64,000 nucleotides of DNA, taken from positions 2,294,001 through 2,358,000 of the forward strand of contig NZ_CP120468.1 in the NCBI RefSeq assembly GCF_029490015.1, read 5' to 3'. Made by a program: the position numbers and the translations under genes. Positions 1-64,000 of this stretch are shown in pieces. The notes beneath the pieces were generated by a model. It did not search any database. It was not told the origin of the DNA and saw only the letters and a program-made list of their open reading frames with translations. The stretch's first letter is position 1, and each line of letters begins with the position of its first letter. This DNA comes from Halobaculum limi. GTDB lineage: Archaea > Halobacteriota > Halobacteria > Halobacteriales > Haloferacaceae.

Positions 1-501
1 CAACGGCACGTCGACCGGGTCGAACGACGGCCGACCCATCTCCACGGTGACGCGAACTGCGTCGCTGTGGTCTCCCCCGTCGCCTTCACCGGCCGCGTCG
101 AGTATCTCCGCTCGACGGACGCCTGCGGGCGTGTCGAGGTCGACGACCGTCGCGTCGGTTCGCTCGTGGACCCACGCGGCGGCACACCGCGCACCGTTGC
201 CGCACATCTCTGCGATGGAGGCGTCAGGTTGGACGAGCGTCATCGTCGCTCGGGCGACACCCTCAGCGTCGGCGTCGCCGTCGTCGGTGATGTTCATAAA
301 CAGGACGCCGTCTGCGCCGGTTCGCTCCGCCCCAGCGACGCCAGTCTCGCGGTCGCAGTGGTGGACCGCGAACGCACCTCGGTCGGGCACGTCCTCGTCG
401 GCGTCGACCACGAGGAAGTCGTTGCCCGTGCCGTGGTACTTGACCGCGGGAACCGTGCGAGTCTCGGCGACTTCGGTATCGGCGTCGACGGACTCGCTCA
501 T
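1..501 (-). CDS. dapF: Diaminopimelate epimerase, 3' part missing (window edge)
   Basis: Converts LL- to meso-diaminopimelate, the last step before decarboxylation to lysine. The N-terminal 167 residues are in the window and the C-terminus lies beyond position 1. The family signature KYHGTGNDF is at residues 21-29, and the first catalytic cysteine lies in MCGNGARC. The ATG at 501 overlaps the lysA stop as ATGA, so it is the last gene seen of the dap operon and is likely translated by coupling. In related archaea a desuccinylase (dapE) often follows, but that part is outside the window. Confidence 0.95.
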   Translation of the reverse strand, partial: MSESVDADTEVAETRTVPAVKYHGTGNDFLVVDADEDVPDRGAFAVHHCDRETGVAGAERTGADGVLFMNITDDGDADAEGVARATMTLVQPDASIAEMCGNGARCAAAWVHERTDATVVDLDTPAGVRRAEILDAAGEGDGGDHSDAVRVTVEMGRPSFDPVDVPL

Positions 502-1781
502 CGCTCGCCACCTCGTTCAGGCCGCGTCACGTCGCGAATCGTCTCCCTGGCGCGGAGGACGTCGCCGTCGACGCTCACCTCCGCGGGTCGCGGGCGCGAG
601 TTGTACGTCATCGCCATCTCGTAGCCGTACGCACCGGCGTTCCCGACGGCGAGGAGGTCGCCACGCTCGGGAACCGGCAGGTGACGTCCGTCACAGAAGG
701 TGTCGCCCGTCTCGCAGATGGGGCCAGCGACGGTGACGGGGCCAGTTTCACGACTCCCGTCCGGCGGTCCACCACCGACGTCGAGGTTCCGAATCGCGTG
801 GTATGCGTCGTACATCGCCGGGCGAAGCAGGTCAGTCATCCCCGCGTCGACGCCGGCGACCGTCGTCTCGGGCGTCGGCTTCACGGTGTTCACTTCGCTC
901 AGGAGGACGCCCGCGTCGGCGACGACGTAGCGACCGGGTTCGACCGCGAGGCGGGCGTCCACGTCGCCGAGTGCGCCACGTGTCGCATCGGCGACGCTGT
1001 CCAAATCGAGGGGCTCGTCGTCCTCGCGGTACGGGACGCCGAAGCCGCCGCCGACGTCGACGTACTCCAACTCTCCCACGCCGCGTGCCAACTCGCCCAT
1101 CCGGGCGACGAGGTCTGCGTGGGCGTCGAGGTCCTCCTCGCCGTGGATTCCCGACCCGGCGTGCGCGTGGACGCCGACGACCTCGAAGCGGTCGCGGGCG
1201 TCGGCGACGACCTCGGCCGCGCGGTCGTACGGCACGCCGAACTTCGGGGCCGCGCCCGTGCGGACCTTCTCGTGGTGGCCCGCGCCAACGCCGGGGTTGA
1301 CGCGAACGCAAACGCGCCCGTCGAAGCCGCGGTCAGCGAGGCGGTCGAGCGTGTCGCGTGCGCCGACGGTGATGGTCATCTCGGGGTTTTCCTCCCACCA
1401 CTCGACGACCGCGTTGAGGTCGGGTGCTGGCGGATTGACCGCGGTGTAGTGGAGGCGCGACCCGTCGAAGCCGGCGTCGAGGGCGCGACGAACCTCACCG
1501 GCCGACGCGCACTCGGCGTCCAGACCCGCATCGCGAACGGTCTCCAGAACCGCTCGGCCGGTGTGTGCCTTCACCGCGTAGCGGCGGTCGGCGTCGGGGA
1601 ACGCGGCACTGATCCGCGCGCAGTTCTCTCGCACGCGGTCGAGGTCAGTCACGTACAGCGGCGTCCCGTGGTCGGCTGCGAGTTCGCGCAGGCGGTCTGC
1701 GTCCCAGTCGACGAGGCGGCGGACGGCCGGGCCGCCGTCGGCGGCGGACGAAGCGGCGTCGTCGGACTGCTCGGCGCTCAT
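498..1781 (-). CDS. lysA: Diaminopimelate decarboxylase
   Basis: PLP enzyme that makes L-lysine from meso-diaminopimelate. It has 427 residues, normal for the family. The PLP-binding lysine is K71 in YAVKAHTG. A glycine-rich phosphate loop (DVGGGFG) and the active-site cysteine motif CETGD near the C-terminus are present. The ATG at 1781 was chosen because it overlaps the dapD stop as ATGA; the open frame runs upstream to 2171, but that stretch is arginine-rich antisense-like sequence. It is the fourth gene of the operon and also overlaps dapF by four bases. Confidence 0.97.
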   Translation of the reverse strand: MSAEQSDDAASSAADGGPAVRRLVDWDADRLRELAADHGTPLYVTDLDRVRENCARISAAFPDADRRYAVKAHTGRAVLETVRDAGLDAECASAGEVRRALDAGFDGSRLHYTAVNPPAPDLNAVVEWWEENPEMTITVGARDTLDRLADRGFDGRVCVRVNPGVGAGHHEKVRTGAAPKFGVPYDRAAEVVADARDRFEVVGVHAHAGSGIHGEEDLDAHADLVARMGELARGVGELEYVDVGGGFGVPYREDDEPLDLDSVADATRGALGDVDARLAVEPGRYVVADAGVLLSEVNTVKPTPETTVAGVDAGMTDLLRPAMYDAYHAIRNLDVGGGPPDGSRETGPVTVAGPICETGDTFCDGRHLPVPERGDLLAVGNAGAYGYEMAMTYNSRPRPAEVSVDGDVLRARETIRDVTRPERGGER

Positions 1782-2617
1782 TCGCGGAGGGCGTCCTCTC
1801 GCTGTGTCGCTTCGAGCGTCTCCGTCTCCACGTCGGTTGCCACGACAGCGGGCTTGTACGCGCCGCCGTCGAACAGGTCGTGGTCGCTCACGCTCGATTC
1901 GACGAACCGGGTGAATGCCCGGCGATTCTCGGGGAGGTGGCCGTAGACGACCTCCTCCTCGACCAAGTCGTACACCGGGATGCGCGGCGTGAGCAGCGTG
2001 TTCTCTCCGACGATGGAGTTCTCTCCGACGCGGAAGCCAGAGGTGACGCGACAGCCAGCACCGAGCGAGACGCCGTCCTCGACGATGACCGGGGCGTCTT
2101 CGACGGGTTCGAGGACGCCGCCGATCAGCGTGTTCGCGCCGAGTTTCACGTTCTCGCCGAGTTGGGCACACGACCCGACCGTGTCACACGAGTCGACGAG
2201 CGTCCCCGCGCCGACGTACGCGCCGATGTTGACGAACGAGGGACTCATCATGATGGTGTCGTCGCCGAGGTGTGCCCCTCGTCGGAGAACGGTTCCGTCG
2301 GGTGTGTTTCGGGCGCCGCGGGCTTCGAGGTCGCCAGTCTCTCGGAGCGGAAGCACGTCGTAGTAGCCGACGCCACCGTACTCGCGGCGCTCGGTCTCGC
2401 GCAGGCCGAAGTTGAGGAGGACGCCCCGCTTGACCCACTCGTTCGCCACCCACGAACCGACGCCGTCGCCGGTCTTGCGGGCGGCGCGAACCTCGCCGGC
2501 CTCCAGTGCGTCGAGGAACTCGTCAAGGGTTCGGCGGACGCCGTCGTCGGCGTCGGCCGCGGTGAGTCCGTCGTCGTAGCGGTGCCACAGGTCGTCGATG
2601 TCGGATTCGAGCGTCAT
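1778..2617 (-). CDS. dapD: Tetrahydrodipicolinate N-succinyltransferase
   Basis: Succinylates tetrahydrodipicolinate, which commits this organism to the succinylase branch of lysine synthesis. It has 279 residues. The middle of the protein carries the hexapeptide repeats of a left-handed beta helix (for example IGAYVGAGTLV and VSLGAGC). The start ATG at 2617 overlaps the dapB stop by four bases, and the same arrangement joins its end to lysA. The desuccinylase and aminotransferase steps are not encoded here, so they must lie beyond the left edge or elsewhere. Confidence 0.95.
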   Translation of the reverse strand: MTLESDIDDLWHRYDDGLTAADADDGVRRTLDEFLDALEAGEVRAARKTGDGVGSWVANEWVKRGVLLNFGLRETERREYGGVGYYDVLPLRETGDLEARGARNTPDGTVLRRGAHLGDDTIMMSPSFVNIGAYVGAGTLVDSCDTVGSCAQLGENVKLGANTLIGGVLEPVEDAPVIVEDGVSLGAGCRVTSGFRVGENSIVGENTLLTPRIPVYDLVEEEVVYGHLPENRRAFTRFVESSVSDHDLFDGGAYKPAVVATDVETETLEATQREDALRE

Positions 2618-3387
2618 TCGAGTACCTCCGTGAAGTCGTAGGTGCCGGCGTTGCGGCCGGCCAGCCACGCCGCGGCGTCGAGTGCGCCGGCGGCGAACAC
2701 GCGCCGAGAACCGGCACGATGAGTCAGTTCGAGGACGTTCTCGTCGCCCGCGAGCAGTACCTCGTGTTCCCCCGCGATGTCCCCTGCACGCCGCGCGTGA
2801 ACGCCGATCTCTCCCTCGGTGCGTGGGGCGTCGCCCTCGCGGCCGTGGACGTGGTCGGACAGGTCCGGACGCGCCTCCTCCACGTCGTCGAGGAGGGTCA
2901 GTGCAGTTCCACTCGGAGCATCGACCTTGCCGTTGTGGTGGGTCTCCGTCACCTCGACGTCGTAACCGGGGAGCGCGGCCGCGGCCGCACTAACCGCGCG
3001 GCGAAGCGCGGCGATCCCCCGGGAGAAGTTGGAGGCGCGAAGCACCGGCACGGATGCTGCGGCGTCGGCGAGTGCTGTCTCCTGCGCCTCGGTGAAGCCG
3101 GTCGTCCCGACGACGCAGGCGACGCCCGCCTCTGCGGCGGCGGCGACGTACTCTACGCTGGAGTCGGGGCCGGTGAAGTCGACGAGGACGTCGGGGTCAG
3201 ATTCCGCGAGCAGTTCGGGGAGCTTCGCCGCGTCGGCCACGTCGACGCCCGCGACCGCGTCGACGGGCGAACGGTTCACCGCGAGCGTGACGGTCACGTC
3301 GTCGCGGTCGGCGGCCGCCTCGATCACTTCGCGGCCCATCCGCCCGCCCGCGCCGGTGACGGCGACGCGTACGCCCACGTCAGTCAC
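2614..3387 (-). CDS. dapB: 4-hydroxy-tetrahydrodipicolinate reductase
   Basis: NAD(P)H-dependent second step of the diaminopimelate route, acting on the DapA product. It has 257 residues. The Rossmann motif GAGGRMG is at residues 12-18. The family signature ETHHNGKVDAPSGTA (149-162) holds the catalytic H150/H151 and K154. It overlaps dapA by eight bases and dapD by four, consistent with a single transcript. Confidence 0.97.
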   Translation of the reverse strand: MTDVGVRVAVTGAGGRMGREVIEAAADRDDVTVTLAVNRSPVDAVAGVDVADAAKLPELLAESDPDVLVDFTGPDSSVEYVAAAAEAGVACVVGTTGFTEAQETALADAAASVPVLRASNFSRGIAALRRAVSAAAAALPGYDVEVTETHHNGKVDAPSGTALTLLDDVEEARPDLSDHVHGREGDAPRTEGEIGVHARRAGDIAGEHEVLLAGDENVLELTHRAGSRRVFAAGALDAAAWLAGRNAGTYDFTEVLE

Positions 3388-4291
3388 CTCGCGTCTCCGC
3401 CGAATCAGCTTCCAACTCCGCGAGCAGTTCGGTCAACACGCGCAGAGTCTCGTCGCTCCCGCGGGTCAGTGGCGGACGCATCTCTGCGGGACCGTACCCG
3501 CGAATCGCCATCGCCTCCTTCACTGGGATGGGGTTCGTCTCGCGGAACAGTGCCCGCATCAGCGGGCCCAGTTCGTGGTGGATCGACCGTGCTCGCTCGA
3601 AGTCGTCGTCGAGGGCGGCGTGGACCAACTCGCCCGTGCGCACGGGTTCGACGTTGGCGACGACGGAGATGGTACCCGTCGCGCCCACCGACAGCATCGG
3701 GAGGGTCATCCCGTCGTCGCCCGAGAGCACGTCGAACGTCTCCTCGCGCGTGCGTTCGATGATCTCGGAGATGCGGCCCGCGTCGCCCGAGGCGGCCTTG
3801 TACCCCTGGACGTTCTCGTGGCTCGCGAGGTCGACCACGGTGTCCAAGTCGAGGTTCGACCCCGTTCTACTCGGGACGTTGTACACGATCTGTGGGAGGT
3901 CGACCGCGTCCGCGATGGTCGCGTAGTGGTCGTACTGGCCCGCCGGTTCGGGCTTGTTGTAGTACGGCGAGATGAGCAGCAGTGCATCCGCGCCGGCGTC
4001 GGCCGCGCGTTCGGAGAGTTCCAGCGCCTCCCGCGTCGAGTTCGACCCGGTGCCCGCGATAACGGGCACGTCGACGGCATCGACGACGGTCTCGACGACT
4101 TCGGCGTGTTCGTCGTGCGTGAGCGTCGCCGCCTCGCCGGTCGACCCGACCGGGACGAGGCCGTCGACGCCCGCATCTTCGAGGCGTCTCGCGTCGGCGG
4201 CGAGTTGTTCGTGGTCGACTTCGTCGGTGCCGTCGGTGAACGGTGTCGTCATCGCCGGGTAGACGCCGGCGAACGTGTCGTGTTGGATCAT
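3380..4291 (-). CDS. dapA: 4-hydroxy-tetrahydrodipicolinate synthase
   Basis: Condenses pyruvate with aspartate semialdehyde, the entry point to lysine. It is a 303-residue TIM barrel. GSTGE is at residues 49-53. The Schiff-base lysine is K165 in GYKAASGD, and the catalytic tyrosine lies in YNVPSRTG (137-144). This is the first gene of the five-gene minus-strand operon. The ATG at 4291 has no obvious TATA box at -26, so a leadered transcript starting in the 384-base upstream gap is likely. Related aldolases (KDG aldolase) share the fold, but the context decides for DapA. Confidence 0.96.
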   Translation of the reverse strand: MIQHDTFAGVYPAMTTPFTDGTDEVDHEQLAADARRLEDAGVDGLVPVGSTGEAATLTHDEHAEVVETVVDAVDVPVIAGTGSNSTREALELSERAADAGADALLLISPYYNKPEPAGQYDHYATIADAVDLPQIVYNVPSRTGSNLDLDTVVDLASHENVQGYKAASGDAGRISEIIERTREETFDVLSGDDGMTLPMLSVGATGTISVVANVEPVRTGELVHAALDDDFERARSIHHELGPLMRALFRETNPIPVKEAMAIRGYGPAEMRPPLTRGSDETLRVLTELLAELEADSAETRGD

Positions 4292-4675
4292 AATCGTGTG
4301 TGGTGTGATTGGGTGGTAGTGGTTGTCCGTATCGTCGCGTGTGGCCCGGAACTCACCCCCGACCGGCCGCTACGCCTGGCCGGGGACGATACTCACACAC
4401 GTTTGCGTTTGGAACTGGAACGGCCGCAGAACTCGTGGCGGACGCGGCACTCGACGGATCGCTCGCGCGTCGAGGTCGGCGTCACGCTCATTACGTCATT
4501 CGTGAGGCGACGGCAGTAAATGCGTTTCCCTGTTGGCCGATTTTGTGATCCGGCGGTCCCGCCCGTCGATTTCCGGGCTCGATCCCGCGTAACGTGATAG
4601 TCCGACGAAACGAGCGGCGACGACGGCGGTCGCGCCTGTAAACCCTTATACGAACACCGCCACGACAAGCCGGTA
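4292..4675. other. Divergent intergenic region between dapA and the PRTase gene
   Basis: 384 bases lie between two divergently transcribed genes. I see no convincing gene; the short frames crossing it are basic and antisense-like. It must hold the promoters of the dap operon (leftward) and of the phosphoribosyltransferase (rightward). Only the rightward TATA-like box is clear. No riboswitch-like fold was recognised. Confidence 0.6.
4645..4651 (+). promoter_or_regulatory. TATA-like box of the phosphoribosyltransferase gene
   Basis: CTTATAC ends about 24 bases before the ATG at 4676 in otherwise GC-rich DNA. This is the spacing expected for a leaderless haloarchaeal transcript. Confidence 0.55.
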
Positions 4676-5380
4676 ATGAGCGACCTCCCGGACGACTTCG
4701 ACTGTACCGTCTCGAACTGGGAGTACATCTACGGCCTCTGCCGGGACGTCTCCGACCAGGTGAAGGCCGCGAACTTCGAACCCGACGTCGTCGTCGCCCT
4801 CGCCCGCGGCGGCTGGTTCGCCGGGCGCTGTATCTGTGACTTCCTCGGGTTGAACGACCTCACCAGCTTGAAGATGGAACACTACGTCGGCACCGCCGAG
4901 AAGACGGGCGAACCGACCGTCCGCTACCCGATGCCCGAGGGAAGCGTCTCGGGGAAAGACGTCCTCATCATCGACGACATCGCCGACACCGGCGGGTCGA
5001 TCAAACGCGCCCACGAGTACGTCGCCGACCGCGACTGCGGCGAGGTACGCACCGCGACCCTCCAACTCCTGCAGACCTCCGAGTTCGAACCCGACTTCGT
5101 CGGCGAGCAACTTGAAGACTGGACGTGGATGGTGTACCCGTGGAACTTCATCGAGGACATGATCGACCTCACCTCGGGTGCGATGGAGCAGGCGGACCAG
5201 ACCGCCTTCACCGTCGAGGACGTCCGCCACTACCTCGCGGAGTTCCACGGCATCGACCGCATCGAGATGGAGATCGCACAGCCGGGTCGCGTCGACGAGG
5301 TCCTCGAGGAGATGGTTCGGCGCGACGTCGTCCGCGAGACGGCCGACGGCTATCGCCTCCTCGACAACGGCGACGAGTAG
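4676..5380 (+). CDS. Purine-type phosphoribosyltransferase
   Basis: Transfers a phosphoribosyl group from PRPP to a base, probably a purine in salvage. It has 234 residues. The type I PRTase loop is plain: LIIDDIADTGGS with DDIADTGGS at 100-108. A conserved VVVALARGGWFAGR segment (39-51) lies near the N-terminus. The C-terminal 60 residues form an extra domain (DVRHYLAEF, then EEMVRRDVVRE, then YRLLDNG) that looks like a small winged helix. That domain suggests either a regulatory role or simply the haloarchaeal form of the enzyme. Base specificity (hypoxanthine, xanthine or guanine) cannot be read from sequence. Confidence 0.8.
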   Translation: MSDLPDDFDCTVSNWEYIYGLCRDVSDQVKAANFEPDVVVALARGGWFAGRCICDFLGLNDLTSLKMEHYVGTAEKTGEPTVRYPMPEGSVSGKDVLIIDDIADTGGSIKRAHEYVADRDCGEVRTATLQLLQTSEFEPDFVGEQLEDWTWMVYPWNFIEDMIDLTSGAMEQADQTAFTVEDVRHYLAEFHGIDRIEMEIAQPGRVDEVLEEMVRRDVVRETADGYRLLDNGDE

Positions 5381-5389
5381 GCCCCGCGC

Positions 5390-6346
5390 GTGGCGCTGCT
5401 GGACATCTTCGCCGGGGCCGTCCTCCCGATCATCGCCGTCGCGGCCGTCGGCTTCGTGCTGGGCCGAACCGGGGACATCGACCCCGGCCCGCTGAACACC
5501 GTCGTCGTCTACGTGCTCGCGCCCGCCCTCGTCCTCCACAGCCTCGCGACCGCCTCCTTCTCCGGTGAGACCATCGCCAAGATGGCGGTCGCAGTGACGG
5601 CGTACATCGTCGGGATGGTGGTCGTCGCCGAGGGCGTCGGGCGACTGCTCGGTGAGTCCGAGCCTCGCCTCTCGGCACTCGTCCTCGCGGCGACGTTCCC
5701 CAACTGCGGCAACTACGGCATCCCGCTCTCCGACTTCGCGTTTCCCGGCGGCGGTCGCGCGGCCGCGGTGCTGTATCTCGCGATTCAGGCCGCCCTCATC
5801 TACACCGTCGGCGTCTACGTCGCCTCCCGTGCGGGCGGTGGCGGCGGCCTGCAGGGAATCCGTCGTGTTCTGAAGATTCCGCTCGTGTGGGCGGTGCCAG
5901 TCGCACTCGGTGCGCGGGCGCTCGGACTCGTCCCCGCGGCGGACGCGACGGCGATGCAGACGCTGCAACTCGTCGGCGACTCCTCTATCCCGGTGATGCT
6001 GCTCATCCTCGGTATCCAGTTGTCCAGAACCGACTACGGCGCGGCGCTGTCGCAGGCGGCGACGCCCTCCATCCTCAAGATGGTCGTCGCGCCCGCGGTC
6101 GCCATCGCCATCGCGGTCGTCGTCGGCTTTCAGGACGCCACCGTCGCGCGGGTGTTCGTCCTCGAATCCGCGATGCCGGCCGCCGTCACGCCGGTCATCC
6201 TCGTCGGCGAGTTCGCCGACGACCTCGACATCGGCGGTGTCTCCGTCCCCGAGTACGTCAGCACGGTCATCCTCGTGACGACGCTGATGTCGATTCCGAT
6301 GCTCACGGGACTGATCGCGTTGTTAGAGAGCGGTGTGCTGGTGTGA
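5390..6346 (+). CDS. AEC-family transporter
   Basis: Integral membrane protein of the auxin efflux carrier/AEC family. It has 318 residues and about ten hydrophobic segments arranged as two halves around a central loop near residues 140-150. The NCGNYGIPL segment in the first half is typical of the family. Substrate is unknown; bacterial relatives move malate or other small organic anions. It starts with GTG nine bases after the preceding PRTase stop, so co-transcription is likely. Confidence 0.85.
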   Translation: MALLDIFAGAVLPIIAVAAVGFVLGRTGDIDPGPLNTVVVYVLAPALVLHSLATASFSGETIAKMAVAVTAYIVGMVVVAEGVGRLLGESEPRLSALVLAATFPNCGNYGIPLSDFAFPGGGRAAAVLYLAIQAALIYTVGVYVASRAGGGGGLQGIRRVLKIPLVWAVPVALGARALGLVPAADATAMQTLQLVGDSSIPVMLLILGIQLSRTDYGAALSQAATPSILKMVVAPAVAIAIAVVVGFQDATVARVFVLESAMPAAVTPVILVGEFADDLDIGGVSVPEYVSTVILVTTLMSIPMLTGLIALLESGVLV

Positions 6347-6386
6347 GCGCAGACGCCGGCTTGCGGGCCGTTGAACGTGCCTGCCG

Positions 6387-7826
6387 TCAGTCGTCCGCCG
6401 GGACGCCTGCGGGGGGATCGACCACCGACCGCATCCACGTGCCGCGAAGCAGCCACGCGAGGCCGACGATAGCACCGACCACGTCGCCGGCGACGACCGC
6501 CCACCAGATGCCCGTCGTGCCGAAGTCGTACACGAACACCGCGGCGTAGGTGACGGGGACGCGAACCAGCCACACCGCCACGAGCGACAGCGCCAGCGCC
6601 GTGGTCGTCCGGCCGGCCCCGCGGAACGCACCGCGCGATATCTCGAACACGCCGAGGAACACGAACATCACCGACGCGACCCGGAGGTACGTCGCCGCGT
6701 ACTCGATGGTCGCGGCGGCGTCCGGCGACCCCGGCGGCAGGAACACCTGCACGATGGGTGCGGGAAACGCCGCCGTCAGCAGCGTCAGCGGGATCATCAC
6801 CGCCGTCACGACGCCAAGTGCCGCCCGAACGGCCCGCCACGCGCGGTCGGGTTTCTCCGCGCCGAGGTTCTGCCCGACGACGGTGTTGACAGCCTGTGCC
6901 AGCCCCATCGCGGGGAGGAACACCAGCGATATGAGGCGGTTGCCGAGGCCGTACGCCGCGACGACCGCCGGCGGGAACGTCGCCACGAGCGCCGTCAGGA
7001 CGACGAACGCCAGCGAGACGCCCGACTGCTCCAGCGCCGACGGGACGCCGAGGCGGACGACCTTCTTGACGATTCGCGGTTGGGGAACCAGATCGCTGAT
7101 CTTGACCGCCGGTCCGGCGGGCGTGCCGAACAGGACGTACCAGCCGACGACCGTAGCGACCGCCCGCGAGATGAGCGTCGCCCACGCCGCGCCCTCGATC
7201 CCCAGCGCGGGGAACGGCCCCCACCCGAAGATGAGGAACGGGTCGAAGACGACGTTGATCGCGACGGAGATCACCATCACGCGAAGCGGAGCGCGGGTGT
7301 CGCCGTAGCCACGCATCAGCGAGACGAACACGAAGAAGCCGAACAGGAACGGCGTCGCGAGGAAGAACACCCGCATATACGCCGCCGCCAGCGGGACAAT
7401 ATCGGTCGCCGTCTGCGCGTCGGCGGGGATGAGTGACAGCGCCGGGCCGACGGCGACGTAGCCGAGGGCTCCGAGCACCATCGCGACGAGCATCACGAAC
7501 CCGAGCACGGTCCCGGCGACCTTCCCGGCCTCGCGGTCGCTTCCGCCGCTCGCAGCGCTCGCGCCGGTGTGCTGGGCGACGAGGATCGCACCCGCGGCGG
7601 TGAAGCCGCCGCCGACGCTGATGAACAGGAAGACGATGGGGAACGCCAGCGAGAGCGCCCCGACCGCGTCCGCGGAGAGCCGACCCAACCAGAAGGTGTC
7701 GGCGACGTTGTACGCCACCTGGAGGAGTTGGATGAGCACGAGCGGCCACGCGACCCGCAACATCGGCCGGAGGAGGTCCCCCTCGACGAGATCCGAGCCG
7801 TTCGCTGCCGAAGGAGAATCGGTCAT
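6387..7826 (-). CDS. MATE-family efflux transporter
   Basis: 479-residue cation-coupled exporter of the MATE (multidrug and toxic compound extrusion) family in the cytoplasmic membrane. It has about twelve membrane segments in two related halves. Family-typical stretches include YNVADTFWLGRL early in the first half and an equivalent region after the central loop (GVPSALEQSGV). The ATG at 7826 precedes a short acidic leader. It is convergent with the AEC gene and stands alone. Substrate cannot be predicted. Confidence 0.9.
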   Translation of the reverse strand: MTDSPSAANGSDLVEGDLLRPMLRVAWPLVLIQLLQVAYNVADTFWLGRLSADAVGALSLAFPIVFLFISVGGGFTAAGAILVAQHTGASAASGGSDREAGKVAGTVLGFVMLVAMVLGALGYVAVGPALSLIPADAQTATDIVPLAAAYMRVFFLATPFLFGFFVFVSLMRGYGDTRAPLRVMVISVAINVVFDPFLIFGWGPFPALGIEGAAWATLISRAVATVVGWYVLFGTPAGPAVKISDLVPQPRIVKKVVRLGVPSALEQSGVSLAFVVLTALVATFPPAVVAAYGLGNRLISLVFLPAMGLAQAVNTVVGQNLGAEKPDRAWRAVRAALGVVTAVMIPLTLLTAAFPAPIVQVFLPPGSPDAAATIEYAATYLRVASVMFVFLGVFEISRGAFRGAGRTTTALALSLVAVWLVRVPVTYAAVFVYDFGTTGIWWAVVAGDVVGAIVGLAWLLRGTWMRSVVDPPAGVPADD

Positions 7827-7989
7827 ACTCCTACGAAGCGAAGGTGGGTCTTGAACGCTTCTCACCCGTGATACCACTCACCACGCTCTCGGCGGGCACT
7901 TCGCGTGCGACCTGTCGGATCGTGTACGTCAGTCGACTAGGTTCGCCGGCGTCGACTGCCACGCTGAGCGACCGCCGTGACGACGGCGC

Positions 7990-9306
7990 TTACTCCTCGG
8001 ACGTCGCGGCCGTCGGCACGTCGAAAGCGTTCGCCTCCGCGCGAATCCGCTCGGCGTCGAGCGTCTGGTGGCCGCCGGCGGCCTCGTCGTACACCACGTC
8101 GCCGTCGACCATCGTGAACCGAACGTCGTCACCGTGAGCGGCGAACACGAGATGACTGATGGGGTCGTGGACCGGCGTCGCCCGGGTGAGGTCCGTGTCG
8201 ATGCCGAGGACGTCCGCAGTCCACCCCTCTCGGATCGCCCCTACTCGCTCGAATCCGGCCGCGCGTGCGCCGTTGAGCGTCGCCATCCGAAGCGCGGTCG
8301 CGGCGTCGACGGCGGTGGGGTCGAACCCGTCGACCTTCGCGAGAAGGCTCGCCTGCTTGAGTTCGGTGAACGGATCGAGCGTGTTGTTACACGGCGGGCC
8401 GTCGTTGCCGAGGGCGACGTTGATGCCGCGGTCGAGGTAGTCCTCGACGGGCGCGATCCCTGACGCGAGTTTCATATTGGAACTCGGGCAGTGGGTGACG
8501 TGTGTGCCCGTCTGCGCGATGATGTCGCGTTCAGCCTCGTCGGTGTGGACGCAGTGTGCGAGGATCACGTCCTCGCCGGTGAGGCCGACCTCGTGGAGGT
8601 ATTCGACGTTTCGCTGGCCGGTCCGCTCCTCGACGAGTTCGATCTCGTCGGTGTTCTCCGAGGCGTGGGTGTGGATACGGACGCCGTCGTAGGCGTCGGC
8701 GAGTTCGCGACACCCGCGCAGGCACTCGTCGGTACAGGTGACGGCGAAGCGTGGCGTGACGGCGTAGCGAATCCGGCCGTCGGCCGCGCCGTGGTACTTC
8801 CAGATGTGGCCCTCGGACTCCGCGAGCGCCCGCCCCGTGTCCTGCCGGAGGCCGTCGGGAGCGTTCGTGTCCATCAGCACCTTCCCGGCGCGGGCGCGGA
8901 TACCCGAGTCGATGGCCGCCTCCAGCGCCTCCCCAGCGTGGTGGACCGAGAGGTGGTCGATGACGGTCGTCACGCCGGACTCGAGACACTCCAGATAGCC
9001 GAGTTCCGCCGCGAGGCGCATCCCCTCGGCGCCGAGGCCGCCCTCCATTGGGAGGACGTGGTCGTGCAACCAGTCGAGCAGCGACACGTCGTCCGCGATA
9101 CCGCGCCCGAGCGACTGGACGGAGTGGACGTGCGCGCCCACGGTTCCGGGCGCGACGATGCCGAACTCGCGGCGCTCGTGGTCGGGGTAGCGGTCGACAA
9201 GCATCGACTCGTCGCCGACAGCAGTGATAGTGTCGTCCTCGACGACCACCGCACCGTCCTCGATGACGGTGTCGGGGTCGGCGACGACGGTTCCGGCGAG
9301 TAGCAT
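7990..9306 (-). CDS. Amidohydrolase of the MtaD/5'-deoxyadenosine deaminase group
   Basis: Metal-dependent deaminase or hydrolase of 438 residues, likely acting on an adenosine-type nucleoside. The first metal pair is H-V-H in GAHVHSVQ, followed by SLGRGI where the family has RG. Further ligands are seen in RIHTHASEN, in LAHCVHTDE, and in the aspartate of LGNDG. The MTA phosphorylase gene lies 1.3 kb downstream on the other strand, which fits purine nucleoside salvage but does not prove it. The ATG at 9306 gives a usual N-terminus (MLLAGTVVADPDT). Guanine or S-adenosylhomocysteine deaminase remain possible. Confidence 0.8.
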   Translation of the reverse strand: MLLAGTVVADPDTVIEDGAVVVEDDTITAVGDESMLVDRYPDHERREFGIVAPGTVGAHVHSVQSLGRGIADDVSLLDWLHDHVLPMEGGLGAEGMRLAAELGYLECLESGVTTVIDHLSVHHAGEALEAAIDSGIRARAGKVLMDTNAPDGLRQDTGRALAESEGHIWKYHGAADGRIRYAVTPRFAVTCTDECLRGCRELADAYDGVRIHTHASENTDEIELVEERTGQRNVEYLHEVGLTGEDVILAHCVHTDEAERDIIAQTGTHVTHCPSSNMKLASGIAPVEDYLDRGINVALGNDGPPCNNTLDPFTELKQASLLAKVDGFDPTAVDAATALRMATLNGARAAGFERVGAIREGWTADVLGIDTDLTRATPVHDPISHLVFAAHGDDVRFTMVDGDVVYDEAAGGHQTLDAERIRAEANAFDVPTAATSEE

Positions 9307-9365
9307 TGTCCCGACGTGGCTCTCACGTGGTCGTACAAAGGCGTGTGGATCGGAGGCGGGAACTT

Positions 9366-9956
9366 TCAGTCGGTCCCGAGCCACCGACGGACTGTCCGGA
9401 TCCCGACGAACCGGGGAACAGACCGACGATACGCCTCGTAGGCGTCTCCGTACTGCTCGCGGAGCCACGGTTCCTCGACGAACACGCTGAGCAGCATCCA
9501 CGCGACGCCGAGGACGGCGAGCACACCCGCCGTAGGCGCGGCCGTCGCGAGCGCGTAGCCGACGAATAAGCCGACGAACCCGACGACCTGCGGGTTCCGG
9601 CTGTAGTGATACGTCCCGCCGGTGACCAACCCCTCCGCACGCCCTCGCGTGTTCTCCTCACCGAGGTCAGCCCGGGTGAGCGTAACGAACGCCACTGCCG
9701 CGAGAACGCCGCCGGCGACGCGCACGGCTGCGGGAACTGATACGCCCCCGAACCCGACGCCGCCGGCCACGAGAAAACAGACGAAAAACGTCCGCGAGCA
9801 GACGAGGTACGCCCGTCGAAGTCCGTCGTCGTCGCCCGGCGGCCACACTCTGAACCCCGGAACGACGAGGGTCGCCACGAGACCGACGAGCACCGTCGTC
9901 GCGGCGACGACGCCGACGCCAGCGACAAGTCCGGCCACCGTTGACACGATGTCCAT
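9366..9956 (-). CDS. Membrane methyltransferase of the ICMT/PEMT type
   Basis: 196-residue membrane protein with about five hydrophobic segments. The C-terminal part carries the isoprenylcysteine carboxyl methyltransferase/phospholipid methyltransferase pattern: GGTYHYSRNPQVVGF, then VEEPWLREQYGDAYEAYRRSVPRF. In that family this region binds S-adenosylmethionine. The natural substrate in archaea is unknown. The ATG at 9956 directly precedes the first membrane segment; the longer open frame upstream is not protein-like. It is 59 bases upstream of the amidohydrolase gene in transcript order reversed, so the two are not overlapping. Confidence 0.8.
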   Translation of the reverse strand: MDIVSTVAGLVAGVGVVAATTVLVGLVATLVVPGFRVWPPGDDDGLRRAYLVCSRTFFVCFLVAGGVGFGGVSVPAAVRVAGGVLAAVAFVTLTRADLGEENTRGRAEGLVTGGTYHYSRNPQVVGFVGLFVGYALATAAPTAGVLAVLGVAWMLLSVFVEEPWLREQYGDAYEAYRRSVPRFVGIRTVRRWLGTD

Positions 9957-10083
9957 AGGGAAGGGCTGGATGTCCCCCCCAATAAGTGTTGTATATCTGT
10001 CTGTTCTGTCTCTCCATCCGGCCGTCGGACTCGCGTGGTAGTTGACGTACTGGTATTTCTCCTCAGCGCGCGTACTGTGCGGT

Positions 10084-10548
10084 ATGACCAACATCTCCGT
10101 CACGACCGACATCGCGGCCCCCGCTGCCCTGGTGTACGAGGTGCTCACCGACTTCGACGCCTACCCCGAGTGGAACGAGTACACGCGCATCGACGGCGTC
10201 GCCGCGGCGGGTGAGCGACTCGCCGTCGCTCCGGGCCCCGCCGCGGGGTCGGCGCCGACGTTCCGCCCGACGGTGAAACAGGCCGACGGCTCGCAACTCC
10301 GCTGGATCGGTCACCTGTGGGTGCGCGGCCTGTTCGACGGCGAACACCGCTTCCGCGTCGAAGCGGTCGACGACGACACCGCACGACTGACGCAGGACGA
10401 GCGATTCACCGGCCTCCTCGCTGGACTGCTGTTCCGGCGCTACGGCGACGACTGGCACGCCAACTTCGCCGCCGTCAACGAGGCGCTGAAAGCCCGTGCG
10501 GAGTCGCTGGCGGCCGAGCGCTCGGACGACGCGACCGCGACGGCCTGA
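10084..10548 (+). CDS. SRPBCC-family protein
   Basis: 154 residues with the START/Bet v 1-like pattern: an N-terminal ISVTTDIAAPAALVYEVLTDFDAYPEWNEY and a C-terminal long helix (WHANFAAVNEALKARAESL). This fold binds hydrophobic ligands, and members are often labelled polyketide cyclase/dehydrase. The specific ligand is unknown. The ATG at 10084 was preferred to an upstream one because the family begins at this point. Confidence 0.8.
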   Translation: MTNISVTTDIAAPAALVYEVLTDFDAYPEWNEYTRIDGVAAAGERLAVAPGPAAGSAPTFRPTVKQADGSQLRWIGHLWVRGLFDGEHRFRVEAVDDDTARLTQDERFTGLLAGLLFRRYGDDWHANFAAVNEALKARAESLAAERSDDATATA

Positions 10549-10587
10549 TCCGTCGCGCAGACCTCCTTCTCTCACTTCGATCCGTGT

Positions 10588-10596
10588 CCTTTAGCC
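10588..10596 (+). promoter_or_regulatory. TATA-like box of the MTA phosphorylase gene
   Basis: CCTTTAGCC lies 26-34 bases before the ATG at 10622, the usual position for a leaderless haloarchaeal promoter. Confidence 0.45.
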
Positions 10597-10621
10597 CGGA
10601 CCCACCGAACACGGCCAACGT

Positions 10622-11500
10622 ATGACAATCGGCTTCATCGGCGGCAGCGGAATCTACGAGGCGCTCCCGCTCCGCGACACCCGTACCGAGGAGGTAACGA
10701 CACCGTTCGGCGAACCGTCTGCTCCCTTGGAGATCGGTGAGTTCGGCGACACCGGTCGCGAGGTCGTGTTCCTGCCGCGCCACGGTCCCGACCACCAGCG
10801 CTCGCCGACGGACCTCCCGTACAAGGCGAACATCCACGCGCTGAAGCAGTCGGGCGTCGAGTACATCATCGCCAGCAACGCTGTCGGGTCGCTGAAGGAG
10901 GAACTGCCGCCACAGACGCTCGTCATTCCCGACCAGATTTACGACCGGACCAAGAACCGCGATCTCTCGTTCTTCGGTGACGGCATCGTCGTTCACCAGC
11001 CGTTTACGCGGCCGTACTCCCCGAAACTGGCCGACCACCTCGCCGACGCCGCCGAGCGTGCACTCGACAGCATCGACTCGGAGTCGGACGTCGTCGACGA
11101 GGGGACGTACGTCTGCATCGAGGGCCCGCAGTACTCCACGAAGGCGGAGTCGGAGTTCTACAAGTCGCAGGGGTGGGACCTCGTCGGGATGACCGCCATC
11201 CCTGAGGCGAAACTCGCTCGCGAGGCGGAGATGGCGTATGCGACGGTCGCCGGCGTCACCGACTACGACGTGTGGAAGCAGGACGCCGAGGTGACCCTGG
11301 AGGAAGTGTTGGAGAACGCCGCCGCCAACGAGGAGGCGATCAAAGAGACCGTCGAGGAAGCCATCCGCACGTTCCCCGAAGAACTGGACTGCGAGGCGCA
11401 CGGGTCGCTGGAGGGCACCATCAACACGCCCGCGGAAGCCGTTCCCGAGGAGACGCGTGAGCGCGTCGGCATCTTCGTGGACCAGTACCTCGACGAGTAA
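10622..11500 (+). CDS. mtnP: S-methyl-5'-thioadenosine phosphorylase
   Basis: Phosphorolyses methylthioadenosine to adenine and methylthioribose-1-phosphate, part of methionine salvage. It has 292 residues. The nucleoside phosphorylase class 2 signature begins with IGGSGIYE (6-13), followed by PRHGPDHQRSP, ASNAVGSL and the substrate-binding EGPQYSTKAES and VGMTAIPEA. Some archaeal relatives prefer guanosine or inosine, so specificity is by family majority. Single gene with its own promoter. Confidence 0.9.
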   Translation: MTIGFIGGSGIYEALPLRDTRTEEVTTPFGEPSAPLEIGEFGDTGREVVFLPRHGPDHQRSPTDLPYKANIHALKQSGVEYIIASNAVGSLKEELPPQTLVIPDQIYDRTKNRDLSFFGDGIVVHQPFTRPYSPKLADHLADAAERALDSIDSESDVVDEGTYVCIEGPQYSTKAESEFYKSQGWDLVGMTAIPEAKLAREAEMAYATVAGVTDYDVWKQDAEVTLEEVLENAAANEEAIKETVEEAIRTFPEELDCEAHGSLEGTINTPAEAVPEETRERVGIFVDQYLDE

Positions 11501-11520
11501 GCGCGACGTTCCGAACGTTA

Positions 11521-12441
11521 CTAGCTGTGAGTCTCGGCGCCGTCGGACGGTGGAGTTCGTCGCCAGTACCGAGCCACGAGTATCGAGACGACGAACATCA
11601 ACACGGTGAACGCGATGATTCCACCATCTACGCCCGACGCCGGAAACGCTCCGGTGGCGACGAACAGGGCGATGTTGACGTTCCGTCCGGCAGTTCCGAG
11701 GGCAAGCACACGCCGACTCTGCGGGGTCGGCCCTCCCAAGAGCCACCCGATGCCGATGGACACGAACACGAACAACGTCAGGAGGAGGATCGCTCCCGTC
11801 CCGAAGAGGACCGCGAACACCTCGACGATTCGGGGCAAGCCGAGGAGCGCGATGATGCTGAGGGCTATAGCCAGCGCGAGATTGGCGAGAGCCGCTATCG
11901 GGCGGGCGAGACGGTCGGCAAGTGCAGGGCGCCGTGTTCGAACGGCGATGCCCGCGATCATCGGTGCGAGGAGTACGACACTCAGTGGGACCAGAAGTCG
12001 CCGCGGGGAGAAGTCGGACTCGACGCCGAGGATGAACAACAGTACGGCGACGAACAGCGGGACGGTGGCCACGGCCACGAAAGTCAGCGCCGCCGTCAGT
12101 CGAACCGCTTCGTGAGAGTCCTGCCCGGCCATCCCTACCAGCAGCGGGATGAACGGAGCGCCGGGGGCGACGGCGACCAGCACGAGCGTGATTGCGAGCG
12201 GCTGTGGAAGCTGGAACACGATTCCAAACAGCGCTGCGGCGAGTGGGACGAATAGCAAGTTCGCGAGGACCCATCGCAAGACGAGATTGTACTCACGAGT
12301 CGTCCGGAGGACGTCGCCAGGTGTCAGTTGGATCCCGAACTGTGCCATCAGGGCGATGAGTCCCACTGTCGCGGCGACCCCCTGAATCGTGAGGAGGAGA
12401 CCGATGAGCGACTCGAACATCTCTGACACGCCGGCTACCAT
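11521..12441 (-). CDS. BASS-type (bile acid:sodium symporter-like) transporter
   Basis: 306-residue membrane protein with about nine to ten hydrophobic segments. It has the SBF/ACR3 pattern of polar breaks inside helices (VAPGAPFIPLLVGMAG, and GTAGRNVNIALFVATGAFP in the second half). It probably moves an organic anion with sodium. The arsenite exporter Acr3 has a conserved cysteine that I do not see here. The start is uncertain: ATG 12441 (MVAGVSEMF) is chosen, and ATG 12420 is the alternative. Confidence 0.75.
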   Translation of the reverse strand: MVAGVSEMFESLIGLLLTIQGVAATVGLIALMAQFGIQLTPGDVLRTTREYNLVLRWVLANLLFVPLAAALFGIVFQLPQPLAITLVLVAVAPGAPFIPLLVGMAGQDSHEAVRLTAALTFVAVATVPLFVAVLLFILGVESDFSPRRLLVPLSVVLLAPMIAGIAVRTRRPALADRLARPIAALANLALAIALSIIALLGLPRIVEVFAVLFGTGAILLLTLFVFVSIGIGWLLGGPTPQSRRVLALGTAGRNVNIALFVATGAFPASGVDGGIIAFTVLMFVVSILVARYWRRTPPSDGAETHS

Positions 12442-12779
12442 CAGACGCACCTCACGGTACTCTCCTCGCGCTGTCGGTCGGCCGTCCTCCCCGAAGCAGA
12501 CAGGCACCAGTTCCCTGCCGCACCGGAAGTCGGACTACTGCAGTCGGTGGCTCGTCGAACGGATCTGGACACAGTCATCCACCATCACGACACGGAGGTG
12601 CGCACGCAGGCGTTGACTCGGGGACGAGCGAGCACCGCTCGACACCGCTGCAGACACTCGTTCGTGTCGGTTATATAACTCGTGGAGTGGAGTTAACGGT
12701 CGCCCCCGATTACAGGCCGCAGCGAACGGACCCGTCCCGTCGCATCCTCGCTCGGCTACTCGAGAAGAGCCGTGTCGGT
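12442..12779. other. Intergenic gap upstream of the BASS transporter gene
   Basis: 338 bases without a convincing gene. The only clear signal is TTATATAA at 12671-12678, a symmetric TATA sequence. Read on the minus strand it could start a transcript about 200 bases before the transporter start, giving a long leader. Read on the plus strand it would face the 3' end of scpA. Short open frames here are basic and antisense-like. Confidence 0.5.
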
Positions 12780-13637
12780 TTAGTCCGCCGTCGCCTCGTC
12801 GCCCGCGGCGGCCATCGACACGTCGCGCACCCACAGGTCGCCGAACAGGTCGTCCTGTTCGAGCGTCACCTCGCCGCGGTGCGCGAGGAAGAGCAAGGCG
12901 AGGTACGTCATCACGGCGGTCGTGCCCACGTCCGACACCTCACGGAACAGCACTTCCGCCCGGCCGCGGTCGTACTGCGGGCGGAGGCGGCCGCGGACGT
13001 CGTCGATGACAGCCTCGATATCCTCCTCGTGGGTCGTGCCCGTCACGTCTTCCTCACCCGGTTCGCCCTCCCGGCGAAGGCTGTCGGCGTCGTGGTACTC
13101 CAGCGTCTGCGTCCCGCGTGAGAAGCCCCGGGGCGACGCGCTGGTGTCGTACTGGCGCGACTCCTTCCACCACGTCCCGCGTTCGGCCTCGCGGAGTTCC
13201 CGCACGAGTTCGTCGAGCGTCTCGGGCGACCCGCGCGTGCTCTTGCGGTCGAGGCGGCGGTCCATCTCGTCTTCGAGGGCGTCGATCGGATCGAACCCGT
13301 CGTCGATGGGGCCGTCGTCGCGCATTGCGGCGTCGTCTTGGAAGGCGGCCTCCCACGGTTCGATCTCCTCCTCTGGGTCCTCGTCGTCGGCCGCGAGCAT
13401 ATCGTCCGATTTCATCCGCAGGAGGACGCTCGCGTAGAACAGCGCTCGACCACCTGTCCGCAGGTCGGTCTCGTCGAGGCGGTCGAGGAACGCGTCTGTC
13501 ACCTCGACCACGTCGATGTCCCACGGATCGATCTCACCCTCCTCGGCGAGGTTGACGAGCAGTTCCACGGGCTCGACCTCGTCGTCGTCGGTCTCGTCGG
13601 GGTGGGCGATGTCGATGTCGTCGGGCGTCTCAATCAT
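12780..13637 (-). CDS. scpA: Segregation and condensation protein A (kleisin)
   Basis: Kleisin that bridges the SMC heads in the chromosome-organising complex. It has 285 residues and is very acidic. The N-terminal helical region (VELLVNLAEEGEIDPWDIDVVEV, 37-60 region) is the ScpA hallmark. The C-terminal winged helix (VMTYLALLFLAHRGEVTLEQDDLFGDL) would bind the other SMC head. The start overlaps the smc stop by eight bases. No scpB follows in the window. Confidence 0.93.
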   Translation of the reverse strand: MIETPDDIDIAHPDETDDDEVEPVELLVNLAEEGEIDPWDIDVVEVTDAFLDRLDETDLRTGGRALFYASVLLRMKSDDMLAADDEDPEEEIEPWEAAFQDDAAMRDDGPIDDGFDPIDALEDEMDRRLDRKSTRGSPETLDELVRELREAERGTWWKESRQYDTSASPRGFSRGTQTLEYHDADSLRREGEPGEEDVTGTTHEEDIEAVIDDVRGRLRPQYDRGRAEVLFREVSDVGTTAVMTYLALLFLAHRGEVTLEQDDLFGDLWVRDVSMAAAGDEATAD

Positions 13638-16600
13638 CCGCCTGCACCTCCGGGACGGGTTCGCCGTCCTCACCCAACTGGATGCCCGTGACGGCGGAGA
13701 TGTTGTCCGACTGCATCGTCACGCCGATGGCACGCTCCGAGCGTTCCAACAGCGCCGAGCGGTGGCTGACGACGACGAACTGCGCGTCGCCCGCGAGGTC
13801 GTGGACCATCTCGCCGACACGCTCGGCGTTGACCGCGTCGAGGAAGGCGTCCACCTCGTCGAGTGCGTAGAACGGCGCGGGGTTGTGCCGCTGGATGGCG
13901 AAGATGAACGCCAGCGCAGTCAGCGACTTCTCGCCGCCCGACATCGCGTCCAGTCGCTGGACGGGTTTGTCCGCCGGCTGAGCTTTCATCGTCAGACCAC
14001 CTTCGAAGGGGTCGTCGGGGTCTTCGAGGACGAGTTCGCCCGTCCCCGCCGACAGTCGCTGGAAGATATCGGTGAACTGCTCGTCGATGGCCTCGAACGC
14101 GTCCATGAATGTCCGCTTCTTCTGTGCCTCGAACTGGTCGATGCGATCCTCGATGGCCTCTCGCTCCTCGACGAGAACGTCACGACGCTCCTGCAGATCG
14201 TGCAGGTCGGATTCCACGTCGTCGTACTCGTCGATGGCGAGCATATTAACCGGCTCTAAGGCCTCCATCTCGCCTTCCAACCGTTCGATCTCCGACTCGA
14301 CCGTATCGTGGTCGGGAATCTCGTCGGGGTCGTACGCACCGACCTCCTCTTCGAGCGAGTCGATCTCCCACTCCAGCCGTTCGGCCGCCTCCCGAAGCGA
14401 CTCCAGTTTCGAGACGACACGCTCGACGTCGGCCTCTTGGTCGTCTCGGGCGGACTTCGCCTCCCGAAGCGACTCCTTCACCGCCTCGCGGTCCTCCTTG
14501 AGGTCCGCGAGTTCCTCCTCTAACTCCGCGATGGCGTCGCGCTTCGCCTCCAGCGTCTCCTCTTTGTCGGCGATCTGGGCTTCGAACTCCTCGATCTGCG
14601 CTTCGGCGTCGGCCTTCTTCGCCTGCGCCTCCTCGACGGTGTCGTGGTGGTCGTCGATGGCGTCCTCGGCGTACTGCTTCTCCAGTTGGAGTTGGTTGAG
14701 GTCGCTGTCGAGGTCGTCCATCCGGGCTTCGACGTCCTCGATCTCCCCGCGAATCTCGTCGGCACGGGCGGAGAGTTCCGGGATCTTCGAGTCGGCCAGT
14801 TCCGTCTCCAACTCCTCGATGTCCGCCTCCATCGCCGCAATCTCCTCGTCGGCGTCGTCGATCTCGGCGTCGAGGTCGGTCATCTCCTCGTCGACCGACT
14901 CGCGTTCCGCGCGGAGTTCGTCAAGGCGGTCCTCCAGTTCGTCGATCCGGTCTTCCTCGTCGGCGAGTTTCTCGTTCGCTCGCTCGATGTCGGACTCGAT
15001 GTCTCGGACCTTGTCAGCGGCGTCAGAGGCACGCGAACGGGCGTCCTCTAGGTCGGCGTCAACGTCGCTGATCTCGGATTTCAGTCGCTGACGCTCGTCT
15101 TCCAGGTCGTGTATCTCCTCGGCGACCCGCTCCAACTTCCCCTTGCCGGACTTCGAGAAGGAGTAGCGCGACCCGCCGCCCGACCCGCCGGTCATCGCAC
15201 CGGACTTCTCGACGAGGTCGCCGTCGAGCGTCACCATCCGGTAGTTGCCCATCAGGTGGCGCGCAGTCTCCATGTCCTCGACGACGAGCGTCGACCCGAG
15301 GACGTACGAGAAGATGCCCTCGTACTGTGGATCGTAGTCGACGAGGTTGCGGGCGAAGTCGACGACGCCGGGGTCGTTCGGGAGCGACGGAAGCCGCCGG
15401 TTGTCCATCTCCGTGATCGGGAGGAACGTCGCACGGCCCGCGTTCCGCTGTTTCAGGTAGTCGATGCAGTCGGAACCCACGCTGTCGTCGTCGACGACGA
15501 CGTTCGCGAGGCGGCCGCCAGCGGCCGTCTCACAAGCCTTCGCGTACTGCCCGGGCACCGACGCGAGTTCGCCGACCGGCCCGTGGACGCCCGAGAACTG
15601 CGCGTTCGTTACGGTCGTCACGGCCCGCGGCCACGACGTGTCGCCGGAGTCGCCCGCCCGCGCTTCCAGTCGTGAGTACTCTTGCTGTTTCTCGCGGATG
15701 TCCTCCTCGACGCCCTCCAACTCCTCGCGGTACTCCGCTTTCTCCGCCCGCAGATCCTCGATGACGCCGTCGATGCTCGCTTTGTTCTTCTCGGCTTTGT
15801 CGAGTTCCGAGTGGAGGTTCGACACGCGCTGGTTCAGCGACGGGATCGACTCGCGGGTCTCCTGGAGTTCGTCCTCCACGTCACCGATCTCGTTCGAGCG
15901 ACGGCGGGCGTCGTCGAGGAGGCGGTCTTTCTCGCGCTGAAGTTCGTTCTTCTCCGAGCGGAGGTCCTCCAGACGTTCCTTCTTCTCCGCGAGCGTCTCT
16001 TTCAGTTCGTCGAACTCGGTGTCGACGTCGTCGATTTCGGCTTGCACCTCCGCGAGGTCGCTGCGCTTCGTCGTCAGCGTCGACTTGAGATTCGCCTTCT
16101 CGACTTTCGTCTCGCGGATCTCCGACTCGAGTTCTTCGACTTCCTCGCTTTTCTTGTCGATGGCGACGAACGCCTCGCGACGTTCGTTCTCGGCGGTGTC
16201 GAGACGCTCTTCTTGATTCTCGATCTTCCCCTCGAGGCGGGAGACCTCGCCTTTGATCTCCTCGATCTCGGATTTGATCGCGATCTGTTCGTCCTCGCCT
16301 TTGCGTTCGATCTCTGCGTTGATCTCGTCGAGGTCGGACTGGAGGTCGTCGACTGTCGCCTGTCGCTCGTCGAGTTCCGCGCGCAACTCCTCGAGTTCGG
16401 CCTCCCGCGACTCCATCGACTCGCGGGTCTCCTCGAGGTCCGCGCGTTTGTCCTCCAACTCCGCGGCCTTCAGGTAGCCCTCGTACTCCTGTTTCTCGTC
16501 GCGCAGGTCCTGGTACTGCAGCGCCGTCTCGCGTTCGTCCGCGAGTTGGTCGAGGCGGTCCTCCTTCTCCTCGATCCGGAGGTCGGCCTCGTCGATGCGC

Positions 16601-17217
16601 TCCTCGACCGTCTCCAGTTCACCGAAGGCGTCCTCCTTCTTGGCGTCGAACTCCGCGACGCCGGCGATTTCGTCGATGATCCCCCGGCGCTCGTGGGGCG
16701 TCATGTTGATGATGTCGGTCACGTCGCCCTGCATCACGACGTTGTAGCCCTCGGGCGTGACGCCCGCCTGCGCGAGCAGATCCTGGATGTCCGAAAGGTT
16801 GACCGAGCGACCGTTGAGGTAGTAGTACGAGTAGTAGTTCTCCTCGGTCTCCTTCACCCGACGTTTGATCGTTATCTCCTCGACGTCGCCCACGTCGTCG
16901 CTGCCTGCGGCGGTGACGACCTGCGAACGGTCGAGCGTGCCGTCGTCGTTCGCGAGGACGACCTCAACGCTGGCTTCGCGGGCACCCGGCGGCCCGTCGC
17001 CGTCTTCGTAGCCGGGGTTGTAAATGAGGTCGGTCAGTTTCTCCGCGCGGATGCCGCGCGTTCGGGCGAGGCCGAGTGCGAACAACACCCCGTCGATGAT
17101 GTTCGACTTGCCGGAGCCGTTGGGCCCCGTGATGACGGTGAAGTCCTCGTAGAAGGGGATCCGCGTCGGCCGCCCGAAGCTCTTGAAGTTGTCCAGGACG
17201 AGTTCCTTGATGTGCAT
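13630..17217 (-). CDS. smc: Chromosome segregation ATPase SMC
   Basis: 1195-residue structural maintenance of chromosomes protein. The Walker A motif GPNGSGKSN is at 31-39. Long heptad-rich coiled coils occupy roughly 165-510 and 670-1020. The hinge lies between about 520 and 660 and includes a glycine-rich segment (MTGGSGGGSRYSFSK). The signature MSGGEKSLTALAF and the Walker B region YALDEVDAFLD are near the C-terminus. Its partner scpA overlaps downstream. The plus-strand frames that cover it are shadows of the acidic coiled coil. Confidence 0.98.
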   Translation of the reverse strand: MHIKELVLDNFKSFGRPTRIPFYEDFTVITGPNGSGKSNIIDGVLFALGLARTRGIRAEKLTDLIYNPGYEDGDGPPGAREASVEVVLANDDGTLDRSQVVTAAGSDDVGDVEEITIKRRVKETEENYYSYYYLNGRSVNLSDIQDLLAQAGVTPEGYNVVMQGDVTDIINMTPHERRGIIDEIAGVAEFDAKKEDAFGELETVEERIDEADLRIEEKEDRLDQLADERETALQYQDLRDEKQEYEGYLKAAELEDKRADLEETRESMESREAELEELRAELDERQATVDDLQSDLDEINAEIERKGEDEQIAIKSEIEEIKGEVSRLEGKIENQEERLDTAENERREAFVAIDKKSEEVEELESEIRETKVEKANLKSTLTTKRSDLAEVQAEIDDVDTEFDELKETLAEKKERLEDLRSEKNELQREKDRLLDDARRRSNEIGDVEDELQETRESIPSLNQRVSNLHSELDKAEKNKASIDGVIEDLRAEKAEYREELEGVEEDIREKQQEYSRLEARAGDSGDTSWPRAVTTVTNAQFSGVHGPVGELASVPGQYAKACETAAGGRLANVVVDDDSVGSDCIDYLKQRNAGRATFLPITEMDNRRLPSLPNDPGVVDFARNLVDYDPQYEGIFSYVLGSTLVVEDMETARHLMGNYRMVTLDGDLVEKSGAMTGGSGGGSRYSFSKSGKGKLERVAEEIHDLEDERQRLKSEISDVDADLEDARSRASDAADKVRDIESDIERANEKLADEEDRIDELEDRLDELRAERESVDEEMTDLDAEIDDADEEIAAMEADIEELETELADSKIPELSARADEIRGEIEDVEARMDDLDSDLNQLQLEKQYAEDAIDDHHDTVEEAQAKKADAEAQIEEFEAQIADKEETLEAKRDAIAELEEELADLKEDREAVKESLREAKSARDDQEADVERVVSKLESLREAAERLEWEIDSLEEEVGAYDPDEIPDHDTVESEIERLEGEMEALEPVNMLAIDEYDDVESDLHDLQERRDVLVEEREAIEDRIDQFEAQKKRTFMDAFEAIDEQFTDIFQRLSAGTGELVLEDPDDPFEGGLTMKAQPADKPVQRLDAMSGGEKSLTALAFIFAIQRHNPAPFYALDEVDAFLDAVNAERVGEMVHDLAGDAQFVVVSHRSALLERSERAIGVTMQSDNISAVTGIQLGEDGEPVPEVQADD

Positions 17218-17280
17218 ACGTGTGTCTGGAGCGTGGTGTGTTCGCCGTGACGCTCTGCTCCGGGAGCGCCGCCGGTCCGC

Positions 17281-17604
17281 TTACGCGACGATGATGTCGT
17301 CGGAGTCGTCGTCTGCCGAGTCTTCGTCGGCGCCGTCGGCCGATTCGCTGTCCGCACCGCGGGCCGCCTTCTGTGCGTCGTCCTCGTCGTCGGCCATCAC
17401 CTTCTCGTCGGTCTTCGTCGCCGACTCGTTCGGGACGAACTCGGCGTTCGGATTCCGACTCGGGGACGACTCCTCCTCAACGGTCGTCGCCTGTTCTAAC
17501 TGCGAGATGCGCTCTTTCGCTTCGACCAGTTCCTCGGTCAGTCCGTCGACTGCTGCCTGCAACTCAGCGACCTGCGTTTCGAGGTCCTCGACCCGATTTC
17601 CCAT
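17281..17604 (-). CDS. Small acidic coiled-coil protein upstream of smc
   Basis: 107 residues. The first 40 (VEDLETQVAELQAAVDGLTEELVEAKERISQLE) form a clear heptad coiled coil. The rest is a disordered acidic tail ending DDIIVA. It starts the smc-scpA cluster with a 63-base gap. Proteins of this kind are found beside smc in haloarchaea (a DUF7518-like family, from memory). I know no proven function; a role linked to SMC is inferred from position only. Confidence 0.75.
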   Translation of the reverse strand: MGNRVEDLETQVAELQAAVDGLTEELVEAKERISQLEQATTVEEESSPSRNPNAEFVPNESATKTDEKVMADDEDDAQKAARGADSESADGADEDSADDDSDDIIVA

Positions 17605-17830
17605 ACTCGCTCACGCGCAGCCAGCGGTATAAACCTGCGTCAGACAGACGGATGACCCACTACAGCCCCCGTATCGGCCGAATTCGGTAGATTACGCATC
17701 TCTACGAGCCTGTTCGAACCCCGACGCCGTAAACGCTTTCGTGCTATATCGAATCTGCGGGATCGGTGACGGGGGTGGCCGACCCGGCCGGTCGGCCGCG
17801 GTCAAGACGCTCCACCGTCGGCACCACCGG

Positions 17831-17840
17831 CTTTCATACG
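17831..17840 (+). promoter_or_regulatory. TATA-like box of the DUF21 gene
   Basis: CTTTCATACG is centred about 28 bases before the ATG at 17864. It supports that start over upstream in-frame codons. Confidence 0.4.
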
Positions 17841-17863
17841 CGTACCCACGCACGAATCGCATA

Positions 17864-18379
17864 ATGAGTACATACTCGATTCTGGTTCCGTCACTCCTCG
17901 CAGTCGCGGTCCTGTTGGCGATGAGTGCGTTCTTCTCCAGCAGTGAGTCGGCAATCTTCTCGCTCCCGGACGAGTGGACGCAGACCGCCACTGAGGATGA
18001 TCCGAACGGGAGTACACTCCAGCGACTCCGCGAGGACCCACATCGCCTCTTGGTCACGTTGCTCGTCGGCAACAACCTCGTCAACATCGCCATCACCAGC
18101 ATCGTGACGCTCCTCGTCGCTCGGTTCGTTCCGCCGGGCTTCACCGTCGTGATAGCGACGATTACTGTGAGCGTTCTCGTCCTCGTGTTCGGAGAGATCG
18201 TCCCGAAGTCCTACGGCTTGGGACACGCGGAGTCGTGGAGCCTCCGCGTCGCCCGTCCGATCTCGTACGTCGAACGGGTGCTGAGTCCACTCGTCGCGTT
18301 GTTCGATATCGTCACTCGACGCCTGACTCGCCGTCTCGGAGGCGACCAACAGATCGAGAAGCCGTATCTCGACGACTGA
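17864..18379 (+). CDS. DUF21/CNNM transmembrane-domain protein without CBS domains
   Basis: 171-residue membrane protein. It matches the membrane part of the CNNM/CorC/hemolysin-C family: FFSSSESAIFSLP near the N-terminus, LVGNNLVNIAITSI in the middle and FGEIVPKSYG later. Full-length relatives continue with paired CBS domains and a CorC_HlyC domain and are linked to magnesium or cation efflux. Here the protein stops right after the DUF21 region (QQIEKPYLDD). It is either a natural short form or one needing a separate CBS partner. Confidence 0.8.
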   Translation: MSTYSILVPSLLAVAVLLAMSAFFSSSESAIFSLPDEWTQTATEDDPNGSTLQRLREDPHRLLVTLLVGNNLVNIAITSIVTLLVARFVPPGFTVVIATITVSVLVLVFGEIVPKSYGLGHAESWSLRVARPISYVERVLSPLVALFDIVTRRLTRRLGGDQQIEKPYLDD

Positions 18380-18485
18380 GCGACTCGACTTCGGGTGGGT
18401 ACAGGGCTCACACGACCCGCGCGGACGGGCCGGCGACGCCTTCGAACCACAACCACCAAACGCGGCCCACGCCAACCCGCGGTCG

Positions 18486-19406
18486 ATGAATACGCGCGCG
18501 CTTCGCGGAGTCCTCCTCGCGGGGCTGTTGTTCCTCGTCGTGCACGTGGGCGCAATCTCGCTGGCGCCCACGTTCGAGGCCGCCGGGTATCAGGCGGTCG
18601 AGAATCCGCAGAATCCGACCAACTCCGCCGCGTACGTCGGCGCGATCCTCGTCGTCACGGCGCTGATGCTCGCGGCGTTCAAGTACGACTTCGACTGGGC
18701 GGTTCGCCTCGTCATCGTCGGGTCGTCGGCGCTGCTGTCGTGGTACGTCTTCTCGGTGTACCTCCCGCAGATTCCGGCGCTCGCCGCCTCCGCGCTCGTC
18801 GCCGTCGCCCTCCTCGTGTACCCCGAGTGGTACGTCATCGACTCGGCGGGTGCGCTGATGGGCGCGGGCGCGGCGGGCCTGTTCGGCATCTCCTTCGGCA
18901 TCCTCCCGGCGCTCATCCTGTTGACCGTCCTCGCGGTGTACGACGCCATCTCCGTGTACGGCACCGAGCATATGCTCGACCTCGCGGAGGGCGTCCTCGA
19001 CCTCAACATCCCGGTCGTCCTCGTCATCCCGCTCGAGTGGTCGTATTCGCTGCTGTCGGAGGACGTCGGCGACGCGACAGAGGGAACCGAACCCGAAGAC
19101 CGCGACGTCTTCTTCATCGGCCTCGGTGACGCCGTGATGCCCGCGGTGATGGCCGCGTCGGCCGCACGGTGGTCGCCCGCCCCCGCGTTCGGCCTGCCGG
19201 GCGTCCCCGCGATGGGGCTGCCGTCGCTGCTGTCGGTCGTCGGGATGTTCGTCGGCCTCGGCATCCTCCTGCGGATGGTGCTGAAGGGCCGCCCACACGC
19301 CGGGCTTCCCCTGCTCAACGGCGGTGCGATAACGGGCTACCTCGTCGGGTCGCTCGTCGCCGGCGTGTCGCTTGTCGAGGCGCTCGGACTCGCGCCGTAT
19401 CTGTGA
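18486..19406 (+). CDS. Presenilin-family intramembrane aspartyl protease (PSH)
   Basis: 306 residues with nine or so hydrophobic segments. The two catalytic aspartates of the presenilin/signal peptide peptidase superfamily are evident: D153 in AVYDAISVYG and D215 in GLGD. The third landmark, the PAL-like loop, is GLPLLNGG at 273-280. Such proteases cut substrates inside the membrane; haloarchaeal substrates are unknown. The stop overlaps the GTG of the next gene (GTGA), a second presenilin-like protein, so the two are probably made together. Confidence 0.9.
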   Translation: MNTRALRGVLLAGLLFLVVHVGAISLAPTFEAAGYQAVENPQNPTNSAAYVGAILVVTALMLAAFKYDFDWAVRLVIVGSSALLSWYVFSVYLPQIPALAASALVAVALLVYPEWYVIDSAGALMGAGAAGLFGISFGILPALILLTVLAVYDAISVYGTEHMLDLAEGVLDLNIPVVLVIPLEWSYSLLSEDVGDATEGTEPEDRDVFFIGLGDAVMPAVMAASAARWSPAPAFGLPGVPAMGLPSLLSVVGMFVGLGILLRMVLKGRPHAGLPLLNGGAITGYLVGSLVAGVSLVEALGLAPYL

Positions 19407-20296
19407 GCGAGCGTCCCGCGGGGTCGAGGAACCCGCTGTCGGATCCACGAGTTCGCGGGGGTGCCGGCGTCACGGTGCTGTTTCTCGTCGTCCAACTGCT
19501 CGCGCTCGGCGTCGCCCCGCGGCTCTTGGGGGCGGGTGTCAGCTACGGCGACGGCGGCGACGCACTGGTCCCACTCGTCATCGGCCTCGTCGTCGGCACG
19601 CTCCTGTCGCTGGCCGTCGTCAGGTTCGGAACCAGCGAACGGGTCGTCAGAGGGCTGATGCTCGTGTCACTCGGGACCGCACAGTGGTTCGCGTTCGCCG
19701 CGTTCCTCGGTGCGGTCCCCGGGGTCGTCGCGGCGGCGGTCGGAACGCTCCTCGCGTGGCGCGTCCCACGCCCGGTCGTTCGCAACGCCGCCGCGGTCAT
19801 CGGCGTCGCCGGCGGTGCTGGGCTGTTCGGCGCGAGCCTCGCTCCCGTGTACGCCGCGGCGGCGTTGGTCGTCGCCGCCGGGTACGACGCCTACGCCGTC
19901 TACGGCTCCGGTTTTATGACCGACATCGCCGACGCGGGCGCAAAACTTCGCGTGCCGTCGATGTTCGTCGTGCCGACGGAAGACGGCTACGACGACTCCC
20001 GCCTCCGCGTCGGCGGGTCGGGAGCGCCCGCTGCGACGGTGCTGGGCGCTGGGGATGCGCTGTTTCCGGCGATGCTATCGGCGAGTCTCGCGGTCCACAC
20101 CGTCGGTCCCGCGGTGGCTGTCGGACAGGTGAGCGTGTCGTCAGCGGCGCTCGCATCGGTGCTCGGCTCGCTCGTCGGCGTCGTCGCGCTCCAGGTGTTC
20201 GTCCACCGCCGCGCCGGCGTCCACGCGGGCCTGCCGTTCGTCAACGCCGGAGCACTCCTCGGCTGGGGTGGGTGGCTCCTGGTGACCGCGATCTGA
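19403..20296 (+). CDS. Second presenilin-type intramembrane protease
   Basis: 297 residues from a GTG that overlaps the previous stop. It repeats the key features of its neighbour with many changes elsewhere: D162 in GYDAYAVYGSGF, D218 in GAGD, and GLPFVNAG at 276-283. Membrane segments surround these motifs in the same order. Both catalytic aspartates are kept, so it should be active or at least fold the same way. The overlap suggests a coupled pair, perhaps a heterodimer or two enzymes with different substrates. Confidence 0.82.
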   Translation: MSERPAGSRNPLSDPRVRGGAGVTVLFLVVQLLALGVAPRLLGAGVSYGDGGDALVPLVIGLVVGTLLSLAVVRFGTSERVVRGLMLVSLGTAQWFAFAAFLGAVPGVVAAAVGTLLAWRVPRPVVRNAAAVIGVAGGAGLFGASLAPVYAAAALVVAAGYDAYAVYGSGFMTDIADAGAKLRVPSMFVVPTEDGYDDSRLRVGGSGAPAATVLGAGDALFPAMLSASLAVHTVGPAVAVGQVSVSSAALASVLGSLVGVVALQVFVHRRAGVHAGLPFVNAGALLGWGGWLLVTAI

Positions 20297-20360
20297 TCGG
20301 AGACTTCGACGAAGAGACTGTATGCAGGCGGGGCAACGTCGCCGCATTCTGCCGACAATT

Positions 20361-20485
20361 TTATTTCGTCGCTTTCCCGACCCGGACCTGCGGGAGACCT
20401 GCGTGCTTGGGTCGCCACTCTGTCCCCGAGAGGGGAACGCGGGTACCCGCCCCCCGAGGGCCGGTCACTCCGGGCCGGCCCCCGA
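20361..20485 (+). ncRNA. Candidate structured small RNA between convergent genes
   Basis: An AT-rich TATA-like stretch (ATTTTATTTC, 20358-20367) stands alone in GC-rich DNA, and after it comes a chain of stem-loops. CGACCC 20378-20383 pairs with GGGTCG 20409-20414. CCCC-GAGA-GGGG 20424-20435 is a GNRA hairpin. GCGGGTACCCGC 20439-20450 is a perfect palindrome. GGGCCGG 20458-20464 pairs with CCGGCCC 20475-20481. The last stem runs into the end of the opposing PUA gene. It may be a small RNA, or part of it may be a bidirectional terminator. Ends are guesses. Confidence 0.35.
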
Positions 20486-20938
20486 TCTCACTTTCACCGC
20501 CATCCCCGACGAGAAGTCGCGCATCTCCGCGGCCGCCAGTTCCGCGCGACCGACGCCGAGTACCGTGCCGTCTTCGTGGACGACCACCACCTCGTCGCGC
20601 GGGCGGACGCTGTCGCCGACGTCGCTCACGAACTTGGCGAACACGTTCTTGCCGTCGCGCACGAACGGCGCGGACTCGTCGCCGACGACGACGCTGTACT
20701 CGGGGTGCGGGAGCGCCGACCGAAGGCGACGACCGCCTTCGACGCCGAGCGTGAAGCGGCCGTCCGTCCCGTACGAGACGATGCGGCCAGCGTCACACGT
20801 CACCTGTCGTGGCCGCCCACTCGTCGACCGGCGGACGGTGAGGTCCTCGTCGGTCGAGAACAGCGCCTCGCCCGCGCCCGCGCCGAACTGGTAGTCTGCA
20901 GCAGTCTGCAGGTCGTCGATGGTGGTGTCACCGCTCAT
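20465..20938 (-). CDS. PUA-domain protein
   Basis: 157 residues. The C-terminal half is a PUA RNA-binding domain: VGDESAPFVRDGKNVFAKFVSDVGDSVRPRDEVVVVHEDGTVLGVGRAELAA-type pattern, ending in GMAVKVRSG. The N-terminal half (LQTAADYQFGAGAGEALF) resembles the region before the PUA domain in archaeal tRNA-guanine transglycosylase-like proteins. It probably helps modify or bind tRNA or rRNA. The ATG overlaps the stop of the NYN-domain gene by four bases, so the two are coupled. Confidence 0.8.
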   Translation of the reverse strand: MSGDTTIDDLQTAADYQFGAGAGEALFSTDEDLTVRRSTSGRPRQVTCDAGRIVSYGTDGRFTLGVEGGRRLRSALPHPEYSVVVGDESAPFVRDGKNVFAKFVSDVGDSVRPRDEVVVVHEDGTVLGVGRAELAAAEMRDFSSGMAVKVRSGAGPE

Positions 20939-21432
20939 AACAGGAAGGTGTCCTCGCGTTCGGACATGTCGATGAAGGAGTCCGCCGCCGCCTTCAGGTC
21001 CGCCGCCGCCGACTCCTCGAAGGCGACGACCTCGACGCGGACGCCCTCGTGGCGGAGGTGCGAGCAGAGTCGCGAGAAGTCCGCGTCACCGCTGCACAGA
21101 ACGAGTGTGTCGACGTGGTCCGCCAGCGTCACGGCGTCGAGGCTGATGCCCACGTCCCAGTCGGCCTTCTTCGACCCGTCACCGAACGTCTTGATGTCCT
21201 TGATCTTCGTCTCGAAGCCGATGTCGCGAAGCGCCTCGAAGAACGACTCCTCGTCGGGGGAGTCGGCGCGGATGACGTACGCGATGGCGCGGGTGAGTTC
21301 CCGCCCCATCACCGCCTTCTCCAGCATCATCGAGTAGTCGACGTTGCGCGAGTAGACGCTCTGGGCGGAGTGATACAGGTTCTGCGAGTCGGCCAACACG
21401 GCCACTCGCTGCCCTTCGTGTATCTCGGTCAT
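20935..21432 (-). CDS. NYN/LabA-like domain protein (putative RNase)
   Basis: 165 residues of the NYN (PIN-like) fold. The first strand VAVLADSQNLYHS carries the first conserved aspartate. SKKADWDVGISLDAV and LVLCSGDADFSRLCSHL carry the others, matching the LabA/DUF88 acidic metal site. Members are predicted single-strand RNases. Translational coupling with a PUA protein supports an RNA-processing role, but the target is unknown. Confidence 0.82.
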   Translation of the reverse strand: MTEIHEGQRVAVLADSQNLYHSAQSVYSRNVDYSMMLEKAVMGRELTRAIAYVIRADSPDEESFFEALRDIGFETKIKDIKTFGDGSKKADWDVGISLDAVTLADHVDTLVLCSGDADFSRLCSHLRHEGVRVEVVAFEESAAADLKAAADSFIDMSEREDTFLL

Positions 21433-21457
21433 TGTCCCTTCTCGTGTGACCGTCCGT

Positions 21458-21889
21458 TTAGTCGTGTCGGGGTCGGTCGCGACGGAGACGGGTCGACAAG
21501 ACGTACACGAGCGACGCGAGCGCCGGAACGAGCATTCCGGCCCACAGCAGTTGCGTGACGGGGTCCGGAGGAGCGAGCGTCGCCACCGTGACGAACGAGA
21601 CGAGGCCGCCTGCCGCGAGTGAGAGGATCGCGAGTTCGCGACGTGTCCGCCGACTCGACCGCTCACGTCGCCGTGCAACGACAGCCACGTAGTAGAGGCC
21701 AATCGGCCACATCGCGACCGAAGCGACGCCCCACAGCGTCGGCAGCGACACGTCGCGGGCCCGTGCGTCGACGATGACGGCGTACGCGACTGCGAGCGTC
21801 GAGGCGGTCACTGCGACCCCGCCGACGGTCGCGAACCACGCGGCGAACGCGAGCGGAACCGCTGGAGGGAACGCTGGATCGGAGACCAT
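21458..21889 (-). CDS. Small membrane protein of unknown function
   Basis: 143 residues with four hydrophobic segments and basic loops (ARRRERSSRRTRRE). It resembles no family I can name. It lies just upstream of the NYN gene with a 25-base gap, so they may share a transcript. ATG 21889 is preferred to an adjacent GTG. Confidence 0.6.
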   Translation of the reverse strand: MVSDPAFPPAVPLAFAAWFATVGGVAVTASTLAVAYAVIVDARARDVSLPTLWGVASVAMWPIGLYYVAVVARRRERSSRRTRRELAILSLAAGGLVSFVTVATLAPPDPVTQLLWAGMLVPALASLVYVLSTRLRRDRPRHD

Positions 21890-21963
21890 CACGTCCGACC
21901 AGTGAGGCGAGGCCCGTAACTGTTCGGCCGGCCGTCGACTGCCGATAGGTACACAATAGCACG

Positions 21964-22485
21964 ATGCGTACGGCGAGTATGGGCACGCCGACCGAGCGAC
22001 TGCCGGAGCGATTTGCGGACCTCGACCACGAGGCGCACGTCCGGGAGTGTCTAGAACTGGCGCGAAGCGCCGCCGAACGCGGTGACGACCCGTATGGGTC
22101 GGTGATCGTTCGCGCCGCCGACGGAGCAGTGATTATGACCGAGCGAAACGCCGTCAACACCGCCGACGACGTGCGACGCCACCCCGAACTGACGCTGGCA
22201 CATCGGGCCGGTCGGGAGTTCTCGCCCACCCAGCGACGCGACCTCGTGATGTACACCAGCACCGAACCCTGCCCGATGTGTGCGGGCGGCATCGCCCACG
22301 TCGGCCTCGGCGCAGTCGTCCACAGCACCTCCGCCGAACGCGCGGCCGAGTTGTACGACCGCGACACGTACCTCGACTCTGCGACCGTGTACGAGCGTCT
22401 CGGAAGCGACGTGGTCGCCGCCGGACCCATCCTTCCCGAGGAGGGCGACGGCGTGCACCGCGTCGTCGGCGGGGCGACGAACTGA
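21964..22485 (+). CDS. Nucleoside/guanine deaminase-like protein (CDA fold)
   Basis: 173 residues of the cytidine deaminase-like superfamily, tRNA adenosine/guanine deaminase branch. The zinc cysteines are in PCPMC (C103, C106). The histidine-glutamate pair is H73-P-E75 instead of the usual H-A-E, so metal binding and proton shuttling can still work. Substrate is likely a free base or nucleoside. An alternative start is ATG 21979. Confidence 0.78.
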   Translation: MRTASMGTPTERLPERFADLDHEAHVRECLELARSAAERGDDPYGSVIVRAADGAVIMTERNAVNTADDVRRHPELTLAHRAGREFSPTQRRDLVMYTSTEPCPMCAGGIAHVGLGAVVHSTSAERAAELYDRDTYLDSATVYERLGSDVVAAGPILPEEGDGVHRVVGGATN

Positions 22486-22572
22486 CCGCACGACGGCGAC
22501 GAGAATCGGAGCGCACCAGTCGACTGGCACGGACCACGTGGTGTTTTGACGCGACGGGCCCGAGGTGTGGCT

Positions 22573-23565
22573 ATGACCGACACGGACGACGCCGCGGCGA
22601 GCGACGGAGTCGACCGCCGAGAGGCGGCACTGGTCGACGCGTTCACCCACGACCCCACGGCAGGCAATGCCGCCGGGGTCGTACCGGACGCCGACGGCCT
22701 CGCGACCGACCAGATGCAAGCCATCGCACGCGAACTCGCGGTTAGCGAAACCGCCTTCCTCCTGCCGTCTTCGGAGGCCGACCGCCGTGTGCGCTACTTC
22801 TCACCGACGACGGAGATAGATCTCTGTGGCCACGCGACAATCGCTTCGCACGCCCGCCTGTTCGAGACAGGTGTGATCGACGCCGGGACACACTCGTTGG
22901 AGACGAACGTCGGCGTCATCGACGTGGAGGTGACCGACGAGGGCCGCGTCTGGATGACGCAGAACGACCCGACCATCTACGAGGTAGAAGTCGACTACGA
23001 CCGACTGGGGCGTGTCCTCGGTGTCGACGACAACGCCTTCCGCGACGTGGGCGCAGACCTCCCGGTGGCGTACGCCACCTCCGGACTCCCGTTCCTCGTC
23101 GTCCCGGTCAACTTCCTCGAACACCTCGGCAAGATGGCCCCTGACTTCGACGCGGTCGCCGCCCTCGCGGACGAACACGACGCCGCCGGCGTGTACGCGT
23201 TCACCTTCGACGCCCTCGGGCCGGAGGCGACCGTCCACGGCCGCTGTTTCGTCCCCGGAAGCGGCATCGACGAGGACCCCGTGACCGGCACCGCCAGCGG
23301 TGCCTGCGGTGCGTATCTCGACCACTTCGGCGCGTTCCGCGGCGGCGACGCGAGCGATGCGCCGGGCACGCCGACCGGCCCCGGCGAGTCGACAGGAACA
23401 CCCGAGGAACTGGTGTTCGAACAGGGGCACTTCCTCGACCGGCCGGGTCGCGTCCGGGTGCGCGCGACCGGCGGCCCCCCGGTCGTCGGCGGCGACGCAG
23501 TCACGTCGTTCGAGGGAACGATCCGAGTTCCCGAGAGCGAGGACGACGAGATTCTGGAAGCCTGA
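22573..23565 (+). CDS. PhzF-family isomerase/epimerase-like protein
   Basis: 330 residues with the two-lobed diaminopimelate-epimerase fold. The N-terminal lobe has DAFTHDPTAGNAAGVV and the catalytic glutamate E59 in VSETAFLLP. The second lobe has GIDEDPVTGTASGACGAYL. Family members include PhzF of phenazine synthesis, but most are uncharacterised isomerases. An inserted acidic/proline stretch (DASDAPGTPTGPGESTGTPEE) sits in the C-terminal lobe. ATG 22573 starts the family-like sequence. Confidence 0.82.
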   Translation: MTDTDDAAASDGVDRREAALVDAFTHDPTAGNAAGVVPDADGLATDQMQAIARELAVSETAFLLPSSEADRRVRYFSPTTEIDLCGHATIASHARLFETGVIDAGTHSLETNVGVIDVEVTDEGRVWMTQNDPTIYEVEVDYDRLGRVLGVDDNAFRDVGADLPVAYATSGLPFLVVPVNFLEHLGKMAPDFDAVAALADEHDAAGVYAFTFDALGPEATVHGRCFVPGSGIDEDPVTGTASGACGAYLDHFGAFRGGDASDAPGTPTGPGESTGTPEELVFEQGHFLDRPGRVRVRATGGPPVVGGDAVTSFEGTIRVPESEDDEILEA

Positions 23566-23644
23566 CAAGGGCCGACTGCGCGCGTTCCGATTCGCTGTTC
23601 TGTACTGCGGTTTTACTCGAACAGTCTGATTCGCAGAAACCCGC

Positions 23645-24178
23645 CTACGAGCGGTCGTTCTCGCGCCTCGCGGCTGCGAGTGCGTCTTCTGGTGACCGGT
23701 CCGGCCTCGCCCCCGGATTCGCGGCGAGGTACGCCTCCGCGTCGGCGATGGTGTCGCCGTTCTCCAAGCCGTACGACCGCGCGGTTTCGGCCGAGGCGCT
23801 GGCGTCGACGACCTCCGGTACGTCGGCCATCTCCTCGGCGTCTTCGGCGACGTGGCGGCGCACGATGATGGCAGCCGTCACCGCGGCGACGAACACGCCG
23901 ACGGCGATACCGAACGTGTCCCAGACCAGCCATCCGGCGGCGGGCAAGCCGATAGTGGCCACCGGGACGAGTGCCAACAGGATTCGGCGACGCGACCGCG
24001 CGCGGCGCTGGTACGTCCGGACGACCGACGACCCCGCGCCCGCCGGGACGACGCGGTGGACCGGCCCGGTGTCGCCCGGATAGCGCAGGACGTCCCAGCG
24101 GTCGGCCGCGGCCGCCGCGAGATACGGTTCCTCCGGCGGGTCGTCAGACGCTGTGGACGACCCGGGTGAGTCGCTCAT
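23645..24178 (-). CDS. Membrane protein of unknown function
   Basis: 177 residues. An N-terminal acidic cytoplasmic part is followed by a basic RRARSRRRI stretch and two hydrophobic segments (about 70-88 and 93-110). An acidic C-terminal tail with EDAEEMADVPEVVDASA comes last. No known domain recognised. It is divergent from ppsA across a 200-base regulatory gap. Confidence 0.6.
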   Translation of the reverse strand: MSDSPGSSTASDDPPEEPYLAAAAADRWDVLRYPGDTGPVHRVVPAGAGSSVVRTYQRRARSRRRILLALVPVATIGLPAAGWLVWDTFGIAVGVFVAAVTAAIIVRRHVAEDAEEMADVPEVVDASASAETARSYGLENGDTIADAEAYLAANPGARPDRSPEDALAAARRENDRS

Positions 24179-24295
24179 ACTGACGCTGTGAACCCCCGCG
24201 TCGAAAACCCCGCGGGTCGCGGTGGCGACCACCAATTCCACCCTTCCACCGCCTCGTATGTCCGAACGCGAGACGGGACGAGCGACGGCGAGAGG

Positions 24296-24311
24296 TACTC
24301 AAAACCGAGTA
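24296..24311 (+). promoter_or_regulatory. TrmB-type operator upstream of ppsA
   Basis: TACT-N7-GAGTA is an exact match to the site described for the Halobacterium sugar regulator TrmB (TACT-N7/8-GAGTA). It lies 69 bases before the ppsA ATG. In Halobacterium TrmB promotes gluconeogenic genes such as ppsA when glucose is scarce. Confidence 0.7.
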
Positions 24312-24366
24312 CAGACTTCGAGACGGTTGCGCCGGTCGGAACCTTCTTGATGTAGGTGTCTGTCCG

Positions 24367-24380
24367 TTTTCGTACGAAAA
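24367..24380 (+). promoter_or_regulatory. Perfect palindrome overlapping the ppsA start
   Basis: TTTTCGTACGAAAA is a 14-base perfect inverted repeat. Its last A is the first base of the ppsA ATG. It stands out in GC-rich DNA and could be a second operator or a site blocking initiation. Confidence 0.4.
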
Positions 24381-26710
24381 TGGCTGTACTTTGGCTGGAC
24401 GACGTCTCCGCCGACGACCTGGACACCGTCGGCGGAAAAGGGGCCTCGTTGGGGGAACTGACTGGCGCGGGCCTGCCGGTCCCGCCGGGCTTCGTGGTCA
24501 CCGCGGGCACCTATCGCACGTTCATCGAGGAGGCGGGTATCGACGAGGAACTGTTCGCCGCGATGGACATCGACCCCGAGGACTCGGCGGCGCTTCGCGC
24601 GGCCGAGCAGACCGCCCACGATCTCATTCTCGGGACGGAAATGCCTGAGTCCGTCCGCTCTGAGATCCTCGACGCCTACCGCTCGGTCGGCGGCGATGGC
24701 GAGGCGTTCGTCGCCGTCCGGTCGTCTGCGACCGCCGAGGACCTGCCCGACGCCTCCTTCGCCGGTCAGCAGGAGACGTTCCTCAACGTCCGCGAGGACG
24801 CCCTCATCGACCGCGTGAAAGAGTGCTGGGCGTCGCTGTTCTCCCAACGCGCCATCTACTACCGCCAGCAGAAGGGGTTCCCGCACAGCGAGGTCGACAT
24901 CGCCGTAGTCGTCCAGCAGATGGTCGACGCCGAGAAGTCGGGCGTGATGTTCACGTCCCACCCCTCCACGGGCGAACCCGAGATCATCATCGAGGCGGCG
25001 TGGGGACTCGGTGAGGCGGTCGTCTCCGGGTCTGTCTCGCCGGACAACTACGTGGTCGACCGCGAAACTGCGGCGGTCGAGACGGTGACCGTCGCCGACA
25101 AGAAACTCCTGATGGAGAAAGATCCCGAGACGGGCGAGACGGTCAAACGCGACGTGCCCGCGGAGAAACGCGAGGCGCAGGTCCTCGGCGACGCCGAGAT
25201 CGAACGCCTCGTCGAACTTGGGCGGCAGGTCGAGGACCACTACGGCACGCCGCAGGACGTGGAGTGGGCGGTGTACGACGGCGAGGTGTACATGCTCCAG
25301 TCGCGGCCGATCACGACCATCTCCGAGCCTGCAGGGACGACCGACACGAGCGCCGTCGCCGACGAGCGAGAGGCGGCGACGAACGGCGGCGTCGACGCCG
25401 ATACTGGCTCGCAGGCCGCCGACTCCTCCGGTGAGGACGAGGTGCTCCTGCGAGGACTTGGCGCGTCACCGGGCATCGTCTCGGGAAATGTCCGTATCGT
25501 GACAAAACTCGACCACCTCGACCAGGTCGCGGAGGGTGACCTCATCGTGACCGAGATGACGATGCCCGACATGGTGCCCGCGATGAAGCGTGCGGTCGGC
25601 ATCATCACCGACGAAGGTGGGATGACCAGCCACGCAGCCATCGTCTCCCGCGAACTCGGCGTGCCCGCGGTCGTCGGAACGGGGTCGGCCACCAGCGTCC
25701 TCTCGGACGGCCAGACCGTCACCATCGACGGCGACAAGGGGACCATCCGGCGGGGCGAAATCACCTCGACCGAGGAGGAACACGAACCCGTCGAGGCAGT
25801 CCGTCCTGAGACGCCGGTCAAGCCGATGACCGCGACGGAGGTGAAGGTGAACGTCTCCATCCCCGAGGCCGCAGAGCGTGCGGCCGCCACGGGCGCGGAT
25901 GGCGTCGGTCTCCTCCGTATCGAGCACATGGTGTTGTCGCTGGGCGTCACGCCCGAGAAGTACATCGCCGACCACGGCGAAGACGCGTACGTGGAGGAAC
26001 TCGTCTCGGGCATCCGCGAGGTGGCCGAGGAGTTCTACCCGCGACCCGTCCGCGCGCGGACGCTCGACGCGCCGACCGACGAGTTCCGCGAGTTGGAGGG
26101 CGGCGAGACGGAACCCAACGAACACAACCCGATGCTCGGGTGGCGCGGCATCCGCCGGTCGCTCGACAAGCCGGACGTGTTCCAACAGGAGTTGCAGGCG
26201 TTCAAGCGCCTCTACGAGATGGGGTACGACAACGTCGAACTGATGTTCCCGCTCGTCAACGACGCCAGCGACGTTGAGGCGGCCGTTGAGCACATGCGAG
26301 CGGTCGGTATCTCCCCAGAGAAGCGCCGTTGGGGTGTGATGATCGAGACGCCCGCGAGCGCACTCTGCATCGAGGAACTCGCCGAGTGCGGCATCGACTT
26401 CGCCTCCTTCGGGACGAACGACCTCACCCAGTACACGCTCGCGGTCGACCGCAACAACGGCAACGTCGCCGACCGCTTCGACGAACTCCATCCCGCAGTC
26501 CTCTCGCTCATCGGTGACGTCATCGACACCTGCCGCGAGATGGACGTCGACACGAGCATCTGCGGGCAGGCTGGCTCGAAGCCTGCGATGGTCGACTTCC
26601 TCGTCGAGAAGGGCGTCACTAGCATCTCCGCCAACATCGACGCCGTCCGCGACGTGCAACACGAGGTCAAGCGGACCGAACAGAAACTCATCCTCGACGA
26701 CATCCGGTAA
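24380..26710 (+). CDS. ppsA: Phosphoenolpyruvate synthase
   Basis: Makes PEP from pyruvate and ATP for gluconeogenesis. It has 776 residues from ATG 24380. The N-terminal ATP-grasp region (GGKGASLGEL, VRSSATAEDLPDASFAGQQETFLNV-type pattern) is followed by a variable alanine/aspartate-rich linker near 320-355. The mobile domain has the phospho-histidine H418 in GGMTSHAAIVSRELG. The C-terminal barrel has FGTNDLTQYTL and SICGQAG. A GTG at 24356 is in frame but the family begins at MAVLWLDD. Regulation by TrmB is indicated upstream. Confidence 0.97.
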   Translation: MAVLWLDDVSADDLDTVGGKGASLGELTGAGLPVPPGFVVTAGTYRTFIEEAGIDEELFAAMDIDPEDSAALRAAEQTAHDLILGTEMPESVRSEILDAYRSVGGDGEAFVAVRSSATAEDLPDASFAGQQETFLNVREDALIDRVKECWASLFSQRAIYYRQQKGFPHSEVDIAVVVQQMVDAEKSGVMFTSHPSTGEPEIIIEAAWGLGEAVVSGSVSPDNYVVDRETAAVETVTVADKKLLMEKDPETGETVKRDVPAEKREAQVLGDAEIERLVELGRQVEDHYGTPQDVEWAVYDGEVYMLQSRPITTISEPAGTTDTSAVADEREAATNGGVDADTGSQAADSSGEDEVLLRGLGASPGIVSGNVRIVTKLDHLDQVAEGDLIVTEMTMPDMVPAMKRAVGIITDEGGMTSHAAIVSRELGVPAVVGTGSATSVLSDGQTVTIDGDKGTIRRGEITSTEEEHEPVEAVRPETPVKPMTATEVKVNVSIPEAAERAAATGADGVGLLRIEHMVLSLGVTPEKYIADHGEDAYVEELVSGIREVAEEFYPRPVRARTLDAPTDEFRELEGGETEPNEHNPMLGWRGIRRSLDKPDVFQQELQAFKRLYEMGYDNVELMFPLVNDASDVEAAVEHMRAVGISPEKRRWGVMIETPASALCIEELAECGIDFASFGTNDLTQYTLAVDRNNGNVADRFDELHPAVLSLIGDVIDTCREMDVDTSICGQAGSKPAMVDFLVEKGVTSISANIDAVRDVQHEVKRTEQKLILDDIR

Positions 26711-26752
26711 GAAGCGGAACCCACAAGTTCCGTTCGCGTCCTTTCATCTCCA

Positions 26753-27850
26753 ATGCAGTCGCCCGTGCCCGAGCGTCGCCCGCAGTCGTTCGACCGGGTA
26801 CTCTCCTCGATGTGCACCGAGCCGCATCCGGCGGCCAGGCGCGCCGCCGAGCGGTTCCTCGCGACGAACCCCGGCGACCCCGCGACGTACCCGACGGTCG
26901 CAGAACTGGAACGCGAGACCATCGCGGGCCTCGCCGACCTGACCGGCCTCACCGACGCCGTCGACGGAACGGACGCCGACTTCGGGTCGCTTGGCTACGT
27001 CACCAGCGGCGGCACGGAGTCGAACATCCAGGCGGTTCGGGCCGCCCGCGACCGCGCCGACGCACAGTCGCCGGTCGTCGTCGCGCCGGAGTCCGCGCAC
27101 TTCAGTTTCCACAAGGCTGCGTCGGTCCTCGGCGTCGACCTCCGCACCGTCCCGACCGACGCGGACGGCCGCGCAGACCTCGACGCCGTCGCCGCCGCCG
27201 TCGACGACGACACAGCGCTCCTCGTCGGCGTCGCCGGGACGACCGAGTACGGTCGCGTCGACCCCATCCCCGCACTCTCCGATATCGCGGTCGACGCGGA
27301 GATTCCACTCCACGTCGATGCCGCGTGGGGCGGCTTTTACCTCCCGTTCTCGGGGCACGACTGGGGGTTCGAGGTGGACGGCGTCTCGACGGTGACGGTC
27401 GACCCACACAAGGTCGGACAGGCGGCCGTGCCCGCGGGCGGCCTCCTCTCGCGCGAGCGGTCGACGCTCGATTCGCTCGCGGTGGAGACGCCGTATTTAG
27501 AGACGGCGTCACAGGCGAGTCTCACCGGCACGCGGTCGGGCGCGGGCGTCGCCAGCGCCGCCGCTGTGATGGACGAACTGTGGCCCGACGGCTACCGCGC
27601 GGAGTACGACTGCGCGATGGAACTGGCGACGTGGCTCGCCGACCGCCTCCGGTCGCGCGGCCTCGACGTTGTCGACCCCGAACTGCCGCTGGTGGCGTTC
27701 GACCTACCGGACTCGGTGTTCGCTGATCTTCGCGGTCGCGACTGGCGACTGTCACGAACGGGTGCAGACGAGGCGCGCATCGTCGTGATGCCACACGTCA
27801 CTGAGGCGTCGCTATCGGCGTTTCTCGCCGACCTCGACGACTGTCTGTAG
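26753..27850 (+). CDS. mfnA: Tyrosine/aspartate decarboxylase MfnA
   Basis: PLP decarboxylase of 365 residues (group II). The PLP lysine is K220 in VDPHKVGQ, the phosphate-binding segment is TSGGTESN (84-91), and HVDAAWGG is at 187-194. Methanogens use this family for tyramine in methanofuran. Haloarchaea lack methanofuran, so aspartate decarboxylation to beta-alanine for coenzyme A is the more likely job, as shown for a Thermococcus relative. It follows ppsA by 42 bases. Confidence 0.88.
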
Positions 27851-27927
27851 GCGACGCGTCGCCAGTGTGACGGGAAACCTCGCCGGGAACCACGGGACTT
27901 ATTCTCCGCTACACCAGCCATTCGACT

Positions 27928-28530
27928 GTGACACTCGTCCCCGCAGTCCTGGCGGCCCCGGTCGACCCGACCGTGGCCCTTCTCGTCTCCGAACCGGGGT
28001 TCTGGCCGCAGTTCGACTGGCTGACCCGACTCGTCGAGACCGCTACTGGCTGGGTCGGACTCGGAATCATCTTCGTGTACTCGTTCCTCATCGCGTTCGC
28101 GCTTCCGGGCGTGAGCGAGATCGTGTTGCTCGCGCCGCTCGATCTGGGACTACCGACGTGGGCGAAACTCTCGGTCATTATGTTAGTGTCGGGCCTCGGA
28201 AAGGCCGCAGGCTCGGTGTTCGCGTTCCACATCGGCCAAGAGGCGAAGCAGTCGGGACCGGTCATCCGGTGGATGCGCAACTCCCGATTCAACATCATCG
28301 AACTGTCCGAGAGCGCGACCGTCGAACTCGCTCGACGGTTCGGATACGCCGGCCTCGCACTGGCGCTGTGTGTGCCGTTCTTCCCCGACACGCTCTCCAT
28401 CTACGCGTTCGCCGTCCTCGAACGCGACTACGTCCGGTTCGCCGTCGCGACGTTCATCGGCAGCGTCGGCCGTCTACTGGTGACGCTCGGACTGTTCGGC
28501 GTCGGGTCGTTCACAATCGGCTTGTTGTGA
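27928..28530 (+). CDS. VTT/SNARE-associated (YqaA-like) membrane protein
   Basis: 200 residues and about five hydrophobic segments. The VTT-domain pattern is visible: ALPGVSEIVLLAPL, then GKAAGSVFAFHIGQEAK, then RFGYAGLALALCVPFFPDTLSIYAFAVL. Relatives (DedA/TMEM41/YqaA) act in membrane lipid scrambling or transport. Function here is unknown. Starts with GTG. Confidence 0.8.
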   Translation: MTLVPAVLAAPVDPTVALLVSEPGFWPQFDWLTRLVETATGWVGLGIIFVYSFLIAFALPGVSEIVLLAPLDLGLPTWAKLSVIMLVSGLGKAAGSVFAFHIGQEAKQSGPVIRWMRNSRFNIIELSESATVELARRFGYAGLALALCVPFFPDTLSIYAFAVLERDYVRFAVATFIGSVGRLLVTLGLFGVGSFTIGLL

Positions 28531-28560
28531 GCACTGCGGGTCGACTACGTCTCCACTGAT

Positions 28561-29661
28561 TCATTCATCGCCGTCAAGTGCCTCGTGAGTGACGCGGTAG
28601 CCGCCCGGGCTTCGTGAGATGGCACTCGCCGCGTACAGCCGAATGTCTCGTTCGCGTTTCGTCACGACCGGGAACTGGTAGTGAGTCGCTTCGTAGGATG
28701 GTCGCTCGTCGCGGTCGGCGACGAACGCCCGATGGTCGCGGAGGCGACGCTGTCCGCGTTCGCGTGAGAACGCCGGGATTGTCTCGACGCGGTCGGCGAA
28801 GTCCGCGAGGAACTGCCGGTCGTGTTCGACGCCGACGGAGTCGCGTCCGGCGGTTATCGCGGCGACGGTCGTCGTCCCGGTCCCCCAGAACGGGTCGAGG
28901 ACGCGGTCGCCGTACGCCGAGAACATACAGATCAACCGGTAGGGGAGTTCCACCGGGAACGCCGCCGACCGCTCGCGTGAGCCCGTCGCGTCGAGCGCTT
29001 GTTCGACGCCGCGGAGGTCGTCCCAGGTGTCCGAGAACCAGCGGTTGCGCTCCTCCCAGAAGTACGCCGACGCGTAGCGTGCGGGGTCGCCAGCGTCGAA
29101 CGAGCGGCGCCCACCGTTGCGAAACACGAGGACGTGTTCGTGTTCGAGTGTGACGTACGCGTTCGGCGGGAGCGTCCCACTCCCCATGAACTTCGTCGGC
29201 GCGTTCGTCGGCTTACGCCAGAGGATACCCGGCAATCGGTCGAGTCCCGACCTGATCAGCGTGTCCGCAATGCGAGTGGCGTTGTCCCACAGACGGAAGC
29301 GCCCGCCGAGCGACCGCGTGGCGTCGCCGACGTTCACGCAGGCGATGCCGCCCGGCGCGAGCACTCGTGAGAGTTCGCGCCACGCGGGTGCGAGCGTCTC
29401 GTGCATCGCGTCGAACGCGCGTTCGGCGGCGGCCTGGTCGCCGTCCTCCGCGGCAGACAGCGCCGTCAACAGCGACGGATCGAGCGACGAGAACAGGTCG
29501 TCCCACTGCTCGACCATCGGGTACGGCGGCGAGGTCACGACGAGGTCGACGCTGTCGTCGGCCAGTGGGAGTTCGCGAGCGTCGCCGACGCTCACGGCGT
29601 GTGTCGTCGTGAACGTCTCGTCGACGCCGGGCACGCCGCGCAGGTCGTCCTCGTCGGTCAT
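28561..29661 (-). CDS. Orphan DNA methyltransferase, beta class (Zim-like)
   Basis: 366 residues. The catalytic motif TSPPYP (43-48) precedes the SAM-binding motif DPFWGTGTT (256-264), which is the beta-class order for N4-cytosine or N6-adenine methylases. No restriction endonuclease gene is next to it. It looks like the haloarchaeal Zim enzymes that modify CTAG. That sequence is strikingly rare in this window, but the specificity assignment is by resemblance only. Confidence 0.82.
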   Translation of the reverse strand: MTDEDDLRGVPGVDETFTTTHAVSVGDARELPLADDSVDLVVTSPPYPMVEQWDDLFSSLDPSLLTALSAAEDGDQAAAERAFDAMHETLAPAWRELSRVLAPGGIACVNVGDATRSLGGRFRLWDNATRIADTLIRSGLDRLPGILWRKPTNAPTKFMGSGTLPPNAYVTLEHEHVLVFRNGGRRSFDAGDPARYASAYFWEERNRWFSDTWDDLRGVEQALDATGSRERSAAFPVELPYRLICMFSAYGDRVLDPFWGTGTTTVAAITAGRDSVGVEHDRQFLADFADRVETIPAFSRERGQRRLRDHRAFVADRDERPSYEATHYQFPVVTKRERDIRLYAASAISRSPGGYRVTHEALDGDE

Positions 29662-29728
29662 CGAGTCACCGACTACACCGCCTGCGAGCGCACTAGTAAA
29701 GCCCCGTGATGTGCGTGTCGCCGAGCGA

Positions 29729-30085
29729 CTACTCGGCGCAGGCTTCGAGCCACTCGCCAGCCCACGCCTCGACCTCGTTGAACACCGGCGAGAGCGACTC
29801 GCCTTTCGCCGACAGCGAGTAGTACGTCGCCACCGGCGCGTCGGGTTCCATCCGCTTCTCGACGAAGTCCATCTCCCGGAGGTCGTCGAGGACGCGCGAG
29901 AGCGTCCGGGCGCTCGCGTCCGTCGAGCGCTTCAGTTCGTTGAATCGCTTCTCGCCGTCCTGCAAGTCGTGAAGCACGACCAGCCGCCACCGGGACCCCA
30001 CCTGCTCGATCGCGTCGACGATCGGACACGGGCCCGCATCGACCGACTCAACAGATTCCGCCGTTCGTGCTTCTTCTACTGCCAT
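29729..30085 (-). CDS. HxlR-family transcriptional regulator
   Basis: 118 residues with the HxlR winged helix: CPIVDAIEQVGSRWRLVVLHDL, then RFNELKRSTDASARTLSRVLDDLREMDFVEKR. The conserved N-terminal cysteine (CP) that senses redox in some members is present. ATG 30085 fits the TATA box 24 bases upstream. The target is unknown. The next gene on the same strand is the DNA methylase, 67 bases downstream. Confidence 0.88.
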   Translation of the reverse strand: MAVEEARTAESVESVDAGPCPIVDAIEQVGSRWRLVVLHDLQDGEKRFNELKRSTDASARTLSRVLDDLREMDFVEKRMEPDAPVATYYSLSAKGESLSPVFNEVEAWAGEWLEACAE

Positions 30086-30108
30086 CGACGGCTTAACGGC
30101 TGCCCGGC

Positions 30109-30115
30109 ATATAGC
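30109..30115 (-). promoter_or_regulatory. TATA box of the HxlR regulator gene
   Basis: Read on the minus strand the sequence is CTATATG, ending 24 bases before the ATG at 30085. This indicates a leaderless transcript. Confidence 0.55.
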
Positions 30116-30193
30116 AGTTCGCATCCGAACCGGGTTACGAACGATAACTAGCTGTCACGATGCGACTGGTGATGGTCGGCGCTCGGTCGCCGG

Positions 30194-30484
30194 TCACTCC
30201 TCGCTCTCGCGTGCCGCCCGCCGCGCCTCCCACGACTTCAGACTGTTACGAACCGCCGCGAGGTCTTCGGGGTCGCCCGCCTCGCGTCTGTCGACGACGC
30301 TCCACCCCTCGTCGGGGTCGTAGCCGAGGCCGAATATCGTCTCGCCCGCCTGAACCGCCAACGCCCGGATGTCGTCGTCGTCGACACCGAGCGGTGCCGC
30401 CTCGGTGACGCTGTCTGCGTCACGAAGTGCCTGTAACTCAGCCGAACGGAGCGGTCGCGCCGGTAAGGATTCGAGAATCGCCAT
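30194..30484 (-). CDS. Small acidic protein of unknown function
   Basis: 96 residues (MAILESLPARPL start). It has no membrane segment and no family I can name. The middle contains DDDDIRALAVQAGETIFGLGYDPDEGW and the C-terminus is a charged helix (NSLKSWEARRAARESEE). Acidic composition and frame quality support a real gene. Confidence 0.6.
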   Translation of the reverse strand: MAILESLPARPLRSAELQALRDADSVTEAAPLGVDDDDIRALAVQAGETIFGLGYDPDEGWSVVDRREAGDPEDLAAVRNSLKSWEARRAARESEE

Positions 30485-30562
30485 ACCGGCGGGAGGACGG
30501 CGACCGAGTTCAACGGTTCGACTCAGACCGCCCAACGGCGGGACAGAAGCCGGCCCCGGGTT

Positions 30563-30934
30563 TCAAACCGTGATTCCTTCGCTGACCCAGTCCCAGGCCT
30601 CGTCGCGGTCGTCGTGTTCGAAGAACTCGACCTCGACGCTGGTGAGTAGGTCGGCGACCGCCGTCGACCATTCGAGAAGCCGTCCTTCGCCGACGATGGC
30701 GTACCGATAGATGTCGTCGCTGAACTGGCGCCACAGCTTCAGATCGTCGTCGAGTGCCTCCAACTCCGGACGCGGAATCCCGTCGAACTCGACGTACAGG
30801 CGCACCGAACCGTGTTCGCGGACGCGTTCGTCCATCTCGTCGCTGAGCGCCTGGAAGTCCTCTTCGGTGACCTGATCGGTGAAGCCGACGGCGAGTACCG
30901 GTCCCTCGTTGCGGTCCTCGATGTATCGGAACAT
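30563..30934 (-). CDS. SpoIIAA-like/STAS-fold protein
   Basis: 123 residues resembling the SpoIIAA-like (DUF3478/STAS) family: VLAVGFTDQVTEEDFQAL, then LYVEFDGIPRPELEALDDDLKLW, then IVGEGRLLEWSTAVADL. These single-domain proteins may bind lipids or act as anti-anti-sigma-like switches; the role in archaea is unknown. ATG 30934 fits the family start. Confidence 0.72.
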   Translation of the reverse strand: MFRYIEDRNEGPVLAVGFTDQVTEEDFQALSDEMDERVREHGSVRLYVEFDGIPRPELEALDDDLKLWRQFSDDIYRYAIVGEGRLLEWSTAVADLLTSVEVEFFEHDDRDEAWDWVSEGITV

Positions 30935-31015
30935 ACGTTCGCTGTGTCTCCGGCCGCGGTCATTGAACCCACCGCGGATTCTCACCGTACCGGATTCGGT
31001 ATCGCGCTATCCGAT

Positions 31016-31492
31016 TTATGTAGGCTCGAACGCGTCCACCGGTTCGGGCTCTGCGATCCGCCGCAGCGTCGCCGGAGACAGTTCGAACACGGCGTCTGGC
31101 GTTCCAGCAGCAGCCCAGATCTGGTCGTGGGAGCGGAGCGACTCGTCGAGATACGTCGCCACCGGTGTCTCGTGTCCGAACGGCGGTACGCCGCCGATGC
31201 TCCATCCGGTCGCACGTTTCACTTCGTCGGGGGTCGCGGTCCGAACTGTTTCCGCCCCGAGTTCGGCGGCGAGTGCGTCGGTGTCGACGCGGTTGTCCCC
31301 GGCGGTGAGAACGACGACCACCTCGCCGTCGACGACGACGACGATGCTTTTCACGATCTGTGCGACCGAACAGCCGATAGCGACGGCCGCATCTCGGGCG
31401 GTCTTCGTCCCCTCTGGGAACTCCTCGATGGATGGTTCGAGTCCGTACGCTGCGTGGACACGGTCGGCGAACTCGGCTGCTGTCGGGTGCAT
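31016..31492 (-). CDS. YbaK/ProX-like tRNA-editing domain protein
   Basis: 158 residues of the YbaK/EbsC family. The conserved TARDAAVAIGCSVAQIVKSIV and GWSIGGVPPFGHE motifs are clear. The family hydrolyses misacylated tRNA such as Cys- or Ala-tRNA(Pro). It lies upstream of and divergent from metG, a fitting but not proving neighbour. Confidence 0.88.
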   Translation of the reverse strand: MHPTAAEFADRVHAAYGLEPSIEEFPEGTKTARDAAVAIGCSVAQIVKSIVVVVDGEVVVVLTAGDNRVDTDALAAELGAETVRTATPDEVKRATGWSIGGVPPFGHETPVATYLDESLRSHDQIWAAAGTPDAVFELSPATLRRIAEPEPVDAFEPT

Positions 31493-31794
31493 ACTACCGC
31501 GATCCGTCGCCTCCGACAAGTAGGTGAGCGGATGCGACTTGTTCGCACGGGTCCGGTGAACTGAAGCCCGAGAACTCCCACGTCTCGGTCGATGACCCAC
31601 TCGACGCTCTCGATGCGGATGCGACGGCGCGTCAGCGTCGGGTGGAGCGTTCGCGTTCGGGCCGACTCGTAGTGGGGTCGCCTCGGGCGGAACGTGAACC
31701 CTGTCGCGGCCAGAGCGAACAGATCGGCGTCCACGGGCGGGGATCGTTCGCCCGATTCGGCGGGCTTTAGGCCCGCATCCACCACACCACATCT
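31493..31794. other. Intergenic region upstream of metG
   Basis: 302 bases between the divergent YbaK and metG genes. The right end holds the palindromic promoter. On the minus strand a GTG at 31734 opens a frame whose first 70 or so codons look protein-like (IRIESVEWVIDRDVGVLGL). It runs on into the YbaK gene in another frame, so it is not called as a gene. Confidence 0.45.
31760..31776 (+). promoter_or_regulatory. Palindromic TATA region of metG
   Basis: GCGGGC-TTTAG-GCCCGC is a 6-base inverted repeat enclosing a TATA-like CTTTAG centred about 27 bases before the metG ATG. It may be a self-contained operator/promoter or serve both directions. Confidence 0.4.
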
Positions 31795-33879
31795 ATGAGC
31801 AGCCAGGACACCCACGAGGCGTTCCCGACGGACGCGCCCGCGGTGGTCACGTGTGGGTTGCCGTACGCAAACGGCGACCTCCACATCGGCCACCTCCGCA
31901 CGTACGTCGGCGGCGACGTCTACTCGCGAGCGCTCGAATCGCTCGGCCAAGACACCGCGTTCGTCTGCGGGTCCGACATGCACGGCACGCCCATCGCCGT
32001 GCAGGCCATTCAGGAGGGCATCGACCCCGAGGAGTTCGCCCTCGAGTGGCACGAGCAGTACAAGGAGACGTTCCCGAAGTTCGGCGTCGACTTCGACAAC
32101 TACGGCCACACCCACGACGACGCGAATCGGGAACTCACCTACGAGATCGTCGAGAAACTGGAGGAAGAGGGGTACGTCTACGAGAAGGAGATCAAGGTCG
32201 CGTGGGACCCCGTCGACGAACAACCGCTTCCCGACCGCTACGTCGAGGGCACGTGCCCGTACTGTGGGGAACACGCCCGCGGTGACGAGTGTGACGAGGG
32301 CTGTGGTCGCCACCTCGAACCCGGCGAGATCGAAGACCCTGTCTCGACCATCTCGGGCAACCCCGCCGAGTATCGCGACCGCGCACACAAGTTCTTCGAG
32401 GTCTCGGAACTCGCGGAGTACCTCGACGGCTTCCTCGACCGAGTGGAGGGAACGAGCAACGCCCGTAATCAGCCGCGACAGTGGCTTGAAGACGGTCTGC
32501 AGGATTGGTGTATCACCCGCGATCTGGACTGGGGCTTCGACTACCCCGGCGAAGACGACCTCGTCCTCTACGTGTGGGTCGACGCACCCATCGAGTACAT
32601 CGCCTCGACGAAGCAGTACACCGACCGCGTCGGCGCGGACGTGTACGACTGGGACGAAGCGTGGCGCGAGGACGGCGATATCGTCCACATCATCGGCCGC
32701 GACATCATCCAGCACCACACCATCTTCTGGCCCGCGATGCTCCACGTCGCCGACTTCCAGGAACCGCGTGCCGTGATGGCGAGCGGCTTTATGACGCTCG
32801 GCGGGAAGGGCTTCTCCACCTCCCGGAACCGCGCGGTGTGGGCCCGCGAGTACCTCGACGAGGGCTTTCACCCGGACCTCCTGCGCTACTACCTCGCCAC
32901 CAACGGCGGGTTCCAACAGGACGTCGACTTCTCGTGGGAGAAGTTCCGCGACCGCGTCAACACCGAACTCGTCGGTACGGTCGGCAACTTCCTGTATCGC
33001 TCCCTGCTGTTCGCGTACCGCAACTACGAGGGGACGCCCGACGCAGAGGTCAGCGACGAGGTCGAGGCCCGCATCGAGGAGGCCATCGACGACATCGCCG
33101 CCGGTGTCAACGACTACTCCGTGCGCGCCATCGGACAGGCGACGACCGACCTGGCCCGCTTCGGCAACGAGTACATCCAGCGTGAGGAGCCGTGGAACCT
33201 CGTCGGCGAAGACGACGAGGCGGCCGCGCAGGTCATCCGCGACTGCGTGCAGATCGCGAAGGCCATCGCCGTCCTGTTCGAGCCAATCGCCCCCGGCAAG
33301 AGCGAGGCACTCTGGACGCAACTCGGCGAAGACGGCTCCGTCCACGACGTGACGACCGACGCCGCCCTCGAGGCGCCGCCGCGCGAGTTCGACGCGCCCG
33401 AAGAACTCTACGAGAAGATCGAAGACGAACGCGTCGAAGAACTCAACGAGAAACTCCAGTCGCGCGTCGCCGAGGCGACCGCAGACGACGCGGAAACCGA
33501 AACTGACGAGGGAGACGACGATGACGCTGAGGACGTGAGCGACATCGAACCCGTCACCGACGACCGTATCAGCTTCGAGGAGTTCCAGGACCTGGACCTC
33601 CGCGTGGGTGAAATCCTCACCGCAGACCCCATCGAAGACTCCGACAACCTCGTAAAACTCACCGTCGACATCGGCGTCGAGGAGCGTCAGATCGTCGCCG
33701 GCATCCAACAACTCCACGACACCGACTCGCTGCCCGGGACGAAGGTCGTCATCGTCGCAAACCTCGAGAAGGCCGAACTGTTCGGCCACGAGTCCAACGG
33801 GATGCTCCTCGCCGCCGGCGAGGACGCCGACCTCCTGACGACGCACGGCGACTCGGCCATCGGCACGAAGATTCGGTAA
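31795..33879 (+). CDS. metG: Methionyl-tRNA synthetase
   Basis: Charges tRNA(Met). It has 694 residues. HIGH is at 30-33 in PYANGDLHIGHL. Zinc-knuckle cysteines are in CPYCGEHARGDECDEGC. The KMSKS loop appears as GKGFSTSRN, the variant form used by haloarchaea. An acidic linker (DAETETDEGDDDDAEDVSD) joins a C-terminal EMAP/Trbp111-type tRNA-binding domain (LDLRVGEILTADPIEDSDNLVKL-type pattern). In bacteria this domain makes dimers and boosts tRNA binding. Confidence 0.97.
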   Translation: MSSQDTHEAFPTDAPAVVTCGLPYANGDLHIGHLRTYVGGDVYSRALESLGQDTAFVCGSDMHGTPIAVQAIQEGIDPEEFALEWHEQYKETFPKFGVDFDNYGHTHDDANRELTYEIVEKLEEEGYVYEKEIKVAWDPVDEQPLPDRYVEGTCPYCGEHARGDECDEGCGRHLEPGEIEDPVSTISGNPAEYRDRAHKFFEVSELAEYLDGFLDRVEGTSNARNQPRQWLEDGLQDWCITRDLDWGFDYPGEDDLVLYVWVDAPIEYIASTKQYTDRVGADVYDWDEAWREDGDIVHIIGRDIIQHHTIFWPAMLHVADFQEPRAVMASGFMTLGGKGFSTSRNRAVWAREYLDEGFHPDLLRYYLATNGGFQQDVDFSWEKFRDRVNTELVGTVGNFLYRSLLFAYRNYEGTPDAEVSDEVEARIEEAIDDIAAGVNDYSVRAIGQATTDLARFGNEYIQREEPWNLVGEDDEAAAQVIRDCVQIAKAIAVLFEPIAPGKSEALWTQLGEDGSVHDVTTDAALEAPPREFDAPEELYEKIEDERVEELNEKLQSRVAEATADDAETETDEGDDDDAEDVSDIEPVTDDRISFEEFQDLDLRVGEILTADPIEDSDNLVKLTVDIGVEERQIVAGIQQLHDTDSLPGTKVVIVANLEKAELFGHESNGMLLAAGEDADLLTTHGDSAIGTKIR

Positions 33880-34058
33880 GCGTCGCCGACACGGTTTCGC
33901 TGTTTGGCGGTTTCTCTCTCCGATTTCGACCGGTAGCGACTGATTCGCGCCTTTCCCCTTCGACCGCCGGATGGTCCCTACAGACTGCTGATACACCAGA
34001 TACTGCGATACAAAATCGGCAGATTCCCAGAGAGCGCAGGTCCGGCAGCGAGGCGCCG

Positions 34059-34910
34059 TCAGTCGGCGCGTATCCGAATCCGGATCCCGTCGGGGTCGCT
34101 GACGAGGAACGAGTCGTCCGAGTCCTCGTCGACGCGTGCACCGATGCCAGCGAGTCGATCACGCGCCGCGTCGACGGCGTCCTCGTCGGGAACGACGACC
34201 GAAATCTCCACGAGTCCCCGTCCTGAGACCGGATCAGACCGGCGGTTCCACGTGTTGAGACCGACGTGGTGGTGGTAGCCGTCGGCGGCGACAAACAGGG
34301 CTTCGTCGGCCCATCGCTGGCGCACGTCGAACCCGACGCCGTCGACGTAGAACGCCTCGCTGTCGTCGAGGTCGGTCACTTCGAGGTGGACGTGTCCGAC
34401 AGCCGTCTCGGACGGAGCGCTAGCGTCCGCCGCCCCCGCCCGGTCTGCGAGGAGGGCGTCGGTGTCGAGCGGAAGCGTGTCCATCTCTACGCGGCCGTCC
34501 GTTTCGGGCCACTCCTCGCGCGGGCGGTCGCGGTACAGTTCGACGCCGTTGCCCTCGGGGTCACGAAGATACAGCGCCTCGCTCACGCGGTGGTCCGATG
34601 CGCCGGTGAGTTGGTCGCCGGAGGCCTGTATACGGTGAAGCGCATCGCCGAGCGCCGCCCGCGAAGGGAACAGAAAGGCGGTGTGGAACAAGCCGGCCGC
34701 CCGTGGCGGCCGTTCGTCGGCGTCGGGGTCGGCTTCGAGGACGAGCAGCGAGCGGTCGTCGGTGCCGAGAACGGCGCGGTCGCTCGTCCGGTCGAGCACC
34801 GCGAGTCCGACCACTTCTCGGTAGAACGCGAGTACCGCGTCGAGGTCGGTGACGGCGAGCGTGACCCGGTCGACGTAGGTGGTCGACCCAGTCGGATGAG
34901 GAACTGTCAT
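34059..34910 (-). CDS. VOC-superfamily protein (two glyoxalase-like domains)
   Basis: 283 residues made of two vicinal-oxygen-chelate repeats. The first begins YVDRVTLAVTDLDAVLAFYREVVGL, and the second begins VGHVHLEVTDLDDSEAFYVDGVGF. Metal-ligand candidates include the GHVHLEV histidine, HHHVGLN and the glutamate of LVEISV. It resembles bacterial CatE-type ring-cleavage dioxygenases, but the substrate is unknown. Single gene. Confidence 0.82.
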   Translation of the reverse strand: MTVPHPTGSTTYVDRVTLAVTDLDAVLAFYREVVGLAVLDRTSDRAVLGTDDRSLLVLEADPDADERPPRAAGLFHTAFLFPSRAALGDALHRIQASGDQLTGASDHRVSEALYLRDPEGNGVELYRDRPREEWPETDGRVEMDTLPLDTDALLADRAGAADASAPSETAVGHVHLEVTDLDDSEAFYVDGVGFDVRQRWADEALFVAADGYHHHVGLNTWNRRSDPVSGRGLVEISVVVPDEDAVDAARDRLAGIGARVDEDSDDSFLVSDPDGIRIRIRAD

Positions 34911-34998
34911 CGTCTCACTCGTGTGCGGCCAGTCAGATAGCGTTGCCCCGGTCGTGGTTCGCCGGGACCACGCAGTTCGCCCGACGCTCCCGTCCACC

Positions 34999-36174
34999 TC
35001 ACTCTGGGAGCCAGGACGCCTGCTGTGCGACGACCAGCGCAGCGAGGAGGACTGCGAGACCACCGGCGGCGACGCCGAACACGAGGTCGTAGGCGAACCC
35101 GGCTTCGCGAAGCGTCCCCACGAACGACGACCCCGTCGCCTGCACGACCATCATCGACGCGGAGTAGACGGCGTACGCCGACCCGCGCGTCGCGTCCGGC
35201 AGCGTGTCGAGGAGGTAGGTGTCCATCGCAGGGAACAGCGAGTGGATGACGTAGCCGATGACCGCCGAGACGAGGAGGAGGGGGACGAGTCCAGACACTG
35301 TCACCAACGCGAACAGGCAGACGACGAACGCCGCGAGCACCGAGAGCAGATACGGGATGTGCGGGAGTCGGTCGGCGAGTCGCCCCGAGATCATAAACGC
35401 GGGGACACCCGCACCGAAGACGACGGTGAGGGCGTTTCGCGCGACGTTCGGGGGAAGCCCCTTGTCGAGCATATACAGTTCGTAGAAGTTGAACACGCCC
35501 TGCCAGACGAAGCCGGTGATGCCGAGAATCAACACCCCGGTGAGGACGGTCCGCCACTCGGTTCGCGCCGCGCCGAGGAGGTCGCGGTCGTCGGTCCCCG
35601 CCTCGGGGAGGTCCGCACGGCGGGCAGTGACGACCAACGCGACCGTGACGAGTGCGGCGGCGACGGCGATGATAGCGAAGACGGCACGCCAGCCAGCGAC
35701 TTCGCGGATGCCCAGTCCGAGCGCGATAGTCACGAACGGCGCGGCGCTGACGGCGGCCAACTGACTCGCGGTGCCGTGAATCCCCATCACCCGGCCGACC
35801 GTCTCGGGGAACAGTTCCGACACGAGCGGATTGCCCGCGATGAAGTACACGCCCGACGCGAGTCCCATCCCGACCGCAGCGATCATCAGTACGTCGATGC
35901 CAGGTGCGAGTGAGGCGAACGTCGCCGCGAGCGTGAGGACCGCCCCCGCGACGAGGACGACGTAGTGTCGGGGGACTTTGGTGAGCAACCAGCCGACCGG
36001 CAGGCGTGGGGCGGCGCTGCCGACCCACACGAGCGTAACGAGGAGTCCGGCCGTCGCCTCGCCGATGCCGAAGGTGTCGATGAACTCCGAGAGCAACGGG
36101 GCGAACACGACACGGGCCATATTGACGAGGAAAACCAGCCCACAAAGCGACCCGAACAGCCGAACGCGTGACAC
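34999..36174 (-). CDS. Major facilitator superfamily transporter
   Basis: 391 residues with twelve hydrophobic segments and a central basic loop near 190-205. MFS signatures include GSAAPRLPVGWLLTKVPRHY between helices 2 and 3 and GRLADRLPHIPYLL at the matching place in the second half. The substrate is unknown. Starts with GTG at 36174, close to the first membrane segment. Confidence 0.88.
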   Translation of the reverse strand: MSRVRLFGSLCGLVFLVNMARVVFAPLLSEFIDTFGIGEATAGLLVTLVWVGSAAPRLPVGWLLTKVPRHYVVLVAGAVLTLAATFASLAPGIDVLMIAAVGMGLASGVYFIAGNPLVSELFPETVGRVMGIHGTASQLAAVSAAPFVTIALGLGIREVAGWRAVFAIIAVAAALVTVALVVTARRADLPEAGTDDRDLLGAARTEWRTVLTGVLILGITGFVWQGVFNFYELYMLDKGLPPNVARNALTVVFGAGVPAFMISGRLADRLPHIPYLLSVLAAFVVCLFALVTVSGLVPLLLVSAVIGYVIHSLFPAMDTYLLDTLPDATRGSAYAVYSASMMVVQATGSSFVGTLREAGFAYDLVFGVAAGGLAVLLAALVVAQQASWLPE

Positions 36175-36251
36175 GGTTGTGCTTCCGGGTGGGTGGGGTC
36201 AAGCCTTCCGACTCGACGTCGGCGTGTCGGGCGTTCGCACGCAGCGCCGTG

Positions 36252-36258
36252 CTTTTGT
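36252..36258 (+). promoter_or_regulatory. TATA-like box of the small zinc-finger gene
   Basis: CTTTTGT lies 23-30 bases before the GTG at 36282. It supports that start over the longer frame. Confidence 0.4.
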
Positions 36259-36281
36259 GCCCCACGCGTCAACGCGAACGT

Positions 36282-36452
36282 GTGAAATCGACACGGAAGG
36301 GGTTGCGCGAGGGCGAGTTGGAGAAGGACAACTACGAGCGTCTCAAGTGCGTCGAGTGCGGCGAGTCGCTCTCGAAGCAGAATCCGCCGGACGAGGTGTA
36401 CTCGGTGCGGACCTGTCCAGACTGCGGCCGCGAGTGGAAGGAACTTCGCTGA
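36282..36452 (+). CDS. HVO_0758-family zinc finger protein
   Basis: 56 residues starting at GTG. Two CxxC knuckles (CVECGESL and CPDCGREWKEL) form one zinc ribbon. The N-terminus STRKGLREGELEKDNYERL matches a haloarchaeal micro-protein family I recall as HVO_0758. Function is not established; small zinc ribbons of this type are being linked to nucleic-acid or protein contacts. Confidence 0.85.
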   Translation: MKSTRKGLREGELEKDNYERLKCVECGESLSKQNPPDEVYSVRTCPDCGREWKELR

Positions 36453-36539
36453 CGACGACGACACGCCCCGCGCGCTCTACACCCAAGACACGTTCTCCCC
36501 CTCCACGTCACCGACCGAGTCCGCTTCGGTCGAATTCTT

Positions 36540-36548
36540 CTATATATA
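36540..36548 (+). promoter_or_regulatory. Strong TATA box of the ABC exporter operon
   Basis: TATATATAT, the strongest TATA-like sequence in the region, about 70 bases before the ABC ATPase start. The transcript would have a leader of about 45 bases. Confidence 0.5.
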
Positions 36549-36618
36549 TGTTCGTGTCACTGTCTCCGCCAGCGACCGTCGGCCGTCGATACTACCCCCC
36601 GGGTCGAACCGAAGACCG

Positions 36619-37608
36619 ATGTCAGTCATCGCTATCGACTCTCTCCGCAAGGAGTACGGCGACACTGTCGCCATCGACGAACTCTCGCTGTCGATCGACG
36701 CGGGTGAGGTGTTCGGCTTCCTCGGCCCGAACGGCGCCGGGAAGTCGACGACGATCGACGCGCTGCTCGGGTACGTCCAGCCGACCGCCGGGACGATAAC
36801 CGTTCTCGGGCACGACGTGGTAACGGAGTCACGTGCCGTACGGGAGTCCGTCGGCGTCCTCCCCGACGGATACGCACTGTACGACCGCCTGACCGCGCAC
36901 GAACACGTCGCGATGGCGGCTACGTTCCGCGAATCAGACGACGACGTCGACGCGGTGTTGTCACGTGTCGGGCTAGCCGACGCCACCCACCGCCGTGCCG
37001 GCGGCTTCTCCAAGGGGATGACACAACGGCTCGCGCTCGGGATGGCGCTCGTCGGCGACCCGGAGGTGTTGGTGTTCGACGAACCGTCGTCGGGGCTCGA
37101 CCCGACCGGGATCGCAGACCTCCGTCAAATCGTCGCCGAGGAAGCCGAGCGCGGCGCGACCGTGTTCTTCTCTAGCCACGACCTCGCGCAAGTCGAGGCC
37201 ACGTGCGACCGTGTCGCCATCGTGAACGATGGACGTCTCGTCGCCCTCGACTCGGTGTCCGGGCTGCGCGAGCGTGCCGGCGCGCTCACGACGCTGTCAG
37301 TCGTCGCCAAGCCGCTGCCCGACCCGTCGTCGCTCCGAGGACTCGACGGCGTCCGTGACGTCACCGTCGACGGCGACCGGCTCGTGTGCCGCTGTGCAGG
37401 CGCCGAGGCGAAGGTTCGCGCGCTGCAGACCGTGTTCGACTCGGGAGTCCGTATCTACGACGTCGACACGGATTCGGCGTCGCTGGAGGACCTGTTCGCC
37501 GCGACCGTCGGCGACGGCGACACCGTCGGAACTGTCCAAGTCGAGCCGTCGGGTGCGACTCACGGTGATGGACAGGGAGCGACGACCACGACGGGGGAGG
37601 CTCGATGA
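36619..37608 (+). CDS. ABC transporter ATP-binding protein
   Basis: 329 residues. Walker A GPNGAGKST (37-44 region), signature SKGMTQRLALGMAL, Walker B VLVFDEPSSGLDP and the H-loop SSHDL are intact. The C-terminal 100 residues form a regulatory region typical of ABC-2 exporters of the NosF/drug type. Its stop overlaps the permease ATG (ATGA). Probably exports a lipid, drug or peptide; the cargo is unknown. Confidence 0.92.
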   Translation: MSVIAIDSLRKEYGDTVAIDELSLSIDAGEVFGFLGPNGAGKSTTIDALLGYVQPTAGTITVLGHDVVTESRAVRESVGVLPDGYALYDRLTAHEHVAMAATFRESDDDVDAVLSRVGLADATHRRAGGFSKGMTQRLALGMALVGDPEVLVFDEPSSGLDPTGIADLRQIVAEEAERGATVFFSSHDLAQVEATCDRVAIVNDGRLVALDSVSGLRERAGALTTLSVVAKPLPDPSSLRGLDGVRDVTVDGDRLVCRCAGAEAKVRALQTVFDSGVRIYDVDTDSASLEDLFAATVGDGDTVGTVQVEPSGATHGDGQGATTTTGEAR

Positions 37609-38474
37609 ACGTTCACCACGTGGCTCGTGTCGACCTCCGAACCGCCATTCGATCACGGATGGTCCGCTGGCTCACGGGCGTACTGACTGGCCTCTCCGTG
37701 CTCGGCGTCTCGCTCGTCGCGTTGCTCGGCGTCGAGGACGCGACGGCGGTCGACGCCGTCGGCCCACTGTCGCTCCCGGCGGTACTCGTCGTCCCGCTGG
37801 CTGCGATCGTCGTCGGCTACGTCGCCGTCGTCGGCGAGCGTCGTACCGGGAGCCTCAAGGTGCTACTCGGGTTCCCCGTCTCGCGAGGGGCCGTCGTCGC
37901 CGGGAAACTGGTGGCGCGGGCGGCGACCGTGGTACTGGCGGTGCTCGTCGCGTTCGCGGTCTCGGGCGTGCTCGCTGCCGTCCTGTACGGCGGCGTCCCA
38001 CTCGGGCGATACGCTGCGTTCACACTCGCGACGGTCGCACTCGGCGTCGCGTTCGCCGGCTCTGCGGTCGGCGTCTCCGCCGCCGTCGCCACCCGCGGAC
38101 GCGCTCTCGCGCTCGCCGTCGGTTCTTACCTCCTCCTCGTGTTGTTCTGGCAACCGGTTGTCGCTGGGATCCATTACGCCGCGACCGGCGACCTCCCCGG
38201 AACCGTCGTGCCGGCGTGGTACCTCCTGTTAGACCGGCTCTCTCCCGTCGGAGCCTACCAAGTGCTGGTCCGTGCCGCGCTCGACACGACCGCGACCGCG
38301 TCGGTGTTCGCGGTCCGACCGCCCGCTGCGAGCGCGGCGTCGCTGTCGGCGCAACTCGGCGGCGACCCCATCCCATGGTATCTCTCGAACGTGGCGGCCG
38401 CCCTGGTGTTGTGTATGTGGACAGTACTCCCCGTCGGCGTCGGCTACCTCCGCTTTCGGGGACGAGACCTCTGA
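37605..38474 (+). CDS. ABC-2 type transporter permease
   Basis: 289 residues with six hydrophobic segments and the ABC-2 pattern GERRTGSLKVLLGFPVSRGAVVAGKLVA (NosY-like) after the second segment. Works with the overlapping ATPase. Together they form a minimal exporter of two subunits. Confidence 0.88.
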   Translation: MNVHHVARVDLRTAIRSRMVRWLTGVLTGLSVLGVSLVALLGVEDATAVDAVGPLSLPAVLVVPLAAIVVGYVAVVGERRTGSLKVLLGFPVSRGAVVAGKLVARAATVVLAVLVAFAVSGVLAAVLYGGVPLGRYAAFTLATVALGVAFAGSAVGVSAAVATRGRALALAVGSYLLLVLFWQPVVAGIHYAATGDLPGTVVPAWYLLLDRLSPVGAYQVLVRAALDTTATASVFAVRPPAASAASLSAQLGGDPIPWYLSNVAAALVLCMWTVLPVGVGYLRFRGRDL

Positions 38475-38541
38475 CCCACGGAGCCAGCCGTGTCACACGA
38501 ACCCGGCGGACTGATACGTCCCGGCCGAGACGTCACGACAG

Positions 38542-38937
38542 ATGGGTGAGGAGTCCGACACCAGCGGCGCAGTCGGAACCGGCGAGACCGACGAGTTGGC
38601 GTCGGTCGCTGCCGTCCTCGACGACCCCCACGCCAGGGCGATCCTCGTCCACACCGCCCGAGCGGCGCTGTCGGCCGACGACCTCGCCGAACGAATTGAC
38701 GGCTCACGCTCGACGGTGTACCGGCGCGCCCGACGACTGGTGGAGTTGGATCTGGTGGCCGAGAGCCGCGAGATCGATCCCGACGGCAACCACTTCACCA
38801 CGTACCGGGCCCGACTCGACCGCGTCACGATCGACCTCGACACCGACGGGTTCGCGATCGACGTGGACCGACGCCCAATCGAAGATGACGCCGTCGACCG
38901 CCTGAACAGACTGTTCGAACGACTCAACGGACCATGA
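38542..38937 (+). CDS. Winged-helix transcriptional regulator (ArsR-like)
   Basis: 131 residues with a winged helix: LDDPHARAILVHTARAALSADDLAERIDGSRSTVYRRARRLVELDLVAE-type pattern. It sits directly after the exporter genes and overlaps the next membrane-protein gene by four bases. It is a likely local regulator of the operon, perhaps signalling through the coupled membrane protein. Confidence 0.8.
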   Translation: MGEESDTSGAVGTGETDELASVAAVLDDPHARAILVHTARAALSADDLAERIDGSRSTVYRRARRLVELDLVAESREIDPDGNHFTTYRARLDRVTIDLDTDGFAIDVDRRPIEDDAVDRLNRLFERLNGP

Positions 38938-39674
38938 TTGACGAACTCAGCATCCCCGCCGTGGACGCGGCCGCCGTCCCGCTCGCGTTGCCCGCTCAGG
39001 CCGACACCACCGTCACCGTACAAGAGCCACTGGTCGGCGTGTTCGTCGCGGCCGTCGTCCTCTCGGTGCTGCTCGGCGCGGCGACGGCGACGCTCGCGGT
39101 GGTGCGCTACCGGCGTCGGGGAGACCCGTCGCTGCGAGCGTTCGTGGTCGGCCTCGTCCTCGTCGCGGTCGCGCCGCTCCCCTTCTGGGTGTTCGTCGTC
39201 GGAACTGTGCCGCCGCTTGCGCGCGCCGTCGCTCCGCCGCTGTTGCAGACTACGGGGCTGTTCGCGCTCTTGATTGCGATGTACGGCGGCCCACGGTCGA
39301 CAGAACGCCGTTGGTGGGAGTCGGTCACCGTGCGCGACGCCGTCATCGTTGCATTCGCACTGGCTGCTGGCGTCCTCACCGTCGCGCTCGCCGCACGATA
39401 CGAGTCCAGTGTGGTCGCGTTGGTGGCGGCCGGAGTCGTCGTCTCGCTCTCTACTACAGTCGCGGGGCAGGCCGCCCGGGCCGCCTATCGCTACCGGTCG
39501 CGATCGATGGCGACGCTGTCGCTTGGGATCCTCCTCCTCGCGACACTCCCGACGCCGGTCGGCGCGACGCTGCTCGTCGTCGGGTCGTTCGACGGCGCGT
39601 TCGTTGTCGGCATCATCAGCGGCGCCATCCTGCTCGGCGAGGCAGCGATGTTCGCGACGCTCGCGTTCAGGTGA
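38934..39674 (+). CDS. Membrane protein coupled to the ArsR-like regulator
   Basis: 246 residues with about seven hydrophobic segments. No family named with certainty; haloarchaeal regulators of this type are often followed by such a protein (DUF7521-like, from memory). The ATGA overlap with the regulator suggests they act together, for example as a membrane sensor. Confidence 0.65.
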   Translation: MIDELSIPAVDAAAVPLALPAQADTTVTVQEPLVGVFVAAVVLSVLLGAATATLAVVRYRRRGDPSLRAFVVGLVLVAVAPLPFWVFVVGTVPPLARAVAPPLLQTTGLFALLIAMYGGPRSTERRWWESVTVRDAVIVAFALAAGVLTVALAARYESSVVALVAAGVVVSLSTTVAGQAARAAYRYRSRSMATLSLGILLLATLPTPVGATLLVVGSFDGAFVVGIISGAILLGEAAMFATLAFR

Positions 39675-39680
39675 CCGTCA

Positions 39681-40781
39681 CTACTCGAAGACGGCGTCGA
39701 ACGCCGACGCACCCAACGGATCGAACGTACCGGCGGCGATGTTCTCGCGGACGTGCGCCCGTTGGCGACACCCGACGAGGGCGGCAGTCACCGCCGGGGC
39801 CGACCGTGCGAAGTTGAGCGCACGCTGTGCCGGTGTGTCGCCTTCCACGCGTGCCTCGACGTCCGACGGAATCGCACCCTCTCGTGCCAGTTCTCCCTGC
39901 CCGATACTCGCCGACGCGAAGACGGACAACCCCTCTCGGTGGCAGAACTCTAATGCCGTGACCGGTCCGTCCTCGCCGTCGGCGTCGTGCGCGGGAACGG
40001 TGAACGCGTCGGCCATCCGGACGTTGAACGGGAGTTGGACCGCTCGAAGCCCGTGGTCGTCGACGCCGACCGTGTCGGCCGCCGCCTCCGCACGCGCGAG
40101 TGTCTCCGCGAGGTCGAGGTGGGCGTCGTGGTCCGCAGGCACTCTGAACGCTTCCCACGTCGCGACGCCGTACGCGCCGATGTCGCCCGTCGCGCGGCGT
40201 CGCTCCAGCGTCTCGAACGCTGCCTCCACTTGGTCGTACACCGCGTCGCGGTCGCGGACCGCCAACTGCATCTCGGGGTTGTGGACGAAGTAGCAGTCGA
40301 CGGTGTCGACGTCGAGAGCGTCCAAAGAGCGGTCGAGCATCGCATCGAGGAAGTCGGGTGCGATGCAGTGGCTCCCGCGGGCCAAGTCCGCTGGGTCGAC
40401 GAGGCCGGTGTCGAGGAATCGCTCGCGGACGTACCCGCTCGGGTCGGCCGGTCGGTCGCCGTCGAACGGCAGAAAGCCCGCCTTACTCGCGACCACGACC
40501 GACTCACGAGCAGTCGCTGCCTCTCGAAGTGCCTCGCCGACGACTCGCTCCGAGCGCCCACACCGGTAGTTACTCGCGGTGTCGACGAGGTTCACGCCCG
40601 ATTCGAGTGCGGTCGTGAGTGCCGTGCGATAGCCCTCGTCGTCCGCGTCGGTCGGATCACCGAGGTAGGTGCCGAGGCCGACGCTGGAGACGACGCCCGG
40701 TCCGAAGCGTCGGAAGTAGGTGCGACCGAAGCGGTCGCCGAAGCGGTCGCGATACCCCCACGTGCCGCTCGAAGTCGCCAT
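39681..40781 (-). CDS. Aldo/keto reductase-family protein
   Basis: 366 residues, longer than the usual 320. The AKR barrel landmarks are present: LVDTASNYRCGRSERVVGEAL (catalytic Asp/Tyr region), VVASKAGF with the catalytic lysine, and CYFVHNPEM with the histidine. The NADPH-binding C-terminal part is less typical. The substrate is unknown. Confidence 0.82.
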   Translation of the reverse strand: MATSSGTWGYRDRFGDRFGRTYFRRFGPGVVSSVGLGTYLGDPTDADDEGYRTALTTALESGVNLVDTASNYRCGRSERVVGEALREAATARESVVVASKAGFLPFDGDRPADPSGYVRERFLDTGLVDPADLARGSHCIAPDFLDAMLDRSLDALDVDTVDCYFVHNPEMQLAVRDRDAVYDQVEAAFETLERRRATGDIGAYGVATWEAFRVPADHDAHLDLAETLARAEAAADTVGVDDHGLRAVQLPFNVRMADAFTVPAHDADGEDGPVTALEFCHREGLSVFASASIGQGELAREGAIPSDVEARVEGDTPAQRALNFARSAPAVTAALVGCRQRAHVRENIAAGTFDPLGASAFDAVFE

Positions 40782-40858
40782 AGCGGGTGGTGTAGCCGGG
40801 CGGAAAAAGCGCTACCGCTCGCCGTTCGGTGGTGTCGCTCGCAGGGACTCAAGCACGA

Positions 40859-41071
40859 TCAATCGCTTTCGTTCGGGTTGGACGCGTAGTACAGCGCACC
40901 CAGCGTGAGCCCCATCGCGACTGCCGGAACGACCACGCGGTCGCCGAACAGCGTGCCAACGAGCAAGTACGACGCTGCCGAGACGGTGCCGACGAGAGAA
41001 GCGTAGCCGAGACGCGAACGGTTCCGCACCCAGTCGTCGAGCCGTCGGTACTGTCGTGGTATCGGGTTCAT
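40859..41071 (-). CDS. Small membrane protein
   Basis: 70 residues with two hydrophobic segments (about 22-38 and 46-63) after a basic N-terminus (RQYRRLDDWVRNRSRL). No family recognised. Acidic end NPNESD and good frame quality suggest a real gene. Confidence 0.55.
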   Translation of the reverse strand: MNPIPRQYRRLDDWVRNRSRLGYASLVGTVSAASYLLVGTLFGDRVVVPAVAMGLTLGALYYASNPNESD

Positions 41072-41173
41072 CTATCGTGTTTTGAGTCGGTCGGTGCTGA
41101 GAGCAGACGCCACTCGACGTGAGCCACGTGGCACCGGTGCGATCTTTGGGCCACGTCGAATCGGAGCGGCACT

Positions 41174-42340
41174 CTACCGTTCGCCGTCCATCGAGTCGAA
41201 CAGGCGGTCGATGAGTTCCGCGCGGCCCACGATTGGAACTTCCTCGCTCCCGTCGGCAGTTATCTGTGGACCGATCTGCCCGCCACCCATCCGGGCGTGC
41301 CCACCTGCGGAGGCGTCTTGCACGTCACTCACGGCCGCGCTGAGTGCCCGTCCCATGTGGACCCGGTCGTCTCGCGACCGGCCCGAGAGGTGAATCGTGC
41401 CGTCGCGTTCTCCGACGACAACGACGGCCGTGACGCCCTCCAGACCGACGAGTTCGTCGGCCGCCTGCGGGATGGCGTCGACGTTGGAGACGCGGCCCAC
41501 GTCGCTGACGGCGAACGAACCACGCACGTCGCGGCCGGCGATAGCGCGTGCCTTCACGTCTAACGCCTCTGTGCTGACCGCGGGGTCGGCGATGCGTTCG
41601 AGTTTGTCCTCGTCGACGCCCGGTTGGAGGTACGCCGCCGCCGAGAAGTCGGCCGCCGACGCGCCGCGCGTCATCCGGTTGGTGTCGGAGATGATGCCGT
41701 ACATCAGCCCCGTCGCCGTTCGCGTCGAGAGGCTCGCGCCCGTCACTTCCGTCTCGTGGGCCTCGGGTGGGACCGGCGTCGCACCGGTGTCGCGGAAGTA
41801 CTCTGCGAGGATGCTCGCTGACGCGCCGTAGTCGGTTCGCACGTCGGTGTACGCCTCGCCGTCGCCCTCTCCGGGGTGGTGATCGACGACGGCGAACGGG
41901 AGGACGCCGTCTGCGCCCGCGAAGCCGCGAGCGACGTTGTGGTCGACGAGAACGACCGCCTCGGCCGCCAGGTCGGAGACGTGTTCGATGCGGTCGAGTT
42001 CGACGTCGAGCACCGTCCGAAACGCTCGATTCTCCTGTCTTCGAACCTGTCCTGGATACTGGATGACCGCTTCCGTGTCGACGCTTCTCGCGAGTTCGGC
42101 GACCGCGAGGCCCGAAGCCATCGCGTCAGCGTCGGGATTCGGGTGCAGGAGGATCGAGATGGACTCTTGGGCGGCCAGCAGCGACCGGAATCGCTCGCCG
42201 GGCGTCCGGCGGAGTCGCCGATACAGCGCGAGCGCGGCGACGAGTGCGAGCGCCCCGCCCGCCACCGCGACCACTATCCGCGGGTTCGACGACATAACGT
42301 CCCAGCCCTCTTGGAACGCCTGCGGGCCCACCTGTGCCAT
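41174..42340 (-). CDS. Membrane-anchored DHH-family phosphoesterase
   Basis: 388 residues. A membrane segment at about 22-41 anchors a DHH/DHHA1 phosphoesterase. Metal motifs are HPNPDADAMAS (66-76), VLVDHNV, VVDHHPGEG and the DHHA1 motif GGHARMGGG. The usual GGHxxAAG is altered here. Relatives cleave pApA, oligoribonucleotides or cyclic di-AMP; the substrate here is open. A TATA-like CATATG at 42362-42370 on the minus strand supports the start. Confidence 0.82.
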   Translation of the reverse strand: MAQVGPQAFQEGWDVMSSNPRIVVAVAGGALALVAALALYRRLRRTPGERFRSLLAAQESISILLHPNPDADAMASGLAVAELARSVDTEAVIQYPGQVRRQENRAFRTVLDVELDRIEHVSDLAAEAVVLVDHNVARGFAGADGVLPFAVVDHHPGEGDGEAYTDVRTDYGASASILAEYFRDTGATPVPPEAHETEVTGASLSTRTATGLMYGIISDTNRMTRGASAADFSAAAYLQPGVDEDKLERIADPAVSTEALDVKARAIAGRDVRGSFAVSDVGRVSNVDAIPQAADELVGLEGVTAVVVVGERDGTIHLSGRSRDDRVHMGRALSAAVSDVQDASAGGHARMGGGQIGPQITADGSEEVPIVGRAELIDRLFDSMDGER

Positions 42341-42361
42341 TACGACGGGGTATTCGCGCCC

Positions 42362-42370
42362 CCCATATGA
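42362..42370 (-). promoter_or_regulatory. TATA-like box of the DHH phosphoesterase gene
   Basis: On the minus strand TTCATATGG ends 22-30 bases before the ATG at 42340, typical for a leaderless start. Confidence 0.4.
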
Positions 42371-42383
42371 AGGTACTACTCCC

Positions 42384-43274
42384 TTACTCTACCCGAAAGC
42401 CCTCGATAGCCGCGCAGTACCCCTCCCGATAGGTAGGGAACCGGAACTCGTAGCCGAGTTCTCGGAGGCGTTCGTTCGAGCATCGCTTGCTCGTCTCGAT
42501 CCGGCGCTTCGCGGGTGTCGAGAGGTCACCTGCAGCGATTCGTTCCGCCTTCGTGCGCTTCTCCGGCCGGTCGACGCCGCACTCGTCGGCCAACCAATCG
42601 GCGAACGTCCACTTGTCGACGGGTTCGTCGTCGACCGCCAGTACGACATCGTCGTGTGCGAGGTCGGCTTCGAGGAGGAACCGAACGACGCCGGCGGCGT
42701 CGTCCCGGTGAATCATATTCAGATATCCCTCCGTCACCGGTCCTTCGATGTAGCGATGCAGTCGGTAGCGGTTCGGCCCGTACAGTCCCGCATAGCGGAC
42801 GACTGTGCCGTCGATACCGTACTCGCTTGCCTCCTCGTGGGCGACTCGCTCGGCTTCCGCGAGGACGCGCGTCTTCTCCGTCTGTGGGTCCAGCGGCGTC
42901 GACTCATCGACCCAATCGCCCTCGTGGTCGCCGTAGACGCCGGTGCTGGAAGTATATACGAGGCGGTCGGGTCGTTCGGTACGGTCACCGTACTCGCGGA
43001 TGACGTTGCGTAACCCCTCGACGTACACCGCACGCGCGGCGTCGGCCCCGCGACCGCCGGAACTGGCTGCGAACACGACCGCGTCGGTGTCGGGGAGCAC
43101 AGTGAGCGAGTCTGGATCAGTCGCGTCGGCAGCGACCGCTCGTGCACCCGTCATCTTGACCGCATCGAGTCCCTCCTGTGAACGTCTGACGCCGACCACG
43201 TCGTGGCCGTCTTCGCGAAGTTGTCGCGCGAGTTCGAGGCCGATGTAGCCACAGCCGACGATAGTGACGTGCAT
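42384..43274 (-). CDS. SDR-family NAD(P)-dependent epimerase/oxidoreductase
   Basis: 296 residues of the extended SDR fold. The cofactor loop is GCGYIGLELA (7-16). The active region has VYTSSTGVYG, but the YxxxK is not obvious in the next helix, where family members have a degenerate form. Often annotated as YeeZ-like. Substrate unknown. It begins three bases after the stop of the next-upstream gene. Confidence 0.8.
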   Translation of the reverse strand: MHVTIVGCGYIGLELARQLREDGHDVVGVRRSQEGLDAVKMTGARAVAADATDPDSLTVLPDTDAVVFAASSGGRGADAARAVYVEGLRNVIREYGDRTERPDRLVYTSSTGVYGDHEGDWVDESTPLDPQTEKTRVLAEAERVAHEEASEYGIDGTVVRYAGLYGPNRYRLHRYIEGPVTEGYLNMIHRDDAAGVVRFLLEADLAHDDVVLAVDDEPVDKWTFADWLADECGVDRPEKRTKAERIAAGDLSTPAKRRIETSKRCSNERLRELGYEFRFPTYREGYCAAIEGFRVE

Positions 43275-43277
43275 CGG

Positions 43278-43712
43278 TCAGGGACTCCGGTCGACGATGA
43301 GCGCCTGCATCTCCGCGAGGTCGCCCAGCGTGAGGCGGGTGCGTCCCTCCAGCATCCGCTGGACCTCCTGTCCGGTGAGGTCGGCATCGATTTCGGCCGC
43401 GATGGTGTCGACGTCAAGGATAGCCGTCACCATCCCCATCATAAGGTGGTCGCGCACCTCGGCGTCGATGTCGTCGGCTGAGATTCCCTCCTCGGCTTCG
43501 AGTATCGCCGCCGCGTCCGTCAGTCGAACTGTCGAGAGTGCGTCGAGGTCGCGGTCGGCGATGGCGGCGACCGTCGACTCGTCGACTCCGGTCTCCGCGG
43601 CAACTGTCGAGGTGTCTGCGCCGTCGACGGCCGCGGCCAACTCGTCGGCGTAGGCCGCGAGGAGGTCCGCCGCCGTCGCGCCGTCGGGGTCCGCGAGGGC
43701 GTCGTAGAGCAT
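43278..43712 (-). CDS. DUF5791-like haloarchaeal protein
   Basis: 144 residues, alanine- and aspartate-rich and all-alpha by look (MLYDALADPDGATAADLLAAYADEL). I recall this as DUF5791, a haloarchaea-restricted family without a known role. The pattern DVDTIAAEIDADLTGQEVQRMLEGRTRLTLGDLAEM hints at a helix-turn-helix-like bundle. It is immediately upstream of the SDR gene and probably co-transcribed. Confidence 0.7.
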   Translation of the reverse strand: MLYDALADPDGATAADLLAAYADELAAAVDGADTSTVAAETGVDESTVAAIADRDLDALSTVRLTDAAAILEAEEGISADDIDAEVRDHLMMGMVTAILDVDTIAAEIDADLTGQEVQRMLEGRTRLTLGDLAEMQALIVDRSP

Positions 43713-44916
43713 ACCCGTACTCCCCGTCGCGCGGGCAAAACCGTTGTCACTCTCAGTCCCTATCTGCCTCGTTCTCCACATCTCCATTCGCCTCGTACAC
43801 CCCCGTCTGTGGGCTCAAAACCTCGAATCAGTCCTGACTGAGGCTCGGAGGTGACTGTACAGGTGACCAGATTGTCCGCTTAATCGCGGGTGTGTGGCCG
43901 GTACTCGTTCCTCAACATCACCACCGGAACTCGGCGTTTGTGTCTCCAGATCAGCTATCGACAAATATCGCCTCAGACCTCCGCGAACGTTGTCTCCAGA
44001 CCACCTCTGTAGTGAGAGGTCACCGTCCGCGACGTCGACGAATTGGCACTTTCTCGTACACCCCTTCGAGAGTGGCTGTGACCCCGAGAATATGCAATTT
44101 CCCGGTGTTCCCAGACTGTCTCCGTACATAGCCAATTTCAGGCGGGAACCTGCTAGAGCAGGCCGCTATCCCCCGAACCCACGGGAGTATGCTCAAACGG
44201 GCGGGATTCACCTACCAGCCGATCGGAGCTAAATACCGCGTACATACCTGAAATCGGGTAGTACAGCCGATCTGTGGCCTTCGTTCGAACCGCAGTCGAA
44301 GACTTCAGGCAGCTCTAATGGGCGTGCAATAGGCCGTGAACTGCTGGCGATTCTCGGTTAAACAGTTCTACTGTACCACCTGTCTCAATCACGTATAACC
44401 GGACTTCAGCGGCAGATGTACACGCGATACTCTTGGGTTTCTATGCCGAAAGTCTCGTTCGCAGGAGTCTGGAATCCGCTCCGTGGCCTGTACGAATCAC
44501 GGGGATTCTGAGAGTTGGGTGAGCCGGTGAGCGCCTTGCAAGATTGGTTCTGCTCCTCACAGGTGAGGGGCAATCTCCCGAATAAATGATATTTGAACCT
44601 CAGTATCAGTGGTTACACTGTGATGCTTCATTCGACTCGCCACAGGCGAAGGCGGCCCACATCGCACGCCTTCAAAATTAGGTCGAACCGATTCGAAACT
44701 CATCGCGAAGCCGCTGTCTCGCGGGATCATAATCTGTAAGATGCCCGTGTGTACGGTGGATCGAGGCGAATACCTCGACACGGACGGATGCAACCTCAAC
44801 GTTCATCATATTCAGCCTCTGCGGAAGTTCCTCCTAGAGCGTTATGTGACCGGACATCTCAACGAACCTTCGACCGTGGGAAGATTGAAGCGGTGGGGTG
44901 CGCGAATACACTTCGT
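43713..44916. other. Gene-poor, less GC-rich gap
   Basis: About 1.2 kb with no intact gene on either strand. Base composition is clearly less GC-rich than the flanks, with rare codons in every frame. Short frames (up to 112 codons) have no recognisable products. Visible features are an inverted repeat CTTCG/CGAAG at about 44280-44302 and the endonuclease remnants in the right third. It is likely an old insertion site of mobile DNA that has decayed. Confidence 0.6.
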
Positions 44917-44920
44917 ATGA
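44586..44920 (+). pseudogene. Remnant of a C2H2/HNH endonuclease-type gene
   Basis: Three fragments in three frames line up with a haloarchaeal HNH protein. 44586-44681 reads as a C2H2 finger (LHCDASFDSPQAKAAHIARL) whose outer Cys and His are replaced by W and Q, one base change each. 44671-44739 reads NRFETHREAAVSRDHNL, like the start of an HNH domain. 44741-44920 reads the core with YLDTDGCNLNVHHIQPLRKF followed by NEPSTV. Two frameshifts separate them. The last frame stops in the ATGA of the cetZ start. Confidence 0.5.
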
Positions 44921-46005
44921 AGACGGTCCTCATCGGCGTCGGCCAAGCCGGCGGCAAGGTCACCTCCTCGCTGGTCGAGTTCGACCGGGATATGGGGTTC
45001 GGCGCGGTACAGGGAGCGCTCGCGGTTAACAGTGCGACGGCCGACCTGCAGCCACTACCGATCGACACAGTTCTGATCGGACAGGACCGCGTTAGCGGGC
45101 ACGGCGTCGGCGGCGACAACGAACTCGGTGCAGAGGTGATGCAAGCAGACGCCAGCGAGGTGATGTCCGCGCTCGACGGTCGAATCACGGCCAGGGCGGA
45201 GGCCATCGTCGTCGTCGCGGGACTCGGCGGCGGTACGGGGTCGGGCGGTGCGCCGGTACTCGCGCGCGAACTCAAGCGCGTGTACAACATCCCCGTGTAC
45301 GCAGTCGGCATCCTCCCGGGGCGCGGCGAGGGTGCGATGTACCAAGTGAACGCCGGGCGTTCGCTGAAGACGCTGGTCCGAGAAGCCGACTCGACCATCC
45401 TCATTGACAACGACGCCTGGCACTCCTCTGGGGAGAGTCTGGAGGAAGGGTTCGACAGCATCAACGACTCCATCGCGAGGCGTCTCGGCCTCCTGTTCGC
45501 ATCCGGTGAGAACGTCGAGGGCGTCGGCGAGTCGGTCGTCGACACCAGCGAAGTGATCAACACGCTCCGGTCGGGCGGCATCGCGGCGCTCGGCTACGCG
45601 AGCGCGGAGGCCGACGACGACCCCGACACCAACATCAACGTCGTGACGAGCGTGACGCGCAACGCCCTGCTCACGGGGACGAGCCTCCCGAACGCGACGA
45701 CCGCCGACTCTGCGTTGCTCGTCGTCGCGGGCAAGCCCGACCGCATCTCGCGGAAGGGCGTCGAGCGAGCGCGCAAGTGGGTCGAAGAGGAGACCGGATC
45801 GATGGAGGTGCGCGGCGGCGACTTCCCGCTGGAGTCCGGGCGACTGGCCGCGCTGGTGTTGCTGGGTGGCGTCGAGCGCTCCGCTCGCTTGGAGGAGTTT
45901 ATGCAGCGCGCGAAGGAGGCCCGCGAGGAGGCGAAACGGCAGGCAGAAGAGCGCGAAGATGCCGACAAACTGTTCCAGAACGACGACCTCGACAGTCTGA
46001 TCTGA
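44917..46005 (+). CDS. cetZ: CetZ-family tubulin-like GTPase
   Basis: 362 residues of the archaeal CetZ family (tubulin/FtsZ superfamily), which shapes haloarchaeal cells. The N-terminal VGQAGGKV loop and tubulin signature GGGTGSG (104-110) are intact. The C-terminus ends with an acidic, basic-helix tail (QAEEREDADKLFQNDDLDSLI) like other CetZs. ATG 44917 is chosen because the family starts MKTVLIGVGQ; the open frame extends upstream through endonuclease debris. Which CetZ subgroup it is cannot be said. Confidence 0.93.
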   Translation: MKTVLIGVGQAGGKVTSSLVEFDRDMGFGAVQGALAVNSATADLQPLPIDTVLIGQDRVSGHGVGGDNELGAEVMQADASEVMSALDGRITARAEAIVVVAGLGGGTGSGGAPVLARELKRVYNIPVYAVGILPGRGEGAMYQVNAGRSLKTLVREADSTILIDNDAWHSSGESLEEGFDSINDSIARRLGLLFASGENVEGVGESVVDTSEVINTLRSGGIAALGYASAEADDDPDTNINVVTSVTRNALLTGTSLPNATTADSALLVVAGKPDRISRKGVERARKWVEEETGSMEVRGGDFPLESGRLAALVLLGGVERSARLEEFMQRAKEAREEAKRQAEEREDADKLFQNDDLDSLI

Positions 46006-46012
46006 GCGCCGT

Positions 46013-46465
46013 TCAGGCGTCTGTCCGTGTTCGTTCGAGCCGTTTGTGTGACGCCTGATCACTCGTCGCCTGCTCCGAGGCCGAGCGACCGTCGTCGGTT
46101 GTCTCGAGGACGGCGTCGAGTCGCTCGTCGAACTCCTCGCGGTCGATGCCACCCGACGCGTATCGCTGCTGCAACGTCGTCACCGGGTCGGTTGCGTCGC
46201 GTTGCTTTGACCGCGAGCCTGAATCCGGTGCCAGTAACGACGCCGCGGCGAACGCAGGCGCGAACAGGGCGACGAGCGAGAACGCGAGGACGATCGTGTT
46301 GTACACCAGCCCGCTTTTGACGCCGGATACCACCGCCCACGACCCGTAGAGAGCGAGCGGCGCGGCGAGCGCAGCGACCGCAGCGGCCCGTCGTCGCCAA
46401 CGCGGGGTATCTGGCGTGATCCGTGCGAGAGTGGGGTGCACGTCCGTGTCTGGTGGAGGGCTCAC
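46013..46465 (-). CDS. SHOCT-domain membrane protein
   Basis: 150 residues from GTG 46465. Two membrane segments (about 30-50 and 60-80) are followed by a SHOCT motif (DPVTTLQQRYASGGIDREEFDERLDAVL). The TATA-like TTAAAATTAA at 46491-46500 on the minus strand fits a leaderless start at 46465, so the longer TTG-started frame is rejected. SHOCT helices are linked to oligomerisation; function unknown. It is convergent with cetZ. Confidence 0.75.
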   Translation of the reverse strand: MSPPPDTDVHPTLARITPDTPRWRRRAAAVAALAAPLALYGSWAVVSGVKSGLVYNTIVLAFSLVALFAPAFAAASLLAPDSGSRSKQRDATDPVTTLQQRYASGGIDREEFDERLDAVLETTDDGRSASEQATSDQASHKRLERTRTDA

Positions 46466-46490
46466 GTCGACGTGTGCGACTAGTGTCAAC

Positions 46491-46500
46491 TTAATTTTAA
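46491..46500 (-). promoter_or_regulatory. TATA-like box of the SHOCT gene
   Basis: TTAAAATTAA on the minus strand, 26-35 bases before the GTG at 46465; the only such AT run nearby. Confidence 0.5.
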
Positions 46501-46576
46501 TCGCTTGCGCTCGTCGGTCGTCACGTCGGAGAAATTCGATGGTCGACCCCCGGTGAAAGTCGCGAATCGTGTTCGT

Positions 46577-46894
46577 TCAGGCCGCTTTCATCGCGACGCC
46601 GGACTCGGGAGCGATCCCGTCGAGCGGCGTCCCGGTGACGAACACCGAACTCAGCGGCAGTTTCGCACGCTCGCTGTGGTCGCGCACGTCCGCCTCCGAC
46701 GGCGCGTCATACCGGCACATCGTCGCCCGCGCGAGGCCGTCCTCGCCATCGAACACTTGGGAACCGATGTAGGCGATTCCGATTCCCTCACCGCGCATCT
46801 CCTCGACGGCCGCTCGTGAGCGGTCGACAGCCTCGTCGAGTTCCGCACGGGTCACTCCCGTGTCGAACTCCCGTAGGACGTGATAATTTGTCAT
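46577..46894 (-). CDS. DUF4242-family protein
   Basis: 105 residues of the DUF4242 (SCO4226-like nickel-binding) family, a ferredoxin-like fold. YHVLREFDTGVTRAELDEAV and MCRYDAPSEADVRDHSERAKLP are typical. A nickel role is known only for a Streptomyces member. Single gene. Confidence 0.8.
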   Translation of the reverse strand: MTNYHVLREFDTGVTRAELDEAVDRSRAAVEEMRGEGIGIAYIGSQVFDGEDGLARATMCRYDAPSEADVRDHSERAKLPLSSVFVTGTPLDGIAPESGVAMKAA

Positions 46895-47147
46895 TACTGT
46901 GCTCTAGTGACGGACACGTGTGTCCGCCCTATAGGAATGTACGGTACGGAGCGACCATACCGTTTCTACCCGATTATCGGTCGTTACAACCCGATGCTCG
47001 CGGTCACTGCCTTCGAGACTAATCCATCCAGTTTACCGTACCGCGCGCTGCCCATAGCTCACTTCGCGCACCGTCTGCAACGCGGTCTGGCTCGCTCTGC
47101 TCGCTCAACCGCGCTATCTAAGTGGTTCTACCCCTGATCGTCGGGTA

Positions 47148-48023
47148 ATGTCACGCGGACCCGACTGGCTGAGTTTCCGTCGGTACGCGGCGTTCACGAC
47201 CGGGATGGCACTGACACTCATCTCGCTCGGCATCTACACCGCCGCGACCGGTGCGGGACTGGCGTGTGCCCAACAGTGGCCGCTGTGTGACGGCGGCGTC
47301 CTCCCGCAATCGATTCCCTCGTTCATCGAGTGGTTCCACCGTCTCTGGGCGATGATCACCGGGTTCTTCATCCTCGGTGCAGCGGTGTGGGCGTGGCTCG
47401 ACCGCGACCAGATTTCGAGCCGAACTCGCCGAGCGGTGACGCTGGCGACGGTGCTCACGCCGATGCAGGCCGTCTTCGGAGCCATCACCGTCACGCTCAA
47501 CGGCGCGTTGCCCGGCGGTTACTCCGCCCCAGTGCACGCTGCGCACTTCCTCACGGGCTTCTCCATCTTTGCGCTGCTGTCGTACGCGACGCTGATCACC
47601 TACGAAGGTCGGTTCTCGCGTGATGCGCTTGGCCGGAGTCGCATCGCGGTCGGGACGGCGCTGGTCGCCCTCATAGTCGCGTGGGTGTTCTCGCGCATCG
47701 ACCCCGTCTCCTCGTACAGCCCGCCCGAACAGGCGGTGTTCTACGCCGTGTCGCTGACGGCGTTCGGGGCGTTGCTGGCGGCGACCAGGTGGCTCGGTGA
47801 ACTCGACGAGTTGGTGCCGCGAGCGGCGACCGCGAGCGCGGGCGTCCTCCTGTTCGTCGGGATGGTGCTCGGTCGCGACATCGTCGTCTACTCGACGGGC
47901 GTCGAGTTCGTCAACTGGCTGGTCGTGGCGCTCGCGGTGGCGACCACCGCCGGCGCGGCGTGGCTGTTGCGCGGCGTCGAACCCGAAGTCGAACAGCCCG
48001 TGTACGGGTCGACCGACGACTGA
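47148..48023 (+). CDS. ctaA: CtaA/COX15-like heme A synthase family protein
   Basis: 291 residues and eight membrane segments. The N-terminal half has the expected ExxH (E61/H64), a C-x6-C pair (C40, C47) and H130/H133. The C-terminal half contains no histidine at all, although typical two-half CtaA proteins bind a heme with a second histidine pair there. It probably still serves heme A formation for the terminal oxidase, as half-sized archaeal CtaA proteins do. No cytochrome oxidase genes are adjacent. Confidence 0.8.
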   Translation: MSRGPDWLSFRRYAAFTTGMALTLISLGIYTAATGAGLACAQQWPLCDGGVLPQSIPSFIEWFHRLWAMITGFFILGAAVWAWLDRDQISSRTRRAVTLATVLTPMQAVFGAITVTLNGALPGGYSAPVHAAHFLTGFSIFALLSYATLITYEGRFSRDALGRSRIAVGTALVALIVAWVFSRIDPVSSYSPPEQAVFYAVSLTAFGALLAATRWLGELDELVPRAATASAGVLLFVGMVLGRDIVVYSTGVEFVNWLVVALAVATTAGAAWLLRGVEPEVEQPVYGSTDD

Positions 48024-48106
48024 TCGCGTATTCTCCACTTTCGTTCGTTACTCTACTGTCCTTATCGAAGGGTCCAAATAGCCGGGCGGGTGTAGGTACC
48101 CGTGCT

Positions 48107-48922
48107 ATGGATAGACGTAACTACATCAAGTCCGTCGGCGCGGCGGGTGCCGGACTGGCACTCACCGGATGCCTCGGCGGCGGCGGTGGCGGCAGCGAGA
48201 CGATCACCATCGGGTCGGACATCCCGTACCGACCGTTCGAGTACGAGACGACCGACGGCGAACTGACCGGGTTCGACGTCGACATCGCGGAGGCGGTGTT
48301 CTCGGAGCAACTCGGCTACGACCACGAGTTCGTCCAGACGTCGTTCGACACGATCATCCCGTCGCTGAACAACGGGAACTTCCGCGTCATCATGTCGGCG
48401 ATGACGATCAACGACGAGCGTGCGGAGGAAGTCGACTTCTCCGATCCGTACTTCACGGCCTACCAGACCATCGTGGTGCGTGAAGACTCGGACATCTCCA
48501 CGAAGGAAGACCTCGCAGGGACTCGCGCGGGCGTCCAGAAGGGGACGACCGGCGCGGCCGCCGCGCAGGAACTGAAAGAGGAACTCGGTGGCGATCTGGA
48601 GATCAACGAGTACGACCAGATTCCCGACGCGTTCAGCGCCCTGCTGAACAACCAGGTCGACTCCGTCATCAACGACAACACCGTCAGCGCGGAGTTCGTC
48701 AACGGCGAGGGCGACGGACAGGTCCGCTTCGTCGAGGGCGAGGGCGCGGCCAGCGAGGCCGGTCAGGAAGCGCCGCCGTACCTCACGCTCACCGTCGAAA
48801 ACTACGGGATCGCGTTCCGCCAGGATGACGACGAACTCCGTGAAGAGGTCAACGGCGCGCTCGCGACGATTAAGGAGAACGGGACGTACGACGACATCTA
48901 CAGCGACTACTTCGCCGGGTAA
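48107..48922 (+). CDS. Polar amino acid ABC transporter substrate-binding lipoprotein
   Basis: 271 residues. The N-terminus MDRRNYIKSVGAAGAGLALTGC carries a twin-arginine (RR) and a lipobox with C22, typical of Tat-exported haloarchaeal lipoproteins. A glycine linker (GGGGGG) follows. The mature part is a family 3 solute-binding protein (SDIPYRPFEYE, GFDVDIAEAV, FSDPYFTAYQTIVVRED). First gene of a three-gene importer (48107-50490), likely for arginine, glutamine or a similar amino acid. Confidence 0.92.
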   Translation: MDRRNYIKSVGAAGAGLALTGCLGGGGGGSETITIGSDIPYRPFEYETTDGELTGFDVDIAEAVFSEQLGYDHEFVQTSFDTIIPSLNNGNFRVIMSAMTINDERAEEVDFSDPYFTAYQTIVVREDSDISTKEDLAGTRAGVQKGTTGAAAAQELKEELGGDLEINEYDQIPDAFSALLNNQVDSVINDNTVSAEFVNGEGDGQVRFVEGEGAASEAGQEAPPYLTLTVENYGIAFRQDDDELREEVNGALATIKENGTYDDIYSDYFAG

Positions 48923-48925
48923 GCG

Positions 48926-49762
48926 ATGGCAGCAGACACCGGGCGCGCGGCCGAGCGGGACCGCGGCTTCTTCGAACAGCTGAACGACCAGACGTTCCGG
49001 CGACTCGGCGTCGTCGGGACGGCGGTGTTCGCGCTCGGCGTCGCAGCCTTCATCGGCTACATCCTGTTCGTCCAGGTCGACTACGCGTTGTTGGTCAACA
49101 TCGTCTACCCGCAGTTCACGCTCGCGTTCTTGCGCGTCATCGGCATCGTCGTGGTGTCGAGCGTGCTGTCGGTGATCGCGGGCGTGCTCGTCGGTCTCGC
49201 ACGCGTCTCTCGAACGCGAGTAACCCGTTCGATCGCGAAGAGCTACATCGAGTTCTTCCGCGGGACGCCGCTGTTGTTCCAGTTGTTCGTCATCTACCTC
49301 GGTATCCCACAACTGTGGCCGCCGGGGCAGTTCCCCATCCAGGGGTTCAACTACTACGCGGCGGTCATCGGACTGACGCTAAACCACGCGGCGTACGTGG
49401 GCGAGGCACTCCGGGGCGGCATCGAGTCGATCCCGGACGGACAGATGGAGGCCGCTCGCTCGCTGGGGATGAGCTACATCCAGTCGATGCGTGAGGTCAT
49501 CCTCCCGCAGGCGTGGCGCAACTCGCTGGCCGCCATCGGTAACGACCAGGTCATCCTCGTGAAGGACACCTCGCTGTTGACCGTGCTGGCGATTCCGGAA
49601 CTGCTCAGCGCGTTCCGCCAGATCAACTCTGCGACGTTCGACGCGTGGACGCCCATCGTCCTCGTGGCTATCGCGTACCTGATGATCACCGTTCCGCTGG
49701 GGAAGGTGATCCGGACGCTGGAAGAGCGCGCAGACCCGGCGACCCACGGAGGTGACGACTGA
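48926..49762 (+). CDS. Polar amino acid ABC transporter permease
   Basis: 278 residues with five or six membrane segments and the HisM/GlnP pattern: EFFRGTPLLFQLFVIY and the EAA loop EAARSLGMSYIQSMREVILPQA. It starts three bases after the lipoprotein stop and its stop overlaps the ATPase ATG (TGATG). Confidence 0.93.
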   Translation: MAADTGRAAERDRGFFEQLNDQTFRRLGVVGTAVFALGVAAFIGYILFVQVDYALLVNIVYPQFTLAFLRVIGIVVVSSVLSVIAGVLVGLARVSRTRVTRSIAKSYIEFFRGTPLLFQLFVIYLGIPQLWPPGQFPIQGFNYYAAVIGLTLNHAAYVGEALRGGIESIPDGQMEAARSLGMSYIQSMREVILPQAWRNSLAAIGNDQVILVKDTSLLTVLAIPELLSAFRQINSATFDAWTPIVLVAIAYLMITVPLGKVIRTLEERADPATHGGDD

Positions 49763-50490
49763 TGGCACTGCTCGAATTCGAGAAGGTGAACAAGTACTTC
49801 GGCGAGACGCACGTGCTGAAGGACATCGACCTGGAGATCGACGAACAGGAGGTGGCCGTCGTCATCGGCCCCTCCGGATCTGGGAAGTCGACGCTCCTGC
49901 GGTGTACCAATCGCCTCGAAGAGATCCAGTCCGGTGAGATCCGACTGGACGGCGTGCCGCTCACCGACCCCGGCGCCGACATCAACCGCCTCCGCCAGCG
50001 CATCGGGATGGTGTTCCAGTCGTTCAACCTCTTCCCGCACAAGACCGCGCTGGAGAACGTCGCGCTCGCGCCGATCAAGGTGAAAGGCGTGAAACGCGAG
50101 GAGGCAGAAGCTGAGGCCCGCGACCTGTTGGAGCGAGTCGGCCTCGGCGCACAGACCGAGTCGTATCCGAGTCAGCTCTCCGGTGGGCAACAGCAACGGG
50201 TCGCAATCGCCCGCGCACTCGCGATGGACCCCGAAGTGATGCTGTTCGACGAGGTGACGAGCGCACTCGACCCCGAACTCGTCGGGGAAGTGCTCGAAGT
50301 GATGCGTGATCTGGCCGACGAGGGGATGACGATGATGGTCGTCACCCACGAGATGGGCTTCGCCCGCGAGGTTGCGGATACGATCACGCTGATGGCCGAC
50401 GGCGAAATCGTCGAGCGGACGCCGCCCGCACAGTTCTTCGAGCAACCGACGACCGAGCGCGGACAGCGCTTCCTCTCGAAGTTGCTGTAG
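49762..50490 (+). CDS. Polar amino acid ABC transporter ATP-binding protein
   Basis: 242 residues, GlnQ-like. Walker A GPSGSGKST (36-44), Q-loop VFQSFNLFPH, signature LSGGQQQRVAIARAL, Walker B VMLFDEVTSALDP and the H-loop VVTHEM. Last gene of the importer operon; a TnpB element follows 50 bases downstream. Confidence 0.95.
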   Translation: MALLEFEKVNKYFGETHVLKDIDLEIDEQEVAVVIGPSGSGKSTLLRCTNRLEEIQSGEIRLDGVPLTDPGADINRLRQRIGMVFQSFNLFPHKTALENVALAPIKVKGVKREEAEAEARDLLERVGLGAQTESYPSQLSGGQQQRVAIARALAMDPEVMLFDEVTSALDPELVGEVLEVMRDLADEGMTMMVVTHEMGFAREVADTITLMADGEIVERTPPAQFFEQPTTERGQRFLSKLL

Positions 50491-50539
50491 CGGGGTCGCC
50501 GTCCGCGCCCCTCGGTTTCAACGTAATTCAAGGTGGAGC

Positions 50540-50591
50540 CTCCGGCCTCAAGGAGCGACCGAGCGTAGCGAAGGGAACGAGTAGGCCGGAG
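50540..50591 (+). repeat. Left-side stem-loop of the TnpB element
   Basis: A 9-base perfect stem: CTCCGGCCT (50540-50548) with AGGCCGGAG (50583-50591). The loop opens with CAAGGA and closes with GAGT, as in the right-side stem-loop. It lies about 90 bases before tnpB. Confidence 0.65.
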
Positions 50592-50677
50592 AGGAAACCG
50601 ACATAGGACGACACAACCGGCACACTTCGACCAACCGACTCCCAGACGTATAGGTACCGTCGGGTACTCTCTGAAGT

Positions 50678-51925
50678 ATGGACGTGCGTCGAACCGCCGT
50701 CGTGAAACTCGCCGTTTCTGACGAGCAACGCGACGCACTCCACCGAACCGCCGAGCAATACCTGTACTGCGCGAACCGAACCGCCGAATACTGTTGGTCT
50801 GACACCTCCTTCACCGAGTGCAAGACCAACAAGCGGCAGGTCCGAGACGCGCTCTACGCCGAACTCCGTGAGGAGACAGACCTACAGGCACAACTCGTTC
50901 AAGCCGCCATCAAACGCGCCGTCGAAGCCGTCAAAGGCGTTATCGAACGGTGGAAAAAAGGACAGCGCGTCTCTTGTCCCAAGTTCACCGCCGAAACGAT
51001 GGACTACGACACGCGGAGCGCAACTTTCTACCGCAACAAGGTGTCGCTGGCAACTGTCGAGGGCCGGGTCGAACCCTCGTTTGTTCTCCCGGCAGACAGC
51101 CCGACGCCCTATGAGCGGTACGTTCTCTCCGAGGACTACGAGTTCCGTGAGAGTACGCTTCGGTACGACGGGGCGACCGACGAGTTCTACCTCAACATCT
51201 CGACTCGGCGGATAGACGGCGACGACGAGGTTCCGGCAGATACCGGGCACCCCGACCAAACGGTCCTCGGTATTGACCTCGGCGTCAACAGTCTCGCCGT
51301 CTCATCGACCGGCACATTCTGGCAAGGAGACGACTACGACCACTGGTGCCGTGAGTTCGAGAAGCAGCGTGGTGACATGCAACAGCGCGGCACCCAAGCT
51401 GCTCACAACGCCCTGCTTCGACTCGGCAAGCGCGAACAAGCGTGGCGGAAACAGTACATCCACACCGTCGCCAACGAGGTTGTCACGGAAGCCGTTGAAC
51501 ACGACTGCGACGTTATCGTGTTTGAGGACTTAACTGACATTCGTGAGCGGCTTCCGCAGGCGAAGTGGCACCACGTCTGGGCGTTTCGACGTCTGTTTGA
51601 GTACGTCTCCTACAAAGCGCCCGAACAAGGTGTGTCCGTGGAGCAGGTCGTGTCGAACCACACGTCCCAACGCTGTTCTCGGACGGACTGTGGGTTCACG
51701 CACGAGGGCAACCGCCACGGAGAACACTTCTGTTGCCAGAAGTGCGGGTACGAAGTGAACGCGGACTACAACGCTGCGAAGAATATCGGGTTCCGGTACG
51801 CTCGAAAGAGGACGCACAAACTCCGTTCCTCGCCTAAGTCGGGGAGCGGAGACGCAGAAGTAGACCTGCGTGTGAATGGTGGGACGTTGAACGGCGACGG
51901 GTACCGACGTATTGTCGGTGCGTGA
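50678..51925 (+). CDS. tnpB: RNA-guided nuclease TnpB (IS200/IS605 family)
   Basis: 415 residues. The RuvC-like catalytic triad is intact: D200 in GIDLGVNSLAV, E283 in VFEDLTDIRE and D363 in NADYNAAKNI. The zinc ribbon has C333, C338, C353 and C356 (CSRTDC then CQKC). An N-terminal helix-turn-helix-like region precedes the OB/REC part. No truncation or frameshift, so it should be active in cutting DNA with a guide RNA made from the right end. Confidence 0.93.
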   Translation: MDVRRTAVVKLAVSDEQRDALHRTAEQYLYCANRTAEYCWSDTSFTECKTNKRQVRDALYAELREETDLQAQLVQAAIKRAVEAVKGVIERWKKGQRVSCPKFTAETMDYDTRSATFYRNKVSLATVEGRVEPSFVLPADSPTPYERYVLSEDYEFRESTLRYDGATDEFYLNISTRRIDGDDEVPADTGHPDQTVLGIDLGVNSLAVSSTGTFWQGDDYDHWCREFEKQRGDMQQRGTQAAHNALLRLGKREQAWRKQYIHTVANEVVTEAVEHDCDVIVFEDLTDIRERLPQAKWHHVWAFRRLFEYVSYKAPEQGVSVEQVVSNHTSQRCSRTDCGFTHEGNRHGEHFCCQKCGYEVNADYNAAKNIGFRYARKRTHKLRSSPKSGSGDAEVDLRVNGGTLNGDGYRRIVGA

Positions 51926-52020
51926 TTGCCGGGAGTCCGCATCAAAGCCCCACCCTCAAGGACCGAGGCGCGTATGCGCCGAGGGAGTAGGGTGGGTAGT
52001 TTACAACGTCAGTACCTCGA
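51900..52020 (+). ncRNA. Putative omega/sotRNA at the 3' end of tnpB
   Basis: In haloarchaea, sense-overlapping transcripts (sotRNAs) cover the 3' end of tnpB, and in TnpB systems the matching RNA carries the scaffold and guide. Here the scaffold would hold the right-side stem-loop 51949-51996 and the guide would start near 51997-52001. It would run into the adh terminator region. Bounds are approximate. Confidence 0.45.
51949..51996 (+). repeat. Right-side stem-loop of the TnpB element
   Basis: An 8-base perfect outer stem: CCCACCCT (51949-51956) with AGGGTGGG (51989-51996). A nested hairpin has GGCGC (51967-51971), loop GTAT and GCGCC (51976-51980). The loop edges match the left-side stem-loop. 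Confidence 0.7.
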
Positions 52021-53056
52021 CGCCGTCCGTCTCGTAGTTCGTCATCGCAGCGAGTCGCTCGGGCACCTCGTCGAGCCCTACTTCGCGGCCGACGAGTACG
52101 CCTGGGTCCAGATTCCCTGCCTTCAACAATCCCAGCAACTCGTCGTAGCGCGTCGGCGGCATCCCGCGCGACCCGAGGAAGTCCACCTCCCAGCGCGTCA
52201 TCGCGTCGGTCGGCAGCGACACCTCCCCTTTCTCTGCGTCGGTCGTCAGGCCGACCTGGACGTGCGTGCCACGCTCTCGGAGGCAGGCTACCGAGTTGCG
52301 ACACGTCTCCGCGCGGCCGAGGGCGTCGAGCGAGACGTGTGCGCCGCGACCAGTGATCGACTCGATGGCGTCCGGCACCGACTCCTCCCGGCCGTTCACC
52401 GTCTCGTCTGCGCCCGCGGCGCTCGCGCGGTCGAGGGCGTCGTCTGCGACGTCGACGGCGACGACGCGAGCGCCAAGCGCGTCTGCGACCTGCACGGCAG
52501 AGAGGCCGACGCCGCCACAGCCGTGGACGGCGACCCACTCGCCAGCGCCGACGACGGCGCGGTGTTCCAGCGCGTGATACGCCGTCATAAACCGACAGCC
52601 AAGGGCGGCCACGTCGCGGGCGGCGACCCCCTCGGGCAACCGCATCGCGTTGTAGTCGGCGTGCGGGAGGTGCACCTGCTCTGCGAACGCGCCGGGGGCG
52701 GCCCGTTCGAAGCCGAGCGCCCGCCCGTCGAGACAGGTGTTTCCGTGACCGTTCGTACACTCGGGGCAGACACCACAGCCGAGGTTGAACGGGACGGCCA
52801 CGCGGTCGCCGACGGCGACGCTGTCTACGCGGTCGCCGACTTCGACGACGGTGCCGGCGGGTTCGTGCCCGAGGACAAAGTCTGTGGGCACTTGGTCGTC
52901 GGCCCACTCGCCGTGGCCCTGCCAGGCGTGCCAGTCGGAGCGGCAGATGCCGCACGCCTCCACGTCGACGACGACGCCGTGCGGCTCACACTCTGGTTCG
53001 GGCACGTCGGTCACATCGAGAGGCTCGCCGTACGCTCGGAGGACGGCCGCTTGCAT
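52001..53056 (-). CDS. Zinc-dependent alcohol dehydrogenase
   Basis: 351 residues, medium-chain dehydrogenase fold. The catalytic zinc site has CGICRSDWH and GHEPAGTV. Structural zinc cysteines are in CGVCPECTNGHGNTC. The nucleotide-binding loop is GCGGVGLSAVQ. A typical 'zinc-binding dehydrogenase'; the substrate alcohol is unknown. Its stop lies just beside the right end of the TnpB element, so the gene itself was not damaged. Confidence 0.88.
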   Translation of the reverse strand: MQAAVLRAYGEPLDVTDVPEPECEPHGVVVDVEACGICRSDWHAWQGHGEWADDQVPTDFVLGHEPAGTVVEVGDRVDSVAVGDRVAVPFNLGCGVCPECTNGHGNTCLDGRALGFERAAPGAFAEQVHLPHADYNAMRLPEGVAARDVAALGCRFMTAYHALEHRAVVGAGEWVAVHGCGGVGLSAVQVADALGARVVAVDVADDALDRASAAGADETVNGREESVPDAIESITGRGAHVSLDALGRAETCRNSVACLRERGTHVQVGLTTDAEKGEVSLPTDAMTRWEVDFLGSRGMPPTRYDELLGLLKAGNLDPGVLVGREVGLDEVPERLAAMTNYETDGVEVLTL

Positions 53057-53108
53057 ACTCCAGCGTGGGACCGAGTGGTGAAAAATCGGGGCGGTGGTGC
53101 GTCCGTCG

Positions 53109-54602
53109 TCACATAAAGTCAGACAGGCCCGACTGCCCGTCGTCCTCCTCGGCCGCATCGGGATCTGCGTCGCGTTCGTCGTCTGCTTCGTCGGACTCGT
53201 CGGCGGTGCCACCCGCGTCCGCGAGGCTGGTCTGCCCGTCGTCGGACTCGTCGGCAGCAGCCTCGGCGTTCTCCGCCTCCGTACTCGGAGCGACGCCGGC
53301 GAACGCGCCGCCAGAGTGTTCTTCCATTCGTTCGGCTCGCAACTCCTCGGCGTCCTCGACGACGGACTGCACCTTGTTCGTCGTCTCCCCTGACCCCGTG
53401 ACGAACGAGACGTGTGCTTCCTCGAACTCGTAGGCGGCGGCCATCTCCACGGTGAGGTCGCGCGGCTTGCAGTGGTGGGTCATCGCCGAGAGGTACGGCA
53501 GGACGGCGCGGCGGGCGGTGTCCATCGAGAAGCCGCCGCGCTCTGCGATCGATCTCACCACCTCGTCGGCAGTGTTCGACGTGGAGTGGTAGAACTGCGG
53601 GCGACCCCAGCGCGTCCACCCGCCTTTCGTCCCGTCGCGGGCGGCGGCGACGCCCGCCGAGAGGTTGTCGCCGGCGTAGCGCCAGTAGGAGTAGTTCTGA
53701 CTGGCCCACACCCGCCCAAGCCACACGTCGGCGTCAGCGAGGTGGTCGTACGCGCGGACGGCCTCGTCGGTGTCGTACACCTTCAACATATTGTCCTCGA
53801 TCCACTTCGTCAGGTCGTCGGGCGTGTCGTCGACGTCGTAACTCGCCTGCAACGCCTCTTGCGCGGAGGTGCCCTCTTTGAGGACCAAATCGAGGAACGG
53901 AAAGATGTCCATCGAGCGGTCGCGGTCGCCGGTGATGACGTCTTCGAGCGTGAGGTGGTCGCGGCCGTCGGCGATGGCTTGGAGGTCGTTGACCGCGCCG
54001 CGGAGGTCGCCCGAGTTCTGTTCAGCGATGCGGTCGAGGGCGTCCGTGTCGAACTCGATGCCCTCCTTCCGGCAGATGTCGCGGAGGACGGGCACGATAG
54101 AGCGTTTGCCCACGTCGCGAAACTCCACGCTCTGCGTGGCGTTGCGGAGGCCGCGGCTCATGTCGTAGTACTCGTTGGCGATGAGGACGACAGGCTGTCC
54201 GGCCTCCTTCACCAGTTTGGTGACGGCGCTTTTCCCGCCGCGGTCGTAGTTGCCGTGGATGTTGTCGGCCTCGTCGAGGATCACCAGTTGTCGGCCCCCG
54301 GTGTCGTCACCGCCGGAGGAGCCACCGAGTGTGGCGTTGTTGGCCGCGCGGCCGGCGTAGCGTTCGATGACGTCGGCCGTCCGCTGGTCGGAGGCGTTCA
54401 ACTCGACTGTCTCCCACCCCATATCGGCCGCGAGCGCGTGTGCCGCGGAGGTCTTGCCGATGCCGGGCGACCCGTAGAGGACGATGGCTTCGCCGTGGTC
54501 GTCCCACGTGGTGGCCCACTCGCGGACCTGCTTCACCGCCTTGTCGTTTCCCCGGAGTTCCGACAGCGAGGAGGGGCGGTACTTCTCCGTCCAGTCAGTC
54601 AT
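53109..54602 (-). CDS. rfcL: Replication factor C large subunit
   Basis: Clamp-loader large subunit that places PCNA on DNA. It has 497 residues. Walker A GSPGIGKT (44-51) and Walker B VILDEADN are present. The C-terminal 100 residues are an acidic disordered tail ending with a PIP-box-like QSGLSDFM (490-497) that would bind PCNA. A second similar motif, GQTSLADAG, lies in the same tail. Single gene on the minus strand. Confidence 0.96.
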   Translation of the reverse strand: MTDWTEKYRPSSLSELRGNDKAVKQVREWATTWDDHGEAIVLYGSPGIGKTSAAHALAADMGWETVELNASDQRTADVIERYAGRAANNATLGGSSGGDDTGGRQLVILDEADNIHGNYDRGGKSAVTKLVKEAGQPVVLIANEYYDMSRGLRNATQSVEFRDVGKRSIVPVLRDICRKEGIEFDTDALDRIAEQNSGDLRGAVNDLQAIADGRDHLTLEDVITGDRDRSMDIFPFLDLVLKEGTSAQEALQASYDVDDTPDDLTKWIEDNMLKVYDTDEAVRAYDHLADADVWLGRVWASQNYSYWRYAGDNLSAGVAAARDGTKGGWTRWGRPQFYHSTSNTADEVVRSIAERGGFSMDTARRAVLPYLSAMTHHCKPRDLTVEMAAAYEFEEAHVSFVTGSGETTNKVQSVVEDAEELRAERMEEHSGGAFAGVAPSTEAENAEAAADESDDGQTSLADAGGTADESDEADDERDADPDAAEEDDGQSGLSDFM

Positions 54603-54766
54603 TGTCGGGTGGAGGGGTGAGGCGAGTTTAGTGGTTGCGGAGGCGGGGTCGCGGGCGACGCCGCCGGGCTATCAGTCGAGAGATTTCCGGCGACGCGATT
54701 AAGTGCGTCTCCGCGGCACTGTTCACCAATCGGGACGTCGCTGGGGGACCCGACCTACCGACACCA

Positions 54767-55207
54767 ATGTCAGCGACATCACCTCCAGGCGGGCGACGGG
54801 ACAGAGCGGTGACGCCGGTTATCGCGACCGTGACGATGGTCGCCATCACCGTCGTACTCGCAGCGGTCCTCGGCGCGGCGATGCTCGGCGTCGGCGGCGG
54901 GCTTCGGGCTGGTCCACCGGCGCTGTCGGTGCAGTTCACGTATCTGCAGGACGGCAACGACTACGAAGTCATCGCCAGCATCTCTGGCGGAGAGACCATC
55001 ACGAAACAGAACACGGCGAACATCACGCTCGTCGCCGACTCCGGCGAGTCGGTGACGGTGCCGAAGTCGCGATACCCGCTGACCGGAGGCGACGACGTGA
55101 TACTCGAAGACGAGAACGTCGTCCCGCCCGGAACCGACCTCGAACTCATCTGGACCGGCCCGGACGGCGGGTCGAGCGTCGTCGCCCGCGGGCGAACGCC
55201 GTACTGA
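54767..55207 (+). CDS. Type IV pilin-like protein
   Basis: 146 residues. After a short acidic/basic leader, RAVTPVIATVTMVAITVVLAAVLGAAMLG is the archaeal type IV pilin N-terminal helix (DUF1628-type). The rest is a beta-rich extracellular domain. Probably exported and assembled into a pilus or held in the membrane. ATG 54767 gives a normal leader. Haloarchaeal pilins of this kind are involved in adhesion. Confidence 0.82.
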   Translation: MSATSPPGGRRDRAVTPVIATVTMVAITVVLAAVLGAAMLGVGGGLRAGPPALSVQFTYLQDGNDYEVIASISGGETITKQNTANITLVADSGESVTVPKSRYPLTGGDDVILEDENVVPPGTDLELIWTGPDGGSSVVARGRTPY

Positions 55208-55259
55208 CTTCCTCGACCGCTCCCGGAGGGTTTTCGCGCCTCGACTCCCAACGCCCGGT

Positions 55260-56117
55260 ATGAGCGAGGACTTGGGAACGCCGGTGTTGGACGACCACCT
55301 CCACCTCGACCCCGAACACGGCCGAGGGATGGACGCCGTCGACGACTTCGCTCGCCTCGGCGGGACGCACCTGCTGGTCGTGAACAAGCCGTCGTGGCAT
55401 CTCGGCCCCGTCCCTGCCGCTCGCGAGGACTTCTACCCTGCATTCGAGACGACCATCGACGCTGTCGAGGCGGCGAGTGAGCGACTCCGCGGCCGCGCGT
55501 GGGCCGTCCTCGGCGTCCACCCCGGACTCGTCTCTCGTCTCGTCGACGACGAGGGGTACAGCCCCGATGAAGCGCGCGAATTGATGCAGGCGGGCATCGA
55601 CGTCGCTTCCGAGTTCGTCGCCGACGGCCGCGCACTCGGACTCAAATCCGGGCGACCTCACTACGACGTGACCGACGCCGTGTGGGACGCCTCGAACGCA
55701 GTGATGTGCCACGCTTTCGACCACGGCGCACGTCTCGACTGTCCCGTGCAACTCCACACGGAGGCCAGCGAGGACCTCACCGACGTCGCGGAGATGGCCC
55801 GCGACGCGGGAATGGACCCCACGAACGTCGTCAAACACTACGCCGCGGGGCGACTCGTCGGGCCGACGCCCAGTGTGATGAGCGAGAAAGACAGACTCGA
55901 ACGGGCCGCCGAGTCTGGTGAGCCGTTCCTAATGGAGACGGACTTCGTTGACGACCCCGACCGGCCGGGGATGGTGATGGGGCCGAAGACGGTGCCGCGT
56001 CGCGTTCGGTGGCTACTGGAGAACGGCTACGACAAGGCAGTCCACACCGCTCACGTCGAGACGCCGCGTGCGGTCTACGATATCGACACCGAAGCGACGT
56101 TGGCCGACGCCGAGTGA
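55260..56117 (+). CDS. TatD-family metal-dependent hydrolase
   Basis: 285 residues, amidohydrolase-like barrel. DDHLHLD gives the first histidine pair (H13, H15). HPGLVSRL, QLHTEAS, VKHYA and METDF carry the other ligands. TatD proteins are often DNases, but other activities exist. Follows the pilin gene by 53 bases. Confidence 0.85.
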   Translation: MSEDLGTPVLDDHLHLDPEHGRGMDAVDDFARLGGTHLLVVNKPSWHLGPVPAAREDFYPAFETTIDAVEAASERLRGRAWAVLGVHPGLVSRLVDDEGYSPDEARELMQAGIDVASEFVADGRALGLKSGRPHYDVTDAVWDASNAVMCHAFDHGARLDCPVQLHTEASEDLTDVAEMARDAGMDPTNVVKHYAAGRLVGPTPSVMSEKDRLERAAESGEPFLMETDFVDDPDRPGMVMGPKTVPRRVRWLLENGYDKAVHTAHVETPRAVYDIDTEATLADAE

Positions 56118-56279
56118 GGGCGGAACTCCGGTGAGGGCCACGACCGATTCCGGCAGTCGTGACCGGTATCCGTGGGCAGGGTGGACACACCGAACGGACG
56201 CAGATCGCAAGACACAGTCCCGATCGACCGCCGTTTTTGGAGAGGAAAGGCATATCAACACAGCCCGAAACGTGTGGGT

Positions 56280-56858
56280 ATGAGCGAACCCGAGGAGACG
56301 TTCTACACCGCAGACAGGTGGCAGAACTGGCTCGACCGCGTCGCGGAGGAAGAACTGGACCCCGAAAACGAGGACTCCGCCCGGTTGTTGCTCAATCTTC
56401 AGGACGACACCGCGATCGCGGTCGCAAAAATCGTGACCGCGTACGATGAGGACCGACTGAGCGAGGAGCAGGCCGTCGCCGAGCTCGGCGAGATCCGCGA
56501 GATCGTCCTCGCAGAGGTCGAGATGGACAGCGAGGAGAAGACGATGCTCATCGACGGCGTGCAGACGAGTCTCGTCTGCGTCTTCTACGCCGCCGAGGAG
56601 TACATCGTCGGCGGCGCCGTCGAAGAGGGTACCGTCGAAGAGTACGTCGAGGCGGCCATCGCCGCCGAACAAGAGGAAGACGTCGACGCCGCACTCGGCT
56701 ACCTCGTGCAGGCGGGCACGCTGATCATCGACGGCGGTGAACTGCCGATGGACGTCGTCGAGGGCATCGAGTACGGCCTCGTCTCTGAGTGGGTCAACGG
56801 CCTCGACTCGCTGCAGTCGGCGTTCGCAGACCCCGAAGTCGTCGAAGAAGACGAGTAA
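56280..56858 (+). CDS. DUF2150-family protein
   Basis: 192 residues, acidic and all-alpha. The region YTADRWQNWLDRVAEEELDPENEDSARLLLNLQDD and the C-terminal EYGLVSEWVNGLDSLQSAF match the archaeal DUF2150 family. No function known. Confidence 0.8.
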   Translation: MSEPEETFYTADRWQNWLDRVAEEELDPENEDSARLLLNLQDDTAIAVAKIVTAYDEDRLSEEQAVAELGEIREIVLAEVEMDSEEKTMLIDGVQTSLVCVFYAAEEYIVGGAVEEGTVEEYVEAAIAAEQEEDVDAALGYLVQAGTLIIDGGELPMDVVEGIEYGLVSEWVNGLDSLQSAFADPEVVEEDE

Positions 56859-56906
56859 CGACGCCGGACCCGCGGCCTTTTGTAAGTTCGACCGGTAACG
56901 GCGGCC

Positions 56907-59033
56907 ATGCCATCAGGGGGATCACACGGACGCGACCGGGCCGTCACGGTCCAGATCGGTGCCGTGATCCTCTTCGGGTTCCTGATCATCGCCCTGTCGA
57001 CGTACCAGGCGACGGTCGTTCCCGACCAGAACGCCGAAGTCGAGTTTCTCCACAACCAGGAGGCGCAAAACGATCTGATCGAACTGTCCGGGAGCGTCGC
57101 CGCAACCGGGCGGACGGGGGGAGGCGCACCTGCGACGGTGAAACTCGGGACACGCTACCCGTCGCGAGCGTTCCTGATCAACCCACCACCGGCGACAGGA
57201 CGGATCCAAACGGTCGACCCGCCGAACGGGTCGACTGTCACGCTCGCGAACGTCTCGGTGATCAGTTCTGTCGGGAACGAGTCGGGCGACTACTGGGGTA
57301 ACGCGGCGAACCGAAACAAGTCGACGCGCTTCGTCACCTACGATCCCCGGTACAACGAGTACCGCGAGGCTCCGACGACGCGCATCGAGACCGGCGTCGT
57401 GTTCAACGAGTTCTCGCCGACGCGCAACATTACGCTCACCGACCAGAGCATCGTGCAGGGCGACCGCGTCACGCTCGTGACGGTTCGAGGGAACCTCAGT
57501 GAGTCGGGCGTCTCGCTGGCGTCTATCGATCCCACGGCGATCAGTTCGGTGAGCAGACGCGAGCGTGTTCGGGGGGAGCTTACGATTACGATCCCGACGA
57601 CGCTCGACAATGCGACCTGGGATGACCTCCTCGCCGAACAGATCGACGAGGGGTGGGTGAATCGGACGGAGAGGGTCCCCGGTCAAGACCGAATCAAGAT
57701 CCACCTGAACGACTCTCGGAACTACTCGCTGGGTATCGCTGCTGTGCAGGTCGGCGGAGATCCGTCGGTGGCAAGAACGCCGTCTTATCTCGACATCGAG
57801 CAGCGCCCGCAGACGATGACTGAGGGAACCACGCGAGAAGTTGTCGTTGAGGTGCGCGACCAGTTCGGCAATCCGGTCGCCGGCGTCGGTGTCAACGGAA
57901 ACACCTCGGCGGGTGCGTTCACTGTCGGTTCCTCGACGACAGTTCAAACCGACGATCGGGGGCGCGCAGCGTTCGAATACACTGCAGGAAGCTCTGATGC
58001 GAGGCTCAACTTCTCGTTCGACTCGGACCCGGCGAACGTGACGTTCGACGCAACAACTGCTGAGGACGCGAACGTATCTGTGACTGTCTCGTCATCTCCA
58101 GACGGCGCGGGAAGAGGGTTGACCCTTGTCGGTGACGCGATAGCGTTCGACGGTGAGGACGCAAACTCCGTTCCGGGAGGTGTATCGTTCACCATCCAAA
58201 ACACGTTCGGGACTGAGGCAACCATCGTCGGGGCAACAATCATTCCGGAAGACTCCCGGTACAATGGACTCTCGGACGCGGCGACCGGCGAGGGTGAAGA
58301 CCGGAGCGAACTATACGTGGTTGCCAGCGGAGAGTCCGGATACGCTGATACCCAAACAACAGGCACCCAGTACACGTATGTCGACGGCCGTGGTCGGTCG
58401 CTTTCCTTGACCGAGAGTCAGAACGAGCGAGCCTACGACACGAACTCGGATTCGTTTGTCGAGGTGTCGACGGTTGTCGGCGCCGCCGGTGGTGTCTCGG
58501 TTGCGTCGGGAGCAAATGCTACCCTCGAGTTTGCTGAGGTGTACGAGGTTACGACGAACAGCGCGACTCCCGTGAACATCTCTGACGAGGACGTGCGTGT
58601 GATTGTTTCTTATACCACCACCGAGGGTGAACAGACCAGCGAGTTCGTCATTCATCCCAAGCCGCCTGCCGTCGGTGGAGGCGGTGGGGGAGGGGGTGGT
58701 GGCGGTGGTGGTGGCACGAACACCGCACCAACGGTTTCGATCACAGATATACAAGTCTCCGAAAACGGGAACTCAGGAAAAGTCGACACTGTCGACGTGT
58801 CGTTCGTTCCCGACGACGCCGACGGAAACCTCGATAATGCGACTGTCGTCGTGCGTGTTGGAGGAACCCAAACAGACACTCAAACCGTCAATATCTCGGG
58901 TCAGGAGGGAACAACCGTTTCGGTCACTGGACTGAACGGGGCAGAGGAACGGGGGACTGTCGAGGTTACTGTCACGGCTACCGACGCTGAGAGCGCAACG
59001 GGGTCTGACACGAAAACCGAGAACGAGGCCTAA
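56907..59033 (+). CDS. Large pilin-like surface protein with invasin-type domain and poly-Gly linker
   Basis: 708 residues. N-terminal DRAVTVQIGAVILFGFLIIALSTYQ is a type IV pilin-like membrane helix, followed by a long extracellular part rich in NxS/T glycosylation sites. Residues about 325-385 resemble a bacterial Ig-like (Big_1/invasin) domain (REVVVEVRDQFGNPVAGV). A run of 14 glycines (G590-G603) separates this from a final PKD/cadherin-like domain. Codon use becomes less GC-rich in the C-terminal two thirds. There is no C-terminal anchor. It is probably a cell-surface adhesin or minor pilin-like protein; the partner is unknown. Confidence 0.72.
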   Translation: MPSGGSHGRDRAVTVQIGAVILFGFLIIALSTYQATVVPDQNAEVEFLHNQEAQNDLIELSGSVAATGRTGGGAPATVKLGTRYPSRAFLINPPPATGRIQTVDPPNGSTVTLANVSVISSVGNESGDYWGNAANRNKSTRFVTYDPRYNEYREAPTTRIETGVVFNEFSPTRNITLTDQSIVQGDRVTLVTVRGNLSESGVSLASIDPTAISSVSRRERVRGELTITIPTTLDNATWDDLLAEQIDEGWVNRTERVPGQDRIKIHLNDSRNYSLGIAAVQVGGDPSVARTPSYLDIEQRPQTMTEGTTREVVVEVRDQFGNPVAGVGVNGNTSAGAFTVGSSTTVQTDDRGRAAFEYTAGSSDARLNFSFDSDPANVTFDATTAEDANVSVTVSSSPDGAGRGLTLVGDAIAFDGEDANSVPGGVSFTIQNTFGTEATIVGATIIPEDSRYNGLSDAATGEGEDRSELYVVASGESGYADTQTTGTQYTYVDGRGRSLSLTESQNERAYDTNSDSFVEVSTVVGAAGGVSVASGANATLEFAEVYEVTTNSATPVNISDEDVRVIVSYTTTEGEQTSEFVIHPKPPAVGGGGGGGGGGGGGGTNTAPTVSITDIQVSENGNSGKVDTVDVSFVPDDADGNLDNATVVVRVGGTQTDTQTVNISGQEGTTVSVTGLNGAEERGTVEVTVTATDAESATGSDTKTENEA
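58674..58715 (+). repeat. GGN glycine-codon tract
   Basis: Fourteen consecutive glycine codons (GGT, GGA, GGC, GGG mixed) inside the surface protein gene. The mixed codons reduce but do not remove slippage risk; length may vary among strains. Confidence 0.8.
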
Positions 59034-59096
59034 GTTCGACGATCGACGTATCCCCTCATCGACAGACCTACAACCCAGTTTTTCCTACACCCGGCT

Positions 59097-60434
59097 ATGA
59101 CAGGAGTCGGTATCGACGCGATCGAGATCTGGACCGGGAAACTGCAACTCGACCTCCCCGGCACGTTCGCGCCGGCGAAAGGCGAGGACCCGGGCAAGTA
59201 CACCAAAGGGCTGGGGCTCGAGACGTCGTCATTCCCCGACGCCTACGAAGACATCGTCACGATGGGCGCGAACGCGGCCAAGCGCCTGATGGACCGCAGG
59301 AACCTGGACCCGCAGGACATCGGCCGCATCGACGTGGCGACGGAGTCGGCGTTCGACAACTCCAAGCCCGTCTCCACGTACATCGCTGGCTGTCTCGAAC
59401 AGGTGTACGAGGGCGACTTCCACCACGCAAACAAGGGCGAGCGGAAGTTCGCCTGCGTCGCCGGCACGCAGTCCATCGACGACGCGTACAACTGGATCAA
59501 GGCGGGACGCAACCGCGGTCGATCGGCGCTGGTCATCGCGACCGACACGGCGCTGTACGCCCGCGGCGACCCCGGCGAGGCGACACAGGGTGCGGGCGCG
59601 GTCGCGATGCTCATCAGCGAGGATCCGTCTATCGTCGAACTCTCGACCGAGCAGGGGTACGGCTCTGCCGACGAGACGGACTTCCTGAAGCCGAACCAGC
59701 AGTTCCCCAGCGTCGACGGCAAGCGCTCGATGCAGGTGTACCTCGCGCGGATGCGCGAGGCGTTGGAGGACTTCGAGTCGGTCGCGTGGGACACCCACCC
59801 CGAGGACTTCGCGTACATCCCGTTCCACACGCCGTTCCCCGGGATGGTCCGGAAGGCGGGTCTACTCGGCTACCGACACATGATCCGCGACACGGAGATC
59901 GAAGACGCCCTCGAGGGGCGGATCGGCCGCCAGCCACGCGAGGACGACTTCGACGACTGGGAGGAGTACGAGGACGCCATCCGCTCGTATATGGACGACC
60001 TCAAGGAGACCGAGGAGTACCAGAGTTGGTACGCCGACACCATCGCACCGACGCTGAACATCTCCCGGAAGGTGGGCAACTGGTACACCGGATCGGTCCA
60101 CATCGCTCGCACCGCCGCGCTCCGACACGCCGCCGCAAACGACATCGACCTCGTAGGCGAGAAGCTCCTCGTCGCGTCGTACGGGTCGGGGGCACAGGCG
60201 GAGATTCACGCCGAGACGGTCGCCGACGGCTGGCGTGAAGAGATCGAGGCGCTCAACATCGACGAGCAGATGGAGCAGCGATACGACCTCTCGTTCGACG
60301 AGTACGAACGCGTCCACGACCGCCACAACCACGATATGGACGTCGAACTCGAGGAGTTCACTCAGCCTGAGGGCGAGTTCGTCTTCACCGGGTGGGGCCG
60401 GATGAGCGAACGGAAGTACGACTACGTCGAGTAG
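59097..60434 (+). CDS. mvaS: Hydroxymethylglutaryl-CoA synthase
   Basis: Condenses acetyl-CoA with acetoacetyl-CoA, the second step of the mevalonate route to archaeal lipids. 445 residues; the catalytic cysteine is C120 in FACVAGTQS, and the glutamate E83 lies in ATESAFD. The C-terminal ASYGSGAQAEIH and GRMSERKYDYVE are typical of archaeal members. Own promoter; not next to the other mevalonate genes here. Confidence 0.97.
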   Translation: MTGVGIDAIEIWTGKLQLDLPGTFAPAKGEDPGKYTKGLGLETSSFPDAYEDIVTMGANAAKRLMDRRNLDPQDIGRIDVATESAFDNSKPVSTYIAGCLEQVYEGDFHHANKGERKFACVAGTQSIDDAYNWIKAGRNRGRSALVIATDTALYARGDPGEATQGAGAVAMLISEDPSIVELSTEQGYGSADETDFLKPNQQFPSVDGKRSMQVYLARMREALEDFESVAWDTHPEDFAYIPFHTPFPGMVRKAGLLGYRHMIRDTEIEDALEGRIGRQPREDDFDDWEEYEDAIRSYMDDLKETEEYQSWYADTIAPTLNISRKVGNWYTGSVHIARTAALRHAAANDIDLVGEKLLVASYGSGAQAEIHAETVADGWREEIEALNIDEQMEQRYDLSFDEYERVHDRHNHDMDVELEEFTQPEGEFVFTGWGRMSERKYDYVE

Positions 60435-60498
60435 ACTCCCGCGTTCGCGGTCGATTCGATCCGCACTCCTGCGCCGCAAGCGCACTCGCGTACAACGG

Positions 60499-60506
60499 CT
60501 TTATTC
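60499..60506 (+). promoter_or_regulatory. TATA-like box of the thioredoxin-fold gene
   Basis: CTTTATTC lies 21-28 bases before the GTG at 60527. It supports that start over the longer frame. Confidence 0.45.
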
Positions 60507-60526
60507 TGCGAGCGCGAACGACGACC

Positions 60527-60901
60527 GTGAGCGACATCGCCCCCGACGCCGCATCGACGCCGAAGCCCCGAGACGTGGACGCCCGTGCGTTCCGCGAGGA
60601 ACTGCAGGCGACACTCACTGAGTACGACCACGTCCTCGTCGACTTCTACACGAAGGGGTGTACGCTGTGTCAGAGCATCGAACCCGTTCTCGGGAGCGTC
60701 GCCCGCGCGACGGGCGTTCCGATCCTCCTCGTGAACCCGCAGACCGACCCATCGCTCGCGAGCGAGCACTCGATTCGATCGGTGCCGACGCTGATGCTGT
60801 TCCAGTCCGGCGAAGACGGCAGTCCAGAGGAAGTCGACCGGATCGCAGAGGGCTTCGTCGGCGCGGAGTCCATCGTCGAGTTCGTCGAAGAGGCCCGCTG
60901 A
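60527..60901 (+). CDS. Thioredoxin-fold protein
   Basis: 124 residues from GTG 60527. VLVDFYTKGCTLCQSIEPVL has an active-site C45-x2-C48 (CTLC), unlike the classical CGPC. The cis-proline motif SVPTLMLF is intact. Likely a thiol-disulfide oxidoreductase; the CTLC pair may tune its redox potential. Confidence 0.85.
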   Translation: MSDIAPDAASTPKPRDVDARAFREELQATLTEYDHVLVDFYTKGCTLCQSIEPVLGSVARATGVPILLVNPQTDPSLASEHSIRSVPTLMLFQSGEDGSPEEVDRIAEGFVGAESIVEFVEEAR

Positions 60902-60910
60902 CGCGGCCGC

Positions 60911-61630
60911 TTACAGCGCTCGGAGGTTCTCGAGTGCCGGTTCCAACTCCGCCGTCGAGACGGCCAACGCGAAGCCGTCGACGCTCGCGAGTGCCGCCGC
61001 GTGGTCCCACAGTGCCTCCTCGTCGAGGCCGTGCAAGATTACCGCGTTCGGCGTCGGCGTGACGACCCGCAGGGCAACGAGCGGCGATTCTCCGCGCGTG
61101 ACGCCGGTGAACACCAGCGCCCGGTCGGTTGACTGCCCGTACAGGCGGTAGAACTCCTCGGACGAAAGCGACGTGATGGCCTCGATGGAGTTGATGACAG
61201 TGTGGCCGTTCACCGTGTCGCGGTCGCCGGGCGTTATTTCCGTCGCGTCGAGTGCCTCGTACACCCGTTCGGTAGGGACGGCTGTCGGGTACTCGCGGAT
61301 GTCGCGGACGATGTCGGACTCGAACCCCGCGCTGACGACGCGGGCGTACTGGCGGATGCGCGCGCCGCCGCGCGACTCGTCGATGTCGAGGAGGCCGTCG
61401 ACGACCCGCGAGACGAGGCCGATGCCCGGCGACTCCCGGCGACCGCTCTCGTAGTCGGAGACGACCGAGGAGGAGACGCCCATCCGGTCGGCCAGGTCGG
61501 TCTGGGAAACGTCGAAGTCGGTGCGCCACTTTCGCAGCGTCGCGCCCGGGTCCGACGAGAGGGTGATCTCGCCTGCGATACGCCGGGCGAGTTCCTCGCG
61601 TGCGCCGGTGTCGTCCTCGCCCACGGTCAT
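60911..61630 (-). CDS. COG1709-like transcriptional regulator
   Basis: 239 residues. A helix-turn-helix (HTH_3/XRE) near the N-terminus is clear: LRKWRTDFDVSQTDLADRMGVSSSVVSDYESGRRESPGIGLVSRVVDG-type pattern. The large C-terminal domain of unknown fold (VNGHTVINSIEAITSLSSEEFYRLYG) is that of archaeal COG1709 regulators. The ATG at 61630 was picked for the family start. Target genes unknown; it is divergent from the next gene. Confidence 0.8.
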   Translation of the reverse strand: MTVGEDDTGAREELARRIAGEITLSSDPGATLRKWRTDFDVSQTDLADRMGVSSSVVSDYESGRRESPGIGLVSRVVDGLLDIDESRGGARIRQYARVVSAGFESDIVRDIREYPTAVPTERVYEALDATEITPGDRDTVNGHTVINSIEAITSLSSEEFYRLYGQSTDRALVFTGVTRGESPLVALRVVTPTPNAVILHGLDEEALWDHAAALASVDGFALAVSTAELEPALENLRAL

Positions 61631-61661
61631 ATCCGCCGGATAGATACACCGGCGGGTAAGC

Positions 61662-62348
61662 GTGTCGGAGCCACCCTGTCCACCGGTGCCCGAAACGGCC
61701 ATACGATCGCGCGTCCGACTGGCGTTCGTGCCGTCGACGCTCGTCCACGTCGCACTCGCGGGGGTGCTCGCCGCGGCGCTGTTGCGCGAGTCCGCGTTCA
61801 CCCGCCGAGCCGTCGCCGTCGTTCTCCTCGCGACCATTTTGCCAGATTTAGACTCGTTCGTCTCGCCGTTCCTCGCGGGTGCACATCGCTCGCTCGGGCA
61901 CAACGCGCTGATTCCGCTCGCCCTGTTCGCCGTCCTCGTATACGACACGCGAGTTCGCGAGGAGTCGTGGCTCGCTGGACGCTTCGGCGCGACTGCACCG
62001 CACGTCGCGGGCGTCGCGCTGGTCGGGTTCGCAGTCGCGGGCGTCGGTCTCGACTACGTCGCCAACGGGGTCAACCTGTTCTGGCCGCTCCACGACCAGT
62101 TCTACACGCTCAACGGACGTGCGGGCCTGTCGAACCAACGCGGCTTCTTCCAGACGTTCGTCGACCTGACGCCCGACCGCGTCCGAACGACGGAGAACCT
62201 CCACTATTCGACCGGAATCGACCCGTCGCCGGGGAAGGAACCCGAGAACGTTGAGCGAGTGTTCCCGTTGGTGTGGGCCGGGTGGCAACTCCTGCTCGTC
62301 GTGACGAGCATGGGCGTCCTCACCGCGCGGTTCGTCCGCGAGGAGTGA
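61662..62348 (+). CDS. YdjM/DUF457-like membrane metal-dependent hydrolase
   Basis: 228 residues with several hydrophobic segments. STLVHVALAGVLAAALL, LLATILPDLDSF and AHRSLGHNAL give the conserved histidine and aspartate residues of the YdjM/DUF457 family, sometimes annotated as LexA-regulated membrane-bound hydrolases. Starts at GTG 61662 (or GTG 61686). No function proved. Confidence 0.75.
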   Translation: MSEPPCPPVPETAIRSRVRLAFVPSTLVHVALAGVLAAALLRESAFTRRAVAVVLLATILPDLDSFVSPFLAGAHRSLGHNALIPLALFAVLVYDTRVREESWLAGRFGATAPHVAGVALVGFAVAGVGLDYVANGVNLFWPLHDQFYTLNGRAGLSNQRGFFQTFVDLTPDRVRTTENLHYSTGIDPSPGKEPENVERVFPLVWAGWQLLLVVTSMGVLTARFVREE

Positions 62349-62415
62349 CGGTGGGGCGAGCCAGTGACCTCGCCGCGACCGAGGGGTTGATTCGGCCCGC
62401 CGCGGACCTCCGGAT

Positions 62416-62958
62416 ATGACCGACGCTTCTGCCGAGTCCGTGACCGTCAGACCGTTCGATTCCGACGACGCCGCGTCGCTGTGGGACCTCAAGCGCGGCT
62501 TCGAGACGGGCCTGGGCACGGGCACCGGCGGTGACGACAAGGCGACCAAGTACGAGGCGAAGTTGACCGACGAGTACCGGCAAGCGTGGCTCGACTGGGT
62601 GGACCGCTGTGTCGACGAACAAGCGGCCACCGTGTCGGTCGCGGCGGTCGACGCTGCGGAGGATAGCGAGACCGCGGGCGACTCCCCGGCCCTCGCGGGC
62701 TACGTGTTCGTCCTCCCTGAATCGCTGTCGTTCATCTGGGACGCGGCGGTCCTGAACGAGGTGTACGTCCGCCCCGCGTATCGCGGCACGGGCGTCGCCG
62801 ATGACCTGATGGACGCGGCGCTGGCTACCGTTCGCGATCAGAGCCTCCCGCTTGACCGGATGGTTCTCGACGTGGACAGAGAGAACGACCGCGCACAGTC
62901 GTTCTACGACAGATACGGCTTCACTCACTGGGGCGAGATGGTCGCCCGGGACCTCTGA
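62416..62958 (+). CDS. GNAT-family N-acetyltransferase
   Basis: 180 residues. The acetyl-CoA binding motif RPAYRGTGVADDLMDAAL and the C-terminal VLDVDRENDRAQSFYDRYGFTHWGE are typical. The N-terminal part (VTVRPFDSDDAASLWDLKRGFE) fits too. The acceptor is unknown. Confidence 0.88.
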   Translation: MTDASAESVTVRPFDSDDAASLWDLKRGFETGLGTGTGGDDKATKYEAKLTDEYRQAWLDWVDRCVDEQAATVSVAAVDAAEDSETAGDSPALAGYVFVLPESLSFIWDAAVLNEVYVRPAYRGTGVADDLMDAALATVRDQSLPLDRMVLDVDRENDRAQSFYDRYGFTHWGEMVARDL

Positions 62959-62993
62959 GCGAACGCGGACCCGACCGACCTGCCGCGACCGAC

Positions 62994-63614
62994 CTACCGT
63001 GACCGGACGACCGCGCCGACCGCACCGCCGATACCGCCGAAGACGGCCGGGTAGACGAGGCCCGCGAGCAGTGCCGCGGTGACGTAGTCCGGGTGGATGC
63101 TTCCCACGTCGCCGCCGCCGTAGGCGAACAGGAACGCCCCGACGAGTGCGAGGAGGAAGTACGCGGGAACGACGCCGAGGGCGGCGATACTCCCGTCGGC
63201 CGGCGACTCGGCTTCGGCGACGAACGCGATTGCTGCACCTGCCGCGAGCAACGCTACGGGCGGAACGAGATACAGATAGCCGAGCGACGCCTCGGCACTC
63301 GCCAGGAGGTCGACTGCCCGCGTCCCGCCGCCGAGCGTCGGGACTACCGTCGAGACGAAGTGCGCGTTGTAGAAGTACCAGCCGACCCCCTGCCAGGCGG
63401 CCGCCGGGTCCCCGCCAAACAGACTGGCGACGAAGTTCAACGCGCCGAGACGGTCGCGAACCGCGCTCGCCTGCGTGAGGTACGTGACGAGGTAGCCGAG
63501 GAGATACGCGCCGACCCCACCTCCGACGCCCGCCCCGACGGCGACCCGTGAGAGCAGGTCGCTCGACTCGTTCCCAGTCGCTGTTCCGTCGCTTCGCTCG
63601 AATGCCTCTCCCAT
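62994..63614 (-). CDS. Membrane protein of unknown function
   Basis: 206 residues with about five hydrophobic segments; glycine/alanine-rich. A conserved-looking stretch (FYNAHFVSTVVP) near the middle resembles haloarchaeal membrane proteins of unknown role. No catalytic motif seen. ATG 63614 follows a short hydrophilic leader. Confidence 0.6.
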   Translation of the reverse strand: MGEAFERSDGTATGNESSDLLSRVAVGAGVGGGVGAYLLGYLVTYLTQASAVRDRLGALNFVASLFGGDPAAAWQGVGWYFYNAHFVSTVVPTLGGGTRAVDLLASAEASLGYLYLVPPVALLAAGAAIAFVAEAESPADGSIAALGVVPAYFLLALVGAFLFAYGGGDVGSIHPDYVTAALLAGLVYPAVFGGIGGAVGAVVRSR

Positions 63615-63736
63615 ACACCCGGCCAGCGCTGGCTGAAATAAACTCGTTGTGGCCGTCGAGGCGTGCGTTCGATGTGGTGTCTCTGCGCTAATTCCGAGTC
63701 GCAACCCTCATTCACCGTGGTTTCCGAGCGGTGACC

Positions 63737-64000
63737 ATGTTACTACGAGACGCGACCCTCGTCGACGCCGACGGCGTGAGGGTCGGTGACCTCCGAGTCG
63801 ACGGCGACCGGATCGCCGACGTCGGTGACCTCGCGCCGCGATCTGACGAGTCCGTCCTCGACCTCGACGGCCGGACGCTCCTTCCGGGCCTCGTCGACGC
63901 GCACATCCACTACTCGCTGTCGGGCGAGCGAAGCGTCGAAGACGTGGTCGGGATGAGCGACGCCGAACTCGCACTGGTCGAAGCACGAAACGCCCGCAAG
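63737..64000 (+). CDS. Amidohydrolase-family protein, 5' part only (window edge)
   Basis: The first 88 residues are in the window. The N-terminal beta-sandwich (LLRDATLVDADGVRVGDLRVDG) leads to RTLLPGLVDAHIHYSLSG, with the metal-binding H-x-H typical of imidazolonepropionase-like/prolidase-type amidohydrolases. The rest lies beyond position 64000. Confidence 0.85.
   Translation, partial: MLLRDATLVDADGVRVGDLRVDGDRIADVGDLAPRSDESVLDLDGRTLLPGLVDAHIHYSLSGERSVEDVVGMSDAELALVEARNARK

Follow-up and report, generated by a model that had tools for sequence, protein, structure and literature searches.

An overlapping pair of genes encoding predicted presenilin-type intramembrane proteases in Halobaculum and a few sister genera

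The occurrence of two consecutive, overlapping genes with the catalytic motifs of presenilins, a protease family linked to Alzheimer's disease, in the genome of Halobaculum limi raises the question of what a second member of this family might do directly behind the first. The original prediction, made from the DNA alone, had proposed an old duplication that led either to a two-subunit protease or to two enzymes acting on different substrates. Here, the window designates the whole stretch of DNA analysed, a haloarchaeal chromosome segment of 64,000 nucleotides (contig 1, positions 2294001 to 2358000), and P1 and P2 designate the products of the first (ORF1) and second (ORF2) gene of the pair.

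Gene organization and family assignment

ORF1 (18486..19406, + strand) encodes a 306-amino-acid protein with nine transmembrane segments (TM), and ORF2 (19403..20296, + strand) starts with a GTG codon and encodes a 297-amino-acid protein, also with nine TM. They share the four nucleotides GTGA (19403..19406, + strand; spacing of -4 nt), in which the final base of the last Leu codon of ORF1 and its TGA stop are also the first four bases of ORF2. Downstream, and outside the pair, a convergent gene encoding a TGT_C2/PUA-domain protein (20465..20938, - strand), the ancestral right neighbour of the gene for the archaeal presenilin homolog (PSH), marks the boundary of the locus. Just upstream of P1, a short gene (17741-18379, + strand) encodes the transmembrane domain of a CNNM protein only, the CBS/CorC part not being seen, and has no counterpart at the other pair-bearing loci examined.

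Profile searches assigned both proteins to the presenilin family, as had been predicted, the first of them being a canonical PSH. P1 matched the signal peptide peptidase (SPP)/presenilin profile PF06550 over its full length with 271.8 bits, and P2 with 78.3 bits over profile positions 3-274 of 283, both exceeding the curated threshold of 23.9 bits, so that an outcome in which P2 had no presenilin match was not observed. Against the more restrictive PSH equivalog NF041679 (NCBIfam, cut-off of 125 bits), P1 scored 356.8 bits and P2 124.1 bits, while three of four other P2 orthologs were above the cut-off (130.2, 140.9 and 131.4 bits) and one below (123.5 bits). The Methanoculleus PSH structure 4hyc was also matched over the full length by P1 (E=3e-49) and P2 (E=6e-17), and all these matches are far beyond chance. 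P1 and P2 share 32% sequence identity over 275 residues (E=5e-20), and are the only PF06550 matches of the genome; their likeness spans the whole length, contrary to the initial impression that they differ widely apart from the motifs.

The di-aspartyl motif set of GxGD proteases, with YD and GxGD in the adjacent TM6 and TM7 followed by a PAL/GLP motif, is complete in both proteins, the helices being placed from the structure models described below. In P1 it comprises Asp153 in the YD motif of TM6 (18942..18944), Asp215 in the GLGD motif of TM7 (19128..19130) and the PAL-type GLP motif at residues 273-275, at the start of TM9 (19302..19310), all on the + strand and invariant in all P1 and single-copy PSH. 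Its counterparts in P2, also on the + strand and invariant in the orthologs that cover these positions, are Asp162 in the YD motif of TM6 (19886..19888), Asp218 in the GAGD motif of TM7 (20054..20056) and GLP at residues 276-278, at the start of TM9 (20228..20236). The motif residues first reported agree exactly with the sequence, as do the coordinates and frames of the two genes and their overlap.

P1 is thus a plain member of the archaeal PSH family, whose reference is the Methanoculleus marisnigri protein MCMJR1 (4HYC/4HYG/4Y6K; PF06550, NF041679), and belongs to the same family as the Haloferax volcanii SPP HVO_1107, whose function is listed as unknown (PMC9263693). H. volcanii is listed with one gene of family A22, and unlike the P1-P2 locus lacks a second, coupled copy. 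P2 resembles the Methanoculleus protein in its nine-TM fold, its YD/GxGD/GLP motifs and its full-length alignment, but differs from methanogen PSH in its mean identity of about 26%, in the absence of PEW and of the residues conserved in the TM1-2 loop, in being basic rather than acidic, and in the coupling of its gene to a second PSH gene.

Predicted structures

The AlphaFold model of P2, built from a 10-row alignment, contains nine helices (pLDDT 84.3, pTM 0.86), and its best PDB matches with Foldseek are the PSH chains 4y6k, 4hyg and 4hyc, followed by human SPPL2a and presenilin 1 (PSEN1), in line with the fold and catalytic motifs that P2 shares with human presenilin (gamma-secretase) and SPP/SPPL2a. 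The P1 model shows nine long helices at low confidence (pLDDT 60.5), with a PSH as its top match too; the best hits of both models have a probability of 1.00. The single-chain predictions proposed at the outset returned a nine-helix, PSH-like model for each protein. Eukaryotic presenilin acts together with nicastrin, APH-1 and PEN-2, and a scan of the immediate neighbors of P1 and P2 found none of these genes.

Distribution and gene order

At least one PF06550 match was found in 390 of 391 Halobacteria genomes, nearly always as a single gene, and P1 is the ordinary, near-universal, ancestral haloarchaeal PSH. In the search for P2, true orthologs scored at least 196 bits, except for one fragment at a contig end (97 bits), and everything else remained below 100 bits. 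With these limits P2 is present in 17 of the 391 genomes, all within one GTDB family: 11 out of 11 Halobaculum (g1) and, in three further genera, two genomes of g6, three of g17 and one of g15, in which P2 is cut by the end of the contig. It always lies directly downstream of a PSH gene, and not one of the 391 genomes has P2 without P1. A sample of 247 genomes from the phylum contained no further tandem pair; the apparent doubles found there are single genes split by an insert, with the exception of one draft genome (two contigs, about 5% contamination). Conservation of the pair across Halobacteria, which the original prediction had put forward for checking, is thus rejected, and so is its opposite, an oddity or pseudogene of a single strain, given the presence of P2 in every Halobaculum genome and its dN/dS of about 0.1. 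What was borne out is the view of the second copy as an unusual coupled paralog, kept under selection in more than one strain and present in 17 genomes of four genera. A mobile or viral origin was also discarded, as P2 had no match among 72,556 plasmid and 50,697 phage records.

Gene order points to P2 as the added element. In 17 of 20 single-copy genomes of the family, the convergent PUA-domain gene follows PSH with no P2 between, at less than 240 bp in 14 of these 17, and an NYN-domain gene usually comes next beyond it. Wherever a pair-bearing genome covers this stretch, P2 sits exactly between the PSH and PUA genes. We thus prefer the addition of P2 at the ancestral PSH locus to the repeated loss of an ancestral pair, since the latter needs far more events. 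On the other side of P1, two Halobaculum loci (L073 and L074) have about 2 kb of extra sequence between a DUF7518 gene and P1.

The junction itself is also conserved. The P1 gene ends with CTG-TGA in all 16 pairs, and the in-frame GTGA overlap is found in 15 of them; in the remaining pair a GTG lies 10 nt further on. GTGA is absent from all 20 single-copy PSH stops of the same family. A chance occurrence of this overlap is unlikely from these counts, which come from pairs that share ancestry and are not independent.

Sequence change in P2

P2 is under purifying selection. Its differences are fewer at codon position 2 than at position 3 (0.135 vs 0.341), and within Halobaculum the median dN/dS of P2 is about 0.10 and that of P1 0.04, rough values since dS exceeds 1. 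Residues whose conservation in canonical PSH is 93% or more have been replaced in P2, notably in the TM1-2 loop (P41G, N46 lost, Y50L) and in the TM4-5/TM5 region (E114R, W115P in most orthologs, D119N). The mean net charge differs as well, being +2.6 for P2, -17.4 for P1 and -24.2 for single-copy PSH of the family, and the shift is mainly due to the N-terminus, to the TM2-3 and TM4-5 loops and to a shorter acidic TM6-7 loop. Such a basic character is unusual, other haloarchaeal PSH ranging from -10 to -40. The combination of kept catalytic residues and changed outer parts would fit an alteration of substrate or partner, and not a loss of its enzymatic function.

Possible role of the pair

In Haloferax an overlap of -4 is the commonest gene spacing, with 354 gene pairs (PMC10666635), and such overlaps are coupled by termination-reinitiation (PMC6728339, PMC10666635); of 14 overlapping pairs assayed in Haloferax and E. 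coli, 13 showed strictly coupled translation (PMC6728339). Because of these spacing and coupling results, translational coupling of P1 and P2 is likely by analogy, and a complex between them plausible.

Starting from the sequences, we consider it somewhat probable that the locus encodes a coupled pair of active presenilin proteases in which P2 is specialised for other substrates. P2 would have become established immediately after P1 in the ancestor shared by Halobaculum and a small number of sister genera, keeping the di-aspartyl machinery while losing the TM1-2 and TM4-5/TM5 residues mentioned above and acquiring a basic N-terminal, presumably cytosolic, face. Both genes would be read from one transcript, on which ribosomes ending P1 would reinitiate at GTGA and produce P2 in proportion. 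The two co-translated proteins, putative aspartyl proteases that act within the membrane and belong to the archaeal presenilin/SPP family (PSH, MEROPS A22-type), would sit parallel in the membrane with their N-termini inside. The di-aspartyl center that each carries on TM6/TM7 could in principle cleave transmembrane helices. P1 may retain the ancestral task, and P2 may apply the same chemistry to a different spectrum of substrates or partners, through sub- or neofunctionalization.

The main rival to two separate enzymes is a single hetero-oligomeric protease built from P1 and P2, with two catalytic centers and with the GTGA coupling setting the ratio of its subunits; we regard this as a tentative possibility, with arguments on both sides. 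Among H. volcanii gene pairs spaced from -8 to +10 nt, 45.2% encode heteromeric complexes against 5.6% at more than 20 nt, which leaves 54.8% of the close pairs encoding no complex (PMC10666635). The Methanoculleus PSH is tetrameric in crystals and migrates on BN-PAGE as monomer and dimer bands (PMC9282858), but is active alone when purified (PMC2947513). Association would also agree with the absence of P2 from any genome without P1, with the same predicted orientation of the two proteins, and with their complementary charges, the N-face loops of P2 being basic and the TM6-7 loop of P1 carrying -9 to -37; against it, nearly all haloarchaea have a PSH without P2. The stricter version, an obligate heteromer whose two divergent presenilin subunits, both putatively active, would come from one coupled transcript in a fixed ratio, is more doubtful still. 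If true, a prokaryote would have a presenilin complex containing two active sites, for which we found no description in the papers searched.

That P2 is instead a non-proteolytic pseudoenzyme or regulator, binding substrates or P1, appears improbable to us. Its fast evolution, the loss of residues that hardly vary in canonical PSH and the scores just under the NF041679 cut-off, both for P2 of the window and for that of H. gomorrense, could be taken in this sense, but Y161, both Asp, G215, G217, P222 and GLP are invariant in the P2 orthologs wherever covered while neighboring sites vary.

Tandem overlapping pairs of paralogous membrane proteins sometimes have opposite topologies, but an antiparallel insertion of P1 and P2 was rejected as very improbable, since Lys and Arg are almost confined to the N-terminal, TM2-3, TM4-5, TM6-7 and TM8-9 segments of both (7-12 in N-side vs 0-2 in opposite loops for P1, 9-22 vs 1-3 for P2), from which both are predicted to be N-in and parallel.

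Two enzymes with distinct substrates, the reading preferred here, would draw on a family, a fold and a chemistry that are already known; the conserved coupled pair is the new aspect, to the extent of the papers searched. These, which did not include the archaeal census of Raut et al. 2021 (PMID 32935885), contained no such pair, although an earlier mention is possible; nor did our literature search find a physiological substrate of any archaeal PSH, or activity, substrate or interaction results for P1, P2 or their orthologs. As a pair that occurs naturally throughout a genus, an ancestral PSH and a strongly shifted one, both with intact catalytic residues, could offer a handle on PSH substrates, and comparing P1 with P2 could show whether presenilin-type proteases act as heteromers without the cofactors of gamma-secretase. 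With its catalytic residues kept and usually invariant loop residues lost, P2 would also be a natural experiment on the parts of presenilin that choose the substrate.

Origin of P2 and unlinked copies

P2 sequences form one clade with full support, in which orthologs group by genus as those of P1 do, the order of the genera being weakly supported. This common grouping indicates that the pair was inherited together, and the part of the original prediction that called the duplication old holds in so far as the pair predates the split of four genera. Beyond that, the three trees, the AU tests and the saturated stem of P2 (between about 3 and 10 substitutions per site in different samples) give no firm date for the duplication and do not establish a greater age. 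In one tree P2 groups with unlinked PSH paralogs (support 98/99), a position flagged for long-branch attraction, to which the AU tests are open too (P2 and P1 as one clade rejected, p=0.008; P2 with all PSH of the family not rejected, p=0.08). Derived residues common to P2 and the family PSH were uninformative, with two for, one against and four neither. A local duplication of ORF1 followed by fast divergence is favored by gene order, and a descent of P2 from an older paralog by the trees.

The unlinked paralogs are second PSH copies dispersed in scattered haloarchaea, in genomes G160 (L139), G274 (L140), G223 (L082/L141) and G344 (L143), with a third copy in G173 (L142). All keep the YD/GxGD/GLP motifs. 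Like P2 they are divergent, and several share substitutions with it, such as T160S and G122A; unlike P2 they are unlinked to the main PSH gene, are acidic and retain PEW. Their sequences hint at either a wider second subfamily that may include P2 or convergence, a common ancestry being suggested on long branches only. Another sequence, L147 (G283, contig 31, 245030-245638), matches PF06550 very weakly (49.9 bits), has an extreme branch length and is a doubtful relative of PSH.
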